This document shows positions 1 through 64,000 of a stretch of DNA of 64,000 nucleotides, piece after piece (the stretch's first letter is position 1; the number at the start of each line of letters is the position of its first letter). Under the pieces are notes generated by a model that did no database searches, was not told where the DNA came from, and saw only the letters and a program-made list of their open reading frames with translations. Source of the DNA: Sporosarcina trichiuri (lineage in GTDB: Bacteria > Bacillota > Bacilli > Bacillales_A > Planococcaceae); the NCBI RefSeq assembly GCF_030406775.1, contig NZ_CP129119.1, positions 406,001 to 470,000 on the forward strand, in the 5' to 3' direction. The translations under genes were made by a program, and so were the position numbers.

Positions 1-36
1 CACAATCCTCTCAGCGAATTCATCCGCCTGCAAAAT

Positions 37-62
37 GTTTTGAATATACCTGGCGGGGGAAT
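37..62 (+). promoter_or_regulatory. Candidate SigB promoter of the first small gene
   Basis: GTTTTG at 37-42 and GGGAAT at 57-62 are separated by 14 bases, matching the general-stress SigB pattern (GTTTAA, 12-15 bases, GGGTAT). The start of transcription would fall near 72, ahead of the ribosome site at about 89-95. Similar GTTT-N13/14-GGnAT signals precede three other stress-type genes in this window, which strengthens the call. Confidence 0.5.
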
Positions 63-106
63 ACTGAGTTACCGAAGTGTTTCAGATGGAAGGGAGATGA
101 ATTGCA

Positions 107-349
107 GTGGATGTACCAGAGAACGCACCGGAAAACAGCCAGATGACCGTTGACGAGGCTGAGCGTTACGGGCGTGACGTGGACGCGCGTAACCGCAAGC
201 TCGAGAATACGCAGTACTTGGAAGAGACCCCGGTCGAAGAAAGCAAGATCACTCCGCCGCTGTCCGAAGAGGAAATCAAGAAACGGACAGGCGCTGCGAA
301 TTATGAAAATGTCCAAAAAGGTGATACGATGAATTCCGTCAACAGCTGA
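107..349 (+). CDS. Small acidic hypothetical protein, probable stress gene
   Basis: An 80-residue, very hydrophilic protein rich in Glu, Asp and Asn, with no signal peptide or membrane segment. The GTG start at 107 is chosen because AAGGGAG lies at about 89-95. I do not recognise the family. A SigB-like promoter just upstream suggests induction by general stress (inference), and the terminator directly at the stop codon makes it a single-gene transcript. An alternative frame over the same stretch (150-332) is arginine-rich and judged a shadow. Confidence 0.6.
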   Translation: MDVPENAPENSQMTVDEAERYGRDVDARNRKLENTQYLEETPVEESKITPPLSEEEIKKRTGAANYENVQKGDTMNSVNS

Positions 350-377
350 GCCATTCCTGCAGAGGGGTGGCTTTTTT
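349..377 (+). terminator. Intrinsic terminator after the small stress gene
   Basis: AGCCATTCC and GGGGTGGCT pair (with G-T wobble) around a short loop and are followed by six Ts. The hairpin begins at the last base of the stop codon. Confidence 0.7.
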
Positions 378-394
378 GTTTGCCGGCACTGGGG

Positions 395-547
395 GCGCTC
401 AAGTTTGTGGAGAAACGCTCAAGCTGGGTGCCGGGGCGCTCAAAGAGTCAGTGGGCCGCTCAAGCAAGTCCCGAAGCGCTCAAGCACCTGGAAGAAGCGC
501 TCAAGCAATAAGCCGGCGCGCTCAAGCAAGTGGGAGAAACGGTCAAG
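395..547. repeat. Phased short-repeat array 1 (GCGCTCAAG core)
   Basis: Eight copies of GCGCTCAAG or one-mismatch versions start at 395, 415, 436, 456, 476, 497, 518 and 539. Start-to-start distances are 20, 21, 20, 20, 21, 21 and 21 bases, which is two turns of B-DNA. The 11-12 bases between cores are not conserved. The array lies in the gap between a terminator and pepA. It differs from CRISPR (cores and spacers far too short) and from microsatellites (spacers vary). Array 2 at 42825-42977 has the same design. Confidence 0.8.
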
Positions 548-671
548 CAGCAAAACGCATGAACTTGAAAAATGAATCTTCAATAATTCGAATCATCTGT
601 GTTCATATGGTACACTGGGAACGGAACAACAATCCTAATATAGCAATCCAGACAGAATGGGGAGAATGAGA

Positions 672-2054
672 ATGACACAAGTTAACGTGCTCTTTACGAC
701 AGACGAAACCATCCAGCAAAACGAGGAATTACGAACGTTTGCACAGCAGATCCCGGCTGGCTCCGGCAGCTCCGTGTTCGCGGACGGGCAGCAATGGTAT
801 GTCCTGAATGTTAAAGAAGGCAAGGAAGGGTGCCTGGAAACCGTCCGCTCCATTGCGGGGGAAGCAGCCAGGACACTGAGCCGTGCGAAGGTTGAAAGCG
901 CCATAGTGTCCGCGACATCCATCAGCCGGCAATTTTCCGCCATCCCGGCAGAAGACGCTGCGGTTGCATTCACAGAAGGCTGGTACTTAGGGGCATATCA
1001 ATTCCTCACATATAAGTCTGACGCTGAACCGTTCTGCACGAAACTGTCCATAGAAGGGGCAGCAGAGCAGCATGCGCACACGGGAGAGCTGCGCGCGGAG
1101 GCCATGTCCTTCTCCCGTGACCTCATGAACGAACTGTCGGATGTCCTGAATCCGGAAACGTACCCGGAGCGGTTGAAAGAAACATTCAGCGGCACTGACG
1201 TCGAAATCACCGTCCATGACAAGGCCAAACTGGAAGAGATGAAGATGAACGGCGTGCTGACAGTCGGCCGGGGAAGCCGCTATGCACCATCGTTCGTCGA
1301 AATGACCTACCGCAGCAATCCTGACAAACCGCTCGTCGCGCTTGTCGGCAAGGGCGTCACATTCGATACAGGGGGCATCAGCCTGAAAAGCGGCAAGGAC
1401 CTGAGCGACATGCGGATGGACATGGGCGGTTCGGCGGCAGTAGCAGGCGCGATGAAACTGCTCGCTGATTCCGGTGCAGACGTCAACGTAGTCGCCCTCA
1501 TTCCGATGGTAGAGAATACAATAGACAATACCGCTGTCCTGCCGGGTGAAGTGATCCGGTACAAAAATGGGCACACCGTGCAAGTCGGCAATACGGATGC
1601 AGAAGGACGCCTCATCCTCGCCGATGCCCTAATACGGGCGGGTGAATTGAACGCCAAGTACACCCTCGATATCGCGACGCTTACAGGATCCATCGAAAAT
1701 GCGCTCGGCTCGGATATCGCCGGTGTATTCGGGGATGAAGAACTCGCAGACAAATTAAAACAAATCGGGGCAATGAACGGCGATGCCGTCTGGCCGATGC
1801 CGCTCGTGGAAGCGTACGATACCACGCTCGCCAGCGATTACGCGGACTTCAACAATATCAGTTCCCTGAGCTTTGCGGGTTCGATCACGGCCGCACTCTT
1901 CTTGCGCCGATTCGTCGCCAAGGACACGCGGTGGCTGCACGTCGACATGGCTGGGGCCATGCAGAAAACATCTGATTCCGGCTATTATCCAAAAACAGCA
2001 ACCGGATACGGAGCTCGGCTGCTGGCGGACTATGCCGTGGAGATTTCAAAATAA
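672..2054 (+). CDS. pepA: Leucyl aminopeptidase, M17 family
   Basis: Cytosolic dinuclear-zinc aminopeptidase releasing N-terminal residues from peptides. The M17 signature NTDAEGRL is at about residue 307, and the upstream metal and active-site block VGKGVTFDTGG with MDMGGSAAV is intact. At 460 residues it is somewhat shorter than the usual 480-500; the N-terminal domain is divergent, as is normal in the family. The frame is open from ATG 657, but GGGGAG at 659-664 places the start at ATG 672 with 7-base spacing. Probably transcribed alone; the perfect hairpin terminator lies about 150 bases downstream. Confidence 0.93.
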   Translation: MTQVNVLFTTDETIQQNEELRTFAQQIPAGSGSSVFADGQQWYVLNVKEGKEGCLETVRSIAGEAARTLSRAKVESAIVSATSISRQFSAIPAEDAAVAFTEGWYLGAYQFLTYKSDAEPFCTKLSIEGAAEQHAHTGELRAEAMSFSRDLMNELSDVLNPETYPERLKETFSGTDVEITVHDKAKLEEMKMNGVLTVGRGSRYAPSFVEMTYRSNPDKPLVALVGKGVTFDTGGISLKSGKDLSDMRMDMGGSAAVAGAMKLLADSGADVNVVALIPMVENTIDNTAVLPGEVIRYKNGHTVQVGNTDAEGRLILADALIRAGELNAKYTLDIATLTGSIENALGSDIAGVFGDEELADKLKQIGAMNGDAVWPMPLVEAYDTTLASDYADFNNISSLSFAGSITAALFLRRFVAKDTRWLHVDMAGAMQKTSDSGYYPKTATGYGARLLADYAVEISK

Positions 2055-2107
2055 GACCAATTAGGATATTCGAATGAGGACTCTCAGCTACGACAGGGTA
2101 TTGGATT

Positions 2108-2139
2108 GCTTCCATCTGCTGCAAAGGCAGATGGAAAGC
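2108..2139. repeat. Inverted repeat downstream of pepA
   Basis: GCTTCCATCTGC and GCAGATGGAAAGC form a stem of about 12 pairs with one bulge and a 7-base loop. There is no T-run, so it is not a standard terminator. It may stabilise the pepA transcript end. No gene is seen in 2055-2323. Confidence 0.45.
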
Positions 2140-2200
2140 GGCTGAGGATTGTAACGTGTATTGCTCCACAAACGGGCCATTTATCGGAAGAAAGTTTTAA

Positions 2201-2247
2201 ACGCTAAAAAGTATGGAATTTATTCTTTACTTTTTAGCGTTTTTTTA
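2201..2247 (+). terminator. Intrinsic terminator at the edge of the AT-rich insert
   Basis: A perfect 13-pair stem (ACGCTAAAAAGTA with TACTTTTTAGCGT), a 14-base loop and seven Ts. It separates pepA from the HTH gene. Its AT-rich composition resembles the insert rather than the flanking genes. Confidence 0.85.
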
Positions 2248-2323
2248 ATTGACTTTAAGAAAATGTAATGTAAAGTATAAGTTACGTAAGTAATATATAT
2301 ATTGCAAGAAAGTAGAGGTATCT

Positions 2324-2518
2324 ATGAAAAATAACGTGAAGATAGCTCGGATAAAAGTTTCTATGAAACAGGATGAATTAGCCACAGTAACTGGAGTAAC
2401 CCGACAGACGATTGGTTTAATTGAAAAGGGAGACTATAATCCAAGTCTGAATCTTTGTATTGCAATTGCAAAAGCATTGGATAAAACACTTGATGAATTA
2501 TTTTGGGAGGTAGATTGA
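2324..2518 (+). CDS. XRE-family HTH regulator (Cro/CI type, YozG-like)
   Basis: A 64-residue single-domain helix-turn-helix protein. The recognition region QDELATVTGVTRQTIGLIEK is typical of the short YozG/YgzD-like regulators that sit just upstream of small integral membrane proteins. It is visibly more AT-rich than its neighbours. The stop codon is one base before the ATG of the interrupted membrane-protein gene, so the two formed one operon. A palindrome TTACGTAA lies in the upstream region near 2283 and could be an autoregulatory site (inference). AGTAGAGGT precedes the start. Confidence 0.85.
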   Translation: MKNNVKIARIKVSMKQDELATVTGVTRQTIGLIEKGDYNPSLNLCIAIAKALDKTLDELFWEVD

Positions 2519-2519
2519 A

Positions 2520-2630
2520 ATGGAAAAAACGTGGATTGCTAACTTATTATCAAAAGATGAATATAGGGAAAAACGATTTCTGTATTTTGTAGCTGAATCA
2601 GTATTAATTTTAAGTATATGTAAACGTTAA
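2520..2630 (+). pseudogene. 5' fragment of a membrane-protein gene cut by IS21
   Basis: ATG at 2520 opens a frame of 33 native codons ending exactly at the target duplication (2614-2618). The frame then runs into the IS end and stops at 2628. The fragment encodes the cytoplasmic N-terminus and the beginning of the first membrane helix. Removing the IS and one GTATA copy joins it in frame to 5113-5487, giving a protein of about 157 residues. The disruption therefore appears recent. The HTH gene one base upstream is intact and has lost its partner. Confidence 0.85.
2614..2618. repeat. Left target-site duplication GTATA
   Basis: GTATA immediately left of the element's TGT end. The matching copy is at 5108-5112, next to the ACA end. 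Confidence 0.85.
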
Positions 2631-2717
2631 ACTAGAGAGAGCAGTTTTCAACAAATAAGACACAACAGTTTTCCGCTACTATATTGCTTTCTATATACTA
2701 GAGATAGTCTATAGAAA

Positions 2718-4277
2718 GTGAGGAAAGAGGAAGTGGAAATTTGGATGGTGTATTTTGAAGTGAAGCGACTGCGTGAGGAAGGATTTTCAGACGCAGCGAT
2801 CGCTAGAAAGCTTAAGATTTCTAGAAACAGAGTGAAAGATTATGGGGGAAAGACTCCGGAGGAATTTCACGAGTTTGCCTTGTCTTTACAGACAAGAAAG
2901 AAGAAACTGGATCCGTATGAGAAGCAGATCCTTGGATGGCTGAGAGAGCATCCAGATCTTACAGGTGCACAAATCGCAGACTGGCTAAAGGAAAAGCTGG
3001 AGGTGAACTTCGTCAGTGAAGGGACTGTGAGGAATTACGTTAACGAAATTAGAGAGAAATATTGTATTCCTAAACAGTTGGCAGAACGAGAATATGCGGC
3101 TGTGCCCGAACTTCCTAAGGGACTCCAGATACAAGTCGATTTCGGGCAGACACGACAGCCAACGGTTGATGGAAAAAGCCAGAAACTCTATTTCATCGGT
3201 TTCGTCCTGGCCCATTCTCGCTATAAATATGTAGAGTGGCTCGACAGGCCCTTTACCACAAAGGATTTGATTCGGATGCATGAGAATGCCTTCGCCTATT
3301 TTGGAGGCATGACCGAAGAAATCGTATATGATCAGGACAACCTTCTGGCCGTCAGTGAAAATGCGGGAGATATTATTCTGACCGCAGAGTTCGCCAGGTA
3401 TCATCAGAAACGGAAGTTCAGGATTTATCTGTGCCGGAAAGCTGACCCGGAAACAAAGGGGAAAATTGAACGGGTGATCCAGTACGTAAAAGGAAACTTC
3501 GCCAAGAACCGGGTATTCGATCAATTACGCCACTGGCAAGATACCTGCATGAAATGGCTGAAACGGACCGGGAATTATAACGTTCATCACACGACGAAAA
3601 AAAGACCTGCCGAAGTGTATACTCTGGAAAAGGAACACCTCAGACCGGTCTCAGGAACCTACATTTTCGAAAATGTCTGTACGTCCAGTATAACAAGACA
3701 GATTCACAAAGACAATGTGATTCGCTTTGGAGGGAACCGCTATAGCGTACCACTTGGTACGTTCCGGTCGGACGCGCCGAACATCGCCTATGTAGAAGAA
3801 CATAAAGATCACCTTCTGATCCGTCTGCAGCAAACAGGACCGGTGATCGCCAAACATACCATCGCGAAGGGAAAAGGCCAGCTTATATCCGATCCAGGCC
3901 ACCGGAAACGGAACCAGACAAAACGCGACACATCAATCCGACAGGTGACCGAAATGATCGCGGACGCTGAGCTCTCCAACTGGCTGATTGAGGTATTGAA
4001 GGAACGATATCCGCGTCACCTGCTCGATCAATTGCAGATTGTCCAGACAGTCGGCCTTCAGTATCCTGAATTCTTATCCCCGGCTGTTCAGGAGATGCGA
4101 CGACTGCGACTCAGCAGCGCTCATGACTTACGGGACATCGCCATCTCGTTGGAGATGGAAGAGAAGAAGACTGGACAGCGTGAAGCAGCGGTAAATGAAA
4201 AATATCAAGATCTTCGAGCCCCCGAACGGAAAGAAGATATCTACCTTCAGATTTTCCAAGGAGGTGATCTGGTATGA
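2718..4277 (+). CDS. istA: IS21-family transposase IstA
   Basis: DDE/RNase H-fold integrase of up to 519 residues. An N-terminal HTH covers about residues 15-40 (GFSDAAIARKLKISRNRVK). The rve catalytic core has Asp in QVDFGQ (about residue 141), Asp in YDQDN (about 205) and Glu in KGKIERV (about 250); a C-terminal Mu-transposase-like domain follows. The start is uncertain: GTG 2718 gives the longest frame but has no good ribosome site, whereas GTG 2733 or ATG 2745 follow GAGGAAAGAGGAAG. Its stop overlaps istB by four bases (ATGA), implying translational coupling. Confidence 0.93.
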   Translation: MRKEEVEIWMVYFEVKRLREEGFSDAAIARKLKISRNRVKDYGGKTPEEFHEFALSLQTRKKKLDPYEKQILGWLREHPDLTGAQIADWLKEKLEVNFVSEGTVRNYVNEIREKYCIPKQLAEREYAAVPELPKGLQIQVDFGQTRQPTVDGKSQKLYFIGFVLAHSRYKYVEWLDRPFTTKDLIRMHENAFAYFGGMTEEIVYDQDNLLAVSENAGDIILTAEFARYHQKRKFRIYLCRKADPETKGKIERVIQYVKGNFAKNRVFDQLRHWQDTCMKWLKRTGNYNVHHTTKKRPAEVYTLEKEHLRPVSGTYIFENVCTSSITRQIHKDNVIRFGGNRYSVPLGTFRSDAPNIAYVEEHKDHLLIRLQQTGPVIAKHTIAKGKGQLISDPGHRKRNQTKRDTSIRQVTEMIADAELSNWLIEVLKERYPRHLLDQLQIVQTVGLQYPEFLSPAVQEMRRLRLSSAHDLRDIAISLEMEEKKTGQREAAVNEKYQDLRAPERKEDIYLQIFQGGDLV

Positions 4278-5047
4278 AGCCACTCTACGAAGATCTGCAA
4301 GATCAATGCCGGACCCTGCGCTTAGCAGAGGCCGCAAAGGAGCTGCCCCGAATTTTACGGGAGGCCGAATCGAAGGGATGGACGTATCATGAATTGATGC
4401 ATGAATTCCTTCATTATGAGGTGCGATGCCGGGAGACAAAGAGTCGGGATAAGTTGATGAAATGGGCAGAGTTTCCTGAACTGCTCACCTTGGAGAACTT
4501 TCGGTTGGAAGAACAGACCGCAATCGGGGCCAAGCAACTGAATGTCTTAAAGGAGCTAGCGTGGGTAGAAGAATGTTTCACACTGATCATGATGGGGCCG
4601 ACGGGTGTCGGCAAAACCCATCTATCTACAGCATTAGGCATTCATGCGATTGAGAGAGGACACCAAGTGTCCTTCATCTCGATGGACCGATTGATGTATG
4701 TATTGAAGACCAAGGATTATACGGCCAAGTCTAAAACCCGCTACAAACGAATCGTCAAATCCGATTTAATCATTATCGATGACGTCATGTACATGGCCTA
4801 CGAGCCGCAGGAAGCTCATTTATTTTTCCAGTTCATTTATGAACTGTATGATCAAGCAGCCTTTATTTTGACATCCAACAAGGGGCCTGGAGAGTGGGGG
4901 AAGTTTTTAGGAGATCCGACATTGACCACAGCCATCCTGGATCGTTTACTGCATAGGAGCGAGATTTTAACGTTCAGCGAGGAGCAGAACAGCATTCGAA
5001 TGAAATATCGTCAGACGTTATTTACGACAACAGGTGTTGAATCTTAA
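4274..5047 (+). CDS. istB: IS21 helper ATPase IstB
   Basis: AAA+ ATPase of 257 residues related to DnaC/DnaA. Walker A GPTGVGKTHL is at about residue 108, and Walker B is seen as LIIIDDVMYM. IstB assembles on target DNA and stimulates IstA. It is full length for the family, has no frameshift, and is coupled to istA by the ATGA overlap. It ends about 60 bases before the right end of the element. Confidence 0.94.
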   Translation: MKPLYEDLQDQCRTLRLAEAAKELPRILREAESKGWTYHELMHEFLHYEVRCRETKSRDKLMKWAEFPELLTLENFRLEEQTAIGAKQLNVLKELAWVEECFTLIMMGPTGVGKTHLSTALGIHAIERGHQVSFISMDRLMYVLKTKDYTAKSKTRYKRIVKSDLIIIDDVMYMAYEPQEAHLFFQFIYELYDQAAFILTSNKGPGEWGKFLGDPTLTTAILDRLLHRSEILTFSEEQNSIRMKYRQTLFTTTGVES

Positions 5048-5107
5048 TTGTTGAAAACTGTTGTGTGATAATTGCCGAAAACTGCTTAATTCTACTTGAC
5101 GGTCACA

Positions 5108-5112
5108 GTATA
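5108..5112. repeat. Right target-site duplication GTATA
   Basis: Second copy of GTATA, directly after the ACA end of the IS21 element. Confidence 0.85.
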
Positions 5113-5487
5113 TTGCTCTTTCTATATTTAATTGTTGATTCTTTTTTAATAGATTTAAATGTTCCTGGAGATGTGATGGCACTTATTTCTTTAGGGTTTT
5201 TGAGTATTTATATACTTTTGAGATCGACCTTGACGGGTATTGAATATCCTGAAATTGCAACAAAAGCAAGATACAAAAAGGAAAAACGTTCTAAAGTTTA
5301 TGGATCGATTCGTTTCGGAATCCTATTTATAATCGTTTATGGTGTATTTAAAGGAGTTCCAGCTAACTTACAAGAAGTAGTAAATGTTATTGGACCAGCT
5401 ACATTAGCAACAGTATTTTTCTTTCTTTTAAATTATATTTCTTTGAGAAAGTCATATAGTAAAAACCGAAAATTGCTAGATGACTAA
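5113..5487 (+). pseudogene. 3' fragment of the membrane-protein gene cut by IS21
   Basis: 125 codons including the stop continue the frame of 2520-2618. The product has about four hydrophobic segments (for example LLFLYLIVDSFLI, MALISLGFLSIYILL, FGILFIIVYGVF and LATVFFFLLNYISL) and a basic loop near KARYKKEKRSK. It is a small polytopic membrane protein of the kind paired with YozG-like HTH regulators; I cannot name the family. Translation could only restart spuriously (for example near 5065), so the protein is presumed lost. AT-rich, like the HTH gene. Confidence 0.8.
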
Positions 5488-5621
5488 CATAATATCGATT
5501 GTGACTTTTTAAGGGTTTATTCTAGAATCGGGCGCGATTGTAGAAGAGTAATATGCATGCTTTAATAATAAGCGGCTGGGAGACTTGATTACACAATACC
5601 AGCCTGGTGATTCATACAAAC

Positions 5622-5652
5622 AAACAAGCCGCCCAAATTGGACGGCTTGTTT
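5622..5652. terminator. Bidirectional terminator after the RNA methyltransferase gene
   Basis: AAACAAGCCG and CGGCTTGTTT form a 10-pair stem with T-rich tails on both strands. It lies just past the minus-strand stop at 5657 and marks the right edge of the accessory insert. Confidence 0.75.
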
Positions 5653-5656
5653 CTTT

Positions 5657-6604
5657 TCATTCACAAACCACAACTTCCCGTTCGAAATGGGCTTTCCTCG
5701 CGATGCACCGGTCGGTGATCGTAAAACCGGCGTCGGCGAGCAGGTCGTCCATGTTTTCGATCGTCACGAGGACGAGCTTGTCGGTGAGCGGGCGGGCGGC
5801 CTTCAGGATGGAGGCCTGCTGCTCACGGGTCGCATGCGTGTAAAGGTTGTACGGCATATCGATGACCGCCGCGTCATAATGGCCGGCGGCTTCCTCGATC
5901 GGTCCGACATCCACAGTGCCCGTCAAACCGAAATGTTCGAGGTTCTTGCGCGACCCGAGCACAGCGAGCGGGTTGATGTCCCGGCCGGTCATGTCGATGT
6001 CCATCGAGCGGGCTTCGACGAGGACGTTGCCGATGCCGCAGCACGGATCGATCGCCCGGACGCCTTCCGGATGGGGAACGGCGATATTGGCGACAGCACG
6101 GGCCACGTGCGTGCTGAGAGCTGTCGAATACATTTCAGGCTTCTTGATATGGTTGCGCCACCCGGCCGTATTTTCTGTCAGGCTGCCGAACAGGAAGGTG
6201 TCCCCGATACGGACGACACCGTATAGCAGGTCCGGGCTGAACAGGTCCGCCGCTGCAGCCATCTTCAGCCCGATGGATCGCTCGATCCTGCGGCGCTCGG
6301 GGTGCGGAATCTTTTCGGTTTCACCGAGAGCCATCGTATTCAGGCAGCGGATCTGGAAGGTTGTGCCGTCATCCGGCAGGGTTGCTGCGAACCGGATGAT
6401 CTCTTCGATGGAATCGGCGGCTGCCAGCACGTCGAGCCGCTCTTTCATGAAAGGGCTCCTCTCGGGATCGATACAGCGGCCGCTGAACAGGTAGTTGGCT
6501 GTGGTGTCCTGTCCGAAGAGCGCGCGCATTTCGAGCCGGCAGAGGTCATGATCATCGGTCTGCCGGACATACGTATAGAGAAAACGGTCTGTCTGCATCG
6601 TCAC
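5657..6604 (-). CDS. RNA methyltransferase, TRM11/UPF0020-like
   Basis: A SAM-dependent methyltransferase of up to 315 residues. The C-terminal Rossmann domain has the SAM motif IDPCCGIGNVLVEA and a catalytic motif DMPYNLYT in place of the usual N/DPPY, as in the Trm11/UPF0020 group that makes N2-methylguanine in tRNA. The N-terminal half is divergent and a THUMP fold cannot be confirmed by eye. GTG 6604 overlaps the stop of the upstream gene (GTGA), and ATG 6598 is also possible. The exact substrate is unknown. Confidence 0.8.
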   Translation of the reverse strand: MTMQTDRFLYTYVRQTDDHDLCRLEMRALFGQDTTANYLFSGRCIDPERSPFMKERLDVLAAADSIEEIIRFAATLPDDGTTFQIRCLNTMALGETEKIPHPERRRIERSIGLKMAAAADLFSPDLLYGVVRIGDTFLFGSLTENTAGWRNHIKKPEMYSTALSTHVARAVANIAVPHPEGVRAIDPCCGIGNVLVEARSMDIDMTGRDINPLAVLGSRKNLEHFGLTGTVDVGPIEEAAGHYDAAVIDMPYNLYTHATREQQASILKAARPLTDKLVLVTIENMDDLLADAGFTITDRCIARKAHFEREVVVCE

Positions 6605-7179
6605 GCCTGGTCCTCGAGAGCGGTCAGCATGCGGAACAGCCAGCTGTACAGCAACTGCAGCGTGTCATTGAACGTCAGTGCATCCGAGAATCCTTCCGCG
6701 TGATCCAGAGCGATATTCACATCCCACAGACCGTCGTCATTCGAAAACATCATGCTCCGGGTGCCGGGAGCTGTGCCGAGATCCTGATCGATATACTGTT
6801 TCAGCCACTCTCCGTGCTTTTTTTGCAAACGCAGGCCGAACAGGGCGGTCACTGTGCCGAATACATCGTCGGCCTCCAAAGAGATGCCATCGACCCCGAC
6901 GGACTGGAACAGCGGCTCTTCTGCATAGACGTAGCGGTCCGGATGGTCTTTCACCCAGGTGATCGGCCGGCTGCCGATCCCGTCTTCAGCAGGGGTCTCT
7001 TCGTCCGTCTCCTTGTCCGCCGTGACATAGGACGGATTGAACAGTGGAGGCGCCAGGACCTCTGAGCCTGCTGGAAGAAGTCCCCTCTCCCTGGCGTAAG
7101 CGGCCTGCGCTTCCGTCAGCGGTATTCCCTCATCCGTCGTATTCGCTTCTATATAGGCTGTCAGCCAGTTCGTTATCAT
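6601..7179 (-). CDS. Conserved hypothetical protein, about 192 aa
   Basis: A soluble, acidic protein without signal or membrane segments. I do not recognise the fold; similar Bacillales proteins have sometimes been labelled as aminotransferases, but no PLP-lysine motif is visible. The start at ATG 7179 (MITNW) follows AAGGAG at 8-base spacing. The stop overlaps the start of the RNA methyltransferase, so the two are translationally coupled and likely function in the same process (inference). Confidence 0.7.
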   Translation of the reverse strand: MITNWLTAYIEANTTDEGIPLTEAQAAYARERGLLPAGSEVLAPPLFNPSYVTADKETDEETPAEDGIGSRPITWVKDHPDRYVYAEEPLFQSVGVDGISLEADDVFGTVTALFGLRLQKKHGEWLKQYIDQDLGTAPGTRSMMFSNDDGLWDVNIALDHAEGFSDALTFNDTLQLLYSWLFRMLTALEDQA

Positions 7180-7212
7180 TGCCACCACTCCTTCAATATT
7201 GTCCAGTATACA

Positions 7213-8136
7213 TCATAACGTCTTTTCCGGCAGTTCGGCATCATCCGGATACCATGGATTCACATGGATGAGCACTTCCCCCACGTCCGGATTGGCGTCT
7301 TTGATGGCGTTCCGCAGCCGGCTCGTAATATCGTGGCCTTGCTGGATCGACAGGTCGGCAGGGATGCTGAGCCGGATATCGACCAACACATAATGCCCGT
7401 GTTCACGTGCGCGGAGGCGGTCGATCTGCTTCACTTCCGGGAACTCATGGATGAGCTCACCGAACGCGGCCAGGCGTTCAGCGCTCACAGTTTTCTCCAT
7501 CAGGATATCGAGGGCCTCTTTGCCGATATGGATGGCAAGGCGGAAGACGAGCACAGCGACGATCAATCCTGCAACAGGATCGCCGTACAGCAGGACCGGG
7601 ATATCAAAGTAGCTGCCGAGCAGGCCGAGTCCGATCCCGATGACAGCGGCCAGCGACGCATACACATCAGCCAGGTGGTCGTATGCGGTTGCGATCAGCC
7701 CTTTGCTGTTCTCTTTCCTGCCGATCCGCATCGTATAGAAATAGAGGGCCTGCTTCCAGATCATCGAAACAACAGCGGTGATCAGCGCAAGCAGGCTCGC
7801 GGCTGCCGGTGTTTCAAAGATTGCCATGACTGCTTCCGCAGCGATATAGATGGCTGCCGCCCCCAAAATGAGGCCGACGAGTGCGGAACTGATGACTTCC
7901 GCCTTGCCATGTCCGTACGGATGGTCTTCATCCGGAGGGCGTTTGGAAATCCGCATGGATGTCAGTGCGGCTGCGGAAGCGACGACATCCCCGGCATTAT
8001 GGAAGCCGTCCGCAAGCAGCACGGGACTGCGGAACAGCGATCCGACGATGATCTTCAGGACGGTGAGCGCGATATTGCTGATCAGGCTGACCCAGATAGC
8101 GATGAGTGAGGGACGGGAATGGGTGGTGTTCGTCAT
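7213..8136 (-). CDS. CDF-family metal cation exporter (MneP/YeaB-like)
   Basis: A 307-residue inner-membrane cation-proton antiporter with about six helices. The metal-site motifs HNAGD in helix 2 and DHLAD in helix 5 are both present, followed by a C-terminal cytoplasmic dimer domain (about residues 215-300). The HxxxD/DxxxD-type sites and overall sequence fit the manganese exporters MneP/MneS of Bacillus better than zinc-type CzcD; the metal remains inference. GGAGGCGATC precedes the start. The long leader carries an attenuator-like hairpin (8177-8206). Confidence 0.88.
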   Translation of the reverse strand: MTNTTHSRPSLIAIWVSLISNIALTVLKIIVGSLFRSPVLLADGFHNAGDVVASAAALTSMRISKRPPDEDHPYGHGKAEVISSALVGLILGAAAIYIAAEAVMAIFETPAAASLLALITAVVSMIWKQALYFYTMRIGRKENSKGLIATAYDHLADVYASLAAVIGIGLGLLGSYFDIPVLLYGDPVAGLIVAVLVFRLAIHIGKEALDILMEKTVSAERLAAFGELIHEFPEVKQIDRLRAREHGHYVLVDIRLSIPADLSIQQGHDITSRLRNAIKDANPDVGEVLIHVNPWYPDDAELPEKTL

Positions 8137-8176
8137 GATCGGATCGCCTCCATTTCACATAGTTGCAGTGGGGAAA

Positions 8177-8206
8177 CAAAAACCCCTGACACAGGTGTGT
8201 CAGGGG
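8177..8206 (-). terminator. Attenuator-like terminator in the CDF exporter leader
   Basis: On the minus strand CCCCTGACAC pairs perfectly with GTGTCAGGGG around a 4-base loop, followed by TTTTTG. It lies between the exporter's promoter (8295-8323) and its start codon at 8136. Minus-strand transcription must pass it, so it probably regulates by premature termination. I could not identify a known aptamer in the roughly 80 bases before it. Confidence 0.6.
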
Positions 8207-8294
8207 AGTGGGTAGAAAATTTATAAGTTCGGTCAGTATTGGACAATATGGACATAAGGATCACCCGCTTTTCAGTTCTATGAGCGTACTGTTC

Positions 8295-8323
8295 AGTATA
8301 CCCCAAATCCGTGTCCGATACAA
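8295..8323 (-). promoter_or_regulatory. SigA promoter of the CDF exporter
   Basis: Minus strand TTGTAT (8318-8323), 17 bases, TATACT (8295-8300). Start of transcription near 8288 gives a leader of about 150 bases. It faces the argH promoter, whose -35 begins only 26 bases away. Confidence 0.6.
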
Positions 8324-8348
8324 ATGCACGGGACGGCAAGAGGGAAGT

Positions 8349-8377
8349 TTGCAAAATGGTTGAGATTGAATTATAAT
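8349..8377 (+). promoter_or_regulatory. SigA promoter of argH
   Basis: TTGCAA (8349-8354), 17 bases, TATAAT (8372-8377). The -10 hexamer lies inside the ARG box at 8367-8380, so ArgR binding would block RNA polymerase. Confidence 0.75.
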
Positions 8378-8400
8378 TCATCGTAATTAATAATTATACA
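8367..8400. promoter_or_regulatory. ArgR/AhrC operator (ARG box pair) at argH
   Basis: TGAATTATAATTCA (8367-8380) is a perfect palindrome matching the ARG-box core. A second, weaker AT-rich half-palindrome TAATTAATAATTATA follows at about 8384-8398, at the spacing expected for tandem ARG boxes. Arginine-bound ArgR should repress argH. Confidence 0.75.
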
Positions 8401-8417
8401 TAATGGAGGATGGGCAC

Positions 8418-9743
8418 ATGAAATTATGGGGCGGACGTTTCACATCGGAAGAACACGAACTTATGGAGCAGTTCAACACGTCGCTGCCGATCGACCATCG
8501 ACTGATTGCAGACGACATCGCGGGCAGCCTTGCACATGTTGCGATGCTGGTACATTGCGATTTGCTGACACCGGAAGAAGGGGAGACGCTTGCGGATGGC
8601 CTGGAGGCGATCCAGGCGGACGTCAATTCCGGAGCTTTGAAAGTCGAAGGCGACTATGAAGACGTCCACTCGTTCGTCGAAATGCAATTGACACAGCGGA
8701 TCGGTGAAGCAGGCAAAAAACTGCATACAGCGCGCAGCCGGAATGATCAAGTGGCGGTCGATATGAGGCTGTACGCGAAACGGACAGCAAGGGAAACTGC
8801 TGCTGCCCTTCAATCGCTCATCGACTCCCTGCATGCAAAGGGGATGCAACATGATGTCATCATGCCCGGATATACGCATCTGCAGCGGGCACAGGTCGTC
8901 ACGTTCAGTCATCATCTCGGCGCGTATGTCCAAATGTTCAAACGGGACAAGAAGAGGATCGAGAATGCGGCTGAACTGATGGATGAAAACCCGCTCGGCT
9001 GCGGGGCGCTCGCCGGCACGACACATACGATCGACAGAACTGTGACGACCGAGCTGCTGCACTTCGCTAAACCCGTGGATAATTATATGGACGGTGTCAG
9101 TGACCGCGATTTCCTGCTGGAGCTCATGTCGGATTTCTCCATTGCCATGATGCATCTGAGCCGTCTCAGCGAAGAGCTGATTTTGTGGAGCAGCCAGGAA
9201 TTCAAGTTCATCACGATGGCGGATGCCTATTCAACAGGCAGCAGCATCATGCCGCAAAAGAAGAATCCGGACGCCGCTGAACTGATCCGCGGAAAGACAG
9301 GGAGGGTCTATGGGTCGCTGTTCGCTCTTCTGACGACGCTGAAAGGGCTGCCGCTTGCCTATAACAAAGACATGCAGGAGGATAAGGAACAATTCTTCGA
9401 TGCTGCCGATACGGTCATCGACTGCCTCGGCATCATGGCGCGCATGATCGACACGATGCAGGTGAATGAGCAAAACATGAGAGGCGCGGTCAAAGCAGGG
9501 TTCCTGAATGCGACAGAAGTCGCGGACTATTTCGTCAGCAAAGGGGTGCCGTTCCGGGATGCCCACAGTATCGTCGGCCGCCTGATCTTGTATTGCGAGC
9601 AGGAAGGCAAGGGGATCGAAGACCTGACAGCTGCCGAACTGCAGCAGTTCAGCAGCACAATCGGGGAAGACCTTTTCGCCTATATCGATTATGATGCGAT
9701 CATCGGAAAAGGGACGAAGAAAGCGATGAAAGCCAACAACTGA
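8418..9743 (+). CDS. argH: Argininosuccinate lyase
   Basis: Last step of arginine synthesis: splits argininosuccinate into arginine and fumarate. 441 residues, with the fumarase/aspartase-superfamily signature GSSIMPQKKNP and the N-terminal KLWGGRF typical of ArgH. ATG 8418 is chosen over the in-frame ATG 8403, because GGAGG at 8405-8409 must lie upstream. It stands alone; argG is about 32 kb away at 41533, unlike the argGH pair of B. subtilis. The promoter is covered by an ARG box. Confidence 0.96.
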   Translation: MKLWGGRFTSEEHELMEQFNTSLPIDHRLIADDIAGSLAHVAMLVHCDLLTPEEGETLADGLEAIQADVNSGALKVEGDYEDVHSFVEMQLTQRIGEAGKKLHTARSRNDQVAVDMRLYAKRTARETAAALQSLIDSLHAKGMQHDVIMPGYTHLQRAQVVTFSHHLGAYVQMFKRDKKRIENAAELMDENPLGCGALAGTTHTIDRTVTTELLHFAKPVDNYMDGVSDRDFLLELMSDFSIAMMHLSRLSEELILWSSQEFKFITMADAYSTGSSIMPQKKNPDAAELIRGKTGRVYGSLFALLTTLKGLPLAYNKDMQEDKEQFFDAADTVIDCLGIMARMIDTMQVNEQNMRGAVKAGFLNATEVADYFVSKGVPFRDAHSIVGRLILYCEQEGKGIEDLTAAELQQFSSTIGEDLFAYIDYDAIIGKGTKKAMKANN

Positions 9744-9750
9744 TTTGAAA

Positions 9751-9807
9751 AAACAGGCTGTACGGAATTAACCGGTATGCACCGGTCGTTCCGACAGCCT
9801 GTTTTCT
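9751..9807. terminator. Bidirectional terminator between argH and fabI
   Basis: AAAACAGGCTGT pairs with ACAGCCTGTTTT, extended by CGGAA/TTCCG. T-tails on both strands serve the convergent genes. Confidence 0.85.
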
Positions 9808-9822
9808 ACTAGTTACCGTCAA

Positions 9823-10605
9823 TCAGCCCATGATGTTATAGCCGGCATCGACATAGACGACTTCACCTGTCACACCGCTCGACAGATCGCTGAGCATGAC
9901 CATGCTCATCTTCGCGACCTCTTCCAGTGTGATATTCCGGCGAAGCGGCGCTTTTTCCTCGATTTGGTGGAGGATCGTATTGAACGAAGGAACGCCTTTT
10001 GCGGACAGTGTACGGACAGCGCCCGCCGAAACCGCATTCACACGGATCTTCTCTTTCCCAAGATCATTGGCCAGATAGCGCATCGATGATTCGAGTGCCG
10101 CTTTTGCGACCCCCATCACGTTATAGCCATCCAGCACACGTTCTGCGCCCAGATAGCTCATCGTGATGATCGACCCGCCTTCTGTCATATACGGACGTGC
10201 TTCCCGGGCTGTCGCGACGAGGGAGTAGGCGCTTGTGTCCTGGGCGAACGCATAACCGTCCCGTGATGTCTCGACGAAATCGTTGTGCAGGTCCTCTGCG
10301 TGAGCGAATGCGACAGAATGGACAACGCCGTGGATGACGCCGACTTCCTCGCCGATCTTCTTGAACGCGGCACGAATGCTTTCATCCTCATTCACGTCAC
10401 ATTCCGCAACGAGCCGTGCATTCCGGCCGTTCTTCTCCAGCGCTTTCTCGAGCTTGGCGAGCGACCGTTCTTTCCGGTACGTGAAGATCACGTTCGCACC
10501 GACGTCGAACAGTACGGATGAAATTCCCCATGCAAGGCTCCGTTCATTGGCAACCCCCATGACGACAATATTTTTCCCTTTCAAGTTCAGCAATTCATCA
10601 AGCAT
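9823..10605 (-). CDS. fabI: Enoyl-ACP reductase (NADH) FabI
   Basis: Reduces enoyl-ACP in each round of type II fatty-acid elongation; the target of triclosan-type inhibitors. 260-residue short-chain dehydrogenase fold with the FabI-type N-terminal nucleotide region VMGVANERSLAWGI, CDV for the adenine pocket, and a Tyr-x6-Lys active site within YNVMGVAK. Full length. GGGGATATC is the ribosome site. A FapR-like operator covers its promoter, in line with malonyl-CoA control of lipid genes. Confidence 0.95.
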   Translation of the reverse strand: MLDELLNLKGKNIVVMGVANERSLAWGISSVLFDVGANVIFTYRKERSLAKLEKALEKNGRNARLVAECDVNEDESIRAAFKKIGEEVGVIHGVVHSVAFAHAEDLHNDFVETSRDGYAFAQDTSAYSLVATAREARPYMTEGGSIITMSYLGAERVLDGYNVMGVAKAALESSMRYLANDLGKEKIRVNAVSAGAVRTLSAKGVPSFNTILHQIEEKAPLRRNITLEEVAKMSMVMLSDLSSGVTGEVVYVDAGYNIMG

Positions 10606-10650
10606 GTGATATCCCCCTCAGCAGGTTTTCTTTTACAATTAGCAGTCCGT

Positions 10651-10678
10651 CTCAATACCAGGTACCAAAACGATTATA
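10651..10678 (-). promoter_or_regulatory. fabI promoter -10 and FapR-like operator
   Basis: Minus strand TATAAT (10673-10678) is followed directly by the near-palindrome TTTGGTACCTGGTATTGAG (within 10651-10670), close to the FapR consensus TTAGTACCTGGTACTAA. The site spans the transcription start, so FapR without malonyl-CoA would repress. The -35 is weak. Confidence 0.65.
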
Positions 10679-10766
10679 GCATAGTTTGTTTTTACAGTTC
10701 CATCACCAGTATGGAATCCGCCGGAAAGCAGATACTACGCTAAAAGGAAGAGACAGGAGTGTTGAA

Positions 10767-11174
10767 ATGATTGAACTGACAACGGGACTTGAAGGACGCA
10801 AGACTAATTATGGCAGCATCCGGCACCGGCTGGAAGAGGCCGGCTATCATCTTGGCGGCAACTGGGACTATGACAGCGGGTTTTTTGACAGGGTGCTCAA
10901 CAGGGAAGGAGGGGAGACGATCTACGTCCGGGCGCCGTTCCGGGTGGTTGCGGGAATTCTGGATGAGGATCATGCGGCTCTCCTCTTTGCGAAACCGTTC
11001 CTCATCAAGCATGTCGTCAACGTCGGTTTTGAGTCCGATGAGAGCTCATTGCTGACAGCCACCTTCAACCAGTTCCAGGAACCGGTCGATAAGGACGGCC
11101 GTATTGCGGACAAACGGAAATGGGAGGAAATCGGCACAAGGGAAATCAACAGGCTCCTAGAAATCATGCGGTGA
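10767..11174 (+). CDS. yugN: YugN-like family protein
   Basis: A 135-residue protein matching the YugN family of Bacillales: GGNWDYDSGFFD near residue 36 and a C-terminal FNQFQEPVDKDG stretch. Function is unknown in the family. There is no signal or membrane segment. The frame is open from 10686, but GACAGGAGTG upstream selects ATG 10767. Single gene between fabI (divergent) and the SLH-NlpC gene. Confidence 0.8.
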   Translation: MIELTTGLEGRKTNYGSIRHRLEEAGYHLGGNWDYDSGFFDRVLNREGGETIYVRAPFRVVAGILDEDHAALLFAKPFLIKHVVNVGFESDESSLLTATFNQFQEPVDKDGRIADKRKWEEIGTREINRLLEIMR

Positions 11175-11262
11175 AATAATTCAGTTTCCTGACTGAAATA
11201 GTCTATACAGAACCGGGTAACTCGTGTACCTTTAAGGTATCAACTGGTTCAGGAGGCTGTAC

Positions 11263-12816
11263 ATGGTTAAAAAACTGCTTTTCCCCATACTGCTTGCCGC
11301 CCTTTTTTTCTCTGTGACATATGATGCATCTGCCGCCGGAGCCTACAGCGACGTGGGCGACCAATACGCGGCCAAAGCCGAATTGGAGTTTCTCGCGGAA
11401 CGGGGTATCACAGCTTCAGGTCCGAACGTCGCTTTCGGCGTCAACAAGTCCATCACCAGACTTGACGCTGCTGAAATGCTCGTGAAGGCACGGGACCTTC
11501 CGACTTCCGGCAGACCGGATCCGAAACTCGCCGATGTGAAGAAAGGGATGCCGGGGTACGGCATCATAGCAGCCGTCGCCGATGAAGGGATCATGGTCGG
11601 CAGTCTGCAGGGGAAATTCAATCCTCAGGCTTATCTGACGCGTGCCGAGATGGCTGCCATCCTCGTGCGTGCGTTCGACCTGAAGACAGGACAGGGCCAG
11701 ACAGGCTTTGCATTCACAGACGTGAATCAGAAAAGCTTTGCAGCCCCGTCCATCGGGATCCTGTTCGCGAACAATGTTACGTTCGGCTATCCGGACCATA
11801 CGTTCAAGCCGGAAATGACATTGACCCGGGCCCATTTCGGAATCTTCCTCGCCCGGATCCTGGAGCCGGACTTCCGTGAAGTGCTCGCGTGCTTCGCGCC
11901 GGTCAGTAAAAAGACCTACCATGTCAGCACGCCGGTGACGACTTTGTGGAAAGCGCCGAATCTCGCACGGACTGTCGACCGGCCGGCCACAGGGGATCCT
12001 GCCGATATGGCGAAGTGGACGAAGTCGATGACGATTCCGCAGAAGCAGTGGCTCGTCGGGAAGACGGAAACACAGGCCCTGTACGGACAGGAAGTCGAAG
12101 TTCTGAAGACATCCGGAAAGTGGATGCAGATCGCAGTGAAAGACCAGTACTCGCCGAAGAACAAAGCTGGCTACCCGGGATGGGTGCCGGCAGCACACGT
12201 GAAGGCAAGCTATGCCGATTACGATGGATGTGCAAAAGCGGTTGTCAGTTCACCAACAGCCAAGCTTTATGCTTCCGCAGCATCGGGGCAGCCGTTCATG
12301 ACAATCAGTTTCAATACGGAGCTGCCGGTGATTGACACTTCGTCCGGTTGGGTCAAAGTGCAGACTCCTCTTGATGGTGCGAAGTATATCCGCCAGACAG
12401 ACGTGAAAGTGAAGAAGCCGGGGGAAGCCGTGCCGAAGCCATCCCAGCACGATATCCTTACAACTGCGAAGAAATTCAACGGACTGCCGTACTTGTGGGC
12501 AGGCACCTCCGGCTTTGGCCTGGACTGCTCCGGGTTCACCTATTCGGTCTACCGTCAGCACGGAATCGAGCTGCCGCGGGATGCCAGCGTCCAGGCAGTG
12601 CATGGGACGGCAGTAGCGAAAAACCGCCTGCAGCCGGGGGATCTCCTCTTCTTTGCACATAACAGAGGGCAGGGCAGTGTCCATCATGTCGGGATGTATA
12701 TCGGTGACGGGAAAATGATCCACTCGCCAAATCCGAAACGGACTGTCGAAATCATGCCGATCACAGCTGAACCGTATAACAGTGAATATGCCGGTGCACG
12801 CCGATACCTCAGGTGA
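11263..12816 (+). CDS. Secreted SLH-anchored NlpC/P60 peptidoglycan endopeptidase
   Basis: A 517-residue exported cell-wall hydrolase. Residues 1-25 form a signal peptide ending in DASA. Three SLH repeats (about 28-210) bind pyruvylated secondary wall polymer. Two bacterial SH3-like segments follow (about 215-390; GWVPAAHV, GWVKV). The C-terminal NlpC/P60 domain has catalytic Cys in DCSGF (about 421), His in HHVGMYIG (about 473) and the third polar residue in the IHSPN strand (about 487). It should cut D-Glu-diamino acid links in stem peptides during wall growth or autolysis. AGGAGG precedes the start. Confidence 0.92.
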   Translation: MVKKLLFPILLAALFFSVTYDASAAGAYSDVGDQYAAKAELEFLAERGITASGPNVAFGVNKSITRLDAAEMLVKARDLPTSGRPDPKLADVKKGMPGYGIIAAVADEGIMVGSLQGKFNPQAYLTRAEMAAILVRAFDLKTGQGQTGFAFTDVNQKSFAAPSIGILFANNVTFGYPDHTFKPEMTLTRAHFGIFLARILEPDFREVLACFAPVSKKTYHVSTPVTTLWKAPNLARTVDRPATGDPADMAKWTKSMTIPQKQWLVGKTETQALYGQEVEVLKTSGKWMQIAVKDQYSPKNKAGYPGWVPAAHVKASYADYDGCAKAVVSSPTAKLYASAASGQPFMTISFNTELPVIDTSSGWVKVQTPLDGAKYIRQTDVKVKKPGEAVPKPSQHDILTTAKKFNGLPYLWAGTSGFGLDCSGFTYSVYRQHGIELPRDASVQAVHGTAVAKNRLQPGDLLFFAHNRGQGSVHHVGMYIGDGKMIHSPNPKRTVEIMPITAEPYNSEYAGARRYLR

Positions 12817-12817
12817 T

Positions 12818-12863
12818 GAAAAAGGAACAGACCATGCCGTCGGCATGGTCTGTTCCTTTTTTC
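12818..12863. terminator. Strong bidirectional terminator
   Basis: An almost perfect palindrome: AAAAAGGAACAGACCATGCC pairs with the mirrored right arm, ending in T-runs on both strands. Serves the convergent NlpC/P60 and lipoprotein genes. Confidence 0.92.
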
Positions 12864-13335
12864 ATTTCAGTATGTCGTTGTAGAGCATGCCGTCATCGAC
12901 GAGCGAGATGACTTTCAGCCAGTTCTCTTTTTTCACGAAGATACTCTTCACTTTCTTTTCTCCATTTTCGTCTTCATACAGAATGACACGGGTGCCGGGA
13001 TTATCGGTTTCCACGATCCCTTTCAGGCCATCGATGTCCGCTGTTTCCTTGACCGTGCTGTATTCCTCGAAGTCTGCAAGCGCCGGGTCATCCACGGAAG
13101 TTTCAGCTTCGCCGCTCTCGTCCGCCTGATCGGAATCCCCATCTGTTCCTTCCATTTCCGCTGCTTCGGAAGCCTGCTGTTCTGCATCAGCTTCACTGTC
13201 CGGCGGAGTATTCACTGAGTTCTCCTCCAGCGAGGAAGTCTGGTCATCCGCTGTGTCAGGCTCCTCGGTGTCCTGATTGTCTGAGCATCCCGCCAGCAGG
13301 ACCCCCATCGCTCCAAGCAATAGAAACTTTTTCAT
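12862..13335 (-). CDS. Acidic lipoprotein of unknown function
   Basis: 157 residues. The signal peptide with lipobox LLAGC places the mature N-terminus at a lipidated Cys near residue 18. A long Glu/Asp/Ser-rich disordered linker (about 20-95) follows, then a small globular C-terminal domain of about 60 residues that I do not recognise. ATG 13335 is used: the frame is open further upstream, but the lipoprotein signal starts here. Promoter: TTGTTA (13393-13398), 17 bases, TACAAT (13370-13375) on the minus strand. Confidence 0.8.
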   Translation of the reverse strand: MKKFLLLGAMGVLLAGCSDNQDTEEPDTADDQTSSLEENSVNTPPDSEADAEQQASEAAEMEGTDGDSDQADESGEAETSVDDPALADFEEYSTVKETADIDGLKGIVETDNPGTRVILYEDENGEKKVKSIFVKKENWLKVISLVDDGMLYNDILK

Positions 13336-13538
13336 ATGTGCTGCCTCCCAGATGTTTTTACAGTGAGTCATTGTATGGGAAATAGTATTCCATAACAAAC
13401 AATTGACCTCCATTCTTTGCTGTACCCGCTTTTCAGATAATAATCCTTTCTAATTTGCTGAATGTTTGTTACGCTCTACAATGAGAAAAGTTTGTTTAAT
13501 CCGTTTATTTCCATGTACTATGAGGAGTTGTACAAGCA

Positions 13539-14858
13539 TTGACAATTAAAAAGAATTTCATCATCGGTTTCATGCTCTTTGCACTGTTCCTGGGAGCAGG
13601 GAATATCATTTTCCCGCCAAAACTCGGACAACTGGCAGGGACGGACCTCGCCATTGCGATGTTCGGTTTCCTGATTACCGGAGTCGGCCTGCCGCTGCTG
13701 GCGGTCATCGCGATCGCACATGCCGGCGGAGATCTGAGGTCGATTGCAGACCGGGTCCATCCGGTATTCGGCATCATTTTCACGACAATTGTCTATTTGG
13801 CGATCGGTCCGTTCTTCGGAATTCCACGGACGGCTACGGTTTCCTATGAAATCGGCATGGCACCCTTCCTCCCGGAAACACTTGCAAGCGCACAATGGCC
13901 GCTCGTCCTGTTCAGTATCGTGTTTTTCGCTATCACGATCGGGCTGGCGCTGAATCCGGCCAAACTCGTCGATCGGATCGGTAAGTTCCTCACGCCTGTC
14001 CTGTTCGCCGTCATCGCGCTGCTCGCCATCAAAAGCTTTCTGACGCCTGTTGGAACGATCATGTCTCCGGATGAAGTGTTCGGTGCCCATCCGTTCTTTA
14101 AAAGTTTCGTGGAAGGGTATTTGACGATGGATGTCATCGCGGCGCTCATCTTCGGAAGTGTAATAACTGTGGCAATCCATGCGGAAGGTGTGACGACATC
14201 GAAAGGTCTGCTGAAATCCATGATTATCGCAGGCGGCGTCGCAGCCGCAGGTCTGAGTTTCGTATACATATCGCTCGGCTTTATCGGCGCTTCCAGTATG
14301 GAAGTGCTCGGTGCCCAGGAAAACGGGGGGATCATCCTCTCCCTGGCATCTGAACTGCTTTACGGATCACTCGGGCCGATCATCCTGGCGGTCACGATCC
14401 TGTTCGCCTGTCTCACAACATCGGTCGGTCTCGTATCGGCGTGTGCGCAGTTCTTCTCTAAAGCATTTCCATCATTGCCATATAAGTCGTTTGTCGTCCT
14501 GTTTTCCGTATTCAGTGCGCTTGTCGCGAATGTCGGACTGACACAGCTCATCTCGCTGTCACTGCCGGTTCTGCTGATGATCTATCCGCTTGCAATCGTT
14601 CTGATGCTGCTGTCGTTCGTCGACAGAGCATTCGGCAGACGGCCGGTCGTCTATGCACTCGCATTAACGGGAACTGCCCTGGTCAGCATTTTCGACGGGC
14701 TGGCTGGCGGCGGTATCGTCATCGAACCGGCTTTGGATGTTCTCGGACATCTTCCGCTTCATGAGCAGCAGATCGGCTGGCTGATCCCGGCGATTGCCGG
14801 TGCGCTGATCGGCTGGGTGATTGTTTTGGCGACACCGGGCCGCAATAAGGCAGTGTGA
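13539..14858 (+). CDS. brnQ: Branched-chain amino acid:cation symporter BrnQ
   Basis: A 439-residue LIVCS-family importer of Leu, Ile and Val with about 12 helices. The N-terminal FALFLGAGNIIFPPKLG block is diagnostic. The start is TTG 13539 after GAGGAG at 13522-13527, spaced 11 bases; no better in-frame start exists. The upstream sequence contains TTTTCAGATAAT near 13431, which resembles a CodY box with about four mismatches; CodY control would be expected for this gene but the site is weak. A single-gene transcript is likely. Confidence 0.92.
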   Translation: MTIKKNFIIGFMLFALFLGAGNIIFPPKLGQLAGTDLAIAMFGFLITGVGLPLLAVIAIAHAGGDLRSIADRVHPVFGIIFTTIVYLAIGPFFGIPRTATVSYEIGMAPFLPETLASAQWPLVLFSIVFFAITIGLALNPAKLVDRIGKFLTPVLFAVIALLAIKSFLTPVGTIMSPDEVFGAHPFFKSFVEGYLTMDVIAALIFGSVITVAIHAEGVTTSKGLLKSMIIAGGVAAAGLSFVYISLGFIGASSMEVLGAQENGGIILSLASELLYGSLGPIILAVTILFACLTTSVGLVSACAQFFSKAFPSLPYKSFVVLFSVFSALVANVGLTQLISLSLPVLLMIYPLAIVLMLLSFVDRAFGRRPVVYALALTGTALVSIFDGLAGGGIVIEPALDVLGHLPLHEQQIGWLIPAIAGALIGWVIVLATPGRNKAV

Positions 14859-14878
14859 CGCTGGGGAAGCCTTTCCAG

Positions 14879-14904
14879 GTTTAGTGAACTCCTATAGAAG
14901 GAAT
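14879..14904 (+). promoter_or_regulatory. Candidate SigB promoter of the PPOX-family gene
   Basis: GTTTAG (14879-14884), 14 bases, AGGAAT (14899-14904). The -10 is imperfect, but spacing and -35 match the other SigB-like sites here, and B. subtilis homologs of the downstream gene (YdaG) are SigB-dependent. Confidence 0.45.
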
Positions 14905-14938
14905 ACTGGGAGTAGCTGATCGAAAAGGAGAGGGTACC

Positions 14939-15355
14939 ATGAATACAAAAGAAACTGCGCAGAAAATCCTGGAGAACAGTCATGTCGGCACGATGGCGAC
15001 CGTACAGGCAGGAAAGCCATTCAGCCGGTATATGACATTCTTCTCCGAAAACTTTACGATGTACACAGCGACATCGAAAAAAACTGAGAAAGTGGACGAA
15101 CTGGAGAGCAATCCGAATACGCATATCCTGCTCGGCTACCAAGACGAAGGATATGGCGATGCGTATCTTGAAATCGCAGGGACCGTCACGATCTCGGACG
15201 ATAAAGGACTGCGTGAGAAAGTCTGGAACGATCATATGAAGCCATGGTTCGAAGGTCCGGATGACCCGGACTTGGTCATCTTGAAAGTGATTCCCGATGA
15301 GATCCGTCTGATGAACAAAAAAGGCGAGCCGCCGCAAACAATCGACTTCAACTGA
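14939..15355 (+). CDS. General stress protein, pyridoxamine 5'-phosphate oxidase-like (YdaG type)
   Basis: A 138-residue split-barrel flavin/PNPOx-fold protein related to B. subtilis YdaG (general stress protein 26). The N-terminal helix ILENSHVGTMATV and the strand pattern YMTFFSENFTMYTATS are typical. Likely binds FMN, F420 or a similar cofactor, but the reaction is unknown. AAAAGGAGAGG precedes ATG 14939. A SigB-like promoter and a strong terminator frame it as a one-gene stress transcript. Confidence 0.85.
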   Translation: MNTKETAQKILENSHVGTMATVQAGKPFSRYMTFFSENFTMYTATSKKTEKVDELESNPNTHILLGYQDEGYGDAYLEIAGTVTISDDKGLREKVWNDHMKPWFEGPDDPDLVILKVIPDEIRLMNKKGEPPQTIDFN

Positions 15356-15403
15356 AAAAACTGTCCTGCGCCTTTGAAATCGGGCCTGCAGGACAGTTTT
15401 TTT
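15355..15403. terminator. Bidirectional terminator
   Basis: AAAAAACTGTCCTGC and GCAGGACAGTTTTTT form a 15-pair stem between convergent genes. Confidence 0.9.
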
Positions 15404-16716
15404 CATTCGTTTGTTTCGAATTCCTTTTGCGCCTGCTTGACAATCTCTTTGAGTTCGCTTTCATCTGCGCCGCGCAGGAAATAGGCCATCGCCGCTTTCC
15501 CGATCGCATAGGTGCCGCCGCTCGCGATGCTTGCACTGATGGCTGAGCCGGCGCCTGGCACGATGAGGTTCGCAAATTTGCTGCCCTGCTGTGCGATCAT
15601 CCGCAGTGTGAAGCCGGTTGCCCCGATGCCTCCTAGCGAGACGATCACTTCGCGGGCGGTCTTGAAGTCGAGCTCACGGCCTGACAAGAACGCGATGATC
15701 ATCAGCAGGATGGACTGCAGCGCAAGCAGCACAGCGATGTCCGTCGCGATCAGCGGGCTGAGGGCTACAGTACCTGCGAGTGCAGAGAACACTTTCGTGA
15801 AACGGAGAGCGATCCGTTCAGTAATTGTGTTCAGGCGGATTGACAGGCTCAAGTGGATGGCTGCCCGGATATCCAGGCTGTCTTCCAAAAAATCGATCAG
15901 TTCCTCGATGCCATATCTTCCGTCAAAGGCGATATTCGGGCTGCCGCCGTCCTGCTCCGTCCATTCGAGGTAGGAAGATACAGGCAGGATGGCTGCCGGT
16001 TCCATCCCTTCCTGTGCGAAAATCCTCTTCAGCTGTTCTGTCTTTTCGGCGATCAGCCGGATCTTCTCCGGCGGGTAGCTGTCAGGTTCCTTGATGCGGG
16101 ACGGATTCAGTTCGTCCACCTGCGTGATCACACCGATCAGCGGAAGGCCTTCCGCCGCTTTCTTCATGAGCCGTTTTGTGATTTGAATGTCCTTATCGAT
16201 ATGCGCACGCTCCGCCGCTTTCTGCAGGAACAGCACAGCATCCGGTTCAAACGACTGGATGACGATTTTCAAAGCGTCTTCGGCATTCGTATCGAACGTC
16301 TCCGACTCCCCGATGCCGCGTGTGTCGATCACTTCGAAATACGTATGGCCGTCCGCTTCGTATGCAAAGCGCTTCGCCTCTTTCGTTCCGATCTCGACGT
16401 CACTCACTTCCGCAAGATAGCGGCCGCTGATCGCATTGATTAGACTGCTCTTGCCGACGCCCGTCCTGCCGACGAGCACGAATTTCGGCGGACGGGGGTT
16501 TTTCAGTCCGTCCAGGAGATTCTGAAGATCTTCATCATCCATCATAATTTTCATCATTTTTTTCCGCTGTTTCTCGGAGATCAGATTTCCGGGCAGTTTC
16601 GTGAAAAGGTCTTCGATATAATTCGAAAGATTGCCGATATGATGCAGTCTCTGCCGCATTTCTTCAAATTGGTTTCCCACGTACAGACACCTGCTTTCCT
16701 TGTTCTCTCTATCCAT
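15403..16716 (-). CDS. Membrane-associated GTPase with DUF697-like tail
   Basis: 437 residues. An N-terminal helical region is followed by an Era/dynamin-like G domain with G1 GRTGVGKSS (about residue 82), G3 DTRG and G4 TQVD. The hydrophobic helical C-terminus (about 300-420) resembles the DUF697 tail of YcjX/Era-like membrane GTPases. Probably peripheral or integral at the membrane; substrate and role are unknown. ATG 16716 follows GGGTAGAGA. Stand-alone gene between strong terminators. Confidence 0.8.
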   Translation of the reverse strand: MDRENKESRCLYVGNQFEEMRQRLHHIGNLSNYIEDLFTKLPGNLISEKQRKKMMKIMMDDEDLQNLLDGLKNPRPPKFVLVGRTGVGKSSLINAISGRYLAEVSDVEIGTKEAKRFAYEADGHTYFEVIDTRGIGESETFDTNAEDALKIVIQSFEPDAVLFLQKAAERAHIDKDIQITKRLMKKAAEGLPLIGVITQVDELNPSRIKEPDSYPPEKIRLIAEKTEQLKRIFAQEGMEPAAILPVSSYLEWTEQDGGSPNIAFDGRYGIEELIDFLEDSLDIRAAIHLSLSIRLNTITERIALRFTKVFSALAGTVALSPLIATDIAVLLALQSILLMIIAFLSGRELDFKTAREVIVSLGGIGATGFTLRMIAQQGSKFANLIVPGAGSAISASIASGGTYAIGKAAMAYFLRGADESELKEIVKQAQKEFETNE

Positions 16717-16838
16717 TCTCTACCCGATGTCCGGCCGATTCAAGCGAGGGGCCGCAAACAATTGCGATGACTGCCAGTCCATCATGCTATACTGTAGAAC
16801 GAAATTATATCGTATTGTGCTGAAAGGGAGGGCAACTT

Positions 16839-18125
16839 ATGAAACAGCTTGCGGGCGGAATACAATGGGCCGTCTTCCTGATGGCCTCATCCATCGCCGC
16901 GCCGATTGCTATCGCTCATGTGTTCGGCATGGATCCTGGCGGCACGGCATTGTTCCTGCAGCGGACAATTTTTGTTCTCGGCATCGCCGGACTGCTGCAG
17001 GCATTTTTCGGCCATAAATTGCCGATTAATGAGGGGCCAGCCGGTTTATGGTGGGGTATTTTCGTCGTTTACGCCGGAATGGTCGGCGTCTTCTACAATA
17101 CATCAGGCGAAGCGCTGCAGGCACTGCAGAGCGGCATGCTGTACAGCGGTGTGCTGTTCCTGCTGCTCGCCGCAGCTGGTGTCATCTCGAAGATGAAAGC
17201 GCTGTTCACACCGGCCATCACGTTCACTTACCTGATGCTGCTCATCCTTCAGCTGAGCGGCACGTTCCTGAAAGGGATGACGGGTACGGAATCGGCGGGG
17301 GATCTGCTCAGCATCCGGACTGCAGCGGGAAGTTTCATCGTTCTGCTGGTCACGTTCACAGCCATGAAGAGCAGTCGCGGTTGGCTTTCAAGATATGCGG
17401 TCCTGTTCTCCATCCTGATCGGCTGGGCCGTCTTCGCGATTCTCGGATTGGCACCGGCAGTCAGGCATGCGCCGGGCAGCTGGATCGAACTGCCGCGGCT
17501 CTTCGTCTTCGGGCCTCCTGTCTGGGATGGGGGAGTGGCGGTCACCGCGCTGTTCATCACCCTGCTGCTGATTGCGAATCTGCTGGCATCTGTCCGGGTG
17601 ATGGAGACGCTGCTGAAGCAGAAGTACGGCCGGACCGGCGAAGACCGGATCCGTCAGAGTTCCTTTGTATCCGGTGTCAACCACCTGCTGGCGGGGGCTT
17701 TCTCCGCAATCGGCCCCGTCCCGATATCGGGGGCTGCCGGCTTTGTAGCGGCGACCGGGATGGCCTCTCTCGTCCCATTCATCATAGGTGGTGTACTGAT
17801 CGTGGTCATGACACTGTTTCCTGCTATCATGTCCGTTTTCGCCGCACTGCCGGCTCCAGTCGCCTATGCGGTGACCTTTGCCATCTTCACCAACATGGTG
17901 TCGATGGCGTTCTCCGAGCTGGATGAAGACCCTGACAAATACCGTGCACGCAAAACAGCGGCCATCGGACTGATGACCGGTGTCGGGATCATGTTCATCC
18001 CCTCTGCAAGTTTTTCCGGCCTTCCGGCTGTGCTCGCTTCCGTGCTGTCCAATGGCCTAATCACCGGAACGCTCGCTGCGATTGCGGTTGAACAGCTTTC
18101 CTTGAGGATCCGCAAGAAAATATGA
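16839..18125 (+). CDS. NCS2-family purine/pyrimidine permease
   Basis: A 428-residue membrane protein with 12-14 helices and NCS2-type topology (uracil/xanthine/uric-acid permeases). The QWAVFLMASSIAAPIAIA helix 1 and the conserved block GAFSAIGPVPISGAAGFVAATG (which carries the substrate-site region) support the call. It belongs to the shorter PurP-like branch; the actual nucleobase cannot be read from sequence. AAAGGGAGGG precedes ATG 16839. No purine riboswitch is visible in the 120-base leader. Confidence 0.85.
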   Translation: MKQLAGGIQWAVFLMASSIAAPIAIAHVFGMDPGGTALFLQRTIFVLGIAGLLQAFFGHKLPINEGPAGLWWGIFVVYAGMVGVFYNTSGEALQALQSGMLYSGVLFLLLAAAGVISKMKALFTPAITFTYLMLLILQLSGTFLKGMTGTESAGDLLSIRTAAGSFIVLLVTFTAMKSSRGWLSRYAVLFSILIGWAVFAILGLAPAVRHAPGSWIELPRLFVFGPPVWDGGVAVTALFITLLLIANLLASVRVMETLLKQKYGRTGEDRIRQSSFVSGVNHLLAGAFSAIGPVPISGAAGFVAATGMASLVPFIIGGVLIVVMTLFPAIMSVFAALPAPVAYAVTFAIFTNMVSMAFSELDEDPDKYRARKTAAIGLMTGVGIMFIPSASFSGLPAVLASVLSNGLITGTLAAIAVEQLSLRIRKKI

Positions 18126-18209
18126 ACGTGCCCTGCTCTGTAAGGTTTGCGGACTCTCCCATTCAGGGAATGAGACAAGCATCCGAGATGGAGAGAAAGG
18201 GAGATTACG

Positions 18210-19403
18210 ATGAAGCTGACAACAGGACAGACATACTGGGACCGGACACAAAACGGGGAGGAAGCCTTCCCGGCACTGCAGCAAGACCTGGAAACGGAGG
18301 TGCTCGTGATCGGAGCGGGCATGTCGGGCACCCTTGCCGCTTCTGTTTTGGCGCGTGCCGGCAAGCAGGTGGCTGTCATGGACAGCGGAAGGGCAGGTAT
18401 GGGAAGCAGCTCTGCCAACACCGGTCTGCTTCAGTATTCGAGCGATACGATGCTGTCCGAATTCGTTGATTTGATCGGGGAAAGGGATGCTGTCCTGTTC
18501 TACCGCATGTGCCTGGAAGCGATGGATGAACTGACGGAGCTGGCAGGGGAGCTGCCGGATGCAGTGGAATACCTCCTGCGGGACAGCATCTACTATGCGT
18601 CACGCGAAGAGGATGCCGAAAAATTGAAACGTGAATACAGCTACTTGAAAAAATACGAGTTTCCGGCCGATTTCCTGAGCCGGCAGGCACTGCTGGCCGA
18701 GTACGGGATCGATAAGCCGGCCGCACTGCATACATGGCATGATGCCGAAGTGAACCCGTACCGGTTCATCCGTGCACTCACTGACTTCAATGCAGCGGCC
18801 GGCGTGCAGTACTATGAGAACACACCTGTTGATGTGAATTCCCGCACGGGCAGTTGTGTGAGAACTGAGAGCGGCCATACAATACGGTATAAGTCCCTGG
18901 TCATTGCGACGGGGTACACCGATCTGTATCCGGAAATCAGGGACAAGGCGCAGATCAACCAGACATTCGCCATTGCCACCGAGCCGTTGGCCGGACCGCT
19001 CTGGCCCGATCAGGTCATGGTGTGGGAGACGAAGAAACCCTATTTATACTTCCGGACAACGGCAGACAGGCGTATCATAGCCGGCGGACTCGACGAGGAG
19101 TCGGACCGTCTGTATGAAGATCAGGAACTGATACGGCGCAAAGGGCAGGAGATCCTCGATGAAGTCGCCTCCATGTTTTCCTTAGCGGATGTGAAAATAG
19201 CGGATGCCTGGAATTCCTTATTCGGTGTCTCAAAGGACGGTCTTCCATTCCTCGGCCGTTCAGCGAAAGAGGAGAACACATACTTCCTGCTCGGCTACGA
19301 AGGGAACGGCACCTGTTATTCCATGGCCGGTGCTCGTATCATATGCGATCAAATCGACGGGATTACAAACGAATATGCACCGATCGTTGCTCCAGGGAGA
19401 TGA
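18210..19403 (+). CDS. FAD-dependent amino-acid oxidase (DAO/DadA family)
   Basis: A 397-residue flavoenzyme. The dinucleotide motif VIGAGMSG is at about residue 33, and a second FAD contact IAGGLDEESDR lies around 290. The C-terminal GYEGNGTCYSMAGA segment is typical of glycine oxidase/DadA relatives. Oxidative deamination of a glycine- or D-amino-acid-like substrate is the family activity; the specific substrate is unknown. No Rieske domain is attached, unlike some relatives. GAGAAAGGGAG precedes ATG 18210. The gene starts 84 bases after the NCS2 permease and may be cotranscribed. Confidence 0.82.
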   Translation: MKLTTGQTYWDRTQNGEEAFPALQQDLETEVLVIGAGMSGTLAASVLARAGKQVAVMDSGRAGMGSSSANTGLLQYSSDTMLSEFVDLIGERDAVLFYRMCLEAMDELTELAGELPDAVEYLLRDSIYYASREEDAEKLKREYSYLKKYEFPADFLSRQALLAEYGIDKPAALHTWHDAEVNPYRFIRALTDFNAAAGVQYYENTPVDVNSRTGSCVRTESGHTIRYKSLVIATGYTDLYPEIRDKAQINQTFAIATEPLAGPLWPDQVMVWETKKPYLYFRTTADRRIIAGGLDEESDRLYEDQELIRRKGQEILDEVASMFSLADVKIADAWNSLFGVSKDGLPFLGRSAKEENTYFLLGYEGNGTCYSMAGARIICDQIDGITNEYAPIVAPGR

Positions 19404-19415
19404 TCCGTGCGCATG

Positions 19416-19459
19416 AAAAAACGTTCCGGCAGCCGATTGGCCTGCCGGAACGCTTTTTT
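19416..19459. terminator. Bidirectional terminator
   Basis: AAAAAACGTTCCGGCAG pairs with CTGCCGGAACGCTTTTTT. Lies between the convergent oxidase and zinc-protease genes. Confidence 0.9.
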
Positions 19460-19460
19460 G

Positions 19461-20303
19461 TCAGAAATTCAGCCCGGCAAACGTATTGCCGCCTTCGATC
19501 GTGCCGTTGTCGTACCCTTTTTCGAACCAGTCCTGCCGCTGTTTGGATGTCCCGTGTGTAAAGCTTTCAGGGACGGCATACCCTTGCGAGCGGCGCTGGA
19601 TCGTATCATCTCCGACGGCGCTTGCTGCACGGAGCGCCTCCTGGATATCCCCTTTTTCAAGAAGGTCCATTCCATTTGCCCGGTTTGCCCAGACGCCCGC
19701 GAAATAATCGGCCTGCAGCTCCAGCCGGACGCTGTATTTGTTGTACTCCTCCTTGGAAAGCCGGTTGCGGAGTACGTTCATCTTATCGCTGGTGCCGAGC
19801 TGTTTCTGGACGTGATGCCCGACTTCGTGTGCGATGACGTAGGCCATGGCAAAATCGCCGGGTGCCTGGAACTGGTTTTTCAATTCATCGTAGAAACTCA
19901 GGTCGATATACAGCTTTTCGTCGCCCGGGCAATAGAACGGACCTACGGCGGAACTTGCAGTGCCGCATGCCGACTGGACGCTTCCTGTATACATGACAAG
20001 CGTCGGGTTGCGGTACGTCATGCCTTCTTCGGCGAACACTTCCGACCAGACATCTTCGGTGTCGGCGAGGACGACTTTCACGAAATCCGCCCGGTCGTGT
20101 TCCTGATCGGTCTCCTGGTATTGCCCTGACGGAGCCGTTCCGCTGTCCGAGAGCACCCCGAGCAGCTCGGACGGATCTCCGCCAAGAAACATGACGACAA
20201 GGAGGATGACAACCGTTCCGAGTCCGCCTCCGATGGCGAGGCCTCCGCGACTGCCTCTGCGATCTTCCACATTCGTGCTTTCTCTCCGTCCGCGCCATTT
20301 CAT
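19461..20303 (-). CDS. YpfJ-type neutral zinc metallopeptidase
   Basis: 280 residues. A basic N-terminus and one membrane anchor (LAIGGGLGTVVILLVVMFLGG) are followed by a zinc-peptidase domain with HEVGHH and a downstream ELQADYFAGVWA motif supplying the third ligand. It is membrane-tethered, with the catalytic domain probably outside. Substrates are unknown for the YpfJ/KPN_02809 family. Start ATG 20303 fits AAGGGG at 8-base spacing; upstream ATG 20309 is too close. Confidence 0.88.
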   Translation of the reverse strand: MKWRGRRESTNVEDRRGSRGGLAIGGGLGTVVILLVVMFLGGDPSELLGVLSDSGTAPSGQYQETDQEHDRADFVKVVLADTEDVWSEVFAEEGMTYRNPTLVMYTGSVQSACGTASSAVGPFYCPGDEKLYIDLSFYDELKNQFQAPGDFAMAYVIAHEVGHHVQKQLGTSDKMNVLRNRLSKEEYNKYSVRLELQADYFAGVWANRANGMDLLEKGDIQEALRAASAVGDDTIQRRSQGYAVPESFTHGTSKQRQDWFEKGYDNGTIEGGNTFAGLNF

Positions 20304-20386
20304 ATGCATAACCCCTTGCTGTAGAATGATGATTGCTGACTTGTTTTTTGTTGCTATACCCAAAAAAGCAGTCTGCTACGCAAAGG

Positions 20387-20887
20387 TCAGTTCCGGTTAA
20401 GTTTCCAGATCGAATAATTCAGTGTCCAGGCAAACGATACCCAGCCGATATAGGGAAGGAGCAGCTTGCCGGCCGCGGAGTCGACTTTTTGGAACTCGTA
20501 GGCCGTCAGTGAAATCATTGCCAGCAGGACTGTCATCTCGATCAGAGCGGTGCCCCGCAGATTCCATTTGAAGAACAGGAACGACCAGATATAGTTCAGA
20601 CCGAGCTGCAGTTCGTAGGGGGTGAGCACTTTTGCTTTCATGGCGGGCGGGGTCTGCCGGTCTGCACGGTATTTTGCATATCCCATCAGCCCATACAGTG
20701 CTGTCCAGGCGATAGGAAATACCGAAGGTGCCGGACTGAACGACGGCTTTTCCAGCTTGTTGTAGCGATCCTGTGTGTTCCGGTTCGCCAGCCAGCCAGC
20801 GAGGGATCCACCAAGGACCGGTACCATGACATCTGCAGCAAGCTTTTTCCAATTCGTACGTGCTGTTTCGGGAACGTGCGCAGTCAA
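20387..20887 (-). CDS. TspO/MBR family tryptophan-rich sensory protein
   Basis: 166 residues, five helices, with conserved WLANRNTQDRYNKLEKPSFSPP-like loop, FPIAWTALYGLMGYA and the LNYIWSFLFF helix. TspO proteins bind tetrapyrroles and are linked to oxidative stress. The frame is open from ATG 20917, but a SigB-like -10 (GGGAAT, 20918-20923) abuts that ATG, so transcripts would begin downstream of it. TTG 20887, with GGAGA spaced 9-10 bases, is therefore the likelier start. Confidence 0.85.
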   Translation of the reverse strand: MTAHVPETARTNWKKLAADVMVPVLGGSLAGWLANRNTQDRYNKLEKPSFSPAPSVFPIAWTALYGLMGYAKYRADRQTPPAMKAKVLTPYELQLGLNYIWSFLFFKWNLRGTALIEMTVLLAMISLTAYEFQKVDSAAGKLLLPYIGWVSFAWTLNYSIWKLNRN

Positions 20888-20917
20888 TTGAATCGTCTCC
20901 TTTCGGTTACCCCTCAT

Positions 20918-20942
20918 ATTCCCTTACGGTTATGTGTAAAAC
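20918..20942 (-). promoter_or_regulatory. Candidate SigB promoter of tspO
   Basis: Minus strand GTTTTA (20937-20942), 13 bases, GGGAAT (20918-20923). A good match to the SigB consensus; the expected transcription start is near 20910. Confidence 0.55.
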
Positions 20943-21092
20943 AAAGAAAACCGGCCAAAGCTTGGAGCGTTACGGGAAAACTGTCACAGGTTTTTCATTT
21001 CACCCCTTTCTGTTCCCAGGCGAAAAATGATATAGTAGAATGAAGGAACGGACTTTTTAACTTTCTTATCATTCTTCAAAGGATGCGAACTT

Positions 21093-22010
21093 ATGCAAAA
21101 ACCAATGGAGCGGACGCTCGAAAAGGGACGGCATGTGTCTGACACGCTTGCCAGTGACCTGAAATATCTCTTTAAAGGCCCTGTGCTGATTGCGAATGTC
21201 CTGCCTGTCTTTGCGGGGTTCTGGCTCGCGATCTATTTCTACGGCGGGACGTTTGCCGAATATATCTCGCTGTTCTTCCTGACGATGGCGGGCAGCACGG
21301 CTCTGATGGCAGGTGCTCTGACGCTTAACAACTGGTACGAAGTGGACCTTGACCGGGTGATGGCCCGGACGCAGAAACGTCCGACAGTCACCGGTAATAT
21401 CCCGATGGAGACGATTCTGAAAATCGGCATCATCCTGTCGGTTGCCGGTATCCTGCTGCTGTATGCCGCTTCGCCGGCAGCCGCCATTTATGGATTCATC
21501 GGCTGGTTCACCTATGTCGTTCTGTATACGATGTGGTCGAAACGGAAATATACACTGAATACGGTCATCGGCAGCGTTTCCGGAGCTGTGACGCCACTGA
21601 TCGGCTGGGCGGCAGTCGGGCCATCGTATCATATGGTGCCGATCGTCCTCGCGATTGTCCTGTTCATCTGGCAGATGCCTCATACATTTGCAATCGCCAT
21701 CAAAAAAGCGGATGAATACCGTGCGGCGGGTGTCGCGATGCTGCCGGTCGTCAAAGGGATACCGATGACAAAGCGCCAGTCGGTCGTCTATGCAGCCTGT
21801 CTGCTGCCGCTGCCATTCTTCCTGGCCGCATTCGGCATGGGATTCATCGTATTCGTCACAATCATGAATATTGGTTTCCTCAGCCTGTCTCTTGCGGGGT
21901 TCATCATGAAAGACGATTACAAGTGGGCGCACTGGATGTTTCTGTACTCGGTCAATTACATGACCCTCTTCTTCATGACGATGATCCTCATGACGACATC
22001 GATCCTGTAA
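21093..22010 (+). CDS. ctaB: Protoheme IX farnesyltransferase (heme O synthase)
   Basis: A 305-residue UbiA-superfamily membrane enzyme that adds a farnesyl group to heme B, giving heme O for terminal oxidases. The first Asp-rich motif NNWYEVDLDRVMARTQKRP and the heme-side YTMWSKRKYTLNTVIG motif are intact, with about 8-9 helices. It is separate from any cta/cox cluster here, so it may be a second copy alongside one in a cta operon (inference). A SCO1 copper chaperone is encoded at 53629. Confidence 0.92.
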   Translation: MQKPMERTLEKGRHVSDTLASDLKYLFKGPVLIANVLPVFAGFWLAIYFYGGTFAEYISLFFLTMAGSTALMAGALTLNNWYEVDLDRVMARTQKRPTVTGNIPMETILKIGIILSVAGILLLYAASPAAAIYGFIGWFTYVVLYTMWSKRKYTLNTVIGSVSGAVTPLIGWAAVGPSYHMVPIVLAIVLFIWQMPHTFAIAIKKADEYRAAGVAMLPVVKGIPMTKRQSVVYAACLLPLPFFLAAFGMGFIVFVTIMNIGFLSLSLAGFIMKDDYKWAHWMFLYSVNYMTLFFMTMILMTTSIL

Positions 22011-22064
22011 CACAAAAGCACGGCATGCTTCCCGGAATGGACGGAGGCATGCCGTGTTTTTGTG
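22011..22064. terminator. Bidirectional terminator
   Basis: CACAAAAGCACGGCATGC and GCATGCCGTGTTTTTGTG form an 18-pair stem with a 19-base loop between convergent genes. Confidence 0.88.
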
Positions 22065-22066
22065 TG

Positions 22067-22636
22067 TCAATAGTCGGTGAATGCATCCTGCTGCTCCCGC
22101 TGCATGTCTTCGGCGATCAGCTGCAGATCATCGGCGGTGATGGTCAGGATTTCATACGGATGGGTATCCGCGAACTGTTCCGCCATCCGTTTCATGAACT
22201 TCGGGGAGCCCTCGTTTTCCTCGTCGTAGACGATGAGCAGGCCGTCCGTCTTCCGCAGCAGGAACTTGTCCCGTTCGATGAACTGCCAGGGCGCCTCGTA
22301 TGGACGCTTGGTCAGGCTGACCTGGAAGTCCGCCATCATCTGCAGTTCCTCATACTCTTCCTTTTTCGCCTCATTCCAGTTCTTCTCCTGCTCAAGGAAC
22401 GGGGTGATCAGCGCGAGCTGCAAGTCCGGGAACTGGTCCCGCAGTTCATCTGCCGCTTGTCCGGCCCACGTCTCGACACCAGGCTGCCCGCTGATCATCA
22501 CCCATTCCAATCCGTTTTCAGCGAGGGTCCTGAGCCGCTCGCCGATCGCTGTCTTGATGATGCCGATGCCGGGGTGCTTGGCATCGAAAATCCCTAATTC
22601 ATGCGGTTTGTAGCCTGTCACGGCAACTCGCTTCAT
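22067..22636 (-). CDS. ypsA: YpsA family protein (DUF1273, SLOG superfamily)
   Basis: A 189-residue cytosolic Rossmann-like protein with the nucleotide-ligand-binding SLOG features VAVTGYKPHELGIF, ISGQPGVETWA and LRKTDGLLIVYDEENEGSP. In B. subtilis and S. aureus YpsA influences cell division; the ligand is unknown. Full length for the family. It lies 9 bases after the TetM-like gene on the same strand, so the two are probably cotranscribed. Confidence 0.9.
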   Translation of the reverse strand: MKRVAVTGYKPHELGIFDAKHPGIGIIKTAIGERLRTLAENGLEWVMISGQPGVETWAGQAADELRDQFPDLQLALITPFLEQEKNWNEAKKEEYEELQMMADFQVSLTKRPYEAPWQFIERDKFLLRKTDGLLIVYDEENEGSPKFMKRMAEQFADTHPYEILTITADDLQLIAEDMQREQQDAFTDY

Positions 22637-22645
22637 CGTCCTCCC

Positions 22646-24613
22646 TCATTTCTCGGTAACTTCGCAGTGCATCGCCTCTTTTGCATCTTCCCAGCCGACT
22701 GTATACCCTTTGCCTTTCGCACAGAACACGGAAGAGGAACTATAGGCAGGGTCTGCATCCTTGTCATAGCCGATCCGGCTGATCACTTCCCCGGGATTAT
22801 GGCAGGGGCCGTAGCCGCCGAAGGTCAGGGTGAGCAGTCCTTTGCCGCCTGTATACGAGGCGAATTCTGACCCGTAATTAAGGAATGTTGCAACGGGGAC
22901 GCGTCCTGTTACCGTCATGGTCTGTCCGTCAGACTCTGGCGGTGAGAAGGAGCCATGGGCCGCCTGGATATCTGTCAGCACGCGGCCGGTCAGCTCGGCG
23001 GAAGCCTTGATTTTGAATGAATAATAAGGTTCCAGCAGCACATTCTCTGCCTGTTCCAGGCCCTGACGCAGCGCACGGAACAGGGCTTCCCGGAAATCGC
23101 CCCCGGATGTATGTTCATTGTGCGCACGGCCTGTCAGCAGAGTGACAGTGACGTCGGTCAGCGGCGATCCTGTCAGCAGGCCGTGATGGTCCCGCTCGGA
23201 CAAGTGTTTCTCGATGACCCGCTGATGGCCGGGGGACAGGTGATCCGTATGGCAGACGGACTCGAAGCGGATACCGCTGTCACGCTCGGCGGGTACCAGC
23301 AGTATATGGACCTCGGCGTAATGTTTTAAAGGTTCGAAATGACCGTATCCGGTGACCGGCGCAGCGATCGTCTCCTTATAGAGGATCGCAGGCTCCCCGA
23401 ACGTCACGGAAATACCGAACCGTTCCAGCAAGACATATTGCAGCACTTCGAGCTGGATGACACCCATCACCCGGATTTCGACCTCCTGGCTGTGCTCATT
23501 CCAGCTCGCATGGAGTGTCGGATCCTCAGCGTCGAGCATACGGAATAGCCGCCATACTTCTTTGCCCGGGACAGACGGATCATGGCGGACGGCCGCCTTC
23601 AGGGCAGGGACGGACGACCCGTCCTGTTTGGGCGGAATGACCGCACCGATGACATCGCCTGCCGCGGGCTTGGAAAGACCGAGAACAGCAACCAGGTCAC
23701 CGGGATATGCTTCGGCAGTTGTGACGAACTGGCTGCCATTAAACAGGCGGAGCTGTGTCACTTTTGCCGGCTCGCCGCCAGAGACAGCTAGTTCATCGCG
23801 CACGTCCAGCACTCCGGCATGGACTTTCAGGAACGTCATCCGCCTGCCGTCTGAGTCGTGACGGATTTTGTAAACAGTTGCTGCAAAAGGGGCCGACCGC
23901 AAAGCGGGCTGTTCGTCCTGTTCCGTTAGCTCCGAGAAGGCAGCGAAAAATTCATCGATGCCGCTATTGTGCAGCGCAGAGCCCTGTCCGCACGGAAACA
24001 CACGGCCTTCCCGGATGGCGGAGAGCAGGGAACGGTGCCAGAGTGCGGCATCATACCCGGAGTCCAGATACTGTTCCAGCAGCTCATCATCACGCTCAGC
24101 GAGCCACTCGGCAAGCTCATCGGACATCGTACCGTCTGGATTGAGATGGCTGAGATCGAAGATGTTGTCTGATAGTAGACTTGCCATCTCGCCGAAAAGG
24201 GCAGTGGCGTCCGCCGTTTCCCTGTCCATTTTATTCAGGAACAGGAACGTCGGTATATTGCGGGCGCGCAGCAGTTCCCAAACGCGCTCCGTATGCCCCT
24301 GCACGCCGTCCGCTCCGCTGATCAGGAGGATGGCGGCGTCCATGACGTGAAGGGCCCGTTCCATCTCAGGGGAGAAATCGGCGTGTCCCGGCGTATCGAT
24401 CAGTGTGAATGCACGGCCGTTGTATGCCAGTTCCGCCTGCTCGGCGAACACCGTGATTCCCCGGTCCCTCTCGATGGAATGGTTATCGAGGAATGCATCC
24501 CGGTGATCGACGCGGCCCCGTTTCCGCAGATGGTTCGTATTGAATAGGAGCTGCTCGGAAAACGTCGTCTTTCCGGCATCCACGTGCGCCAGTATTCCAA
24601 TTGTCTGTTTCAT
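22646..24613 (-). CDS. TetM/TetO-like ribosomal-protection-type GTPase
   Basis: A 655-residue EF-G-like factor. It has G1 AHVDAGKTT, G3 DTPGHADF, G4 NKMD and the ADGVQGHT stretch shared by TetM/TetO, then EF-G domains II-V in order. Length and layout fit ribosome-protection proteins rather than EF-G (about 690). ATG 24613 is chosen because the family begins MKQTIGILAHVDAG; the longer open frame to 24724 is not conserved-looking. Composition matches the chromosome and no mobile genes flank it, so it may be a resident translation factor. Resistance cannot be inferred. Confidence 0.85.
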   Translation of the reverse strand: MKQTIGILAHVDAGKTTFSEQLLFNTNHLRKRGRVDHRDAFLDNHSIERDRGITVFAEQAELAYNGRAFTLIDTPGHADFSPEMERALHVMDAAILLISGADGVQGHTERVWELLRARNIPTFLFLNKMDRETADATALFGEMASLLSDNIFDLSHLNPDGTMSDELAEWLAERDDELLEQYLDSGYDAALWHRSLLSAIREGRVFPCGQGSALHNSGIDEFFAAFSELTEQDEQPALRSAPFAATVYKIRHDSDGRRMTFLKVHAGVLDVRDELAVSGGEPAKVTQLRLFNGSQFVTTAEAYPGDLVAVLGLSKPAAGDVIGAVIPPKQDGSSVPALKAAVRHDPSVPGKEVWRLFRMLDAEDPTLHASWNEHSQEVEIRVMGVIQLEVLQYVLLERFGISVTFGEPAILYKETIAAPVTGYGHFEPLKHYAEVHILLVPAERDSGIRFESVCHTDHLSPGHQRVIEKHLSERDHHGLLTGSPLTDVTVTLLTGRAHNEHTSGGDFREALFRALRQGLEQAENVLLEPYYSFKIKASAELTGRVLTDIQAAHGSFSPPESDGQTMTVTGRVPVATFLNYGSEFASYTGGKGLLTLTFGGYGPCHNPGEVISRIGYDKDADPAYSSSSVFCAKGKGYTVGWEDAKEAMHCEVTEK

Positions 24614-24683
24614 GATACACCCTCGCAATCTGCTGAATCTTCTTCTGCCAGTATAACATCCGGAGACGTCCGGTACGAACCGA

Positions 24684-25025
24684 TCAGGCCAGGAAGATGA
24701 GGGAGAGCGCAATCCAGCACGCATGCAGAAGAAGGACGGAGCAATAGAGGATGATGGCGGCCGCGAGCAACCGTCGGACCGCAGGAGACTGGCTGCAGGG
24801 AGACCACAGGGCCATCAGCAGAATCGGCCCAGCCAGTTTCACCAGATAGAACGAAAGGCGGCTGTCCTCGTACAGCAGCGCCATAAGGGGATTGCTCTCC
24901 GCGATCAGGCCGAGCCGGATGCCTGTATCCGTAGCAAGAGCATCCGCAGTGCACAGACAGAGCAGGAGACCGAGCTGCCAGCGGCCGGTCATCAGCGTCT
25001 TCCGCTCTGTAACGTCGTTGTCCAA
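24684..25025 (-). CDS. Small membrane protein, DUF5658-like
   Basis: 113 residues with four hydrophobic segments and the early loop ADALATDTGIRLGLIAESNPLM, which resembles the D/N-P pattern of DUF5658 membrane proteins. Function unknown. It precedes the TetM-like gene on the same strand by about 70 bases. Confidence 0.6.
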   Translation of the reverse strand: MDNDVTERKTLMTGRWQLGLLLCLCTADALATDTGIRLGLIAESNPLMALLYEDSRLSFYLVKLAGPILLMALWSPCSQSPAVRRLLAAAIILYCSVLLLHACWIALSLIFLA

Positions 25026-25084
25026 ACAATCCCTCCGCTTCAGAGTGCATTTCCTCTAAGAATGCATCTGCCGGAGTGGATTTA

Positions 25085-25117
25085 AACAAAAAAGCGAGAC
25101 GCCGGGGCGTCTCGCTG
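25085..25117 (-). terminator. Terminator after the first YitT gene
   Basis: On the minus strand AGCGAGACGCC pairs with GGCGTCTCGCT, followed by TTTTTTGTTT. Confidence 0.85.
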
Positions 25118-25125
25118 GGTAGCTC

Positions 25126-25989
25126 TCAGTGGATCGGGGATTTGAAGCGAGAGCCATGGGTCTCCTGTGTGTCCATGATTGTCGTAAAGGCGGACGGGTC
25201 GATATCATGGACGATCTGCTTAAGCTTGGTCAGTTCAAGGCGGGTCACGACGACATAGATGACATCTTTCTCATCATCGCTGTATCCGCCCTTGCCGTGG
25301 AGCTTCGTGACGGACCGGCCGAGACGCTGACCGATCGCTGCCGCCATCTCCTCGAATTCGTCCGACACGATGATGGCCGCTTTCGTTTCATCGAACCCCT
25401 GGATAACGGCGTCAATCGCCTTGGAAGCGATATAGTACGTCAGGATCGAGTACATCGCTTTCTCCGGACCGAGGACGAATGCCGCCCATCCGAAGATGAA
25501 GAGGTTGAGGAACATCACGAATTCACCGACGGAATAAGGGATCTTCCGTGTCAGCAGGATCCCGAGAATCTCCGTACCATCCAGGGCACCGCCGTTCCGG
25601 ATGACAATGCCGACCCCGGCGCCGAGTATGATCCCGCCGAACGCTGTTGCCAGCAGAGGGTCGGTAACGAACGGACCGACCGCTTTCAGAGGGAATTCGA
25701 TGACGGCGAGGAAGACGATGGCGAACGTAGACGAAATGAAAAAGTTCTTGCCGATATGCTTGTAGCCGAAAAAGACGAACGGCAGGTTGAACACGAGGAT
25801 CAGAATGCCGAACGGGATATTGGACAGGTAATTCACGATCAGCGAAATACCGATGATGCCGCCGTCGATGACGGAATTCGGGATGAGGAACAATTCAAGT
25901 GCGACCGCCGCAAGCGTCGCGCCGACGGCTATGTACAGATACCGCAGGATGAGATGCCGGAACGATTCTTTCTTATGTTCTTTCTTCAT
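25126..25989 (-). CDS. YitT family membrane protein (DUF161 + DUF2179)
   Basis: 287 residues. The N-terminal membrane domain has two YitT repeats (about 15-200; [29 protein letters not shown]). The C-terminal cytoplasmic DUF2179 domain (about 215-285) contains [25 protein letters not shown]. Function in Bacillus is unknown; DUF2179 is suspected to bind a small ligand. ATG 25989 follows GGTGG at 10 bases, and longer in-frame extension is rejected. One of three YitT paralogs here. Confidence 0.85.
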
Positions 25990-26114
25990 TTTGAGAAGCC
26001 ACCTTCGGGGTACGGATCCGGCCAACGTGCGGACATTTGCGGGAAAGTCCGAAAAAACAGCCGGTTTTCGTGTATACGATAAGTATATCACTGAAACCGT
26101 TTACAGAAAAACTA

Positions 26115-26143
26115 TTGACAGCGGAAAAAAACGCGTTTACTAT
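26115..26143 (+). promoter_or_regulatory. SigA promoter of the NhaC-type antiporter
   Basis: TTGACA (26115-26120), 17 bases, TACTAT (26138-26143). A near-consensus promoter with the TARCGAC operator immediately downstream. Confidence 0.8.
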
Positions 26144-26148
26144 TCCAA

Positions 26149-26166
26149 TAACGACTAATTAGCGAC
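26149..26166 (+). promoter_or_regulatory. TARCGAC-N4-TARCGAC operator A
   Basis: TAACGAC (26149-26155) and TAGCGAC (26160-26166) form a direct repeat with 11-base period, across the expected transcription start of the antiporter gene. The same arrangement recurs at 29009-29026, between the local regulator and the epimerase operon. Position suggests repression. Confidence 0.65.
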
Positions 26167-26206
26167 AGTTGTTTCTAGTCTGATAAATCGAATGGGGTGG
26201 AGCTGT

Positions 26207-27685
26207 ATGGAGAAAAACATAACTCGTGAAAAACGCGAAATCAATTTCTGGATGGCACTGCTGCCGCTGGTCATCATGATCCTCGTCATGCTCGTAACCG
26301 TCGTCTGGCTGGGGCAGGGCCCGCATATGCCGCTGATCCTCGGTACGTCTGTTGCGTCATTGGTAGCCTGGAAATACGGATTCACGTGGAAAGAGATAGA
26401 GGAAATGATGTACAAAGGGATCCGTCTGGCGCTTCCGGCTGTTGTCATCATCATGCTTGTCGGTTTGACGATCGGTGCCTGGATGGGCGGCGGAATTGTC
26501 GCGACTATGATCTTCTACGGATTGAAATTGATAACACCCGCATGGTTCCTCGTCGCCATCATGATCATCTGCTCGATCGTCTCCCTTGCAATCGGCAGCT
26601 CCTGGTCGACAATGGCGACCATCGGTGTTGCCGGAATGGGAATCGGGCTCAGCATGGGGATTCCTGCCGGCATGGTTGCCGGGGCAGTCATCTCAGGTGC
26701 TTATTTCGGTGATAAAATGTCACCGCTTTCAGACACGACCAACCTGGCTTCCGGATTGACAGGAACCGATCTTTTCGATCATATCAAGCACATGCTGTAT
26801 ACGACAGTGCCGGCACTGCTGATTGCGTTCGGCGTATTCACGTTCCTCGGCCGGCGCTTTGCGGACGCCCATCTGGAACTCGGCCAGATCGCACAGACAT
26901 CGAAAGTCATGCAGGAGAGCTTCCTGATCTCCCCATGGCTGCTGCTTGTCCCGCTGGCCGTCATTGTGATGGTCGCCATGAAAGTGCCGGCTGTCCCTGC
27001 ACTCATCGTCGGGATTCTCATGGGCTTCCTCAGCCAGATCTTCATCCAGGGCGGAACGGCGACAGACGCCCTGACGGCGCTGCAGGAAGGTTTTTCAATC
27101 AATACCGGTAACGAACTTGTCGACAACCTGTTCGACGGCGGCGGACTCGACTCCATGATGTACACCGTCTCGATGACGATCGTCGCCATGACATTCGGCG
27201 GTATCCTCGAGTATTCAGGTATGCTGAAAGCCATCATGGATCAGCTGATGAAAGTCGTGAAGTCGACGGCTTCCCTTATCATCTCGACGATCGGCGCCTG
27301 CATCATGACGAATGCGACGTGTGCAGAACAGTATATTTCCATCGTCGTTCCGTCACGCATGTTCAGCCGTGCGTATAAAGACAAAGGGCTGAGTTCGAAA
27401 AACCTGTCCCGCGCTTTGGAAGACGGCGGAACGCTCACGTCGGTCTTCATCCCATGGAATACGTGCGGGGTGTTCATCCTCGGGACGCTTGGTGTCGGGG
27501 TGACGGAATATGGTCCGTATGCGATCATCAACTTCGTCGTGCCGATCTTGTCCATCATCTATGCGCTGACTGGATTCTCGATCGTCAAAATGTCAGACAC
27601 CGAGCGGCGGAAAATGGAGGAGCAGGATGCGAAGCTGCTTGAGAATCCCGAAATGGAAGAGGATCAGATGCCGGCGCACTCCTGA
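26207..27685 (+). CDS. nhaC: NhaC-family Na+/H+ (or malate/lactate-type) antiporter
   Basis: A 492-residue polytopic antiporter of the NhaC family with about 11-12 helices. The SSWSTMATIGVAGMGIG and GAYFGDKMSPLSDTTNLA blocks are diagnostic, as is ATCAEQYISIVVPSRMF near the C-terminus. Relatives exchange Na+ for H+ or malate for lactate (MleN), so the substrate is open. Start ATG 26207 follows GGGGTGG at 6-base spacing. It shares a TARCGAC operator with the epimerase operon, suggesting transport of a related metabolite or coupled ion movement. Confidence 0.88.
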   Translation: MEKNITREKREINFWMALLPLVIMILVMLVTVVWLGQGPHMPLILGTSVASLVAWKYGFTWKEIEEMMYKGIRLALPAVVIIMLVGLTIGAWMGGGIVATMIFYGLKLITPAWFLVAIMIICSIVSLAIGSSWSTMATIGVAGMGIGLSMGIPAGMVAGAVISGAYFGDKMSPLSDTTNLASGLTGTDLFDHIKHMLYTTVPALLIAFGVFTFLGRRFADAHLELGQIAQTSKVMQESFLISPWLLLVPLAVIVMVAMKVPAVPALIVGILMGFLSQIFIQGGTATDALTALQEGFSINTGNELVDNLFDGGGLDSMMYTVSMTIVAMTFGGILEYSGMLKAIMDQLMKVVKSTASLIISTIGACIMTNATCAEQYISIVVPSRMFSRAYKDKGLSSKNLSRALEDGGTLTSVFIPWNTCGVFILGTLGVGVTEYGPYAIINFVVPILSIIYALTGFSIVKMSDTERRKMEEQDAKLLENPEMEEDQMPAHS

Positions 27686-27693
27686 ACACAGTG

Positions 27694-27750
27694 AAATACC
27701 TGCCCGATGTCACCAGTCAGCCGGTGATAACGGGCAGGTTTCTTTTTAAT
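27694..27750. terminator. Terminator between antiporter and regulator genes
   Basis: ACCTGCCCG pairs with CGGGCAGGT, with an inner CACC/GGTG pairing, followed by TTTCTTTTT on the plus strand. Separates convergent genes. Confidence 0.75.
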
Positions 27751-28987
27751 AGACCGGAAAGTTCAGTTCGTATACCGCTCGCGGCCGTCCCTGCCGATAG
27801 GTCATCTCCTCGCCGATCGTCCGGATATACTCGAAAGGCAATAGTTTTTTGATGGTCCGCTCGGCTGTCCGCCTTGAAACACCGAGATAGTCAGCCAGGT
27901 CGTTGGCCGTGAACTGCAGGGTGTTCTGGTTTTGACCGAACGAGGTGAGCTTCGATAATACCGCAGGGCTTAAAGCCGTCTGTTCTGCAATCTCGGTGAG
28001 CGCCGTCCCGGTGACGCGGAGTTCGATGGCGTCTCCGCCTATCTTGTAAAGATTATGCAGGTTTTTCTTATCATCCAGCAGATAGAGACCGTCCGGATGC
28101 TCGTCCTTCATGTACCCCAGTGCGCTTTCGGCGTTTTCTTTTGCAGCCGTCAGCGTGTGGCCGATTCCAAACGCAAGCATCCCTTCCGCACTGCGGGCCG
28201 TCTGCTGGAACTCCGGCAGCTGGACGGCCGCGCGGATGGCGCCTTGTGTCGTGTATAGAAGTGCGCCGTCCCCATTATCGAAATGATGGGCATGCAGCAG
28301 CCGGGCCAGCCGGTTCACAATATCCCCGCTGTCTGTCAGGCGGCTGTCGGCCTGAAGGATGCCGACAGCCGCTTTCGTTGTTTCGCTTTTTTGATAGAGG
28401 GCTTCCTGGCATAACGCATCGACGGCTTTCAGAAATGAGCTTTTGACATTGATCATCTTGACCGCAGGAAGACCGGACGACACGAGACGGTCATAGGCGG
28501 CGTGGACACTTGTCACGGCAAGGCGGGCACAGCCCGACTTCAGAGCGTCTGCATGGAACGCGACGATGTCTTCCAGCCTGTATTTTTCATCCAGCACGTG
28601 CACAGCCGGCCAAACCTCAGAAGGGGCGCTGGCTGTCAGGACGTTTTCGAGGACCGTCTTGTCGCGGACATCGATGGACAGCCCGGAAAGCGGAATCCTC
28701 CGATGCAGTGCAATCGAAAGAAGTGTCGCCGCGATTTCCGTCTCGTCCTGTTTCATGTAGACGGCAGGCACGGGAATCGTTTTCAACGCCCCTTCGGCTG
28801 CCATATAGGGGAGTGATCCCGAAAAGAGGATCGCGTCACACGGCCGCAGTTTCTTCAGAAGCCCGGGCGATTGTTCCGGCACCTCATAGGGATACAGCTC
28901 CAGTGAAATATCAGGTCGATGTTCGGTGAACTCCTCCGCCCGCCTGCTAAAAGACTCCGAACCAATAATGGCAATTTTTGTTTTCAA
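27746..28987 (-). CDS. Transcriptional regulator with sensor, GGDEF-like and C-terminal HTH domains
   Basis: 413 residues. The N-terminal half (about 1-190) looks like a two-lobed sensor with faint similarity to PrpR_N (CDAILFSGSLPYMAA). A middle domain (about 205-310) has the AFGIGHTLTAAKENAESALGY pattern of GGDEF-fold/GTP-cyclohydrolase-III-like regulators but no catalytic GGDEF. The C-terminus holds a winged HTH (FTANDLADYLGVSRRTAERTI, about 360). TTG 28987 after AAAGGTGG is preferred; GTG 28999 is possible. Its own promoter carries the TARCGAC repeat, so autorepression and control of both neighbours is the simplest model (inference). Confidence 0.7.
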   Translation of the reverse strand: MKTKIAIIGSESFSRRAEEFTEHRPDISLELYPYEVPEQSPGLLKKLRPCDAILFSGSLPYMAAEGALKTIPVPAVYMKQDETEIAATLLSIALHRRIPLSGLSIDVRDKTVLENVLTASAPSEVWPAVHVLDEKYRLEDIVAFHADALKSGCARLAVTSVHAAYDRLVSSGLPAVKMINVKSSFLKAVDALCQEALYQKSETTKAAVGILQADSRLTDSGDIVNRLARLLHAHHFDNGDGALLYTTQGAIRAAVQLPEFQQTARSAEGMLAFGIGHTLTAAKENAESALGYMKDEHPDGLYLLDDKKNLHNLYKIGGDAIELRVTGTALTEIAEQTALSPAVLSKLTSFGQNQNTLQFTANDLADYLGVSRRTAERTIKKLLPFEYIRTIGEEMTYRQGRPRAVYELNFPVY

Positions 28988-29000
28988 TGAATTTTCCACC

Positions 29001-29028
29001 TTTATAATTAGCGACTATTTAACGACAA
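29001..29028 (-). promoter_or_regulatory. Promoter of the regulator gene
   Basis: Minus strand TTGTCG (29023-29028), 16 bases, TATAAA (29001-29006). The TARCGAC repeat fills the spacer, which is a classic repressor position. Confidence 0.55.
29009..29026 (+). promoter_or_regulatory. TARCGAC-N4-TARCGAC operator B
   Basis: TAGCGAC (29009-29015) and TAACGAC (29020-29026) form a direct repeat with 11-base period, identical in layout to operator A. It lies in the 88-base gap between the divergent regulator and epimerase genes. Confidence 0.65.
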
Positions 29029-29040
29029 TGATACACTACA

Positions 29041-29054
29041 TATAAGCGCTTGCC
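29041..29054 (+). promoter_or_regulatory. Candidate CcpA cre site at the epimerase operon
   Basis: TATAAGCGCTTGCC keeps the AAGCGCTT core and matches the cre consensus TGNAANCGNWNNCW at most positions (mismatches at position 2 and the last). It overlaps the probable -10 TATAAG of the epimerase promoter, implying glucose repression. Confidence 0.45.
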
Positions 29055-29075
29055 AATGGAAAGGGAGAAAACTTT

Positions 29076-30191
29076 ATGAAAATTCAAGAAGTGGAAATTT
29101 CAGCAATCCGTCTGCCGCTGCATGATCCGTTTGTCATCAGCTATGCGACGTACGAAGATATGCCGTCCATCATCGTCAAACTGACGACGGATACAGGAAT
29201 AACAGGCTATGGGGAGGCTGTGGCGGATGACCACGTGACGGGTGAAAGCTGGGAAGGCACCTATGCAGTACTGAAGCACACACTGGCTCCTGCCGTCCTC
29301 GGACTGTACCCTGGAGAGTTCGAGCGTCTGCATGACGTCATGGACAAAGCGATATACGGGGTGCCGACCGCCAAGGCAGCGATCGACATCGCCTGCATGG
29401 ATGCTGTTGGCAAGGCGCTTGGGGTCCCTGCTTACCAGCTGCTCGGCGGGCGGTATCATGATCGTTTCCCGATCACCCATGTGCTCAGTATCGGTGAACC
29501 GGATGCTATGGCGGCAGAGGCTGCCGGGCGGATCGAAGCGGGCTACCGGTCATTCAAGATGAAAGTCGGGACCGAAGCACGGGAGGATGTCAGGAGAATC
29601 CAAGCCGTCCGGAAACGGGTCGGTGACGACATCGCCATCCGTGTCGACGTGAACCAGGGCTGGCAGAACAGCGCGGTGACCCTGCAGGCCTTGAAACAGC
29701 TGGAGGACTGTCATCTGGACTGGCTTGAACAGCCAGTGAAAGCGGACGATATCGATGGCCTAGCGGAGGTGAAGCAGAAGAGCGCAACCCCACTTATGGC
29801 AGATGAAAGCCTCCGCGGCATGAAAGAGATGCGGGACATCATCGCGAAGCGTGCGGCTGACAAAGTCAATATCAAACTCATGAAATGCGGCGGTATGTAT
29901 CCGGCCATGAAACTGGCCCATATGGCGGACATGGCTGGCATCGACTGCCAGATCGGCTCGATGGTCGAGTCATCGATCGGCTCGGCAGCGGGTTTCCACG
30001 TCGCGTTCTCGCAGAAGGCGATTACGAGCGTGGAGCTGACAGGTCCTTTGAAGTTCAGCAAGGATGTTGGTGATCTGCACTACGACGTGCCGTTCATCTG
30101 CCTGAGCAGCAAGCCGGGACTCGGTGTCGATATCGATGAGGCTGTCTTGGCGGAGCTGACCGTCTTCAAGGACAAAGTGACTGCCTTATGA
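29076..30191 (+). CDS. Enolase-superfamily dipeptide (or N-acylamino acid) epimerase
   Basis: 371 residues. An N-terminal capping domain is followed by a TIM-barrel of the muconate-lactonising subgroup. The KxK catalytic pair is in SFKMKVG (about 162-164), metal ligands are in RVDVNQGW, LEQPV and MADESL, and the opposite-face lysine is in IKLMKCGG. Family members include L-Ala-D/L-Glu epimerase, N-succinylamino-acid racemase and o-succinylbenzoate synthase; no men genes are near, so an epimerase role is favoured. AAAGGGAG precedes ATG 29076. Its stop overlaps the GNAT gene by four bases. Confidence 0.88.
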   Translation: MKIQEVEISAIRLPLHDPFVISYATYEDMPSIIVKLTTDTGITGYGEAVADDHVTGESWEGTYAVLKHTLAPAVLGLYPGEFERLHDVMDKAIYGVPTAKAAIDIACMDAVGKALGVPAYQLLGGRYHDRFPITHVLSIGEPDAMAAEAAGRIEAGYRSFKMKVGTEAREDVRRIQAVRKRVGDDIAIRVDVNQGWQNSAVTLQALKQLEDCHLDWLEQPVKADDIDGLAEVKQKSATPLMADESLRGMKEMRDIIAKRAADKVNIKLMKCGGMYPAMKLAHMADMAGIDCQIGSMVESSIGSAAGFHVAFSQKAITSVELTGPLKFSKDVGDLHYDVPFICLSSKPGLGVDIDEAVLAELTVFKDKVTAL

Positions 30192-30874
30192 AGACAGTCA
30201 AACTGAAGGACGGCACCCGGCTTCCTGTTGAACTGCTGACGATCAATGACCTGCCTGACATCAAGCGGCTGCAGGAAGAAGTCATTGGCGGCCTGGCGGA
30301 AAAAGCATTTCTCCAGCCGCTGACGGATGAGGAATTCATCTGCATCCTGGAAGGGAACGGAATAATTGCAGGCGTCCGAGCCGGGGCCCGCCTGATAGCG
30401 TTCCGGGCATTGCTCGATCCGGGGGAAGACCCGGAGCACCTCGGAAGGGACGCCGGTATTCCATCAGATGAATGGCAGTCCGTCCTGTACTCGGAAATAA
30501 CGAATGTGTCACCGGACTATCAGGGAAATGGAATCCAGCTCCAGCTCGGCCGGATAGTTCTCGATACAGTGGATACGGATCGGTTCAATTATCTATGTAC
30601 GACCGTCTCTCCTTTCAACATCGCGAGCCTTAAGGACAAGCTGGCACTCGGCATGCACATCGCATCGCTGACCGTGAAATACGGAAACTTGACCCGTTAT
30701 GTCATGCTGAAATACTTGGCTGGCGAACTCGAATTGGCTGATGACGACCCGGTCGATCTGCCGATGGAGGATACGCAGGCACAGCAGGAGATCCTGGGGG
30801 CAGGCTGGATCGGCACTGCCATCCATGAAGAGGGCGGTACATGGATGGTCCGATACCACAAGGAACGGAAATGA
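30188..30874 (+). CDS. GNAT-fold N-acyltransferase
   Basis: 228 residues. Acetyl-CoA-binding motif A is visible as EITNVSPDYQGNGIQLQLGR near residue 113-120. The N-terminal region LQEEVIGGL and a long C-terminal extension are less typical. ATG overlaps the epimerase stop (ATGA), so the two are coupled. An enolase-superfamily racemase coupled to a GNAT recalls the N-succinylamino-acid racemase/GNAT pathway of Geobacillus, but the companion deacylase is absent here. The substrate is unknown. Confidence 0.72.
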   Translation: MKTVKLKDGTRLPVELLTINDLPDIKRLQEEVIGGLAEKAFLQPLTDEEFICILEGNGIIAGVRAGARLIAFRALLDPGEDPEHLGRDAGIPSDEWQSVLYSEITNVSPDYQGNGIQLQLGRIVLDTVDTDRFNYLCTTVSPFNIASLKDKLALGMHIASLTVKYGNLTRYVMLKYLAGELELADDDPVDLPMEDTQAQQEILGAGWIGTAIHEEGGTWMVRYHKERK

Positions 30875-30907
30875 TGCAGCAAAATCGGCTTAGCAGGCAG
30901 TAAAACG

Positions 30908-30953
30908 AAACGGACTTCCAGGAACCGGCCGGGTTCCTGGAAGTCCGTTTTTC
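30908..30953 (+). terminator. Terminator of the epimerase-GNAT operon
   Basis: AAACGGACTTCCAGGAACC pairs with its complement across a 4-base loop, followed by TTTTTC. Confidence 0.92.
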
Positions 30954-30954
30954 A

Positions 30955-31110
30955 TCACTTCTTCTTCCGATCATTCCTCGGAGCGGCGAGCTGTGCGATC
31001 TCCCGCGCCATTTCCTCCCGCATCCGGCTGGCTGAAAGTTTCTGTTTCTTAGGTGTCTGCGGCAGGGAAGCTGAATTCTTCCCGCTGGTTGTATGTTCGT
31101 CCCGTCCCAT
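30955..31110 (-). CDS. Small YfhD-like protein, 51 aa
   Basis: A frame of 51 codons that begins MGRDEHTTSGKN and continues SLPQTPKKQK, then a charged helix (MREEMAREIAQL) and a lysine-rich tail. The opening resembles the small YfhD family of Bacillales, some of which are expressed late in growth or in spores. GAAAGGA lies 10-11 bases before ATG 31110. It is downstream of and close to the terminator at 30908. Too short for confident family assignment; function unknown. Confidence 0.5.
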   Translation of the reverse strand: MGRDEHTTSGKNSASLPQTPKKQKLSASRMREEMAREIAQLAAPRNDRKKK

Positions 31111-31142
31111 TCCGACCGCATCCTTTCTTCTTGGTGTCCCCG

Positions 31143-31724
31143 TTAGTATGGTCCGCCGGGGCGAATCGATACCGGCTGCATGCCCTGCAGCGGATAGACG
31201 GATACCGGTACATACTTCGGCGACTGTGGTGGCTCGATCCGGAACAAAGTAATACTTGTTACATGATGGGCGAGAGGAGTGAATTGTTCCTTCTCCACAG
31301 GCAGCGGCCGCTTGTCGATCGTCTTTTTTGCAATCGTCACGTGCGGTACGTAAGGATGGCGCAGAGGTTTTGCAAGCATCCCGTCAAGCCGGGACCCGGC
31401 CGACTCATAAAGACTCGTCAGCTGCTGATTCTGCTCTGTGGAAAGGGTGACAACACGGGGGCCGGACGGATTGCCGAAGAACGACAGGCCGTCGATCCTG
31501 ATTGTGAATGGCGGTGTCTCGGCAGCCGCTGTCCTCAGGGCGTTTTCTGCACTGTGTTTCTCATCGTCCGTAAGAGCACCGAAAAAAATGAGTGTAATGT
31601 GATAATCGTTCCGATGGGGAATCACTTTGTAATGGGACGGAAAGTCGTAACGGCTGTTCAATTCACGGATGGTCCCAGCGATCAGGTCAAAAGGGATTGG
31701 GATTGCTGCGAAATAATGTGCCAT
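31143..31724 (-). CDS. thpR: RNA 2',3'-cyclic phosphodiesterase (2'-5' RNA ligase family)
   Basis: A 193-residue 2H-superfamily protein. Both HxT motifs are present: YHITLIFFG (about residue 42) and PHVTIAK (about 132). Opens 2',3'-cyclic phosphates in RNA; family ligase activity is in vitro. Start ATG 31724 (MAHYFAAIP) follows AAAGGAGGACG, so the longer frame to 31775 is rejected. Confidence 0.9.
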   Translation of the reverse strand: MAHYFAAIPIPFDLIAGTIRELNSRYDFPSHYKVIPHRNDYHITLIFFGALTDDEKHSAENALRTAAAETPPFTIRIDGLSFFGNPSGPRVVTLSTEQNQQLTSLYESAGSRLDGMLAKPLRHPYVPHVTIAKKTIDKRPLPVEKEQFTPLAHHVTSITLFRIEPPQSPKYVPVSVYPLQGMQPVSIRPGGPY

Positions 31725-31872
31725 TGGACGTCCTCCTTTGCAGTCAGTGTAGCAGACAGAACGCAAAGTATACATACGTGCGAACTGATTGGTACCTTTT
31801 TCCTTGGATGGTCTGTCGCGTTCTGCGGATACTACGTCTGAAAGTGACTACAAATGAAAAGAGGAGAGACCC

Positions 31873-32382
31873 ATGGGCATTTTAAGCGGAAATCCAAAAG
31901 ACGAACCGATGCATTACGGTGAAGTGATCGGCTGCTGGGCATATGTCGGTGCGAACAAAGGTCTGATCAGCTCTTATCAGGCATTTCTCAACCATGCAGG
32001 GGACGAGGACCTGAAAAAGCTCATCAAAGAAGCGATCGAGATGATGAAGGAGCAGGATTCCAAACTGGAAGACGTCCTGAAGGAGAACGGCATCATGCCG
32101 CCGCCGACCCTTCCCGAACGTCCGGTCTGCAACCCGGATGACATCCCTGCAGGCGCCAGATTCGTGGATCCGGAAATCAGCGCTGCCATCTCCATCAACG
32201 TCGGCCAGGCATTGGTCTCATGCAGCCAGGTGATGGGGCAGTGTCTGCGGGAGGATATCGCAGCCATGTTTGCAAAGTTCCTGCAGGACAAAATCATGTA
32301 CGGTGCGAAACTGCTCAAGATGAACAAAGAAAAAGGCTGGGTCATCCCGCCGCCACTGCTGAAGACGGAACATACGGAATAA
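31873..32382 (+). CDS. DUF3231 family protein
   Basis: A 169-residue mostly helical protein matching one DUF3231 unit (YGEVIGCWAYVGANKGLISSYQAFLNHAGD, and the C-terminal MYGAKLLKMNKEKGWVIPPP). DUF3231 proteins are CotF/ferritin-like four-helix proteins, often spore- or stress-associated in Bacillales; many have two units, this has one. AAAGAGGAGAG precedes ATG 31873. A terminator follows, so it is a single-gene transcript. Confidence 0.8.
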   Translation: MGILSGNPKDEPMHYGEVIGCWAYVGANKGLISSYQAFLNHAGDEDLKKLIKEAIEMMKEQDSKLEDVLKENGIMPPPTLPERPVCNPDDIPAGARFVDPEISAAISINVGQALVSCSQVMGQCLREDIAAMFAKFLQDKIMYGAKLLKMNKEKGWVIPPPLLKTEHTE

Positions 32383-32393
32383 TGCAGGGACAT

Positions 32394-32438
32394 GCAAAAA
32401 GACAGACAATCCGGACTGCCGGACTTGCTGTCTTTTTG
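32394..32438 (+). terminator. Terminator after the DUF3231 gene
   Basis: GCAAAAAGACAG and CTGTCTTTTTG form the outer stem, with inner CCGGACT pairing. Confidence 0.75.
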
Positions 32439-32522
32439 TGTTATGCCGTACATACTGAAGCCGGTCAGCTGACCAGGACATGAGCCGATGCTATACTGGA
32501 ACTCGAAAAGGAGGAGACTGTC

Positions 32523-32849
32523 ATGGAGAAATTAGTATCTGTTGAGCAATTTGAAGAACGTAAGCAAGGAGAGCGGACCGTGTTCCTGTTTTCCGCAGAC
32601 TGGTGTCCGGACTGCCGTGTAATCGACCCATGGCTGCCGGGGATCGAAGCGGATTATCCCGAATATGAATTTGTGTATGTGGATCGTGATCAGTTCATCG
32701 ATCTATGTGCTGAGCTCGATATCTTCGGAATTCCGAGTTTCGTCGTCTACAGCGAAGGCAGGGAAGCAGGCAGGTTCGTCAGCAAAGACCGCAAGACAAA
32801 AGAGGAGATTACTGCGTTCCTGGACAACCCGGGGCGAAAATCAGTATGA
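32523..32849 (+). CDS. Thioredoxin-family protein
   Basis: A 108-residue cytosolic thioredoxin fold. The redox motif WCPDC is at about residue 27, and the cis-Pro loop GIPSF is near 77. The CPDC dipeptide and divergent surface separate it from TrxA, so it is a general thioredoxin-like reductant (YtpP-like). AAAGGAGGAG precedes ATG 32523. Confidence 0.88.
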
Positions 32850-32852
32850 CGG

Positions 32853-32894
32853 CTGCTGCCCGGAAGAGTCAACTTCCGGGCGGCAGCTTTTTTA
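32853..32894. terminator. Terminator between thioredoxin-like gene and abrB
   Basis: GCTGCTGCCCGGAAG pairs with CTTCCGGGCGGCAGC and is followed by six Ts. Confidence 0.9.
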
Positions 32895-33161
32895 GAATTT
32901 GTCATTTAGCTCGCCGAGCAGGAGCTGTGCGCCTTTCGGACTGACGTACATGCCGTTGGAAAGCCGGAAGTTGTCATCAGCGATCTCACCTGTGACCGCG
33001 CATGCTTCCCGGATCCTGTAGCTCCGCAGAATCAGCTGGTCGTCCTCTGTGAAGAATTCAAGCGGCTGTCCGATCGGGATATGCAGACTGGTCCTCAGTT
33101 CTTTCGGAAGCACGATTCTTCCAAGGTGATCCACTTTTCTAAGTATGCCTAAATTCTTCAT
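32892..33161 (-). CDS. abrB: AbrB-family transition-state regulator
   Basis: 89 residues. The N-terminal swapped-hairpin AbrB domain reads GILRKVDHLGRIVLPKELR. The C-terminal half has ACAVTGEIADDNFRLSNGMYVSPKGA, as in AbrB/Abh of Bacillus (94/92 residues). AbrB-type proteins repress post-exponential genes and bind AT-rich DNA as tetramers. It could equally be Abh. GGGGGCC precedes the start. The promoter has a nearby Spo0A-box-like TGTCGAA (33246-33252). Confidence 0.9.
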   Translation of the reverse strand: MKNLGILRKVDHLGRIVLPKELRTSLHIPIGQPLEFFTEDDQLILRSYRIREACAVTGEIADDNFRLSNGMYVSPKGAQLLLGELNDKF

Positions 33162-33199
33162 TCCATGGCCCCCTTCAATTGCACTACAATTCTTCTATA

Positions 33200-33228
33200 A
33201 TCATACATATTGAAAAACCGGAATGCAA
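33200..33228 (-). promoter_or_regulatory. Promoter of abrB
   Basis: Minus strand TTGCAT (33223-33228), 17 bases, TATGAT (33200-33205). Confidence 0.7.
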
Positions 33229-33245
33229 AAAATTAGGGAAGTTTT

Positions 33246-33252
33246 TGTCGAA
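33246..33252. promoter_or_regulatory. Spo0A-box-like heptamer upstream of abrB
   Basis: TGTCGAA matches the 0A box TGNCGAA and sits about 18 bases upstream of the abrB -35. In B. subtilis Spo0A represses abrB through such boxes, but those lie downstream of the promoter, so this call is tentative. Confidence 0.35.
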
Positions 33253-33369
33253 TGGAATAGAAGCTGAACTGTTCCGAATTGGATGACTTCATCTTTGACG
33301 GCAAGTTGTTCGTCACGTCACCTGCTAAATTTGATAGAATAGTACAGTTAGCAGGAATGGAGGAATACC

Positions 33370-34230
33370 ATGACATTTACGGAATTCAAGAAATCATCGC
33401 TGTTCGACTACATTCAAATCATTGCCGGTTCTGCGTTTGTCGGGCTGGCCTTCACCATATTCCTGCTCCCTGCGAGGATCGCGGCCGGCGGTGTTTCGGG
33501 GATCAGCACGATCGTGTATGAAATGTACGGGTTCAATCCGGCGTACGTCCAGTGGCTCATCAACCTGCCGCTGCTCATTCTCGGTCTTGTGCTGGTCGGC
33601 AAGGATTTCAGCTGGCGGACAATCGTCGGCACGATCGCCGTCCCGTTCTTCATCTTCCTGACGACGGGGATCGAGACGCCGATCCACAATCCGCTGCTCA
33701 GTTCGATCTATGGCGGTATCATGCTCGGTATCGGACTCGGGATTGTCTACCGCGGCAACGGGTCGACAGGCGGAACTGCCCTGATCGCCCAGATCCTGAA
33801 ACGGTATACGAACTTCTCAAGCGGATTTGCGCAGCTCATCGTCGATGGTGTCGTTGTCATCGTCTCGGCATTCGTATTCGATCTGGAGCTTGCACTGTAC
33901 GCACTCATGGCGATCTACGTGACGAGCAAAGTGATCGATTTCGTCCAGCTGCAAACGTCACCGACCAAACTGATCCTGATCATCACCGAGCAGGAGGAGA
34001 CCGTACAGAAGCTGATCCGTGACGAACTGAACCGGGGTCTGACGAAAGTGAAGTCGCTCGGCGGCTATTCGAATGCTGAGAAGACGATCATCCTCTGTGT
34101 CGTCGAGCAGTCGGAAGCGATCTATTTCAAGAAAATTGTCCAGGAGGAGGAACCGTCTTCTTTCGTCATCTTCCTGAATGCCTCCGAAATATTGGGCAGA
34201 GGTTTCTCACGCGCCCAATTCGACGATTGA
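33370..34230 (+). CDS. YitT family membrane protein (DUF161 + DUF2179)
   Basis: 286 residues, same two-domain layout as the gene at 25126: membrane YitT repeats (LPARIAAGGVSGISTIV; YRGNGSTGGTALIAQIL) and a C-terminal DUF2179 domain (LTKVKSLGGYSNAEKTIILCVV). Function unknown. ATGGAGGAA precedes ATG 33370. Transcribed divergently from abrB. Confidence 0.87.
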   Translation: MTFTEFKKSSLFDYIQIIAGSAFVGLAFTIFLLPARIAAGGVSGISTIVYEMYGFNPAYVQWLINLPLLILGLVLVGKDFSWRTIVGTIAVPFFIFLTTGIETPIHNPLLSSIYGGIMLGIGLGIVYRGNGSTGGTALIAQILKRYTNFSSGFAQLIVDGVVVIVSAFVFDLELALYALMAIYVTSKVIDFVQLQTSPTKLILIITEQEETVQKLIRDELNRGLTKVKSLGGYSNAEKTIILCVVEQSEAIYFKKIVQEEEPSSFVIFLNASEILGRGFSRAQFDD

Positions 34231-34304
34231 ACAGCACTTCCGGGTGCAGAAGAAAACACTATACAAACAATTTAGAAATGGTATACTGGTCAGTAAATGA
34301 ATAT

Positions 34305-34461
34305 GCTTATCAAGAGAAGCTGAGGGAACTGGCCCTATGACGCTTCAGCAACCCCTGGATGATCCAGGAAGGTGCTACTTCCACAAGACTTTGTCTTGAG
34401 AGATAAGATGGACGTTACAGAACTCCCGCTATCTCTCAAGAGACTGGCGGGAGTTCTTTTG
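34305..34461 (+). promoter_or_regulatory. SAM-I riboswitch (S-box) with terminator, upstream of metA
   Basis: The conserved S-box core is clear: CTTATCAAGAGAAGCTGAGG, then TGGCCCTATGA, CTTCAGCAACC and the P1 3' strand CTTGAGAGATAAG (34395-34407). The terminator AACTCCCGC/GCGGGAGTTCTTTT spans 34421-34459. TATCTCTCAAG (34430-34440) in its loop region complements CTTGAGAGATA perfectly, showing the alternative antiterminator. SAM binding should switch metA off. Confidence 0.95.
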
Positions 34462-34487
34462 ACTGGCTGGAATTGGAGTGGAACCAT

Positions 34488-35396
34488 ATGCCGATTACAA
34501 TCCCCGAAGCACTGCCTGCAGGTGAGTTGCTGAAAGAAGAAAAGATCTTTGTCATGGAAGAGGGGCGTGCAACCACGCAGGACATCCGGCCGCTCCGGAT
34601 ACTCATCGTCAACCTGATGCCCCAGAAGGAGAAGACCGAGCTGCAGCTGCTGCGGCTTCTCGGAAATACACCTCTCCAGGTCAGCATCACATTTCTGAGG
34701 ACGGAGTCATATATTTCGAAAAACGTGAGTGAAACGCATCTGGCCTCATTCTACAAGACGTTCCGCGAGGTGGAGAAGGAGCGTTTCGACGGCATGATCG
34801 TGACCGGCGCACCCGTCGAGCAGATGGAATTCGAAGAAGTGGACTACTGGTCTGAGATCCAGCAGATCCTTGACTGGGCAGAGACTCATGTGACATCGTC
34901 CATGCATATTTGCTGGGGTGCGCAGGCTGCACTGTACCATTATTACGGAATCGAAAAACAGCCGCTCAGCGCAAAGTGCTTCGGCATCTTCAGCCATACG
35001 CTGACAGATCCGACAGTGAGCCTTGCGAGAGGGTTCAATGACCAATTCCCCGCTCCGCATTCACGGCATACAGGAATTTCGGAGCAGGCACTGGCTGCTC
35101 ATCGCGATTTGTCCGTACTGGCTGGATCTGAGGAAGCCGGTCCGTTCATCATCCTGTCGAACGACGGGAAGAATATCATGATCACAGGGCATCTGGAATA
35201 TGATGCCTGCACGCTGAAGGAAGAGTATGACCGGGACATCGCCAAAGGGCTGGATATCGACATGCCGCTCCATTATTTCCCCAATGATGACCCGGACCAG
35301 ACGCCGCTGAATACATGGCGCTCCCATACCCATCTCCTGTTCTCCAACTGGCTGAATTATTATGTCTATCAGCAGACGCCATATGACTGGTGCTGA
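34488..35396 (+). CDS. metA: Homoserine O-acyltransferase MetA, probably acetyl-specific
   Basis: 302 residues. First committed step of methionine synthesis. The catalytic Cys is residue 142 (HICWGAQAA) and the His motif ITGHLEYDA is near 235. Residue 111 is Glu (GAPVEQMEF), the residue reported to favour acetyl-CoA over succinyl-CoA in Bacillus-type enzymes, so O-acetylhomoserine is the expected product. ATG 34488 follows GGAGTGG; the TTG at 34473 is rejected. Controlled by the S-box directly upstream. Confidence 0.94.
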
Positions 35397-35402
35397 TGGA
35401 TG

Positions 35403-35428
35403 GGCTGCATGGTTTGAACGATGCAGCC
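35403..35428. repeat. Inverted repeat with the tetR -35 in its loop
   Basis: GGCTGCAT and ATGCAGCC flank a 10-base loop that contains TTGAAC, the -35 of the TetR gene. No T-run follows. The hairpin forms at the metA 3' end. Confidence 0.6.
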
Positions 35429-35442
35429 GCCTGTGCTATAAT
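35414..35442 (+). promoter_or_regulatory. Promoter of the TetR gene
   Basis: TTGAAC (35414-35419), exactly 17 bases, TATAAT (35437-35442). The operator at 35444-35460 begins two bases after the -10. Confidence 0.75.
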
Positions 35443-35443
35443 G

Positions 35444-35460
35444 AATGACAGTCAGTCAGT
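35444..35460. promoter_or_regulatory. TetR operator 1 (autoregulation)
   Basis: AATGACAGTCAGTCAGT: AATGAC and an imperfect GTCATT half-site separated by AGTCA. The same sequence with a perfect right half recurs at 36117-36133 before the SMR genes. Confidence 0.75.
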
Positions 35461-35476
35461 TCGAGGAGGGGTGCAA

Positions 35477-36064
35477 GTGAACAAACAGGAGACCATTCTC
35501 CAGTCGGCCATCCGGATGTTCACGGAAAAGGGCGTCGACAAGACGACCATTTCCGATATCGTCAAAGATGCCGGAGTCGCACAGGGAACGTTCTATCTGT
35601 ACTATCCATCCAAATTGTCTTTGATGCCGGCAATCGCTGAAGTGATGGTGAAGGCTACATTGGATGAAGTCATCACAGCTGTCGATCCAGCAGTCTCTCT
35701 CCGTACCCAGCTCGCCCAATTCGTGGATGCGATCTTCCGGGTCAGCCGTGATCATCATGAAATCCAGGCGATGATCTATGCGGGTCTCGCTTCATCCGAG
35801 CATCTGCGGGAATGGGAAAGCGTCTATGCGCCTGTCTACGAATGGGTCAGCCGTCTCATCGAAACGGGCCGGGAGCATGGGGATTTCCGGACCGACAGCA
35901 GCCCCGACCAGCTTGCGAAGCTGATCATCGCATTGACGGAATCAGCAGCCGAACAGATCTATCTGTATGACGTGGAGACGGATCAGGAAAACCGTGCTGC
36001 AATCCAGAAAGAGGAAACGGTCAAGTTCCTGGCATACGCTCTCGGGCTGCCGGCGGACGATTGA
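35477..36064 (+). CDS. TetR-family repressor of the adjacent SMR efflux pair
   Basis: 195 residues. N-terminal HTH KTTISDIVKDAGVAQGTFYLYYPSK is canonical TetR; the C-terminal helical domain for ligand and dimer contacts is unassigned. GTG 35477 follows GAGGAGGGG; the longer open frame from 35390 overlaps metA and is rejected. Identical 15-base operator cores precede both this gene and the efflux pair, indicating autorepression and repression of the pump until a cationic compound binds (inference). Confidence 0.88.
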   Translation: MNKQETILQSAIRMFTEKGVDKTTISDIVKDAGVAQGTFYLYYPSKLSLMPAIAEVMVKATLDEVITAVDPAVSLRTQLAQFVDAIFRVSRDHHEIQAMIYAGLASSEHLREWESVYAPVYEWVSRLIETGREHGDFRTDSSPDQLAKLIIALTESAAEQIYLYDVETDQENRAAIQKEETVKFLAYALGLPADD

Positions 36065-36070
36065 AACAAG

Positions 36071-36098
36071 CGGCGCTCCATTCATCAGCGGAGCGCCG
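36071..36098. repeat. Inverted repeat before the SMR operon
   Basis: CGGCGCTCC and GGAGCGCCG form a 9-pair stem with a 10-base loop at the tetR 3' end. As at 35403-35428, the loop holds the likely -35 (TTCATC) of the next promoter. Confidence 0.65.
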
Positions 36099-36104
36099 GA
36101 CATT

Positions 36105-36133
36105 TATATTGAAGTGAATGACAGTCAGTCATT
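36105..36133 (+). promoter_or_regulatory. SMR operon -10 and TetR operator 2
   Basis: TATATT (36105-36110) is followed by AATGACAGTCAGTCATT (36117-36133), a perfect AATGAC/GTCATT inverted repeat with a 5-base spacer. Confidence 0.75.
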
Positions 36134-36154
36134 ATGGGTGAGGAGCAGAAAATT

Positions 36155-36502
36155 ATGCAAAAAGCTTGGTTCTATGTAGCAGCAACAAGTTTCTTTGAAC
36201 TTGTCTGGATCTTCGGTTTCAACACAGCATCGGAATGGTGGCACTGGATTCCGATCGTCGCTTTCATTCTCGTGGATTTCCATTTCCTGACGAAAGCATG
36301 CGCCGCCCTGCCGACAGGGACCGTCTATGCAATCTTCGCGGCCATCGGCACAATCGGTACGGCTCTCATGGATGTCCTGTTTTTCGGCCAGACTCTGAGC
36401 GGCGGCAAGCTGTTCTTCATCGCTGTCCTCGTTGCCGGAGTGATCGGCCTGAAGCTGGCGGACGGGCGGGACGAGAAAACACAGACAGAAGGGGGGAACT
36501 GA
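36155..36502 (+). CDS. SMR multidrug efflux subunit 1 (YkkC/YvdR-type)
   Basis: 115 residues, four helices. The essential membrane Glu lies in SFFELVWIFGFN (helix 1), and the helix-packing GTVYAIFAAIGTIGTALMD block is conserved. ATG 36155 is set by GGGTGAGGAG at 9 bases; ATG 36134 overlaps the operator. Pairs with the next gene one base downstream; such pairs form heterodimeric proton-coupled drug or guanidinium exporters. Under TetR operator 2. Confidence 0.88.
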   Translation: MQKAWFYVAATSFFELVWIFGFNTASEWWHWIPIVAFILVDFHFLTKACAALPTGTVYAIFAAIGTIGTALMDVLFFGQTLSGGKLFFIAVLVAGVIGLKLADGRDEKTQTEGGN

Positions 36503-36503
36503 T

Positions 36504-36818
36504 ATGGGCTGGTTATATGTATTTCTGGCGGCCGGTTTTGAATTCGCCGGCGTTGCAGGACTGAACAAATACAGCAAACGGAAAACATTGCTGTCCGGTG
36601 CCGTCTACCTTGGGGGCTTCGGACTGTCGTTCCTGTTCCTGTATACATCATTCAAATACTTGCAGGTGAGTACTGCGTATGCCGTATGGATCGGTATCGG
36701 GACGGCAGGGGCCGTCCTGCTGAATATGTTCTTCTTCGGGGAATCGAAAAGCCTGTCACGTGTCGCTAGCCTGGCTCTGATCATTATCGGTGTCGTCGGT
36801 CTGAAAGCATTGTCGTAA
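36504..36818 (+). CDS. SMR multidrug efflux subunit 2 (YkkD/YvdS-type)
   Basis: 104 residues, four helices, with the membrane Glu in AAGFEFAGVAGLNKYS and the block STAYAVWIGIGTAGAVLLNMFFFGE. It starts two bases after the stop of subunit 1 and has its own GGGGGG ribosome site inside that gene. The charge pattern differs from subunit 1, as expected for opposite membrane orientations in a heterodimer. Confidence 0.88.
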   Translation: MGWLYVFLAAGFEFAGVAGLNKYSKRKTLLSGAVYLGGFGLSFLFLYTSFKYLQVSTAYAVWIGIGTAGAVLLNMFFFGESKSLSRVASLALIIIGVVGLKALS

Positions 36819-36876
36819 ACCGCGTTTGATATTTCGGCAGGAATTCCGCATAATGAAGCCATAAGGAGACATGATC

Positions 36877-37773
36877 ATGCGAAACCAACCAACGAAACAC
36901 ACACCGAAAGCCTACACATACACCGTTCGGAAAGAGGAGGCACTGCTGCCGTTCCTGCTCGCAACCATCAAGAAAAGCCGGAATGCTGTCAAAGGGACGC
37001 TGTCGCGCGGCCAGGTGGCTGTCAACGGGGAAGTCATCACGCGGCATGATCATATGCTGCAGCCCGGAGATTCCGTTGAGATCCTGACGAACGAAGCCGC
37101 GAAGCAGGACAGTGAAATGACAGGTATTTCGATCATGTACGAAGACGATGCGATCATCGTCATCGACAAGGAAGCAGGCATCCTGTCGATGGCGGCAAAG
37201 GATAAGAAAGAACTGACCGCATTCAGCGAGCTTTCGGCATATGTCCGGAAGAAGGACCGGAGCAGCCGTGTATTCATCGTCCACAGGCTCGATCGGGAAA
37301 CGTCAGGTGTGATGCTGTTCGCAAAGTCGGAAACCGTGAAGAAGCAGCTGCAGGACAATTGGGACGAATCCGTCAAAGAGCGGGGCTATGTTGCGCTTGT
37401 AGAAGGGAAAGTCCGCCGGGAGTCCGGGGAGATCATCTCCTGGCTGAAGGAGACACGGACATTCAAAGTGTACTCCAATCCGACCGACAATGGAGGACAG
37501 AAAGCGGTCACCCGATTCATCCGCCTGCAGAGTAACGCCCAGTACAGTCTGCTTGAGTTGAGGCTGGCGACAGGACGGAAAAATCAGATCCGTGTCCATA
37601 TGGAAGAGATCGGACATCCGGTCGCGGGTGACAAGAAATACGGCGCATCGACGAATCCGCTGAAACGGCTCGGTCTGCATGCGGCAAAGCTGTCGATCAT
37701 CCATCCGGTCACAGGAGAACTCCATACGTTCATCTCCGATCCGCCTTCTTCATTTTACAAACGATCAAAATAA
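36877..37773 (+). CDS. RluA-family pseudouridine synthase
   Basis: 298 residues. An N-terminal S4-like RNA-binding region (about 15-80; SRGQVAVNGEVITRHDHMLQPGD) precedes a catalytic domain with Asp in HRLDRETSG (about 134). The C-terminal RKNQIRVHMEEIGHPVAGDKKYG block is typical of RluA/RluD/YlyB/YjbO relatives. It modifies uridines in rRNA or tRNA; the exact position is unknown. ATG 36877 suits AAGGAG at 8 bases better than ATG 36871. Confidence 0.9.
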   Translation: MRNQPTKHTPKAYTYTVRKEEALLPFLLATIKKSRNAVKGTLSRGQVAVNGEVITRHDHMLQPGDSVEILTNEAAKQDSEMTGISIMYEDDAIIVIDKEAGILSMAAKDKKELTAFSELSAYVRKKDRSSRVFIVHRLDRETSGVMLFAKSETVKKQLQDNWDESVKERGYVALVEGKVRRESGEIISWLKETRTFKVYSNPTDNGGQKAVTRFIRLQSNAQYSLLELRLATGRKNQIRVHMEEIGHPVAGDKKYGASTNPLKRLGLHAAKLSIIHPVTGELHTFISDPPSSFYKRSK

Positions 37774-37806
37774 CCGCAGACGCCTTGACGGCATCCGCGG
37801 TTTTTC
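37772..37806. terminator. Terminator after the pseudouridine synthase
   Basis: AACCGCAGACGCC pairs with GGCATCCGCGGTT (two mismatches) and is followed by TTTTTC. Confidence 0.75.
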
Positions 37807-38439
37807 TTATTGCATCGGCGGCATGCCCGGCTGGCCCTGGGCCGGTGCATACGCATTTAACAGTTCGGTCATGTCCTGTCTGTCGAGCTGCGGCACTTGG
37901 TAATAGTGGTGTTTGTTCTGGTAAATCGATAACTCGTATGCCATTTCGATACAGTTCGGAACGGAGTCTGCAATGACGCGGCGCAAGACCGGGTTGCACA
38001 CTTCGCAAGCAGCCATCGCTTTTGAAGAAGCACCGGCTTTCGCGGAGCTGAGCAGGAAACCGGAAATAATCTCATCCGAGATTTCGTTAGCGCTGGTCAT
38101 CGGTTTTTTCGGCTGTCCGGGTTTCATACCGTAGATGAAGTCATTGTCCGTCTGCATTTTGTACGATTGCGTCGGATGGGATGGGTCCTTGCCGGTCTTG
38201 AAGCTTTCGACCGTAATGTTGTACTCATCCAGCATGAAGCGGTACTGCCTGTCCAGAATATCGAGCAGTTCCGGATCTTTGACGTGCGGACGCAGCAGGA
38301 TCGATTGGTTCAGAGCTCCGATTGCTGCAGACAGGATTTCATGGACGTCGAACATTTCGTGTCCACCATGGTTCATGTTTTGCGGTACAGCGCCTGTCTG
38401 CATGTTCTGATGTGTCGGGCCATTCGGGTTTGTTGTCAA
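37807..38439 (-). CDS. Spore coat protein, CotF/YhcQ-like
   Basis: 210 residues. A flexible Asn/Gln/His-rich N-terminus (about 1-30) precedes a four-helix CotF-type domain (HEILSAAIGALNQSILLRPHVKDPELL). A second helical part carries CEVCNPVLRRVIADSVPNCIEMAYELSIYQNKHHYYQVPQL, a pattern typical of YhcQ/CotF coat proteins. A Gly/Pro/Met tail follows. TTG 38439 is the start after AAGGAGG. Expected in sporulating cells under a late sigma factor; no promoter could be assigned. Confidence 0.82.
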   Translation of the reverse strand: MTTNPNGPTHQNMQTGAVPQNMNHGGHEMFDVHEILSAAIGALNQSILLRPHVKDPELLDILDRQYRFMLDEYNITVESFKTGKDPSHPTQSYKMQTDNDFIYGMKPGQPKKPMTSANEISDEIISGFLLSSAKAGASSKAMAACEVCNPVLRRVIADSVPNCIEMAYELSIYQNKHHYYQVPQLDRQDMTELLNAYAPAQGQPGMPPMQ

Positions 38440-38597
38440 ATCAGTTCCTCCTTAGAAATGTGTGATCGCCGAGCAATTGTAGTATGCGCGCGGTGTCCTG
38501 TTCTATCCGGTCCATTCCAGCACATAGGGGCATAGCAGGCGGCATATCATCATACACTGATGGAACAATCCGTAAAAAGGGAAAGGTGTGGACAGAC

Positions 38598-39881
38598 GTG
38601 CAGATTCACGCAGTCAGCCAGGGGGAAAGCCTCTATTCAATCGGGAAACGATATGGTGTCAGCTGGGAAGAAATAGCGGAAGTTAATGAAATCGGCAATT
38701 CGGAGGCACTTGCCATCGGGCAGGCGCTCGTCATCCCTTCTGATGGGAATATGTATACGGTGCAGCCCGGGGATTCCCTCTATTCGATCGCACAGCGGAA
38801 CGGCATGACGATCACGCAATTGGCGAACCGGAATAACATTTCCATCTCTGCACCGCTTTCAGTCGGACAGCGTCTCTACATCCCGTCGGCACCGAAGCGG
38901 AATGTCGAAACGCTGCTGTATGTGGAACCGCGTACACCCGTCAGTGAAGCGATGATAACCGAGACGGCCCGCCGCGTCGGCGATCTGACATATTTGGCGA
39001 TGTTCAGTTACCAAGTGAAGAGGGACGGCACTCTGGACGCCCCGTCCACCGCGAATCTGACACAGCTGGCAGCTGATGCGGGGGCTCTCAATGCAATGGT
39101 CATCAGCAACTTGGAGAATTTCGCATTCAGTGCTGAACTGGCACGGGACGTCTTCCTCAGCACAGGTGTCCAGGATCTGCTCTTCACAGAAATACTGGAA
39201 ATCGCCGGGCGGGTCGGCTACCGTGATATCCATTTCGATTTTGAATTACTGTTCCCGGAAGACCGGGCATTATACAATGCATTTCTCAGAAGGGCTCGCG
39301 ACCGGTTCCATGCGGCCGGCCTTACCTTGTCAACAGCACTCGCTCCCAAGACAAGTGACGTGCGAACAGGCATCTACGGAGCGCACGATTACAAAGCGCA
39401 CGGGGAGATCGTCGATTTCGTCTCTCTCATGACTTACGAATGGGGCTACACGTACAGCGAACCGCAGGCAGTGAGTCCGCTGCCGCAAGTCGAGCAGGTC
39501 GTAAAATATGCCGTACAGGAAATCCCGCGCAGCAAAATTTTCCTCGGGCAGAACCTGTATGGCTACGACTGGCAGGAACCGTATCCGCCGCAGGGCGGGC
39601 AGCCGGCAAAAGCGGTGAGTCCGAAACAGGCCACAGAGCTGGCGGTTGCGCAGCGTGCCCGTATCGAATACGATTCGACGGCACAGGCGCCCCACTTCAG
39701 TTATTACGACGCTTCGGGCGCACGCCATGAAGTATGGTTTGAAGATGCGCGCAGCATCCAGGCGAAATTCGATCTGCTGAAGAAATACCGTCTCCGCGGG
39801 ATGATGTACTGGAAGCTCGGTCTTGCGTTCCCGCAGAACTGGGCGCTGCTGGAAAGCAATTTCAATATCGTGAAGAAATAA
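38598..39881 (+). CDS. sleL: Spore cortex fragment hydrolase SleL/YaaH (LysM-LysM-GH18)
   Basis: 427 residues, the same length as B. subtilis YaaH. Two LysM repeats (about 1-48 and 50-97) bind peptidoglycan; the GH18 barrel (about 100-427) has the catalytic cluster DIHFDFELLF with the acid Glu. An N-acetylglucosaminidase acting on muramic-lactam cortex fragments during germination. GTG 38598 after AAGGGAAAGG is chosen because LysM 1 starts at once; the open frame to 38484 is not conserved-looking. Lies divergent to a coat-protein gene. Confidence 0.92.
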   Translation: MQIHAVSQGESLYSIGKRYGVSWEEIAEVNEIGNSEALAIGQALVIPSDGNMYTVQPGDSLYSIAQRNGMTITQLANRNNISISAPLSVGQRLYIPSAPKRNVETLLYVEPRTPVSEAMITETARRVGDLTYLAMFSYQVKRDGTLDAPSTANLTQLAADAGALNAMVISNLENFAFSAELARDVFLSTGVQDLLFTEILEIAGRVGYRDIHFDFELLFPEDRALYNAFLRRARDRFHAAGLTLSTALAPKTSDVRTGIYGAHDYKAHGEIVDFVSLMTYEWGYTYSEPQAVSPLPQVEQVVKYAVQEIPRSKIFLGQNLYGYDWQEPYPPQGGQPAKAVSPKQATELAVAQRARIEYDSTAQAPHFSYYDASGARHEVWFEDARSIQAKFDLLKKYRLRGMMYWKLGLAFPQNWALLESNFNIVKK

Positions 39882-40012
39882 CAGTATACATTCCCCTTGC
39901 CTGAACGACCGCGGTCGACGGTTTTTTGAAGAAAAATTTCAAAATAGTATAATAATGCAGTATACTAGTCATACACAGAAGGAAAAGCAGCGGATCCAAG
40001 AGGGGGATGTGT

Positions 40013-41395
40013 ATGACAAAGTTGAATGTAAGCCATGTTGATGTCCAGCAGCGATCGAACGATTATGTCCACCAAGTTTACGACAGCGTGAAGCGGCGCA
40101 ATCCGAACGAAACGGAGTTCCTCCAGGCGGCCCGTGAGATTTTCGACTCGCTCCGACCGGTGTTTGCCCAGCATCCGGAGTATATCGCCAGCGGAATACT
40201 GGAACGCCTGACAGAACCGGAGCGGATTGTCACGTTCCGTGTCGCCTGGGAGGATGATACCGGTAAAGTCCAGGTCAACCGGGGATTCCGGGTGCAATTC
40301 AGCAGTGAGCTCGGTCCGTACAAAGGCGGTCTGCGGTTCCATCCGTCCGTGAACAGCAGCATCATGAAATTCCTGGCATTCGAGCAGATTTTCAAGAATG
40401 CGCTCACAGGCCAGCCGATCGGTGCTGGGAAAGGCGGGGCTGATTTCGATCCCAAGGGTAAATCCGACCGGGAGATCATGCGCTTCTGTCAAAGTTTCAT
40501 GACGGAACTCAGCCGTCATATCGGACCGGATATCGATGTGCCTGCTGGCGATATCGGTGTCGGCAAACGGGAGATCGGCTACTTGTTCGGGCAGTATAAA
40601 CGACTGAAAGGCGGCTATGAAGCGGGTGTGCTGACCGGCAAGGACCCCGGTCACGGCGGCAGTCTCGGCCGGAAGGAGGCGACCGGATACGGCACGGTCT
40701 ATTTTACGGAGGAGATGCTGAAAGAGTACGGCCTGTCTTTCAAAGGGAAGACAGTCATCGTATCGGGTTCTGGAAATGTCTCCATCTATGCGATGGAAAA
40801 AGCGCAGCAGCTCGGCGCGACCGTCATTGCATGCAGTGATTCATCAGGATATATCAAGGACCCGGCTGGTATCGATCTGGCATGTGTCAAACAGCTGAAG
40901 GAAGTGGAGAACAAACGGATACAGGAATACATCAAGACCCATCCGGATGCTGAGTATTTCGATGACTGCAGCGGTATCTGGTCCGTACCGTGCGACATTG
41001 CACTCCCATGCGCCACCCAGAACGAACTGACGGAAGAGGATGCCGTCATGCTGATCCGTCAGGGCGTGAAAGCGGTCGGCGAAGGGGCCAACATGCCGTG
41101 TACGACAGAAGCGATCACCCGGTTCCAGGATCATGGTGTGCTGTTCGCACCTGCAAAAGCTGCCAATGCCGGCGGAGTGGCGGTTTCTGCCATGGAGATG
41201 TCCCAGAACAGCATGCGGCTTCGCTGGACGGCCGAGGAAGTGGATGAACGGCTGCATGTCGTCATGCGCTCCATCTATGACAGCTGCACAGATGCCGCAA
41301 GCCGATTCGGGAAGCCGGGGAATCTCGTCATGGGTGCCAATATCGCCGGGTTTCTCCGAGTGGCGGACGCAATGGCGGCACACGGACTCAGCTGA
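40013..41395 (+). CDS. gdhA: NADP-specific glutamate dehydrogenase
   Basis: About 460 residues. Assimilates ammonia onto 2-oxoglutarate. The N-terminal extension, GGLRFHPSVNSSIMKFLAFEQ, the catalytic KGG(A)DFDPKGKSD block and the SGSGNVSIYAMEKA coenzyme fold identify the hexameric NADP (small, assimilatory) type rather than RocG/GudB. ATG 40013 follows AGGGGG at 6 bases. It directly precedes argG and the his region. Confidence 0.95.
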   Translation: MTKLNVSHVDVQQRSNDYVHQVYDSVKRRNPNETEFLQAAREIFDSLRPVFAQHPEYIASGILERLTEPERIVTFRVAWEDDTGKVQVNRGFRVQFSSELGPYKGGLRFHPSVNSSIMKFLAFEQIFKNALTGQPIGAGKGGADFDPKGKSDREIMRFCQSFMTELSRHIGPDIDVPAGDIGVGKREIGYLFGQYKRLKGGYEAGVLTGKDPGHGGSLGRKEATGYGTVYFTEEMLKEYGLSFKGKTVIVSGSGNVSIYAMEKAQQLGATVIACSDSSGYIKDPAGIDLACVKQLKEVENKRIQEYIKTHPDAEYFDDCSGIWSVPCDIALPCATQNELTEEDAVMLIRQGVKAVGEGANMPCTTEAITRFQDHGVLFAPAKAANAGGVAVSAMEMSQNSMRLRWTAEEVDERLHVVMRSIYDSCTDAASRFGKPGNLVMGANIAGFLRVADAMAAHGLS

Positions 41396-41407
41396 ACAGA
41401 ACCACCG

Positions 41408-41437
41408 AACACATCTGAAAAGGTGTGTTTTCTTTTG
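41408..41437 (+). terminator. Probable terminator of gdhA
   Basis: ACACATCT and AAGGTGTGT pair imperfectly and are followed by TTTCTTTT. Confidence 0.55.
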
Positions 41438-41456
41438 TGGAAAATGAAGTTTTCGA

Positions 41457-41520
41457 TTGCATTTCAGTGAATGCATGTTATTATAAATATACTTTATAAT
41501 GTATAAAGATACAAAAGGCG
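41457..41520 (+). promoter_or_regulatory. argG promoter with probable ArgR sites
   Basis: TTGCAT (41457-41462), 16 bases, TATTAT (41479-41484) is a plausible promoter. TATAAATATACTTTATA (41482-41498) is a palindrome, and TGAATGCAT upstream resembles half ARG boxes. ArgR control is expected by analogy with argH, but the sites are less perfect. Confidence 0.45.
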
Positions 41521-41532
41521 AAAGGGGAATGC

Positions 41533-42744
41533 ATGATGATAAAGCAAAAAGTGGTATTGGCATATTCAGGAGGACTTGATACATCGGTCGCTGTCCAGTG
41601 GCTGACGGAGCAGGGATACGCTGTTGTCGCGTGCTGTCTTGATGTCGGCGAAGGGAAAGATCTGGAATTCATCCAGCAGAAAGCACTCCAGGTCGGTGCA
41701 GTCGAAAGCTATGTCATCGATGCGAAAAAGGAATTTGCGCAAGAATACGCGCTGCTCGCGCTTCAGGCGCGTACGCTGTATGAAGAGAAGTATCCGCTCA
41801 TCTCAGCGCTGTCCCGTCCGCTGATCGCCAAAAAGCTGGTTGAAGTGGCGCACAAGGAGGGAGCTGTCGCAGTGGCGCATGGCTGCACCGGAAAAGGGAA
41901 CGACCAAGTCCGCTTCGAAGTCGGCATCAAGGCGCTCGACCCAACCCTTGAAGTGATCGCCCCTGTCCGCGAATGGAGCTGGTCGCGTGAAGAGGAGATC
42001 GAGTATGCGAAGGAACACAATATCCCGATACCTATCGTGCTGGACAGTCCGTACTCCATCGATCAGAACCTCTGGGGCCGCAGCAACGAATGCGGCATCC
42101 TCGAGAACCCGTGGGCAGCACCTCCGGAGGATGCATACGGCCTGACGTCTTCCATAGAGGACGCACCGGATCAGCCGGATACGATCGAGATTTCATTCGA
42201 CAAAGGGGTGCCGGTGAGCATCGACGGAACGGCGTACGAGCTGGATGAACTGATCCTCAAGCTGAACGATCTTGCGGGGAAACATGGGATCGGACGCATC
42301 GACCACGTCGAAAACCGACTCGTCGGCATCAAGTCCCGTGAAGTGTATGAATGCCCGGGTGCGATGACACTCATCAAAGCGCATAAGGAGCTGGAGGATA
42401 TCACGCTGGTCAAGGAAACGGCCCATTTCAAACCGCTCGTTTCCCAGAAGCTGAGCGAGCTCATCTACAACGGCCTGTGGTTCTCCCCGCTCCGCACAGC
42501 ACTGGAAGCGTTCATCAAAGAGACGCAGCAGACGGTCAATGGCACTGTGCGCGTCAAGCTCTTCAAAGGGCACGCCATCGTCGAAGGACGCAAATCCGAC
42601 AACTCGCTGTACGACGAAAAACTTGCGACCTACACGAAAGAAGACGCCTTCAACCAGGAGGCGGCCGTCGGGTTCATCCAATTGTGGGGTCTGCCGACAG
42701 AAGTGCACGCCACCGTCAACAAACAGCTCATATCGGTGAAATGA
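41533..42744 (+). CDS. argG: Argininosuccinate synthase
   Basis: 403 residues. An ATP-dependent ligase joining citrulline and aspartate. The PP-loop [11 protein letters not shown] is at residue 10, with [13 protein letters not shown] and [14 protein letters not shown] signatures intact. Start ATG 41533 (or 41536) behind AAAGGGG. It is not followed by argH, which lies at 8418. A terminator follows directly. Confidence 0.96.
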
Positions 42745-42747
42745 ATG

Positions 42748-42781
42748 CCAAACGCCCGGGACATTTCCGGGCGTTTTGTTG
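42748..42781 (+). terminator. Terminator of argG
   Basis: AAACGCCCGG and CCGGGCGTTTTGTT form a 10-pair stem with a 7-base loop. Confidence 0.85.
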
Positions 42782-42824
42782 TGTTCGGAGGAACAGCGGG
42801 GACTGCTTGTGAAAACCGGGGACA

Positions 42825-42977
42825 ATGATCATAAATCCCGGAAAATGATCATAAAACATGAAAAGTGATCATAAACCCGGGAAAGTGATCATAAAAAGAG
42901 AAAAGTGATCATAAACCCGAGAAAGTGATCATAAGCCAAGAAGAGCGATCATAAACCCATCCAACGCGCTCATAACT
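42825..42977. repeat. Phased short-repeat array 2 (RTGATCATAA core)
   Basis: GATCATAA starts at 42827, 42847, 42867, 42887, 42907, 42927 and 42947, and GCTCATAA at 42968: eight units spaced 20, 20, 20, 20, 20, 20 and 21 bases. The half between cores often reads CCCGGGAAA or similar but drifts. The last unit, GCGCTCATAA, is intermediate between this core and the GCGCTCAAG core of array 1. It lies between the convergent argG and hisJ genes, after the argG terminator. Confidence 0.85.
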
Positions 42978-43028
42978 TCACAATCTCCTATCAGCACCCC
43001 GGCCGGCAGGAAGAACCAAGCCATCCAT

Positions 43029-43829
43029 TCACCCGAGCAGCCGGCTGATCGGGTGGAATTCCGGTTCGCCGGCTTGGAAAGCCGCGACGTACCGGAAGCC
43101 GATGTCACGGGCAAGCTCCAGACTCTTTTTCACTTCATAACCGACATCCTCCGGGCGGTGTGCATCGGAACCGATCGTAAGCACCTCACCGCCGCATTGC
43201 TTATAAAGTTTCAGAATATCAGGGCTCGGCATTGCAGAAGGGAGTCCATACCGGGTGCCGGATGTATTGATTTCAATCCCTTTGCCTTTCGGGACGATCG
43301 TCTTGAATATATCCTGCAGGATGCCGCGATAATCGGCATTCGGCACACGATCCGCATACCGCTTGATCAGGTCCGCATGACCGAGCACACTGTATGCCGA
43401 AAACTCCTTCACACACTTGTACAGATCGGAATAATACGCCTCGAACGCATCCTCAGCACCCAGTTCCCCGAAAATCGCCCGGGAGTGCAGATCACTCCTG
43501 CGCACGGTATGCACAGAGCAAATGATGAAGTCGAACTGCTCTTCCTGCACGAGCTGTTCATACTGTCCCAGCAAGTGCGGCTGGACACCGATTTCCACTC
43601 CCCGTTTCACTTTACAGACGCCCTTGAAGCGTTCGGACAGCACCTCAATTTCGTTCCGGTACGCCGTTTTGTCAAAATCGAAGACGAACGCCGGATCAGG
43701 ATAGTCATAATCGACGTGGTCAGTGAAACAGATCTCCGTGAGCCCCTTCGCAACCGCCGCTTCCGCCATCTGTCCTGGTTCCGCCCGGCAGTCCGCCGAA
43801 TGATATGTGTGCATATGATAATCGAACAT
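43029..43829 (-). CDS. hisJ: Histidinol-phosphatase, PHP family (HisJ)
   Basis: 266 residues. A PHP-domain metal-dependent phosphatase with the N-terminal HMHTYHS site, FTDHVDYD, CSVHTVRR, LGHADLIKRY and IGSDAHRPEDVG metal ligands. Removes phosphate from histidinol phosphate, the penultimate-but-one step of histidine synthesis. Transcribed divergently from the his operon, with about 98 bases between starts. Full length. Confidence 0.92.
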   Translation of the reverse strand: MFDYHMHTYHSADCRAEPGQMAEAAVAKGLTEICFTDHVDYDYPDPAFVFDFDKTAYRNEIEVLSERFKGVCKVKRGVEIGVQPHLLGQYEQLVQEEQFDFIICSVHTVRRSDLHSRAIFGELGAEDAFEAYYSDLYKCVKEFSAYSVLGHADLIKRYADRVPNADYRGILQDIFKTIVPKGKGIEINTSGTRYGLPSAMPSPDILKLYKQCGGEVLTIGSDAHRPEDVGYEVKKSLELARDIGFRYVAAFQAGEPEFHPISRLLG

Positions 43830-43850
43830 GAAAGTTCTCTCCCTTTTTTG

Positions 43851-43879
43851 TTGACTTTTCGAAACTGTCTATTTATAGT
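43851..43879 (+). promoter_or_regulatory. Promoter of the his operon
   Basis: TTGACT (43851-43856), 17 bases, TATAGT (43874-43879). The leader to the hisZ start is only about 40 bases, leaving no room for a T-box. Confidence 0.75.
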
Positions 43880-43901
43880 ACTAGATAACTTCATCCTAGT
43901 A
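43879..43901. promoter_or_regulatory. Palindrome at the his operon start, candidate repressor site
   Basis: TACTAG (43879-43884) and CTAGTA (43896-43901) are an inverted repeat with an 11-base spacer spanning the expected transcription start. A repressor site is the simplest reading; the protein is unknown. Confidence 0.45.
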
Positions 43902-43927
43902 AAGTGATAAAGAGAAGGAGTGATGTT

Positions 43928-44869
43928 TTGACTGATTTGTTCGAAACAGCAGCAGCAGAGCAGGCGATCCGGAACGTCTTCCTGCGGACTGCTGTACCAA
44001 AAGGGTACCGGGAAGTGAAACTGCCGATGCTGGAATCCTATGAAACCTATGAAACCATTCAAACCACACAGGAGCGGAACCGGCTGCTGAAACTGATCAG
44101 CAGGGACGGTGCCATCCGCGTGCTGCGGCCCGACATGACGATTGCCCTCATGAAAGAACTGGCGGCAGGTGCCTCAGCTGATGCGCGTGATCTGCGCTGC
44201 TGGTATATGCAGCCCGTGTTCAGGCAGGAGGAGGATAAGGCTGGCCCCTCCGAAAGAAGGCAGGCGGGCATTGAGCTGTTCGGGGAGGAGACGGTCGGGC
44301 GGGATGCGGAAGCCATCTTGCTGGCCTGCAAGGTGATGATGGAAGCAGGAGTGACGGATTTCAAGCTGGAGATTGGCCATGCCGGCATACTGGATGAAGC
44401 CGCTCAGCGGATGAAGCTGGACGAAAACAAAACAAGGCAGGCTGCGGCACTGCTCCAGCAGAAGAACAGCGGGGAGATGGCAGGGTTCATCGCCGAAAAC
44501 GGAGTGGATGAGGCAACCGGCTCTTTTCTGAAATATCTTATCGGCACATACGGCAGCGCGGCAAATGTGTCCACACGACTCGGACAATCTTCCATGAACA
44601 GCCGGACAGACAAGATCTTCACCCACTTGAAAGCCGTCATCGGACTGGTGGCAGATCAGGGATACGGACACTGTCTCACCATCGACCTGGGGATGGTCAA
44701 TGACATGGACTACTACTCAGGCATCCAGTTCCAGGGATTCAGCAGCTCATATGGAAAGCCGGTTTTGATGGGCGGCCGGTATGATAACGTCAGCCGCAAA
44801 TTCGGAGCGGACCTGCCTGCTGTCGGTTTTGCCTGCTTTGTGGATGCTCTGATTGCAGGTAAATCATAA
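43928..44869 (+). CDS. hisZ: ATP phosphoribosyltransferase regulatory subunit HisZ (short form)
   Basis: 313 residues. A catalytically inactive HisRS-like protein that partners short-form HisG. Motif-2-like RVLRPDMTIALMKELA and YMQPVFRQEEDKAGPSERRQAGIELFG are clear, with the motif-3 region GYGHCLTIDLGMVNDMDYYSGIQFQGF. It ends about 80 residues earlier than the 391-residue B. subtilis HisZ, after CFVDALIAG. TTG 43928 follows AGAAGGAG at 8 bases. First gene of the his operon. Confidence 0.9.
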   Translation: MTDLFETAAAEQAIRNVFLRTAVPKGYREVKLPMLESYETYETIQTTQERNRLLKLISRDGAIRVLRPDMTIALMKELAAGASADARDLRCWYMQPVFRQEEDKAGPSERRQAGIELFGEETVGRDAEAILLACKVMMEAGVTDFKLEIGHAGILDEAAQRMKLDENKTRQAAALLQQKNSGEMAGFIAENGVDEATGSFLKYLIGTYGSAANVSTRLGQSSMNSRTDKIFTHLKAVIGLVADQGYGHCLTIDLGMVNDMDYYSGIQFQGFSSSYGKPVLMGGRYDNVSRKFGADLPAVGFACFVDALIAGKS

Positions 44870-44902
44870 CGGGCCAATTGATAAAGAAAGGGGTGTAAGA
44901 GC

Positions 44903-45565
44903 ATGGCACCGCTGAAAATTGCTGTCGCAAAAGGAAGGATAGCGGATACGGCAAGGGAATTGCTGACGGAGGGAGGCATCGGATTCCCGGATGTCCTCCC
45001 GGATGAACGGAAACTGATCATCACGAGCAGCAGCGGGACGCACCAGCTGCTGCTGGTCAAACCGGCAGATGTCCCGACATATGTCGAGCAGGGGGCTGCC
45101 GATCTGGGAATCGCAGGGAAAGATACCATTTTGGAAGAATGCAAAGACGTATACGAAGTGCTCGATCTCGGGATCGGCGGATGCAGGATGGTCGTTGCCG
45201 GATTTCCGGACAGCACGCCGGACGCTGTACAAACCTTGAAAGTCGCAACCAAGTATCCGAATATCGCCGGCTCTTATTTTGTGCAGGAAGGCATCCGCGC
45301 AGAGATCAGTAAACTGCATGGCTCCATTGAGCTCGCCCCCCTTGCAGGTCTTGCGGATGTCATCGTGGATATTGTGGAAACCGGCGCGACACTTCGGGAG
45401 AACGGCCTTGTGGTCCTTCGGGAAATCGCTCAGGTGAGTGCGCGTGTCATCGTCAACAAAGCGAGTTTCGCGACCCGCACAGACGACGTAAGGCAATGCC
45501 TGCAACTGCTTGAGAAAGGAGTGGGGAAGCAGCATGAGGCTACTGACGGATTGGCAGCAGATTGA
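44903..45565 (+). CDS. hisG: ATP phosphoribosyltransferase, short form
   Basis: 220 residues. First step of histidine synthesis, joining ATP and PRPP. Short-form HisG lacks the C-terminal regulatory domain and needs HisZ, encoded just upstream. The PRPP loop DIVETGATLRENGL and the N-terminal KIAVAKGRI are intact. AAAGGGGTG precedes ATG 44903. The C-terminus overlaps the hisD start by 32 bases. Confidence 0.94.
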   Translation: MAPLKIAVAKGRIADTARELLTEGGIGFPDVLPDERKLIITSSSGTHQLLLVKPADVPTYVEQGAADLGIAGKDTILEECKDVYEVLDLGIGGCRMVVAGFPDSTPDAVQTLKVATKYPNIAGSYFVQEGIRAEISKLHGSIELAPLAGLADVIVDIVETGATLRENGLVVLREIAQVSARVIVNKASFATRTDDVRQCLQLLEKGVGKQHEATDGLAAD

Positions 45566-46811
45566 ACAGCAGCTGGAGCGAAGGATATCCGGGCACACCG
45601 TCGAAGACACTGTGCGCGCGATCATCGCACGTGTCAGGCAGTACGGCGATACAGAACTGCTGGCGCTTGCCAGACAATATGATGGTGCGGATCTCGAAAA
45701 CCTGCAGGTCACCCTACAGGAGATCACAGAAGCCGTCCGGGATGTGCCCGACGGTCTGATGAAGTCCCTTACAGCAGCAAAAATGCGTATCCAGCGCTTT
45801 CACGATCAGCAGAAGGAAGAGAGCTGGGATTTCCGGCCGGAACCTGGCGTGCGTCTCGGCCAGCTCATCCGGCCAGTGGAAGCGGCAGGCATCTACATAC
45901 CGGGCGGAAAAGCCGCGTACCCATCAACTGTGCTGATGAATGTGCTGCCCGCGAAGATTGCAGGCGTGGAACGGATTGTCATGGTCACGCCGCCGGATTC
46001 CGAAGGCCGCGTTCACCCTGCCGTGTTGGCGGCGGCCGATCTGTGCGGAATCACGGAGATCTACAAAGTCGGGGGCGCGCAGGCAATCGCCGCCCTGGCA
46101 TACGGCACGGAAACGATCGGCCCGGTTGAAAAGATCACTGGGCCGGGCAATGCATATGTCGCGTGTGCGAAGAAACTCGTCCAGGGTGACGTCGGAATCG
46201 ATATGATCGCCGGTCCCAGCGAAGTATGCATCTGGGCGGATGAACAGGCCGATCCCGCGTTCATCGCCGCAGATCTCCTCGCACAGGCGGAGCATGACGA
46301 ACAGGCGACGGCCTGCTGCATCGTGGAGACCGAAGCTTTCGGCCAGGCGGTCATCCGTGAGATCGGAAGGCAGCTGGAAGTGCTTGACCGGAAGGACATC
46401 GCAGGCAGAGCCATAGCGGAACACGGATGGATCGCCGTCCTTTCGGCAGAGGATGATGCCATCCGCCTGATCAACCGGCTGGCTCCTGAGCATCTGGAAA
46501 TCATGACTGCCGAACCTGAAAAGCGGCTGGAGGATATCCGCAATGCGGGAGCGATATTCATCGGTCCTTATTCTCCGGAAGCGCTCGGTGATTATATGGC
46601 AGGGCCGAACCATACGCTGCCGACGAATGGGACCGCGAAATTCTCCTCGCCGCTTGGCGTGTACGACTTTACGAAACGGACAAGTATCATCCGGTATGAG
46701 GAGCAGGCACTCCGTTCCGTCGCGGATGAAATCATCACACTGGCACGGACTGAACAGCTTGGCGGTCACGCCGGTTCGATTGCCATCAGAACTAAGGAGG
46801 CAGGATTATGA
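45534..46811 (+). CDS. hisD: Histidinol dehydrogenase
   Basis: 425 residues. A zinc enzyme oxidising histidinol to histidine in two NAD+ steps. The HisD signature runs through IDMIAGPSEVCIWAD and LLAQAEHDEQA (zinc and catalytic His/Glu). ATG 45534 is chosen after AAAGGAGTGGGG, giving a 32-base overlap with hisG; the TTG at 45510 lacks a ribosome site. The stop overlaps hisB by four bases. Confidence 0.95.
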   Translation: MRLLTDWQQIEQQLERRISGHTVEDTVRAIIARVRQYGDTELLALARQYDGADLENLQVTLQEITEAVRDVPDGLMKSLTAAKMRIQRFHDQQKEESWDFRPEPGVRLGQLIRPVEAAGIYIPGGKAAYPSTVLMNVLPAKIAGVERIVMVTPPDSEGRVHPAVLAAADLCGITEIYKVGGAQAIAALAYGTETIGPVEKITGPGNAYVACAKKLVQGDVGIDMIAGPSEVCIWADEQADPAFIAADLLAQAEHDEQATACCIVETEAFGQAVIREIGRQLEVLDRKDIAGRAIAEHGWIAVLSAEDDAIRLINRLAPEHLEIMTAEPEKRLEDIRNAGAIFIGPYSPEALGDYMAGPNHTLPTNGTAKFSSPLGVYDFTKRTSIIRYEEQALRSVADEIITLARTEQLGGHAGSIAIRTKEAGL

Positions 46812-47389
46812 GACAGGCAGCGATAGACCGGAAGACCGCGGAGACGGACATCAGCCTTTCCCTGAAACTGGACGCTGAAGGAACCAGCGATATCCGTACA
46901 GGCATTGGATTTCTCGATCACATGCTGACACTTACCGCGATGCACGGCCGTCTCGATCTGGGTGCCGCCTGCACCGGTGACCTGGAAACGGATCAGCATC
47001 ACAGTGCGGAAGACGTCGGTATCGTTCTCGGGCAGGCGTTCCGCCAGTGCCTCGGCACGAAGGAAGGGATCGAACGATATGCATCCGTCACAATTCCGAT
47101 GGACGAGTCGCTTGCGACTGTGTCACTCGACATCAGCGGAAGGTCACTGCTCGTCTACAACGTGCCCGGTCTCAAGGATAAGATCGGCGACTTCGATACG
47201 GAACTTGCCGAGGAGTTTTTCCTTGCATTCACACGTCATGCAGATGTCACACTGCACATCAGCCTGCACTATGGAAAAAACAGCCACCATATGCTCGAAG
47301 CGGTGTTCAAAGCGTTCGGGAGGGCGCTGCGCACCGCATCGGCCCGGACGTCAACCGAAGGGGTGCCGTCCACGAAAGGTCTACTATAA
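46808..47389 (+). CDS. hisB: Imidazoleglycerol-phosphate dehydratase
   Basis: 193 residues, monofunctional (no phosphatase domain; that role is HisJ). Manganese-binding signatures GFLDHMLT, DQHHSAEDVGIVLGQA and the C-terminal HYGKNSHHMLEAVFKAFGRAL are intact. ATGA overlap with hisD. In Bacillus the next gene would be hisH; here hisA follows after 23 bases with no hisH remnant. Confidence 0.95.
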   Translation: MRQAAIDRKTAETDISLSLKLDAEGTSDIRTGIGFLDHMLTLTAMHGRLDLGAACTGDLETDQHHSAEDVGIVLGQAFRQCLGTKEGIERYASVTIPMDESLATVSLDISGRSLLVYNVPGLKDKIGDFDTELAEEFFLAFTRHADVTLHISLHYGKNSHHMLEAVFKAFGRALRTASARTSTEGVPSTKGLL

Positions 47390-47412
47390 ACGGACTGAAA
47401 GGAGTTGGGAAA

Positions 47413-48126
47413 ATGATACTGTTGCCGGCAATCGATATCCGGCAGGGAAAGTGTGTCAGGCTTGTGCAGGGAGATTTCGGGCGGCAGACCGTCTATCATG
47501 ATTCGCCGCTTGAGATGGCATGGAACTGGGCCGGAAAGGGGGCGGAGTGGCTTCATGTCGTCGATCTGGATGGCGCGGAATCCGGCCGGTCCGTGAACCG
47601 GGAACTGGTTCTGTCCCTTGCGGAAAAGATCGGCATACCGATCCAGCTGGGCGGAGGCATCCGTTCTATCAAGACAATCGATGAGTATCTGGCTGCTGGC
47701 ATCGAGCGTGTCATCCTTGGGACAGCAGCCATCGAGGATCCTCGTCTGCTGGAGCGTGCCGTTGAAAACTACGGAAACCGGATCGCCGTTTCGATCGATA
47801 CGAAAAACGGAATACCGACGACCGCAGGCTGGACAGGGACGGCTGCTGTGTCGCTTGAGGAATTACTGCAGCGTCTCATTGGGACCGGTATCCAGACGGT
47901 CATATACACGGATATCGGTAAAGACGGCATGCTTTCAGGACCCAACTTCAGCGACCTGAACCGGCTGCGGCAGAACAGCACGCTCAATATCATCGCATCC
48001 GGCGGTGTCACGACTGCGGAGGATGTCCGCCGGCTGAAGGAAGATGGGTTTCATGGGGCAATCGCCGGCAAAGCCATTTACGAGAACGAAGGCCGTTTTG
48101 AAGAAATGATGGGAGGACTTTCATGA
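47413..48126 (+). CDS. hisA: ProFAR isomerase
   Basis: 237 residues. A TIM-barrel isomerase acting on ProFAR. Catalytic Asp in LLPAIDIRQGKCVRL (residue 8) and in YTDIGKDGMLSGPN, and phosphate loops LGGGIRS and ASGGVTT, are all present. GAAAGGAG precedes ATG 47413. Its stop overlaps the HisF-HisI-HisE gene by four bases. Confidence 0.95.
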   Translation: MILLPAIDIRQGKCVRLVQGDFGRQTVYHDSPLEMAWNWAGKGAEWLHVVDLDGAESGRSVNRELVLSLAEKIGIPIQLGGGIRSIKTIDEYLAAGIERVILGTAAIEDPRLLERAVENYGNRIAVSIDTKNGIPTTAGWTGTAAVSLEELLQRLIGTGIQTVIYTDIGKDGMLSGPNFSDLNRLRQNSTLNIIASGGVTTAEDVRRLKEDGFHGAIAGKAIYENEGRFEEMMGGLS

Positions 48127-49478
48127 AAAAGCGAACAATACTAGCATGTCTGGACATCGATAACCGCCGTGTGGTGAAAGGGAAGAAATTCGAAGATGTG
48201 AAAGAGCTTGCAGATCCCGTGGAACTCGCAAGGAAATATGAAGCTGAGGGCGCCGATGAACTCGTATTCTACGATATATCGGCATCCGTCGACAGACGCG
48301 GCATGTTTCTGGACCTTATCAGGACGATCGCCGATGAACTCACAATCCCGTTCATCGTCGGCGGAGGGATCCAGACGCTGTCTGACGCGGAACTCGCTTT
48401 CGAAGCGGGGGCTGACCGGGTATCCGTCAACAGCGGAGCGCTCAGAGATCCGGAACTGTTGCGCCGGATATCCGAACGGTACGGTGCTGAGAAACTGCTC
48501 CTCTCCATGGACGTGAGCCGGTCATCAGAAGGGCAGTGGAACGTGTACGCGAAGGCGGGCAGGGAAGACACCGGACAGAATGCCTTGGAATGGGCAGCAG
48601 AAGGGGAACTTCTCGGCGCAGGCGGGCTTGTCGTCAACTGCATCGATGAAGATGGGATGCAGAACGGTTACAATCTGGAGCTCACTGAGAAAATCGCGCA
48701 ATCCGTTTCCATACCCGTCATTGCCAGCGGAGGGGCAGGCCGTCCCCAACACATTACAGAGCTGTTCGAGCGCACGTCCGCACAAGGTGCTCTTGCAGCC
48801 TCGATCCTGCACTATGGCCAAGTGACCCTTCAGGAGCTGCAGGAGGCAAAACGAAGCGCCGGATCTTCTGCCGTCAAGTGGGATGAAAACGGTCTGGTGC
48901 CTGCTATCCTACAGGATGCACAAACGAAAGATGTGCTGACACTTGCCTATATGAATGACGAGGCACTCGAGAAGACGATCAAAACGAAAGAGACATGGCT
49001 GTTCAGCAGGTCCCGGCAGGAATTATGGCACAAAGGCAAGACATCCGGCAACCGGCAGACTGTCAGGGAGATCCGGTACGACTGTGACAGGGATGCGGTC
49101 CTGCTGCTGGTCGATCCGATGGGGCCGGCATGTCATACCGGTTCGGCTTCATGCTTCAGCGGGGAAGCGCCCGGCGCCAAGTCGCAGGCAGAGACTGTCC
49201 TGCAGGATCTTGCTGACCGGATTGCGGCACGACAAGCGGCCCCGGCGGATGGTTCCTACACATCCTATCTGTTTCGGGAAGGGCTGGATAAGATACTGAA
49301 GAAAGTCGGGGAAGAAGCGACAGAGGTGGTCATCGGTGCGAAAAACGGCAATCTGAATGAAACAGCAAATGAAATCGCGGACCTGGCATACCACGTATTG
49401 GTTTTGATGGCGGAACTCGGCCTGCCAGCTAAAAACGTGACAGATATCTTGAAAGGACGAAAAACGGAAAAGGAGTGA
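48123..49478 (+). CDS. hisF: HisF-HisI-HisE trifunctional fusion protein
   Basis: A single open frame of 451 residues. The HisF barrel (about 1-240) keeps catalytic Asp11 and Asp130 and phosphate loops VGGGIQT and ASGGAG. HisI follows directly from about 243 (KWDENGLVPAILQDAQTKDV; zinc Cys in RYDCDRDA and ACHTGSASCF) to about 345. HisE is about 355-451 (GSYTSYLFREGLDKILKKVGEEATEVVIGAK). HisF ammonia-gate positions differ: Arg99 instead of Lys, and Gly168 where GAGE is usual. No hisH exists in the operon, so ammonia may come from solution (inference). ATGA overlap with hisA. Bifunctional HisIE is common; this triple fusion is not one I recognise. Confidence 0.9.
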   Translation: MKKRTILACLDIDNRRVVKGKKFEDVKELADPVELARKYEAEGADELVFYDISASVDRRGMFLDLIRTIADELTIPFIVGGGIQTLSDAELAFEAGADRVSVNSGALRDPELLRRISERYGAEKLLLSMDVSRSSEGQWNVYAKAGREDTGQNALEWAAEGELLGAGGLVVNCIDEDGMQNGYNLELTEKIAQSVSIPVIASGGAGRPQHITELFERTSAQGALAASILHYGQVTLQELQEAKRSAGSSAVKWDENGLVPAILQDAQTKDVLTLAYMNDEALEKTIKTKETWLFSRSRQELWHKGKTSGNRQTVREIRYDCDRDAVLLLVDPMGPACHTGSASCFSGEAPGAKSQAETVLQDLADRIAARQAAPADGSYTSYLFREGLDKILKKVGEEATEVVIGAKNGNLNETANEIADLAYHVLVLMAELGLPAKNVTDILKGRKTEKE

Positions 49479-49484
49479 TCAGCC

Positions 49485-50558
49485 ATGTCCGACCTATGGA
49501 GTGAAATGGCAAAACGCGCCAAACCGTATGAGGCAGGCGAACAATCCCTCCGTCCGGGAACCGTCAAGCTCAATACAAATGAAAATCCGTATCCGCCATG
49601 TCCTCCCGTCTTCAAAGCACTGGAATCATGCCTTGGCAGCAGCCTGCGCACATATCCGGATCCCAATTCATCAACCTTGCGTCAGGCTATCGCCCGGCTC
49701 CATGGTGTGAACGAGAACCAGGTTTTCGCCGGGAACGGATCCGACGAAGTGCTCGGGTTTGCATTCATGGCTTTCTTCCGTACGGACAGAACCATCCGCT
49801 TTCCGGAAGTGACCTACTCATTCTACCCGGCCTATGCACAGCTGTTCGGCATCCCATACGAAAAAACGGCTCTCCGGGAGGATTTCACGATCGATGAAGC
49901 CCGTTTTTTCGGATCGGAAGGCGGTGTCATCTTCCCGAATCCGAATGCGCCGACCGGCATAGTACTGCCACTGTCGGCAGTAAGAGATATTTGCATGAAC
50001 AACGGAGACCGCCCCGTCATCGTCGATGAAGCGTATATCGACTTTGGAGGAGAGACTGCCATTTCCGCCATCGCTGAATTCAAAAATCTTCTCATTGTTC
50101 GAACCCTGTCGAAATCGCGATCGCTCGCCGGATTGAGGGTCGGCTATGCGGTCGGTCAGGAAGACATGATCGAAGCACTGAACCGCGTGAAAAACTCGTT
50201 CAATTCCTATCCTCTCGACCGGCTGGCACAGGCCGCCGCACAAGCCGCTATCGAAGATGAAAGCTATTTCAATGAGACCGTCTCCGTGATTAAACGGACA
50301 AGAGAAACTGCGCAAGAGACTTTCGTGTCCCTCGGATTCGATGTCCTGCCGTCGTCTGCAAACTTCCTGTTCGTCCGCCCGCCCGTCCTGCCGGCAGAAC
50401 AGCTGTACCGGGAGCTGAAAGACCGCGGCATACTCGTACGCCACTTCAAACAAAAGAAGACCGAGGATTGGCTGAGGGTATCGATCGGCAAGGAAGAGGA
50501 AATGGCACAGCTATACCGCGAACTGGCGGACATATTGTCTGCAGCGATACAGACATGA
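49485..50558 (+). CDS. hisC: Histidinol-phosphate aminotransferase
   Basis: 357 residues. A fold-type I PLP enzyme with the N-terminal KLNTNENPYPP, FAGNGSDEVL, the Asp-Tyr pair in VDEAYIDFGG, and the PLP lysine in RTLSKSRSLAGLRVGYA. Converts imidazole-acetol phosphate to histidinol phosphate (and may also serve aromatic amino acids). It starts six bases after the fusion gene and closes the operon. No clear terminator is seen in the 87 bases that follow. Confidence 0.93.
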   Translation: MSDLWSEMAKRAKPYEAGEQSLRPGTVKLNTNENPYPPCPPVFKALESCLGSSLRTYPDPNSSTLRQAIARLHGVNENQVFAGNGSDEVLGFAFMAFFRTDRTIRFPEVTYSFYPAYAQLFGIPYEKTALREDFTIDEARFFGSEGGVIFPNPNAPTGIVLPLSAVRDICMNNGDRPVIVDEAYIDFGGETAISAIAEFKNLLIVRTLSKSRSLAGLRVGYAVGQEDMIEALNRVKNSFNSYPLDRLAQAAAQAAIEDESYFNETVSVIKRTRETAQETFVSLGFDVLPSSANFLFVRPPVLPAEQLYRELKDRGILVRHFKQKKTEDWLRVSIGKEEEMAQLYRELADILSAAIQT

Positions 50559-50645
50559 CGGGGGAGGATCTCCGCGAAATGGAGCACCGTCCCTAAAGGA
50601 AATCTGGTATCATGGAAGCATGATAGAGAACGAGGGGGAGTAGGG

Positions 50646-50984
50646 ATGGCAACATTACCGAATTGTCCACAATGCAGCTCACCGTACACATACGAGGACG
50701 GTCTGCAGTACGTCTGCCCGGAATGCGGCTACGAATTTATGGAAGCCGGGGACGTATCCGATACGGAACAGCTTGACGTGAAGGATGCGAACGGCAACCC
50801 GCTGCAGGACGGAGACACGGTCACCATCATCAAGGACCTGAAAGTGAAAGGGAGCTCAGCACTGCTCAAGATGGGCACCAAAGTGAAGGGGATCCGGCTT
50901 TCGGACGGAGATCATAACATCGACTGCAAAATACCGGGGTTCGGCGCCATGCAGCTGAAGTCCGAGTTCGTGAAAAAGAACTGA
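50646..50984 (+). CDS. Zinc-ribbon PhnA/YjdM family protein
   Basis: 112 residues. An N-terminal zinc ribbon ([22 protein letters not shown], four Cys) joins the PhnA C-terminal domain ([25 protein letters not shown]). Function is unknown; despite the phn name, it is not required for phosphonate use. GAGGGGGAG precedes ATG 50646. The small membrane-protein gene follows after two bases. Confidence 0.88.
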
Positions 50985-50986
50985 CG

Positions 50987-51175
50987 ATGGGGAAATACTT
51001 CAATTCCAAGTCTGCGGATATCCTGTTTGCCGTGCTGCTCGGCTGGTTCGCCTGGAACCGGTATGCAGACGGCCAGACCAGCATTGCAATCCTCCTTGCG
51101 GTGATTGCAGCACTGAACCTCCTGTCGTTCGCCATCAAGCTCAATATCGACAGGAAAACGAATCCGAAACAATAG
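50987..51175 (+). CDS. Small two-helix membrane protein
   Basis: 62 residues with two hydrophobic segments (ADILFAVLLGWFAWNRYA and SIAILLAVIAALNLLSFAI) and a basic tail. Not recognised. It begins two bases after the PhnA/YjdM stop, so it is probably coexpressed. A terminator follows. Confidence 0.65.
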   Translation: MGKYFNSKSADILFAVLLGWFAWNRYADGQTSIAILLAVIAALNLLSFAIKLNIDRKTNPKQ

Positions 51176-51185
51176 CAGCAGTCCG

Positions 51186-51215
51186 AGACGCCTGTTCCGG
51201 AAGGCGTCTTTTTTC
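51186..51215 (+). terminator. Terminator after the small membrane protein
   Basis: AGACGCC and GGCGTCT flank a 10-base loop with inner TTCCGGAA, followed by TTTTTT. Confidence 0.8.
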
Positions 51216-51292
51216 GTGCGCAGCGGTTGTGCGGCGTCCGGATATCCTGTACAATATACGGATGACATCATTTTTTGAAATGAGGATATGTA

Positions 51293-52357
51293 ATGAAAAA
51301 ATCCATATATGGCCTGACGTTCGAGCAGTTGACCGCTTTCTTGACGGAACATGGCCAAAAGAAATTCCGCGCCGCACAAGTATGGGACTGGATCTATAAG
51401 AAACGGATCACGCAATTTGCCGACATGAAAAACGTCAATGGGGACTGTATTGCATTATTGGAAGAGAATTTCGAAATCCAGACGCTGGAACAGACTGTCA
51501 AACAGGAATCAGCCGACGGGACGATCAAGTTCCTCTTCAAGATGCAGGACGGAAACCTGATCGAAACCGTGCTGATGACATTTCCATATGGCCACTCCGT
51601 CTGTGTCACGACTCAAGTCGGCTGCAATATCGGCTGCAGTTTCTGCGCGAGCGGCCTGCTGAAGAAGAACCGTGATCTTAATGCAGGTGAAATCGTCGAA
51701 CAGATCATGAAAGTCCAGCAGCATCTGGATGCGAAAGGCACAGATGAACGTGTCAGTCATATCGTGGTCATGGGCATCGGGGAACCGTTCGATAACTACA
51801 CGAATCTGATGAACTTCCTGCGGGTGGTCAATGATCAGAAGGGTCTGATGATCGGCGCACGCCACATCACCGTCTCAACGAGCGGCCTGACACCGAAAAT
51901 CCGTGAATTCGCCGAAGAGAAATTCCAGATCAATCTGGCCGTTTCCCTTCACGCACCGAACAATGAATTGCGCACACGCATCATGAAGATCAACCGGGCG
52001 TACCCGATCGAGAAACTGATGGATGCGATCGATTATTATCTGGAAACGACGAACCGCCGGATCACGTTCGAATACATCCTGCTGAACGATGTGAACGACC
52101 ATCCGGAAGAGGCGGAGCAGCTTGCGAAACTGCTTCATAACAAACGGCATCTGTCGTACGTCAACCTGATTCCGTACAATCCGGTCGATGAGCATGACCA
52201 ATATACAAGAAGCGAACCCGAGCACATCAAGAAGTTTTACGAAACACTTAAAAAAAGGGGCATCAACTGCGGCGTCCGGCTCGAGCAGGGGACGGATATC
52301 GATGCAGCATGCGGACAATTACGAAGCAAGCAGATCAAAAAAGAGAAAGCCGTATAA
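51293..52357 (+). CDS. rlmN: 23S rRNA/tRNA adenosine-C2 methyltransferase RlmN
   Basis: 354 residues. A radical-SAM enzyme with CxxxCxxC as CNIGCSFC, the methyl-carrying Cys in the C-terminal [10 protein letters not shown], and GIGEPFDN. Methylates A2503 of 23S rRNA. The sequence ([43 protein letters not shown]) resembles streptococcal/enterococcal RlmN more than B. subtilis YloN, suggesting a second, transferred-type copy (inference). It is not Cfr: the residues after the cluster are RlmN-like. ATGAGGATATGTA precedes ATG 51293. Confidence 0.92.
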
Positions 52358-52364
52358 CGGTATA

Positions 52365-52400
52365 CCAAAAGCAGGCGGGAGACATTCCCGCCTGCTTTTA
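52365..52400. terminator. Bidirectional terminator
   Basis: AAAAGCAGGCGGGA and TCCCGCCTGCTTTT form a 14-pair stem with T-rich tails between convergent genes. Confidence 0.9.
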
Positions 52401-52763
52401 TTTTTTCTTCGCTAAAATGAGTATGAACTGGATGATCAGCCCGATTCCAAGGCTGAATGAGGAAATGATATACAGCGATAGGACACCGAGCGATTGGCCG
52501 AGTTCACCTTCATACATGAAGATACTGCGGAAGAATTCTTCGAAGCTGATCACCATGCCTGCCATGAAAAACCAAAAAGCCAGTTTCAGTTTATAGAACA
52601 GCAGCAGCACAGCGAGCAGGCCGACTGTCAGGCTGAAGATGGTGAATGCCAGGTAATTCTTCCAATCAAGTTCGTGCCCGCCGATCGTCCGGACACCGAT
52701 GATGAAAAGGACAAGGGTCGTCAGTCCGGTGAATAACCCGATTTTCCGTATGTGCTGATCCAT
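52398..52763 (-). CDS. Four-helix membrane protein of unknown function
   Basis: 121 residues with four predicted helices and a charged FEEFFRSIFMYEGELG loop between helices 3 and 4. Not recognised. ATG 52763 (MDQHIRKIG) follows AGGTG; the longer frame to 52829 starts within unlikely sequence. Confidence 0.6.
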   Translation of the reverse strand: MDQHIRKIGLFTGLTTLVLFIIGVRTIGGHELDWKNYLAFTIFSLTVGLLAVLLLFYKLKLAFWFFMAGMVISFEEFFRSIFMYEGELGQSLGVLSLYIISSFSLGIGLIIQFILILAKKK

Positions 52764-52810
52764 CAGATGCACCTGCTTTCCATTCAACATCATACCTGAA
52801 AACCAGGGCG

Positions 52811-52850
52811 GCTGCACAACAAAAAACACAGCCCCTGGTGAGGGCTGTGC
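52811..52850 (-). terminator. Terminator after the YflT-type gene
   Basis: On the minus strand CACAGCCC and GGGCTGTG form an 8-pair stem with a 7-base loop, followed by TTTTTTG. Confidence 0.85.
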
Positions 52851-52862
52851 CGCATACTGAAA

Positions 52863-53183
52863 TTATTTATTGGCGATGACGACGAGCTTGCCTTTGTCGA
52901 GTTCGCTCTCCGCTGCTGCTGCGTCCTCTTCCGAAAGACCAGCCCCGTGCATTTTGCTGCGGAGTTCGTCACCGCGTGAGCTGAACATGTTTTTCATGGA
53001 ATCGAGGAAGCCCTGTTCCTTCATGCCGGCTTCTTCCGTATCGAGCGCATCATTGATATCCGATCCGCGCTTTTTATCATGAGCAAACACATAGATGTCG
53101 TCATGTGTATAGCCTTTCCCAACAAGTTCATCTACTTTCTCTTTCGCCTGCACTGCATTTTCTACATAAAACTTTTCAACCAT
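52863..53183 (-). CDS. YflT-type general stress protein (GSP 17M family)
   Basis: 106 residues. The heat-induced stress protein YflT domain is at the N-terminus (VENAVQAKEKVDELVGKGYTHDDIYVFAHDKKR). A hydrophilic middle and a C-terminal segment ESELDKGKLVVIANK follow. SigB-dependent in B. subtilis; biochemical role unknown. ATG 53183 follows TTGGAGGGA. A strong SigB-like promoter precedes it. Confidence 0.85.
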   Translation of the reverse strand: MVEKFYVENAVQAKEKVDELVGKGYTHDDIYVFAHDKKRGSDINDALDTEEAGMKEQGFLDSMKNMFSSRGDELRSKMHGAGLSEEDAAAAESELDKGKLVVIANK

Positions 53184-53234
53184 TCCGAATCCCTCCAAGT
53201 GATTTTTGTAAGTACTGCTTGTTCTAGTGTTTGT

Positions 53235-53260
53235 ATACCATCGTCTGCATGATACTAAAC
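53235..53260 (-). promoter_or_regulatory. Candidate SigB promoter of the YflT-type gene
   Basis: Minus strand GTTTAG (53255-53260), 14 bases, TGGTAT (53235-53240). Confidence 0.6.
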
Positions 53261-53312
53261 ATCCCGCAGAACCGAAGCAATGGGTCACAATGGAAAACCG
53301 GGAGAAAGGATA

Positions 53313-53609
53313 TTAGACATGCTCGCTTTTCAGCTTGCGGAATGTTCTCTCGAAGGCTGCCGGGTCACTCGTAACGTGAAATGTCCGCACGCCATGATTG
53401 GTATGCAGATAAAACAGGCAAGTCCCATCCGAAAAAGGCTTATGAGAACAGTCGAAAACCGATTGCAGAGGGAACATCTGGTTTGCGGAGTGGATGCTTT
53501 CTCTATAAAGTGCCAGTGTTCCATCGGTCCGGGAAATGGACTGTTCAATCCAGCCGACTCTTTTTTCAGCGGTCATATAGGTCAGAGACATCAATGGTTG
53601 GTTCGTCAA
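53313..53609 (-). CDS. Hypothetical protein, about 98 aa
   Basis: A compact soluble protein without signal peptide; strand-rich with a C-terminal helix (DPAAFERTFRKLKSEHV), suggesting a small PH-like fold, but I do not recognise the family. TTG 53609 follows GACAGGAGG, a good ribosome site. It lies 19 bases downstream of the Sco gene on the same strand and is probably the last gene of that operon. Confidence 0.6.
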   Translation of the reverse strand: MTNQPLMSLTYMTAEKRVGWIEQSISRTDGTLALYRESIHSANQMFPLQSVFDCSHKPFSDGTCLFYLHTNHGVRTFHVTSDPAAFERTFRKLKSEHV

Positions 53610-53628
53610 AAAATTCCTCCTGTCGAAA

Positions 53629-54198
53629 TCAGTCCAAATATTTTTTCACCGTTTTCATCAAATCATGGAGATAATCCTCGTCCACATAGTTGAATTCACT
53701 GACAAGCTTACCGCCCGGGGCGATCAGGTAGAAATTCGTTCCATGGATCACCTGATCACTGGTGGTTGGCTTCTGGACGATCGTCTGGAAATTCTCGAAC
53801 GCGAACTCAGTGATTTCCCTGGACGAATACCCGGTGAGGAAATGCCAGTTCGTCTGGTCGTCCGTATATTGTTCAGCGTATGTCATCAGTTTCTCAGGTG
53901 TGTCCACTTCAGGATCGACTGTGAATGAAACGAATTGGACATCGAGCCCTTCCTCCGTGAATTCTCTTCGCAGGGCTGCCATCTCTGACGTCATCGGCGG
54001 ACAGACGGTTTCACAGTTGGTGAAGACGAAATCCGCAATCCACACGGTATCCTTCAGCTGACTCATGCCGAATGCATTGCCTTGCTGATCCAGAAACGTG
54101 AAGGTGGAGATCTTGCGCTCCGGTCCGTGTCCGGCAGAGCACCCAGATGAGAGGAGCAGCACAGCAGTCATCAGAAGTATGGTACGGACAGCGTTCAT
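53629..54198 (-). CDS. SCO1/SenC copper chaperone lipoprotein
   Basis: 189 residues. The signal peptide has lipobox LLSSGC (lipidated Cys near 20). The thioredoxin-like Sco domain has the copper ligands CETVCPP (about 66) and His in VIHGTNFYLI (about 152). Delivers copper to the CuA centre of cytochrome c oxidase on the outer face of the membrane. ATG overlaps the kinase stop (ATGA), so it is coupled to the two-component genes. Confidence 0.92.
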   Translation of the reverse strand: MNAVRTILLMTAVLLLSSGCSAGHGPERKISTFTFLDQQGNAFGMSQLKDTVWIADFVFTNCETVCPPMTSEMAALRREFTEEGLDVQFVSFTVDPEVDTPEKLMTYAEQYTDDQTNWHFLTGYSSREITEFAFENFQTIVQKPTTSDQVIHGTNFYLIAPGGKLVSEFNYVDEDYLHDLMKTVKKYLD

Positions 54199-55601
54199 AA
54201 CGGATCCTCCTCGGTAAGCAGCGGAAAATCAATTGTGACTGTAGTTCCGAGCTGCGGGTCGCTGTCCATGACGAAGGCACCGTCATGCAGCCGTACAATC
54301 TCCCTCACAATGGACAGGCCGAGTCCGGTGCCGCCTGTCGTGCGCGTGCGGGCTTTATCGGTGCGGAAGAAACGTTCACCCATCCGGCTTAAATCGTCTT
54401 TCGAAATTGTCAGCCCGGTGTTGCGGATCGTAAATCGGGCATCACCGCCATGCTCTGATAGGGAGATGGAGATGTCACCACCCGGGGAGACGTATTTGAC
54501 CGCATTGTCGATCGTATTATAGAACACCTGCTGAATCCTGTCGGCATCGCCTGAAATGATGAGATCCTCTTCAATCTGAATAGAAAGCCGGATGGCACGG
54601 TCCGTAATCCGGATGCGGAACAGGTCGATCGTATCGAACAGCAGCTGTGCCACGACAATCGGCTGCGAACTGATCGTGAACAGCTCTTGCTGCAGATAGT
54701 TCAGTTCCGTCAAGTCGCTGATCAGCTTGCTGAGACGGGCTGTCTCTTTCTCGATCGTATCAAGATAACTGCGGGCTTCCGTGTTCTCCTCGTCCGCATG
54801 CTGCTTCAGTGCATGCGTATAGCCGCTGATATACGTCAGAGGCGTCCGCATCTCGTGGGCGAGGTTGCTTGTGAATTCCCGCTTCCGCTCTTCTTGTGCT
54901 TCCAGTGAGGAACTCATCACGTTGAAGGCGGAAGCCAGCTGGCCGATCTCATCATCGCGTTTTGTTTCGATACGGCCCGAATAGTCACCATGCGATACAT
55001 TTGCAGCGAGATCCTCAATTTTACGGAGCGGCTTGAACAGCGAGGCCCATACCCTGTTGATGAGCAGGAACAGAATGAGGAAGAATCCGATTCCCACTGC
55101 GGCGAGCAGCGGAATGCTCTCGGCGAATACATCCTGGATAGCTGCGAGAGGCACATAGATATAGATGAATCCGATCAGGGAGTCTTTCCCGCGGATCGGG
55201 AAAACCGCCCCGAGGATTTCCCGGTTGAATTCCGATACGTAGCCTTTCTTGACGACGTATGACCCTTTTTCCAAAGTATGACGGTCTTCGGAATCGATCA
55301 GATCTTCATAGTCCACCTTGTAAGGGAAATAGGAAGGCAGCTCATCGAGCCGATCCACAACGACAATTTCATATTCCGAGACAACGTTGTACCATTGGAT
55401 CTTTTCGATGATGTCTTCACTGAGTTCCCCGAAATGGTAATGGGCGGCCGTACGTTTCCCCTGGTAGATGATCGATTCCTCGATACTTTCCAAATACAGT
55501 TTGGAATAGAGGAAGTGGATGAAGAAGAAGGAAAACAGGATCGTGCAGGCAAGGCTCAGAAAAAAAAGCGAGAGCACTTTCTTACTCAGTGTCATCTTCA
55601 A
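54195..55601 (-). CDS. Membrane sensor histidine kinase
   Basis: About 468 residues. Two transmembrane helices (about 12-32 and 185-205) flank an extracytoplasmic sensor of about 150 residues. HAMP (about 210-262), HisKA with the phospho-His in LAHEMRTPLTYISGY (about 275) and the HATPase N/G boxes (NTIDNAVKYV, GTGLGLSIV) follow. TTG 55601 fits GAGGT at 8 bases; ATG 55595 is an alternative. Downstream of its response regulator and coupled to sco, so a copper or respiratory signal is plausible (inference). Confidence 0.9.
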   Translation of the reverse strand: MKMTLSKKVLSLFFLSLACTILFSFFFIHFLYSKLYLESIEESIIYQGKRTAAHYHFGELSEDIIEKIQWYNVVSEYEIVVVDRLDELPSYFPYKVDYEDLIDSEDRHTLEKGSYVVKKGYVSEFNREILGAVFPIRGKDSLIGFIYIYVPLAAIQDVFAESIPLLAAVGIGFFLILFLLINRVWASLFKPLRKIEDLAANVSHGDYSGRIETKRDDEIGQLASAFNVMSSSLEAQEERKREFTSNLAHEMRTPLTYISGYTHALKQHADEENTEARSYLDTIEKETARLSKLISDLTELNYLQQELFTISSQPIVVAQLLFDTIDLFRIRITDRAIRLSIQIEEDLIISGDADRIQQVFYNTIDNAVKYVSPGGDISISLSEHGGDARFTIRNTGLTISKDDLSRMGERFFRTDKARTRTTGGTGLGLSIVREIVRLHDGAFVMDSDPQLGTTVTIDFPLLTEEDPL

Positions 55602-55605
55602 GGAT

Positions 55606-56277
55606 TCAGACCTCGAATTTGTAGCCGATGCCCCACACGGTCTCAATCCGCTTCCCTTCGTCGCCCAGCTTGAGGCGCAGCGTTTTGATATGGGTATCGA
55701 CAGTGCGGACACTGCTTTCGTGCTCGTCGCCCCAGACGATTTGCAGCAGCTCATCGCGCGTATAGACACGGCCCGTATGCTTTGCCAGCACGTACAGGAT
55801 GCCGAATTCTTTCAGCGTCAGGGACAGCGGTCTGCCGTTCAAGGCGGCGCGGTGGGCCTCCTTGTCGATTTCCAGAGGACCGAACGTCAAGGAGTTATTC
55901 AGATCATTGCGCTGGTAGGATCTGCGCAGCACCGATGCCACACGTGCCAGCAATTCACCAGGCATGAACGGTTTGACGATGTAGTCATCGCCGTGTTTCA
56001 GCCCCTGGATCTTATCCGGCTCATCGCCTTTTGCAGACAGGAAGATGATCGGCAGGTCGATGGTCCGTTTCACTTCCTGGGCGAACAAGAAGCCGTCCAT
56101 GTACGGCATCATCACATCGGCCAGGCACAGGTCGACATGGACATCGTGCAGCAGCGACAGGGCATGGACGCCATCAGTCGCTTCCACCACCTGGTAGCCG
56201 TCCCGCTCCAGGAATGCACGAATCATTTTCCTCATTTCCGCCTCATCGTCAATCACCATGATTGTATAGGGGTTCAT
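55606..56277 (-). CDS. OmpR-family response regulator
   Basis: 223 residues. Receiver domain with acidic pair DDE (about 10-12), phospho-Asp in LADVMMPYMDG (about 53) and Lys in IVKPF. The winged-helix DNA-binding domain (about 130-223) has TRDELLQIVWGDEHESSVRTVDTHIKTLRLKLG. Partner of the kinase that follows after four bases. Probably controls its own operon and the divergent YtkA-type lipoprotein across the 174-base gap. Confidence 0.92.
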   Translation of the reverse strand: MNPYTIMVIDDEAEMRKMIRAFLERDGYQVVEATDGVHALSLLHDVHVDLCLADVMMPYMDGFLFAQEVKRTIDLPIIFLSAKGDEPDKIQGLKHGDDYIVKPFMPGELLARVASVLRRSYQRNDLNNSLTFGPLEIDKEAHRAALNGRPLSLTLKEFGILYVLAKHTGRVYTRDELLQIVWGDEHESSVRTVDTHIKTLRLKLGDEGKRIETVWGIGYKFEV

Positions 56278-56451
56278 GTATAAGCCTCATTTCCTTTTGC
56301 TTTTCAAACCAGTTTCTCAAGATAACGTGAACATTCCATGAAGTGCGGTGACTTCATACTTACTTCGAAAACGTACAGTACAATGGATTCTATACAAGTA
56401 TCATACGCTATAGCGGGCTTGCCGTTAAGCAATAAGGAGAGGACATCATTC

Positions 56452-57231
56452 ATGAAAAAGAAATTTCCGGCTGCGGGGGCAGCTCTCATCGCACTCATGC
56501 TGGCAGGGTGCGGACAGGATAATGGAGATACAGCTGCGGAAACAGACACAGAGGATGTTGAAATCGTACCGATCAGTGTCGATCTGACAGTTCCCGGAAC
56601 GGGGACGGCCGGTGAGCCTGTCGCTTTGAAAGCGGCCGTAACACAAGGGGAAGAAAAGGTATCGGATGCTGATGAAGTCGTCTACGAGATCTGGGAAGAG
56701 GGCAAGAAGGACGACAGCCGTATGGTGGAAGCCGAACAGACCGGCGACGGTGTCTACGAAGCGGAAACCGAATTCGATGCTGACGGACTCTACCATGTGC
56801 AAGTGCATGTGACGGCACGCGATATGCACACGATGCCGATGAAAGACATTACCATCGGCGAAGGGGCGGCAGTTGATGAGGGACATGCAAGTGCCCATGG
56901 TGAAGGGCATGAGCATCATCACACGGCTCCCGGATTCTCCATGCATTTCATGGAGCCGGACCATGCCGCGGCAGGGACGCCGGCAGCTATGATGGTGCAT
57001 CTGCAGCAGGACAATCAGCCTCTTGAACATGCGCGTGTCCGTCTGGAAATCATAGAGAACGGGAAAACAGATGCCGCACAGTGGGTGAAGCTTGAAGAAG
57101 GGAAAGCCGGCGAATATGCAGGGGACGTGACATTCGATGCAGCGGGAAAAGCGGAGATCACTGTCCATGTGGAAGACGACAGCGGTCTGCATGAGCACGA
57201 AACCCATGAACTGGACGTCCAGGCACCATGA
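56452..57231 (+). CDS. Histidine-rich YtkA/FixH-like lipoprotein
   Basis: 259 residues. Lipobox LMLAGC (lipidated Cys near 19), then an acidic linker and two YtkA-like beta domains (about 45-135 and 160-255). They are joined by a His-rich segment (HASAHGEGHEHHH) with nearby Met/His (SMHFMEPDH) suited to copper binding. ATG 56452 follows AAGGAGAGGA. It faces the response regulator-kinase-Sco operon, so a role in copper handling or oxidase assembly is likely (inference). Confidence 0.8.
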   Translation: MKKKFPAAGAALIALMLAGCGQDNGDTAAETDTEDVEIVPISVDLTVPGTGTAGEPVALKAAVTQGEEKVSDADEVVYEIWEEGKKDDSRMVEAEQTGDGVYEAETEFDADGLYHVQVHVTARDMHTMPMKDITIGEGAAVDEGHASAHGEGHEHHHTAPGFSMHFMEPDHAAAGTPAAMMVHLQQDNQPLEHARVRLEIIENGKTDAAQWVKLEEGKAGEYAGDVTFDAAGKAEITVHVEDDSGLHEHETHELDVQAP

Positions 57232-57300
57232 ACGGCAGGATCGCTATTCCTTTGTGAACCCTGTATACTATAGGGAGATATTGAAATGGAGGAATGCGTA

Positions 57301-57630
57301 ATGGAATACCCTGAAAAAACATGTTCGGTGGAACGTCTTGTCACAGTACCAGAGGATGTCCGCAAAGTGCTGGAAGGCAAGAAAACTGCGACGAGAAGAA
57401 ACGGTGTCTATGCGTATCCCGGCGAAATCATGACACTTGAAGGCAGGGAGTTCGAAGTGAAAAACCTCTACGAACAGTCTTTGGGAGAAGTGACGGAGGA
57501 GCATGCCCGTCAGGAAGGGTTCGACAGCCTGGATGCATACAAGCAGTCCATACTGGGGATGCACGAGGGCATGAAGTGGATCCCGGCGATGAAAGTCTGG
57601 GTGCACGAGTTCGCTGCTGTAGAGAATTGA
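57301..57630 (+). CDS. ASCH-domain protein
   Basis: 109 residues. The ASCH beta-barrel core is visible as VLEGKKTATRRNGVYAYPGEIMTLEGREFEVKNLYEQSLGEVTEEHARQEGF, abbreviated here by its key parts: KKTATRR, the EGREFEV strand and the EEHARQEGFDS helix. ASCH proteins bind RNA; one relative deacetylates acetylcytidine. ATG 57301 follows GGAGG at 8 bases; ATG 57286 precedes that site and is rejected. Confidence 0.82.
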   Translation: MEYPEKTCSVERLVTVPEDVRKVLEGKKTATRRNGVYAYPGEIMTLEGREFEVKNLYEQSLGEVTEEHARQEGFDSLDAYKQSILGMHEGMKWIPAMKVWVHEFAAVEN

Positions 57631-57640
57631 TGGGCCCGGC

Positions 57641-58081
57641 ATGGGTACCTTCTATACACTCATCGTCTACGTGCATGTCGTTTCTGCAGTAGTGTCCGTC
57701 GGTCCGCTGGTTGTTCTGTTTCCGCTCATCCGCAAGATGCGGACAGCGTCGGCGGGGGAAGAATCGATGCTCCTGTCGCTGTTCAAGTGGACGATACGGT
57801 TCGTCATGCACGCGGGTCATGTGCTCGTCGTGACAGGTGTCCTGCTGCTCATCTTCGGACCGTGGCCATGGTATACATCATGGGTGATTGTGACGGTCGG
57901 CGTCATGATGCTGTCCATCGTTTTCCTTGCGAGCGGTTTTTCGAAAGTGCTCAGCCGGTTCCCGGATGAGCCTGAAAACCGTGACGGCCTGCTCAGAACA
58001 CTGAAAGAAACGGCCTGGCGTTACATACTGCTGCTGTTGGTCATGCTCTATCTGATGGTTGCAAAACCATCCTTCTGGTAA
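57641..58081 (+). CDS. DUF2269-type membrane protein
   Basis: 146 residues, four helices, opening with the YVHVVSAVVSVGPLVVLFPLI helix seen in DUF2269 proteins, then HAGHVLVVTGVLLLIFGPWPW. His residues in helices 1 and 3 could bind heme or metal (inference). Start ATG 57641, 10 bases after the ASCH gene; the ribosome site is weak, suggesting coupling. Confidence 0.72.
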   Translation: MGTFYTLIVYVHVVSAVVSVGPLVVLFPLIRKMRTASAGEESMLLSLFKWTIRFVMHAGHVLVVTGVLLLIFGPWPWYTSWVIVTVGVMMLSIVFLASGFSKVLSRFPDEPENRDGLLRTLKETAWRYILLLLVMLYLMVAKPSFW

Positions 58082-58090
58082 TTGCACATG

Positions 58091-58141
58091 AATAAGGCTG
58101 CCCGGCGTTTCGATTGCGAAACGTTCCGGACAGCCTTTTTT
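58091..58141. terminator. Bidirectional terminator
   Basis: AAGGCTG..CCGG..CGTTTCG pairs with CGAAACG..CCGG..CAGCCTT around a 4-base loop, followed by seven Ts. Confidence 0.9.
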
Positions 58142-59965
58142 TCAGTTGGTTGCCGTTTGGGCGTTGATCTCGTCTGTCAGCTCAATCAGCTGGTCGACCA
58201 AATCGCCGATATAGGCAATCGTATTTTTCAGCGGCTCTTCCGTCGTAATATCGACACCCGCCATCTTGGATAATTCCGCAGGTGTTTTCGTTCCGCCTGC
58301 CTGCAGGACTTTCAGCCAATCCTCCACTGCAGGCTGGCCTTCGTTCAGCACCCGTTTCGACATTTCGGTGGAAATCGTCAGACCGGCACTGTACGTATAT
58401 GGATAGAGACCCATGTAGTAGTGCGGCTGGCGCATCCACGTCAGTTCAGCACCTTCGTTGATATCCACGGTGTCACCCCAGAATTCTTCCAGTACACTCC
58501 GTTTCAGCTTGTTGAGTGTCGCAGCATTGACGCTTCCGCCTTCATCGATGATCTCATAGACCTTCCGCTGGTATGCAGCTTCCAGCAGATGCGTGACAAA
58601 GTTATGATAGTATGTCCGGGAAATGATCGAGGAAATGACCCAGCGCTTGAATTTCGGATCATCCGAATTCGACAGCAGGTGGTTGGCCACGAGCATTTCA
58701 TTCATCGTCGACGGCGCTTCGATGAAATACGTTGACGGACGTGAATTGAAGACGTTCTGATGCTTATGGGCATTGTAGAAATGTCCGGCATGTCCAAGCT
58801 CGTGGGCCAGGACGAAGACGTCTTCCATGCTGCCTGTCCAGGAGATCAGGATGTACGGATGTGTACCGTACGGGCTGGAACAGAATGCACCGGTCGATTT
58901 CCCTTTGTTCTGGGCGAAATCCGTCCAGCGCTCATCGTACGACCGCTTGACCATATCCAGGTAGTCGTCTCCCATGATCGCGAGGGAATCATGGATATAC
59001 TTCTTGGATTCCTCCACTGTGATGGTCGGTTCATAGGTCGGATCGAGCGGAATCTTCAAATCTGCGAACGTCATCTTGTCCAGACCGTATTCCTTCTGCA
59101 GCAGCTTCGCATATTTCCGCATATGCGGTGCCAGCTCTTCAGTGATCAAGTCTATCTGACGGTTGTACATGGAACGGTCGACTTCCTGGTTGAAGAGCAG
59201 GTAATCCGTGATGCTGTCATACCCGCGCAGATCGGATGTGATCTTCTCAATCTGCAGATGCGCATCATATGTCTTGGCTGTCGTATGCTGATAATCACGC
59301 AGTTTCTTCGAGAATGCATCGAAAGCTGCCCGGCGCTTGCGTGTATCGGGTTCAGCTTCCCAGCCGCCTTCGAACGTGACGTAACTGAGCGGATACTTTT
59401 CCCCGTCCACAGTGAAGTCTTCAAAATCCATATCGACCATTTTCGTCGTGTTGTACAGGCCGTATGGTGCGTCGAAGGCAGCGGAGTAGGCGGCAAGCAC
59501 TTTCTCGGCTTCCGGATGCAGCCGGTACTGTTTTTCTCGGAGCAGTTCCTTCAAATAGTGGCTGTACTCCTCGGATGTTTCCATCGCGGTCTGCAGTACG
59601 TCTTCCGGAAGGGCGAGCAGTTCACTCGTCACGAAAGAGAGCTGACTTCCCACTTTGGCGGCCACGGCCCCGAAATGGCTGTCCCGCATCTGGGTTTCAT
59701 CGTCTGTCTGATCGACGCTGACTGCCAGATTCGTGAACGTGCCGAGCGGGATGATCTGCATGTAGAGGCTCTCGTATTCTTTCACTGCATCGATAACGTC
59801 ATCGGCGGATTGGATCTTCCCCTCATACTTCTCTGCAAATCCTTTTACATCCCTCTGCAGTTTTTCAAGTGCTTCTTTGTACGCCTGCTCGGAAGCGAAT
59901 AAGTCATCTAAATTCCACGTTTCCTGAACAGGGACTTCGGAACGCGGCGGCAATTGTTTAACCAA
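58142..59965 (-). CDS. pepF: Oligoendopeptidase F (M3B)
   Basis: 607 residues. A cytosolic zinc oligopeptidase with the M3 motif in VLAHELGHAGHFYNAHKHQN (about residue 388) and the third ligand in APSTMNEMLVANHLL. The N-terminal helical lid starts LPPRSEVPVQETWNLDDLF. Degrades peptides of about 7-17 residues. GGAGAGATT precedes ATG 59965. Full length. Confidence 0.95.
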   Translation of the reverse strand: MVKQLPPRSEVPVQETWNLDDLFASEQAYKEALEKLQRDVKGFAEKYEGKIQSADDVIDAVKEYESLYMQIIPLGTFTNLAVSVDQTDDETQMRDSHFGAVAAKVGSQLSFVTSELLALPEDVLQTAMETSEEYSHYLKELLREKQYRLHPEAEKVLAAYSAAFDAPYGLYNTTKMVDMDFEDFTVDGEKYPLSYVTFEGGWEAEPDTRKRRAAFDAFSKKLRDYQHTTAKTYDAHLQIEKITSDLRGYDSITDYLLFNQEVDRSMYNRQIDLITEELAPHMRKYAKLLQKEYGLDKMTFADLKIPLDPTYEPTITVEESKKYIHDSLAIMGDDYLDMVKRSYDERWTDFAQNKGKSTGAFCSSPYGTHPYILISWTGSMEDVFVLAHELGHAGHFYNAHKHQNVFNSRPSTYFIEAPSTMNEMLVANHLLSNSDDPKFKRWVISSIISRTYYHNFVTHLLEAAYQRKVYEIIDEGGSVNAATLNKLKRSVLEEFWGDTVDINEGAELTWMRQPHYYMGLYPYTYSAGLTISTEMSKRVLNEGQPAVEDWLKVLQAGGTKTPAELSKMAGVDITTEEPLKNTIAYIGDLVDQLIELTDEINAQTATN

Positions 59966-60049
59966 TGGAATCTCTCCTTTATTTCGAATTCTGAACTAAT
60001 TCCAGTATAAAACAAGCAGACTGAAATGTAAAAAGATTTCGAGACTGTA

Positions 60050-60502
60050 TTACCCGGAATCCGGCCGGTTCGTCAGGATGAACTGCAGAATCCAGTCCAT
60101 GTCCAGAGAGTCGCCGACGACGGTAAACTGTTCACCTGCTTCAGTAACGATCAGATGGTCTTCGGTCAGGATGGTAATCCGGTTTTCGTCGGTATCCTGC
60201 AGTGAAATGGTGAACTGGTTGAAATCCAGATCGCTGACCTCGAGCTGGGTATCAATTTTCTGCACCTCGACCGACTGGAGGAAAGACAGCAGACGGACGA
60301 TCTCTTCCTTGTCCGTGACAATCCAGGCAGTAGCTTCCGAGCTGACAGGCAGCGGTTTCGTGAACACAAGCTGCTCCACGGAATTCGCCGGTCCCGGGAG
60401 AATATCATGGAACCCTTTCACTTGGAATTCCACCATTGATATATACATGGCATACGCGCCGCCGATCAGCAGGCAGACTAACAGCATGGCCCGTAATTTC
60501 AT
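60050..60502 (-). CDS. Membrane-anchored hypothetical protein
   Basis: 150 residues. An N-terminal hydrophobic segment (AMLLVCLLIGGAYAMYISMV) acts as signal or anchor; the rest is a strand-rich extracytoplasmic domain. Not recognised. ATG 60502 follows AAGGGGG at 8 bases, so GTG 60508 is rejected. Confidence 0.65.
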   Translation of the reverse strand: MKLRAMLLVCLLIGGAYAMYISMVEFQVKGFHDILPGPANSVEQLVFTKPLPVSSEATAWIVTDKEEIVRLLSFLQSVEVQKIDTQLEVSDLDFNQFTISLQDTDENRITILTEDHLIVTEAGEQFTVVGDSLDMDWILQFILTNRPDSG

Positions 60503-60660
60503 CTTCACAGCCCCCTTGGTACGATGGTTACTGCATTATACGCAGCAGATCGACGAGATGATATCGTCCTCCGCCACTACTATATGCAGAAAGGTGCCTG
60601 AAAAGTCTCAGAACGATTGTGATATAATAGGAGACACTCAGATGAAAAGGGGGAATTTTC

Positions 60661-61143
60661 TTGCAGCAGTTTACAGAACACGCAATTCAAGATATGTATC
60701 CGGATGACTTTTCGTGGTGTTACGGATGCGGCCGTCTGAATGAGGAGGGGCATCATTTCCGGACAGGCTGGGAAGGGGACAAGACTGTCACATACTATGA
60801 ACCTCAGGCAGATCAGACGGCAATTCCCGGTTTCGTCTATGGCGGACTCATCGCATCCATGGTCGACTGCCACGGTACTGGCTCTGCGTCACTTGCACTG
60901 CATCGGAAAAACGGGTTCGAGCCGGAAAGCGCCGAGACGCCGCCACGCTTTGTCACCGCTTCACTTTCTGTCAACTTCCTGAAACCGACACCCCAGGGAC
61001 GGAGGCTGAAAGCTGTCGGAACTATCGAAGAGATCCATCCTAAGAAGTTCAAAGTGTCTGTGGAGGTTTTTGCGGACAGCGAACTGTGTGCAAACGGGGA
61101 AGTGACGGCAGTCGTGATGCCGGCATCGTTCGGTGCGAAATAA
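60661..61143 (+). CDS. PaaI-like hotdog-fold thioesterase
   Basis: 160 residues. The hotdog core carries the GFVYGGLIASMVDCHGTGSASLAL helix and the strand RFVTASLSVNFLKPTP. An N-terminal CYGCG segment may bind metal. Probably hydrolyses an acyl-CoA or aryl-CoA; the substrate is unknown. TTG 60661 follows AAAAGGGGG. Confidence 0.82.
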   Translation: MQQFTEHAIQDMYPDDFSWCYGCGRLNEEGHHFRTGWEGDKTVTYYEPQADQTAIPGFVYGGLIASMVDCHGTGSASLALHRKNGFEPESAETPPRFVTASLSVNFLKPTPQGRRLKAVGTIEEIHPKKFKVSVEVFADSELCANGEVTAVVMPASFGAK

Positions 61144-61208
61144 GTTGAATCCTTTTGTGTGTTCATCCGTAGAATCCAGTATAGAGAGTAAGGGAAGGGT
61201 GAATACCT

Positions 61209-61514
61209 ATGGAAGCAAAAGGACTTAAAATATTGGTGCATGCCAGCGCATTCTTTGCGCCGTTCCTCGTACCGTTTGTCGTCTATCTGGTCAGTCCGGA
61301 TCTGCAGGTGAAACGGATGTCCGTACAGGCGCTGCTGTTCCAGCTTGTGATGGGGGTGCTCATCACGGTATCCATCATCTTTTCGTTCGTGCTCATCGGA
61401 CTGCCGTTTCTTGTCATCTTCGGTCTGATGACACTCATCGTGCCGATCATCGCTATCGTCAAAGCCATCAATGATGAGCCGTATAACTATCCGATCGTCG
61501 GACGCTGGTTCTGA
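61209..61514 (+). CDS. DUF4870 family small membrane protein
   Basis: 101 residues with three helices in the DUF4870 pattern: HASAFFAPFLVPFVVYLVS, the short loop KRMSVQALLFQL, and the C-terminal IVKAINDEPYNYPIVGRWF. Function unknown. AAGGGAAGGG precedes ATG 61209. Confidence 0.82.
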   Translation: MEAKGLKILVHASAFFAPFLVPFVVYLVSPDLQVKRMSVQALLFQLVMGVLITVSIIFSFVLIGLPFLVIFGLMTLIVPIIAIVKAINDEPYNYPIVGRWF

Positions 61515-61530
61515 CGGCCGGATGTACAGA

Positions 61531-61570
61531 AGACTTCCCGGGACTGTATTTGTCTCCGGGAAGTTTTTCT
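61531..61570 (+). terminator. Terminator of the DUF4870 gene, overlapping the next promoter
   Basis: ACTTCCCGG and CCGGGAAGT form a 9-pair stem followed by TTTTCTTTT. The -35 (61550-61555) of the symporter promoter lies in its loop. Confidence 0.85.
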
Positions 61571-61578
61571 TTTATAAT
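61550..61578 (+). promoter_or_regulatory. Promoter of the dicarboxylate symporter
   Basis: TTGTCT (61550-61555), exactly 17 bases, TATAAT (61573-61578). Confidence 0.75.
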
Positions 61579-61581
61579 AAT

Positions 61582-61595
61582 TGGAAGCGTTTGCA
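61582..61595. promoter_or_regulatory. CcpA cre site at the symporter promoter
   Basis: TGGAAGCGTTTGCA fits the cre consensus TGNAANCGNWNNCW at every constrained position. It spans the expected transcription start (about 61585), a repressing position. Confidence 0.7.
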
Positions 61596-61648
61596 TTGTA
61601 TTTGACGCTTTGAAATAGAGTGTTGGAAAGAGAAGAAAGGGAGGGAGA

Positions 61649-62878
61649 ATGTTGAAGATCCGTTTCAATTTGGTTACGCAGATATTTGCGGCGTTTGTCC
61701 TTGCAATTATTCTCGGGAGTATTTTCGGCAGTAAAATCGATTTCCTGCAGCCGCTGGGGGATCTGTTCCTGCGTCTCATCAAATTTGTCATCGCACCTCT
61801 GATCCTTTCGACACTGGTTGTCGGTGTCGCAAGCATGTCCGATCCGAGACAGCTCGGACGGATCGGTGTAAAGACGATCATCTACTACCTCGGAACCACT
61901 GCGGTGGCGATCATTATCGGATTAGGAGTCGCGCTCCTCATGAGTCCCGGAAAAGGTGTCGATATCCCGGCCGGAGAAACGGCCGTGCCGGAAGCGGCTG
62001 CTGCTGAACCGCAGAGCGCCGTCGATACACTGCTGAATATCGTCCCGACCAATCCGTTTGAAGCACTGGCCACCGGAAATATCCTGCAGATCATCTTCTT
62101 TGCACTGTTCCTCGGTATCGCCATTACGATGATCGGCGAGAAAGCGTCGCCGGTACTGCGGTTCTTCGAAGGGTTTGCGGAAATCATGTATAAAGTGACA
62201 GGGATCATCATGCGTGTCGCGCCGATCGGGATACTCGGACTCATGGCGCCGGTTGTCGGACAGTACGGTCTGTCGGTGCTGATGCCGCTTCTGAAAGTGG
62301 TGCTGGCTGTCTATATCGCATGCGTTGTCCATGCGCTCGTCGTCTATTCCCTTGCCGTGAAGACGCTCGGCAAGATGAGCCCCGTCACGTTCTTCAAAGG
62401 GATCTTCCCGGCAGCACTTGTTGCGTACAGCACAGCGAGCAGTGCGGGCACTCTGCCGGTGACTATCAAAAATACGACCGAGAACCTCGGTGTGCCGAAA
62501 CGGGTTGCCAGTTTCGTACTGCCGCTCGGTGCGACCATCAATATGGACGGCACAGCGATCTACCAGGGGGTCGCAGTTGTGTTCATCGCTCAGTTCTTCC
62601 ATCTTGAGCTTACGTTCCTGCAGCTGCTGACAGTGGTGCTGACGACCGTCCTGGCTTCGATCGGTACTGCCGGCGTGCCGGGAGCCGGAATGATCATGCT
62701 GGCGATGGTACTCAATTCCGTCAATATGCCGCTCGAAGGGATCGCGCTGATCGCCGGAATCGACCGGGTCCTGGATATGATGCGCACGTCTGTCAATATT
62801 GTGGGCGATGCGTCCGCAGCTGTCTGTGTTGCCGGTTCCGAGAAGGGATTGATCCCGGCGGCCGCGGCAGACGAGTAA
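61649..62878 (+). CDS. Dicarboxylate/amino acid:cation symporter (DAACS family)
   Basis: 409 residues. A GltP/DctA/GltPh-fold transporter with the helical hairpin signature AYSTASSAGTLPVTI (HP1), the NMDGTAIYQGVAVVFIAQ helix 7 motif and the HP2 region TVLASIGTAGVPGAGMIML. Imports C4-dicarboxylates, glutamate or aspartate with Na+ or H+; HP2 does not settle the substrate. AAGGGAGGGAG precedes ATG 61649. The cre box indicates glucose repression. Confidence 0.92.
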   Translation: MLKIRFNLVTQIFAAFVLAIILGSIFGSKIDFLQPLGDLFLRLIKFVIAPLILSTLVVGVASMSDPRQLGRIGVKTIIYYLGTTAVAIIIGLGVALLMSPGKGVDIPAGETAVPEAAAAEPQSAVDTLLNIVPTNPFEALATGNILQIIFFALFLGIAITMIGEKASPVLRFFEGFAEIMYKVTGIIMRVAPIGILGLMAPVVGQYGLSVLMPLLKVVLAVYIACVVHALVVYSLAVKTLGKMSPVTFFKGIFPAALVAYSTASSAGTLPVTIKNTTENLGVPKRVASFVLPLGATINMDGTAIYQGVAVVFIAQFFHLELTFLQLLTVVLTTVLASIGTAGVPGAGMIMLAMVLNSVNMPLEGIALIAGIDRVLDMMRTSVNIVGDASAAVCVAGSEKGLIPAAAADE

Positions 62879-62889
62879 TTGAATCATAA

Positions 62890-62933
62890 GGAAGACGCTT
62901 CTTCTCCCATCTGGGGAGGGGGCGTCTTTTTTC
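62890..62933 (+). terminator. Terminator of the symporter gene
   Basis: AGACGC and GCGTCT form the outer stem with an inner CTCCC/GGGAG, followed by TTTTTT. Confidence 0.8.
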
Positions 62934-63009
62934 AGCTCTGTCTGTAAAGTATTGCAGTGCTCGGACATATACTTGCAGTATCACATTTGCAGGAGGTGCG
63001 ATCATCCAA

Positions 63010-63636
63010 TTGGCATATCGTATTCTGATCCAGATCGGCAGCTGTATGCTGATCGCGCTGGGACTCAACGGGTTCCTCGTGCCATTCGGCCTGATGGAAG
63101 GCGGAGCGCTCGGCATCAGTCTTATCATCCATTACCTATCCGGCATGAAAGTCGGTTTGATGTTTCTGGTTATCAGTCTTCCTATCTTCCTGATGGCTTG
63201 GATTTGGCATCGCCCATTCTTCTATAACGGAATCCACGGTATGCTCGCCTCCTCGCTGATTATCGACCTGCTGGCTCCGGTACGCTCTATTTCCGATGCA
63301 GTCAGTATCGGACCGGCTGCGAGTGCAGTCTGCGGAGGTCTGCTGATCGGCCTGGGCACCGGTATCTTACTGCGTTCAGGAATCAGTATCGGCGGGACGG
63401 ATCTGCTTGCACAGCTGCTGGCGAACTGGATGAGACTGAATACAGGTTTCGTGATCCTGCTGTTCGATCTTTGTATCGTCACAGCAGGCAGTCTGCTCAT
63501 TCCGGGTATTTCCATACTGCTGTCGACAGCCACCGTCCTCTCTGTCGGGGGAATGATCAGCCTGATCGTCTGGGGGTTCCCGGAGAACAGGCCGGCAGCA
63601 GTACGGCGGATCCTTCAGTCGTCGGATGCCGGCTGA
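63010..63636 (+). CDS. YitT-type membrane protein without DUF2179
   Basis: 208 residues. Only the membrane YitT repeats are present (LVPFGLMEGGALGISLII; LRSGISIGGTDLLAQLL), and the protein ends where the DUF2179 domain of its two paralogs would begin. TTG 63010 is the first in-frame start after CAGGAGGTG (62990-62998). The stop overlaps the convergent gene at 63615 by 22 bases. Confidence 0.82.
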   Translation: MAYRILIQIGSCMLIALGLNGFLVPFGLMEGGALGISLIIHYLSGMKVGLMFLVISLPIFLMAWIWHRPFFYNGIHGMLASSLIIDLLAPVRSISDAVSIGPAASAVCGGLLIGLGTGILLRSGISIGGTDLLAQLLANWMRLNTGFVILLFDLCIVTAGSLLIPGISILLSTATVLSVGGMISLIVWGFPENRPAAVRRILQSSDAG

Positions 63637-63980
63637 TCTGCCGACTTGAAACACTGGTGGACGTCCACCGTATTGACGATTAGCAGCAAGGTGACAAGCA
63701 GAAGGGAACACCAGAACAGTCCCGGCTCACTGAATGGATGGACTTCACGCCGTGTCCCTTCGTAAATGGCTTCCAGACTGCGTGAAAAGAGGTCCTTGTC
63801 GAGCAACAGGGGGAACAACGTGCATGTCCAGCTCATATTCACGAGGAGGTTCACAGCTGCCAGTTTCTTGGAGTGTTTTCCCTCAAGCGACCAATAAGCC
63901 CCTACTGTAATATCGATCACTGCCAAAATCAGCACAAGCGGCAGGTAGAAAGAGAGGGCGAGTTCATCCGCTTCGCTCAT
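63615..63980 (-). CDS. Hypothetical membrane protein, 121 aa
   Basis: Three hydrophobic segments (LPLVLILAVIDITVGAYWSL, LAAVNLLVNMSWTCTLFPLLL, GLFWCSLLLVTLLLIVNTVDV). Not recognised. GAAGGATGTG precedes ATG 63980. Its 3' end overlaps the convergent YitT-type gene by 22 bases. Confidence 0.65.
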   Translation of the reverse strand: MSEADELALSFYLPLVLILAVIDITVGAYWSLEGKHSKKLAAVNLLVNMSWTCTLFPLLLDKDLFSRSLEAIYEGTRREVHPFSEPGLFWCSLLLVTLLLIVNTVDVHQCFKSADQPASDD

Positions 63981-64000
63981 ACAATCACATCCTTCAAGAA

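Follow-up and report, generated by a model that had tools for sequence, protein, structure and literature searches.

The Histidine Operon and the Fused hisF-hisIE Gene

The window analyzed here is a stretch of 64,000 nucleotides from the genome of Sporosarcina trichiuri (G000), a 3.06-Mb assembly in a single contig with 96% completeness. Genes for histidine biosynthesis were found on the forward strand between positions 43904 and 50558, in the order hisZ-hisG-hisD-hisB-hisA-hisF-hisIE-hisC (Table 1), which places HisF in a histidine-operon context. The hisF-hisIE frame overlaps hisA by four bases, and every other his gene of the operon is an open frame with a family match.

Table 1. Histidine operon features in the window and the changed gate residues of the fused HisF.
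Feature	Position	Strand	Basis or remark
hisZ	43904..44869	+	TIGR00443, 251.5 bits (cut-off 271.65)
hisG	44903..45565	+	TIGR00070
hisD, candidate start codon	45510..46811	+	TIGR00069
hisB	46808..47389	+	NF002111
hisB-hisA gap, 23 bases, too small for hisH	47390..47412	+	hisB end 47389, hisA start 47413
hisA	47413..48126	+	TIGR00007
hisF-hisIE	48123..49478	+	single 451-aa frame; cyclase without HisH, with HisI and HisE attached
HisF domain, residues 4-244	48132..48854	+	TIGR00735; D11 and D130 kept
Gate R5 (T. maritima) to Thr5	48135..48137	+	alignment to T. maritima HisF
Gate K99 to Arg99	48417..48419	+	alignment to T. maritima HisF
Gate E167 to Gly168	48624..48626	+	alignment to T. maritima HisF
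HisIE domains, residues 248-448	48864..49466	+	NF002747; PRA-CH and PRA-PH
hisC	49485..50558	+	TIGR01141

The best NCBIfam match of the HisF part was TIGR00735 with 290.9 bits, 3.7 bits under the cut-off of 294.55, and the HisIE part matched NF002747 with 260.6 bits, over the cut-off of 187. Based on Pfam annotation, the domain order in the protein is His_biosynth, PRA-CH (PF01502) and PRA-PH (PF01503). An identity as WbuZ or HisF2 was not supported for the HisF part, as the WbuZ model reached 234.5 bits against a cut-off of 299.7 and the AglZ/HisF2 model was also far under its cut-off. Thus, the first-pass annotation, which had read HisF, HisI and HisE as one uninterrupted frame with intact Asp11 and Asp130 of HisF, was borne out by the family models and by alignment to T. 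maritima HisF, respectively.

That annotation had also considered a sequencing error hiding a stop or a frameshift near position 48850. This is very unlikely because a separate assembly, that of Sporosarcina koreensis S-K12 (locus L031), which is the closest named genome identified, shares the fused frame, with only 5 of 1353 bases of hisF-hisIE different (2 silent and 3 not) and 98.4% DNA identity over a 13.2-kb piece. With so few differences, the dN/dS ratio is uninformative on function. It should be added that a SAM riboswitch aptamer (34304-34409, + strand, 87.4 bits) was the sole Rfam match over the gathering score in the window.

Distribution of the HisF-HisIE Fusion

In the first-pass annotation, a triple fusion of HisF, HisI and HisE was treated as unfamiliar; its novelty was not supported by a search of 5.8 billion proteins. 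From 7996 scored candidates the best 120 were listed; 111 of these 120 listed matches had the fused length, one was 348 aa long and eight were single HisFs. The fused relatives among the matches listed included those of Limnochorda pilosa and of a Thermoanaerobaculia MAG, with the same domain order in a single frame. Furthermore, hisF-hisI-hisE fusions are mentioned in a passage of PMC9413887, and hisIE, HIS4 and HIS7 are named as his fusions in passages of a 2007 review (PMC1963479). The fusion as such can therefore be ruled out as the novelty of this locus.

Within the genus, six further named Sporosarcina loci (L032-L037) carry hisF and hisIE as separate, overlapping frames; for this reason, the fusion looks recent and appears to have arisen at an overlapping gene pair. 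We infer that it arose late in the lineage of S. koreensis and was of minor importance. Two 482-aa open frames obtained in the genome search (G021 and G066) were rejected as fusions, since each contains a same-frame stop between HisF and HisIE. With regard to the channelling of intermediates, which the first-pass annotation had raised as a possibility, the HisIE and HisF steps are separated in the pathway by the HisA step.

Absence of hisH

The HisH model (TIGR01855) gave no match in the whole Sporosarcina trichiuri genome; the same model matches all 14 control genomes, 13 of them over the cut-off. Among 151 genomes of the family, HisH was found over the cut-off in 127, versus none of the 19 Sporosarcina and Savagea genomes included in this set (17 of the host genus and 2 of the second genus, Savagea). 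Some of these 19 contain weak class-I matches below the HisH cut-off, and all 19 have HisF. Additionally, no class-I glutaminase motif was present in any operon-strand frame of the his loci L031-L037; in each of three loci from other organisms (L038, L039 and L041), one frame with such a motif was located near hisA/hisF. Five more family genomes were without HisH over the cut-off, and the match to the query HisF-IE was strong in one of them (G041), weak in two (G017 and G050) and missing in the other two (G061 and G107).

The missing hisH went unnoticed in the first reading of the window. A class-I glutaminase was counted as lost where it was absent or Cys-less, and for the fused HisF the glutaminase, HisH, is absent. 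Neither the HisH partner nor the complete four-residue gate of a glutamine-dependent HisF-HisH IGP synthase was found here. The suggestion of an ammonia-dependent HisF, made in the first-pass annotation from the gate residues, is well supported by the absence of hisH from the genome and the genus, and the gate residues are not the reason for it. Since hisH is gone and HisF is retained along with the rest of the his genes, this HisF most likely uses free ammonia.

Gate and Active-Site Residues of HisF

The HisFs of the 19 HisH-free genomes were compared with 27 HisH-bearing relatives, using the numbering of T. maritima HisF. The ammonia gate, which we take to be formed by R5, E46, K99 and E167 of that protein, keeps only E46 in the fused HisF. 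K99 is also named in PMC10115891. The replacements of K99 and E167 seen in the first reading were confirmed against T. maritima HisF; that of R5 had not been seen there.

All four gate residues are kept in the 27 HisH-bearing relatives. In the HisH-free set, E46 is kept in 19/19 proteins, and K99 and E167 are each kept in 18/19, the exception being the fused protein of the window with R and G, respectively. Position 5 is more variable, with R in seven proteins, Lys in 11 and Thr in the fused one. No change was seen at the catalytic residues D11, K19 and D130 in any of the 19. T5, R99 and G167 are common to the S-K12 HisF and the window protein; in the six other named Sporosarcina loci, position 5 is Lys, whereas K99 and E167 are unchanged. 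An alignment of HisFs with and without hisH thus speaks against the earlier proposal that the gate residues mark an ammonia-dependent HisF, and changes at K99 and E167 were rejected as a signature of HisH-free HisFs. As these residues are kept in all HisH-free HisFs compared from outside the S. koreensis lineage, the gate loss was late and local. Among the 111 fused relatives listed, E46 is kept in 103, E167 in 103 and K99 in 60, while the window protein keeps only E46 of these three.

Y50 and N171, found together in 19/19 HisH-free and 0/27 HisH-bearing relatives, were also rejected as diagnostic residues. Both occur in E. coli HisF and in the HisF of locus L038; hisH is part of the E. coli operon, and the L038 operon includes a HisH-like frame.

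In the HisF tree, the 27 family HisFs formed one group (96/88), and the 19 HisH-free HisFs were spread across a 99/99 branch together with HisFs of other sources; G000, G116 and P0002 were not firmly joined to the other 17. This placement, in a tree whose sampling is biased to relatives of the query and in which some branches are long, points to transfer as the origin of HisF or of a larger part of the operon.

Other Class-I Glutaminases in Sporosarcina and Savagea

Class-I glutaminases were surveyed in the same 19 genomes, with four HisH-bearing ones (G001, G005, G010 and G130) as controls. The 19 genomes are kin, so their counts are not independent. For orientation, a GatA tree placed Savagea among Sporosarcina, with long branches.

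TrpG/PabA-like proteins, with a length of about 200 aa and scores over 160 bits, were found in 4/4 controls and 0/19 genomes, and no class-I frame under 300 aa scored above 75 bits in the 19. The chorismate-binding enzymes are present, with three or four per genome in 17/19 and two in G000 and G116. In the six trp loci read, trpD comes after trpE and there is no trpG (L076, L078 and L085 by family models; L081, L086 and L087 by gene order and letters). In L085, from Savagea G027, TrpE and TrpD are fused (frame 4369-6777), and no TrpG lies between or nearby. In the pab loci L079, L082 and L088, a second TrpE/PabB-like gene is directly followed by pabC and folP; family models were applied to L079 and to a single gene of L088, where the TrpE model outscores the PabB model. 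The second chorismate enzyme of the Sporosarcina trichiuri genome is an isochorismate synthase, and therefore no own PabB was found there in that search.

The other class-I enzymes remain in most genomes with an altered active site. The nucleophile Cys of PyrG (CTP synthase) is replaced by Ser, Gly or Ala in all 19 genomes (controls 4/4 with Cys), and that of CarA by Gly in all 16 genomes with this protein (controls 4/4 with Cys). GuaA (GMP synthetase) keeps the Cys in 4/19 genomes (G021, G066, G076 and G128; controls 3/3 fetched); the other 15 comprise 12 with Ser, two with Gly and G140, in which the domain is cut away. In 17 of the 18 PurQ proteins present, Gly takes the place of the Cys and Leu that of the catalytic His; the remaining one keeps the Cys (controls 2/2 fetched). 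Since PurQ is over the cut-off in 18/19 genomes and altered in 17, its loss cannot be described as a genus-wide deletion. The replacing residue varies in both PyrG and GuaA, a hint of multiple events.

The PurQ of G116 (G116:C45:90884-91537; L064 and L070) is the only one of the 18 with intact Cys and His. It scored 305 bits, compared with 180-263 bits for the other 17, and was perhaps regained by transfer.

Neither CarA nor CarB is present in G000, G085 or G116, where carbamoyl phosphate must therefore be made by another route or spared. PurQ and PurF are also absent from G000. Consequently, in Sporosarcina trichiuri itself only HisH, TrpG, GuaA and PyrG support the change.

Among the best 120 relatives listed for each protein, the catalytic position is occupied in CarA by Gly (84), Cys (34) or Asn (2), and in PyrG by Ser (43), Gly (23), Ala (1) or Cys (53). 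Named organisms among these matches were picked by eye: those of Sporosarcina, Filibacter and Savagea have Cys-less CarA in 11/11 and Cys-less PyrG in 20/20 cases, whereas the other named genera keep the Cys in 15/16 CarA and 32/32 PyrG proteins. The Asn was seen in the CarA of Bhargavaea ginsengi (P0237) and of a relative (P0230), and the Bhargavaea CTP synthases P0326 and P0358 keep Cys. Perhaps this CarA represents an early or a separate step of the same change.

Remaining Glutamine Use

At what we take to be the triad positions of GatA, Lys-Ser-Ser is kept in 19/19 genomes. The PurF Cys is kept in 17/17 proteins read, a set that excludes G000, which has no PurF, and G027. Full-length GlmS with the MCG motif was found in G000, G055, G116, G140 and G008, and a divergent copy in G027 has MCE. 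Two Peptidase_C26 proteins of the Sporosarcina trichiuri genome keep GICRG. Because the nucleophiles of GatA, PurF, GlmS and Peptidase_C26 are kept, glutamine is still used, and the loss concerns the biosynthetic class-I set.

In 13/19 genomes (G002, G021, G039, G066, G076, G085, G094, G103, G110, G122, G128, G134 and G146), the GlmS search gave no match beyond PurF or sugar-isomerase pieces. One idea is that NagB, running in reverse with ammonia, provides glucosamine 6-phosphate in these genomes, which would fit the pattern. The glnA gene was over the cut-off in 11/19 genomes, with two copies in Sporosarcina trichiuri; there was no match in G021, G066, G076, G085, G128 and G027, and only a weak relative in G039. 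In G110, glnA is represented only by fragments in short frames (G110:C1:1289522-1289881), consistent with the loss of glutamine synthetase.

Ammonia as the Probable Nitrogen Source

Several published observations indicate that HisF can work without a glutaminase. According to PMC3896937, E. coli HisF alone is active when ammonia is high and the pH exceeds 8 (cited there), C. glutamicum needs no added histidine for growth after deletion of hisH (unpublished data cited there), and no other case of an in vivo IGP synthase without glutaminase had been reported. For T. maritima HisF, the assays in PMC11350729 used 100 mM ammonium acetate (pH 8.5). In C. glutamicum, HisF supplies histidine without the glutaminase, as is proposed for Sporosarcina and Savagea, but there a functional hisH was deleted by experiment, whereas here hisH is naturally absent from 19/19 genomes. 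Compared with the HisF-HisH IGP synthases of T. maritima and E. coli, the HisF fold with catalytic D11, K19 and D130 is the same; the differences are the missing HisH in Sporosarcina and the changed R5, K99 and E167 in the window protein.

Urease (over 170 bits) was detected in 15/17 genomes of the genus, 0/2 Savagea genomes and 24/132 other genomes of the family; the two of the genus in which this survey did not detect it are Sporosarcina trichiuri and G039. An ammonia-rich life therefore fits most of the genus and not the urease-less strain of the window.

Proposed Explanation and Alternatives

Judging from the sequences compared, we consider it quite probable that the HisH-free HisF-IE is one case of a lineage-wide loss of class-I glutaminases that left ammonia-fed synthases behind. 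In the fused protein, both the HisF cyclase and the attached HisIE would be functional, and the HisF part would convert PRFAR and free cytosolic ammonia to imidazole glycerol phosphate and AICAR; free ammonia is the expected donor because there is no HisH to supply ammonia from glutamine. In the Sporosarcina/Savagea lineage, HisH and TrpG/PabA would have been deleted, and CarA, PurQ, PyrG and most GuaA proteins would have lost the nucleophile. The remaining synthases would then aminate with ammonia, and class-II enzymes and tRNA amidation would keep using glutamine. The likely reason why the class-I (Cys-His-Glu) glutaminases became dispensable is an ample ammonia supply in these bacteria, most of which carry urease. 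After the HisH loss, the HisH-facing gate residues would have eroded in the S. koreensis lineage. In Sporosarcina and Savagea, the synthesis of histidine, tryptophan, folate, carbamoyl phosphate, purines, CTP and, in most species, GMP thus seems likely to run on free ammonia.

It is also possible, though unlikely, that the histidine pathway is decaying, with histidine taken from the surroundings, hisH lost first, and the fusion and gate changes arising by drift. Decay would agree with the replacement of all three of R5, K99 and E167 in the lineage of S. koreensis and with the lack of PurQ, PurF and CarAB in Sporosarcina trichiuri, and the S-K12 comparison offers too few differences to show constraint. 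However, the other his genes are all open with family matches, and HisF persists with its D11, K19 and D130 in all 19 genomes without HisH. Moreover, S. pasteurii DSM33 is reported to have grown on omission of the glutamate group, in which Gln and His are included (PMC7775470). That a substitute glutaminase pairs with HisF, with glutamine still the nitrogen donor, appears highly improbable. Other Cys-bearing proteins of the class-I fold are indeed kept, for example the two Peptidase_C26 proteins mentioned above, but by family these are PuuD-like hydrolases, which, judging by length and match range, also occur in the HisH-bearing controls, and a substitute would leave the in-place Cys losses in CarA, PyrG and PurQ unexplained.

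A further explanation reaches the same outcome through a different cause, namely that the class-I Cys was selected against as poisoned, e.g., by urea-derived cyanate, and was not merely dispensable. Cyanate is known from older work to react with the glutamine-site cysteine of CPS. It carbamylates proteins, as described in PMC6022934, urease is present in most of the genus, and the loss is confined to class-I enzymes. Nevertheless, Peptidase_C26 with its class-I fold, PurF and GlmS all keep their Cys, and redundancy explains the deletion of HisH and TrpG/PabA equally well; poisoning is very unlikely. Some points also stand against the proposed shift to ammonia: glutamine is still used, urease is absent from the window strain, G039 and Savagea, and the Cys is kept by four GuaA proteins and the PurQ of G116. 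The family score of the fused HisF slightly below the cut-off and the tree placement that points to transfer count on the same side. The gene absences, residue changes and gene orders described above were observed directly, and from them we infer the in vivo activity with ammonia, the order of events and their cause.

If true, the loss would be a cell-wide bacterial counterpart of the change from CPS III to CPS I in ureotelic animals, and the fused HisF-IE would be a natural HisH-free IGP synthase. Human CPS1, as described in PMC4655335, lost the same Cys that is Gly in 16/16 CarA proteins of the Sporosarcina and Savagea genomes and takes ammonia; CPS I of ureotelic vertebrates is a single enzyme, while in Sporosarcina and Savagea six class-I systems (HisH, TrpG/PabA, CarA, PurQ, PyrG and GuaA) are concerned. 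Natural loss in one genus, with five other class-I systems, would open the question of ammonia versus glutamine as donor to an evolutionary test, including the order of the losses, compensating changes and the ammonia level needed. No publication on hisH or class-I glutaminase loss in Sporosarcina was found in the open-licence literature. The present observations may bear on older reports, cited in PMC7775470, that S. pasteurii, the main biocement organism, requires ammonia and lacks the activities of glutamine synthetase and glutamate synthase. For enzymologists, they provide candidate ammonia-only HisF, CarAB, CTP synthase and GMP synthetase.

In addition, three fused HisF-HisIE proteins of another lineage (P0010, P0019 and P0041) were observed to have all four gate residues changed (R5S, E46Y, K99H and E167T or S). 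Based on these replacements, they are candidates for a second HisH-free lineage.
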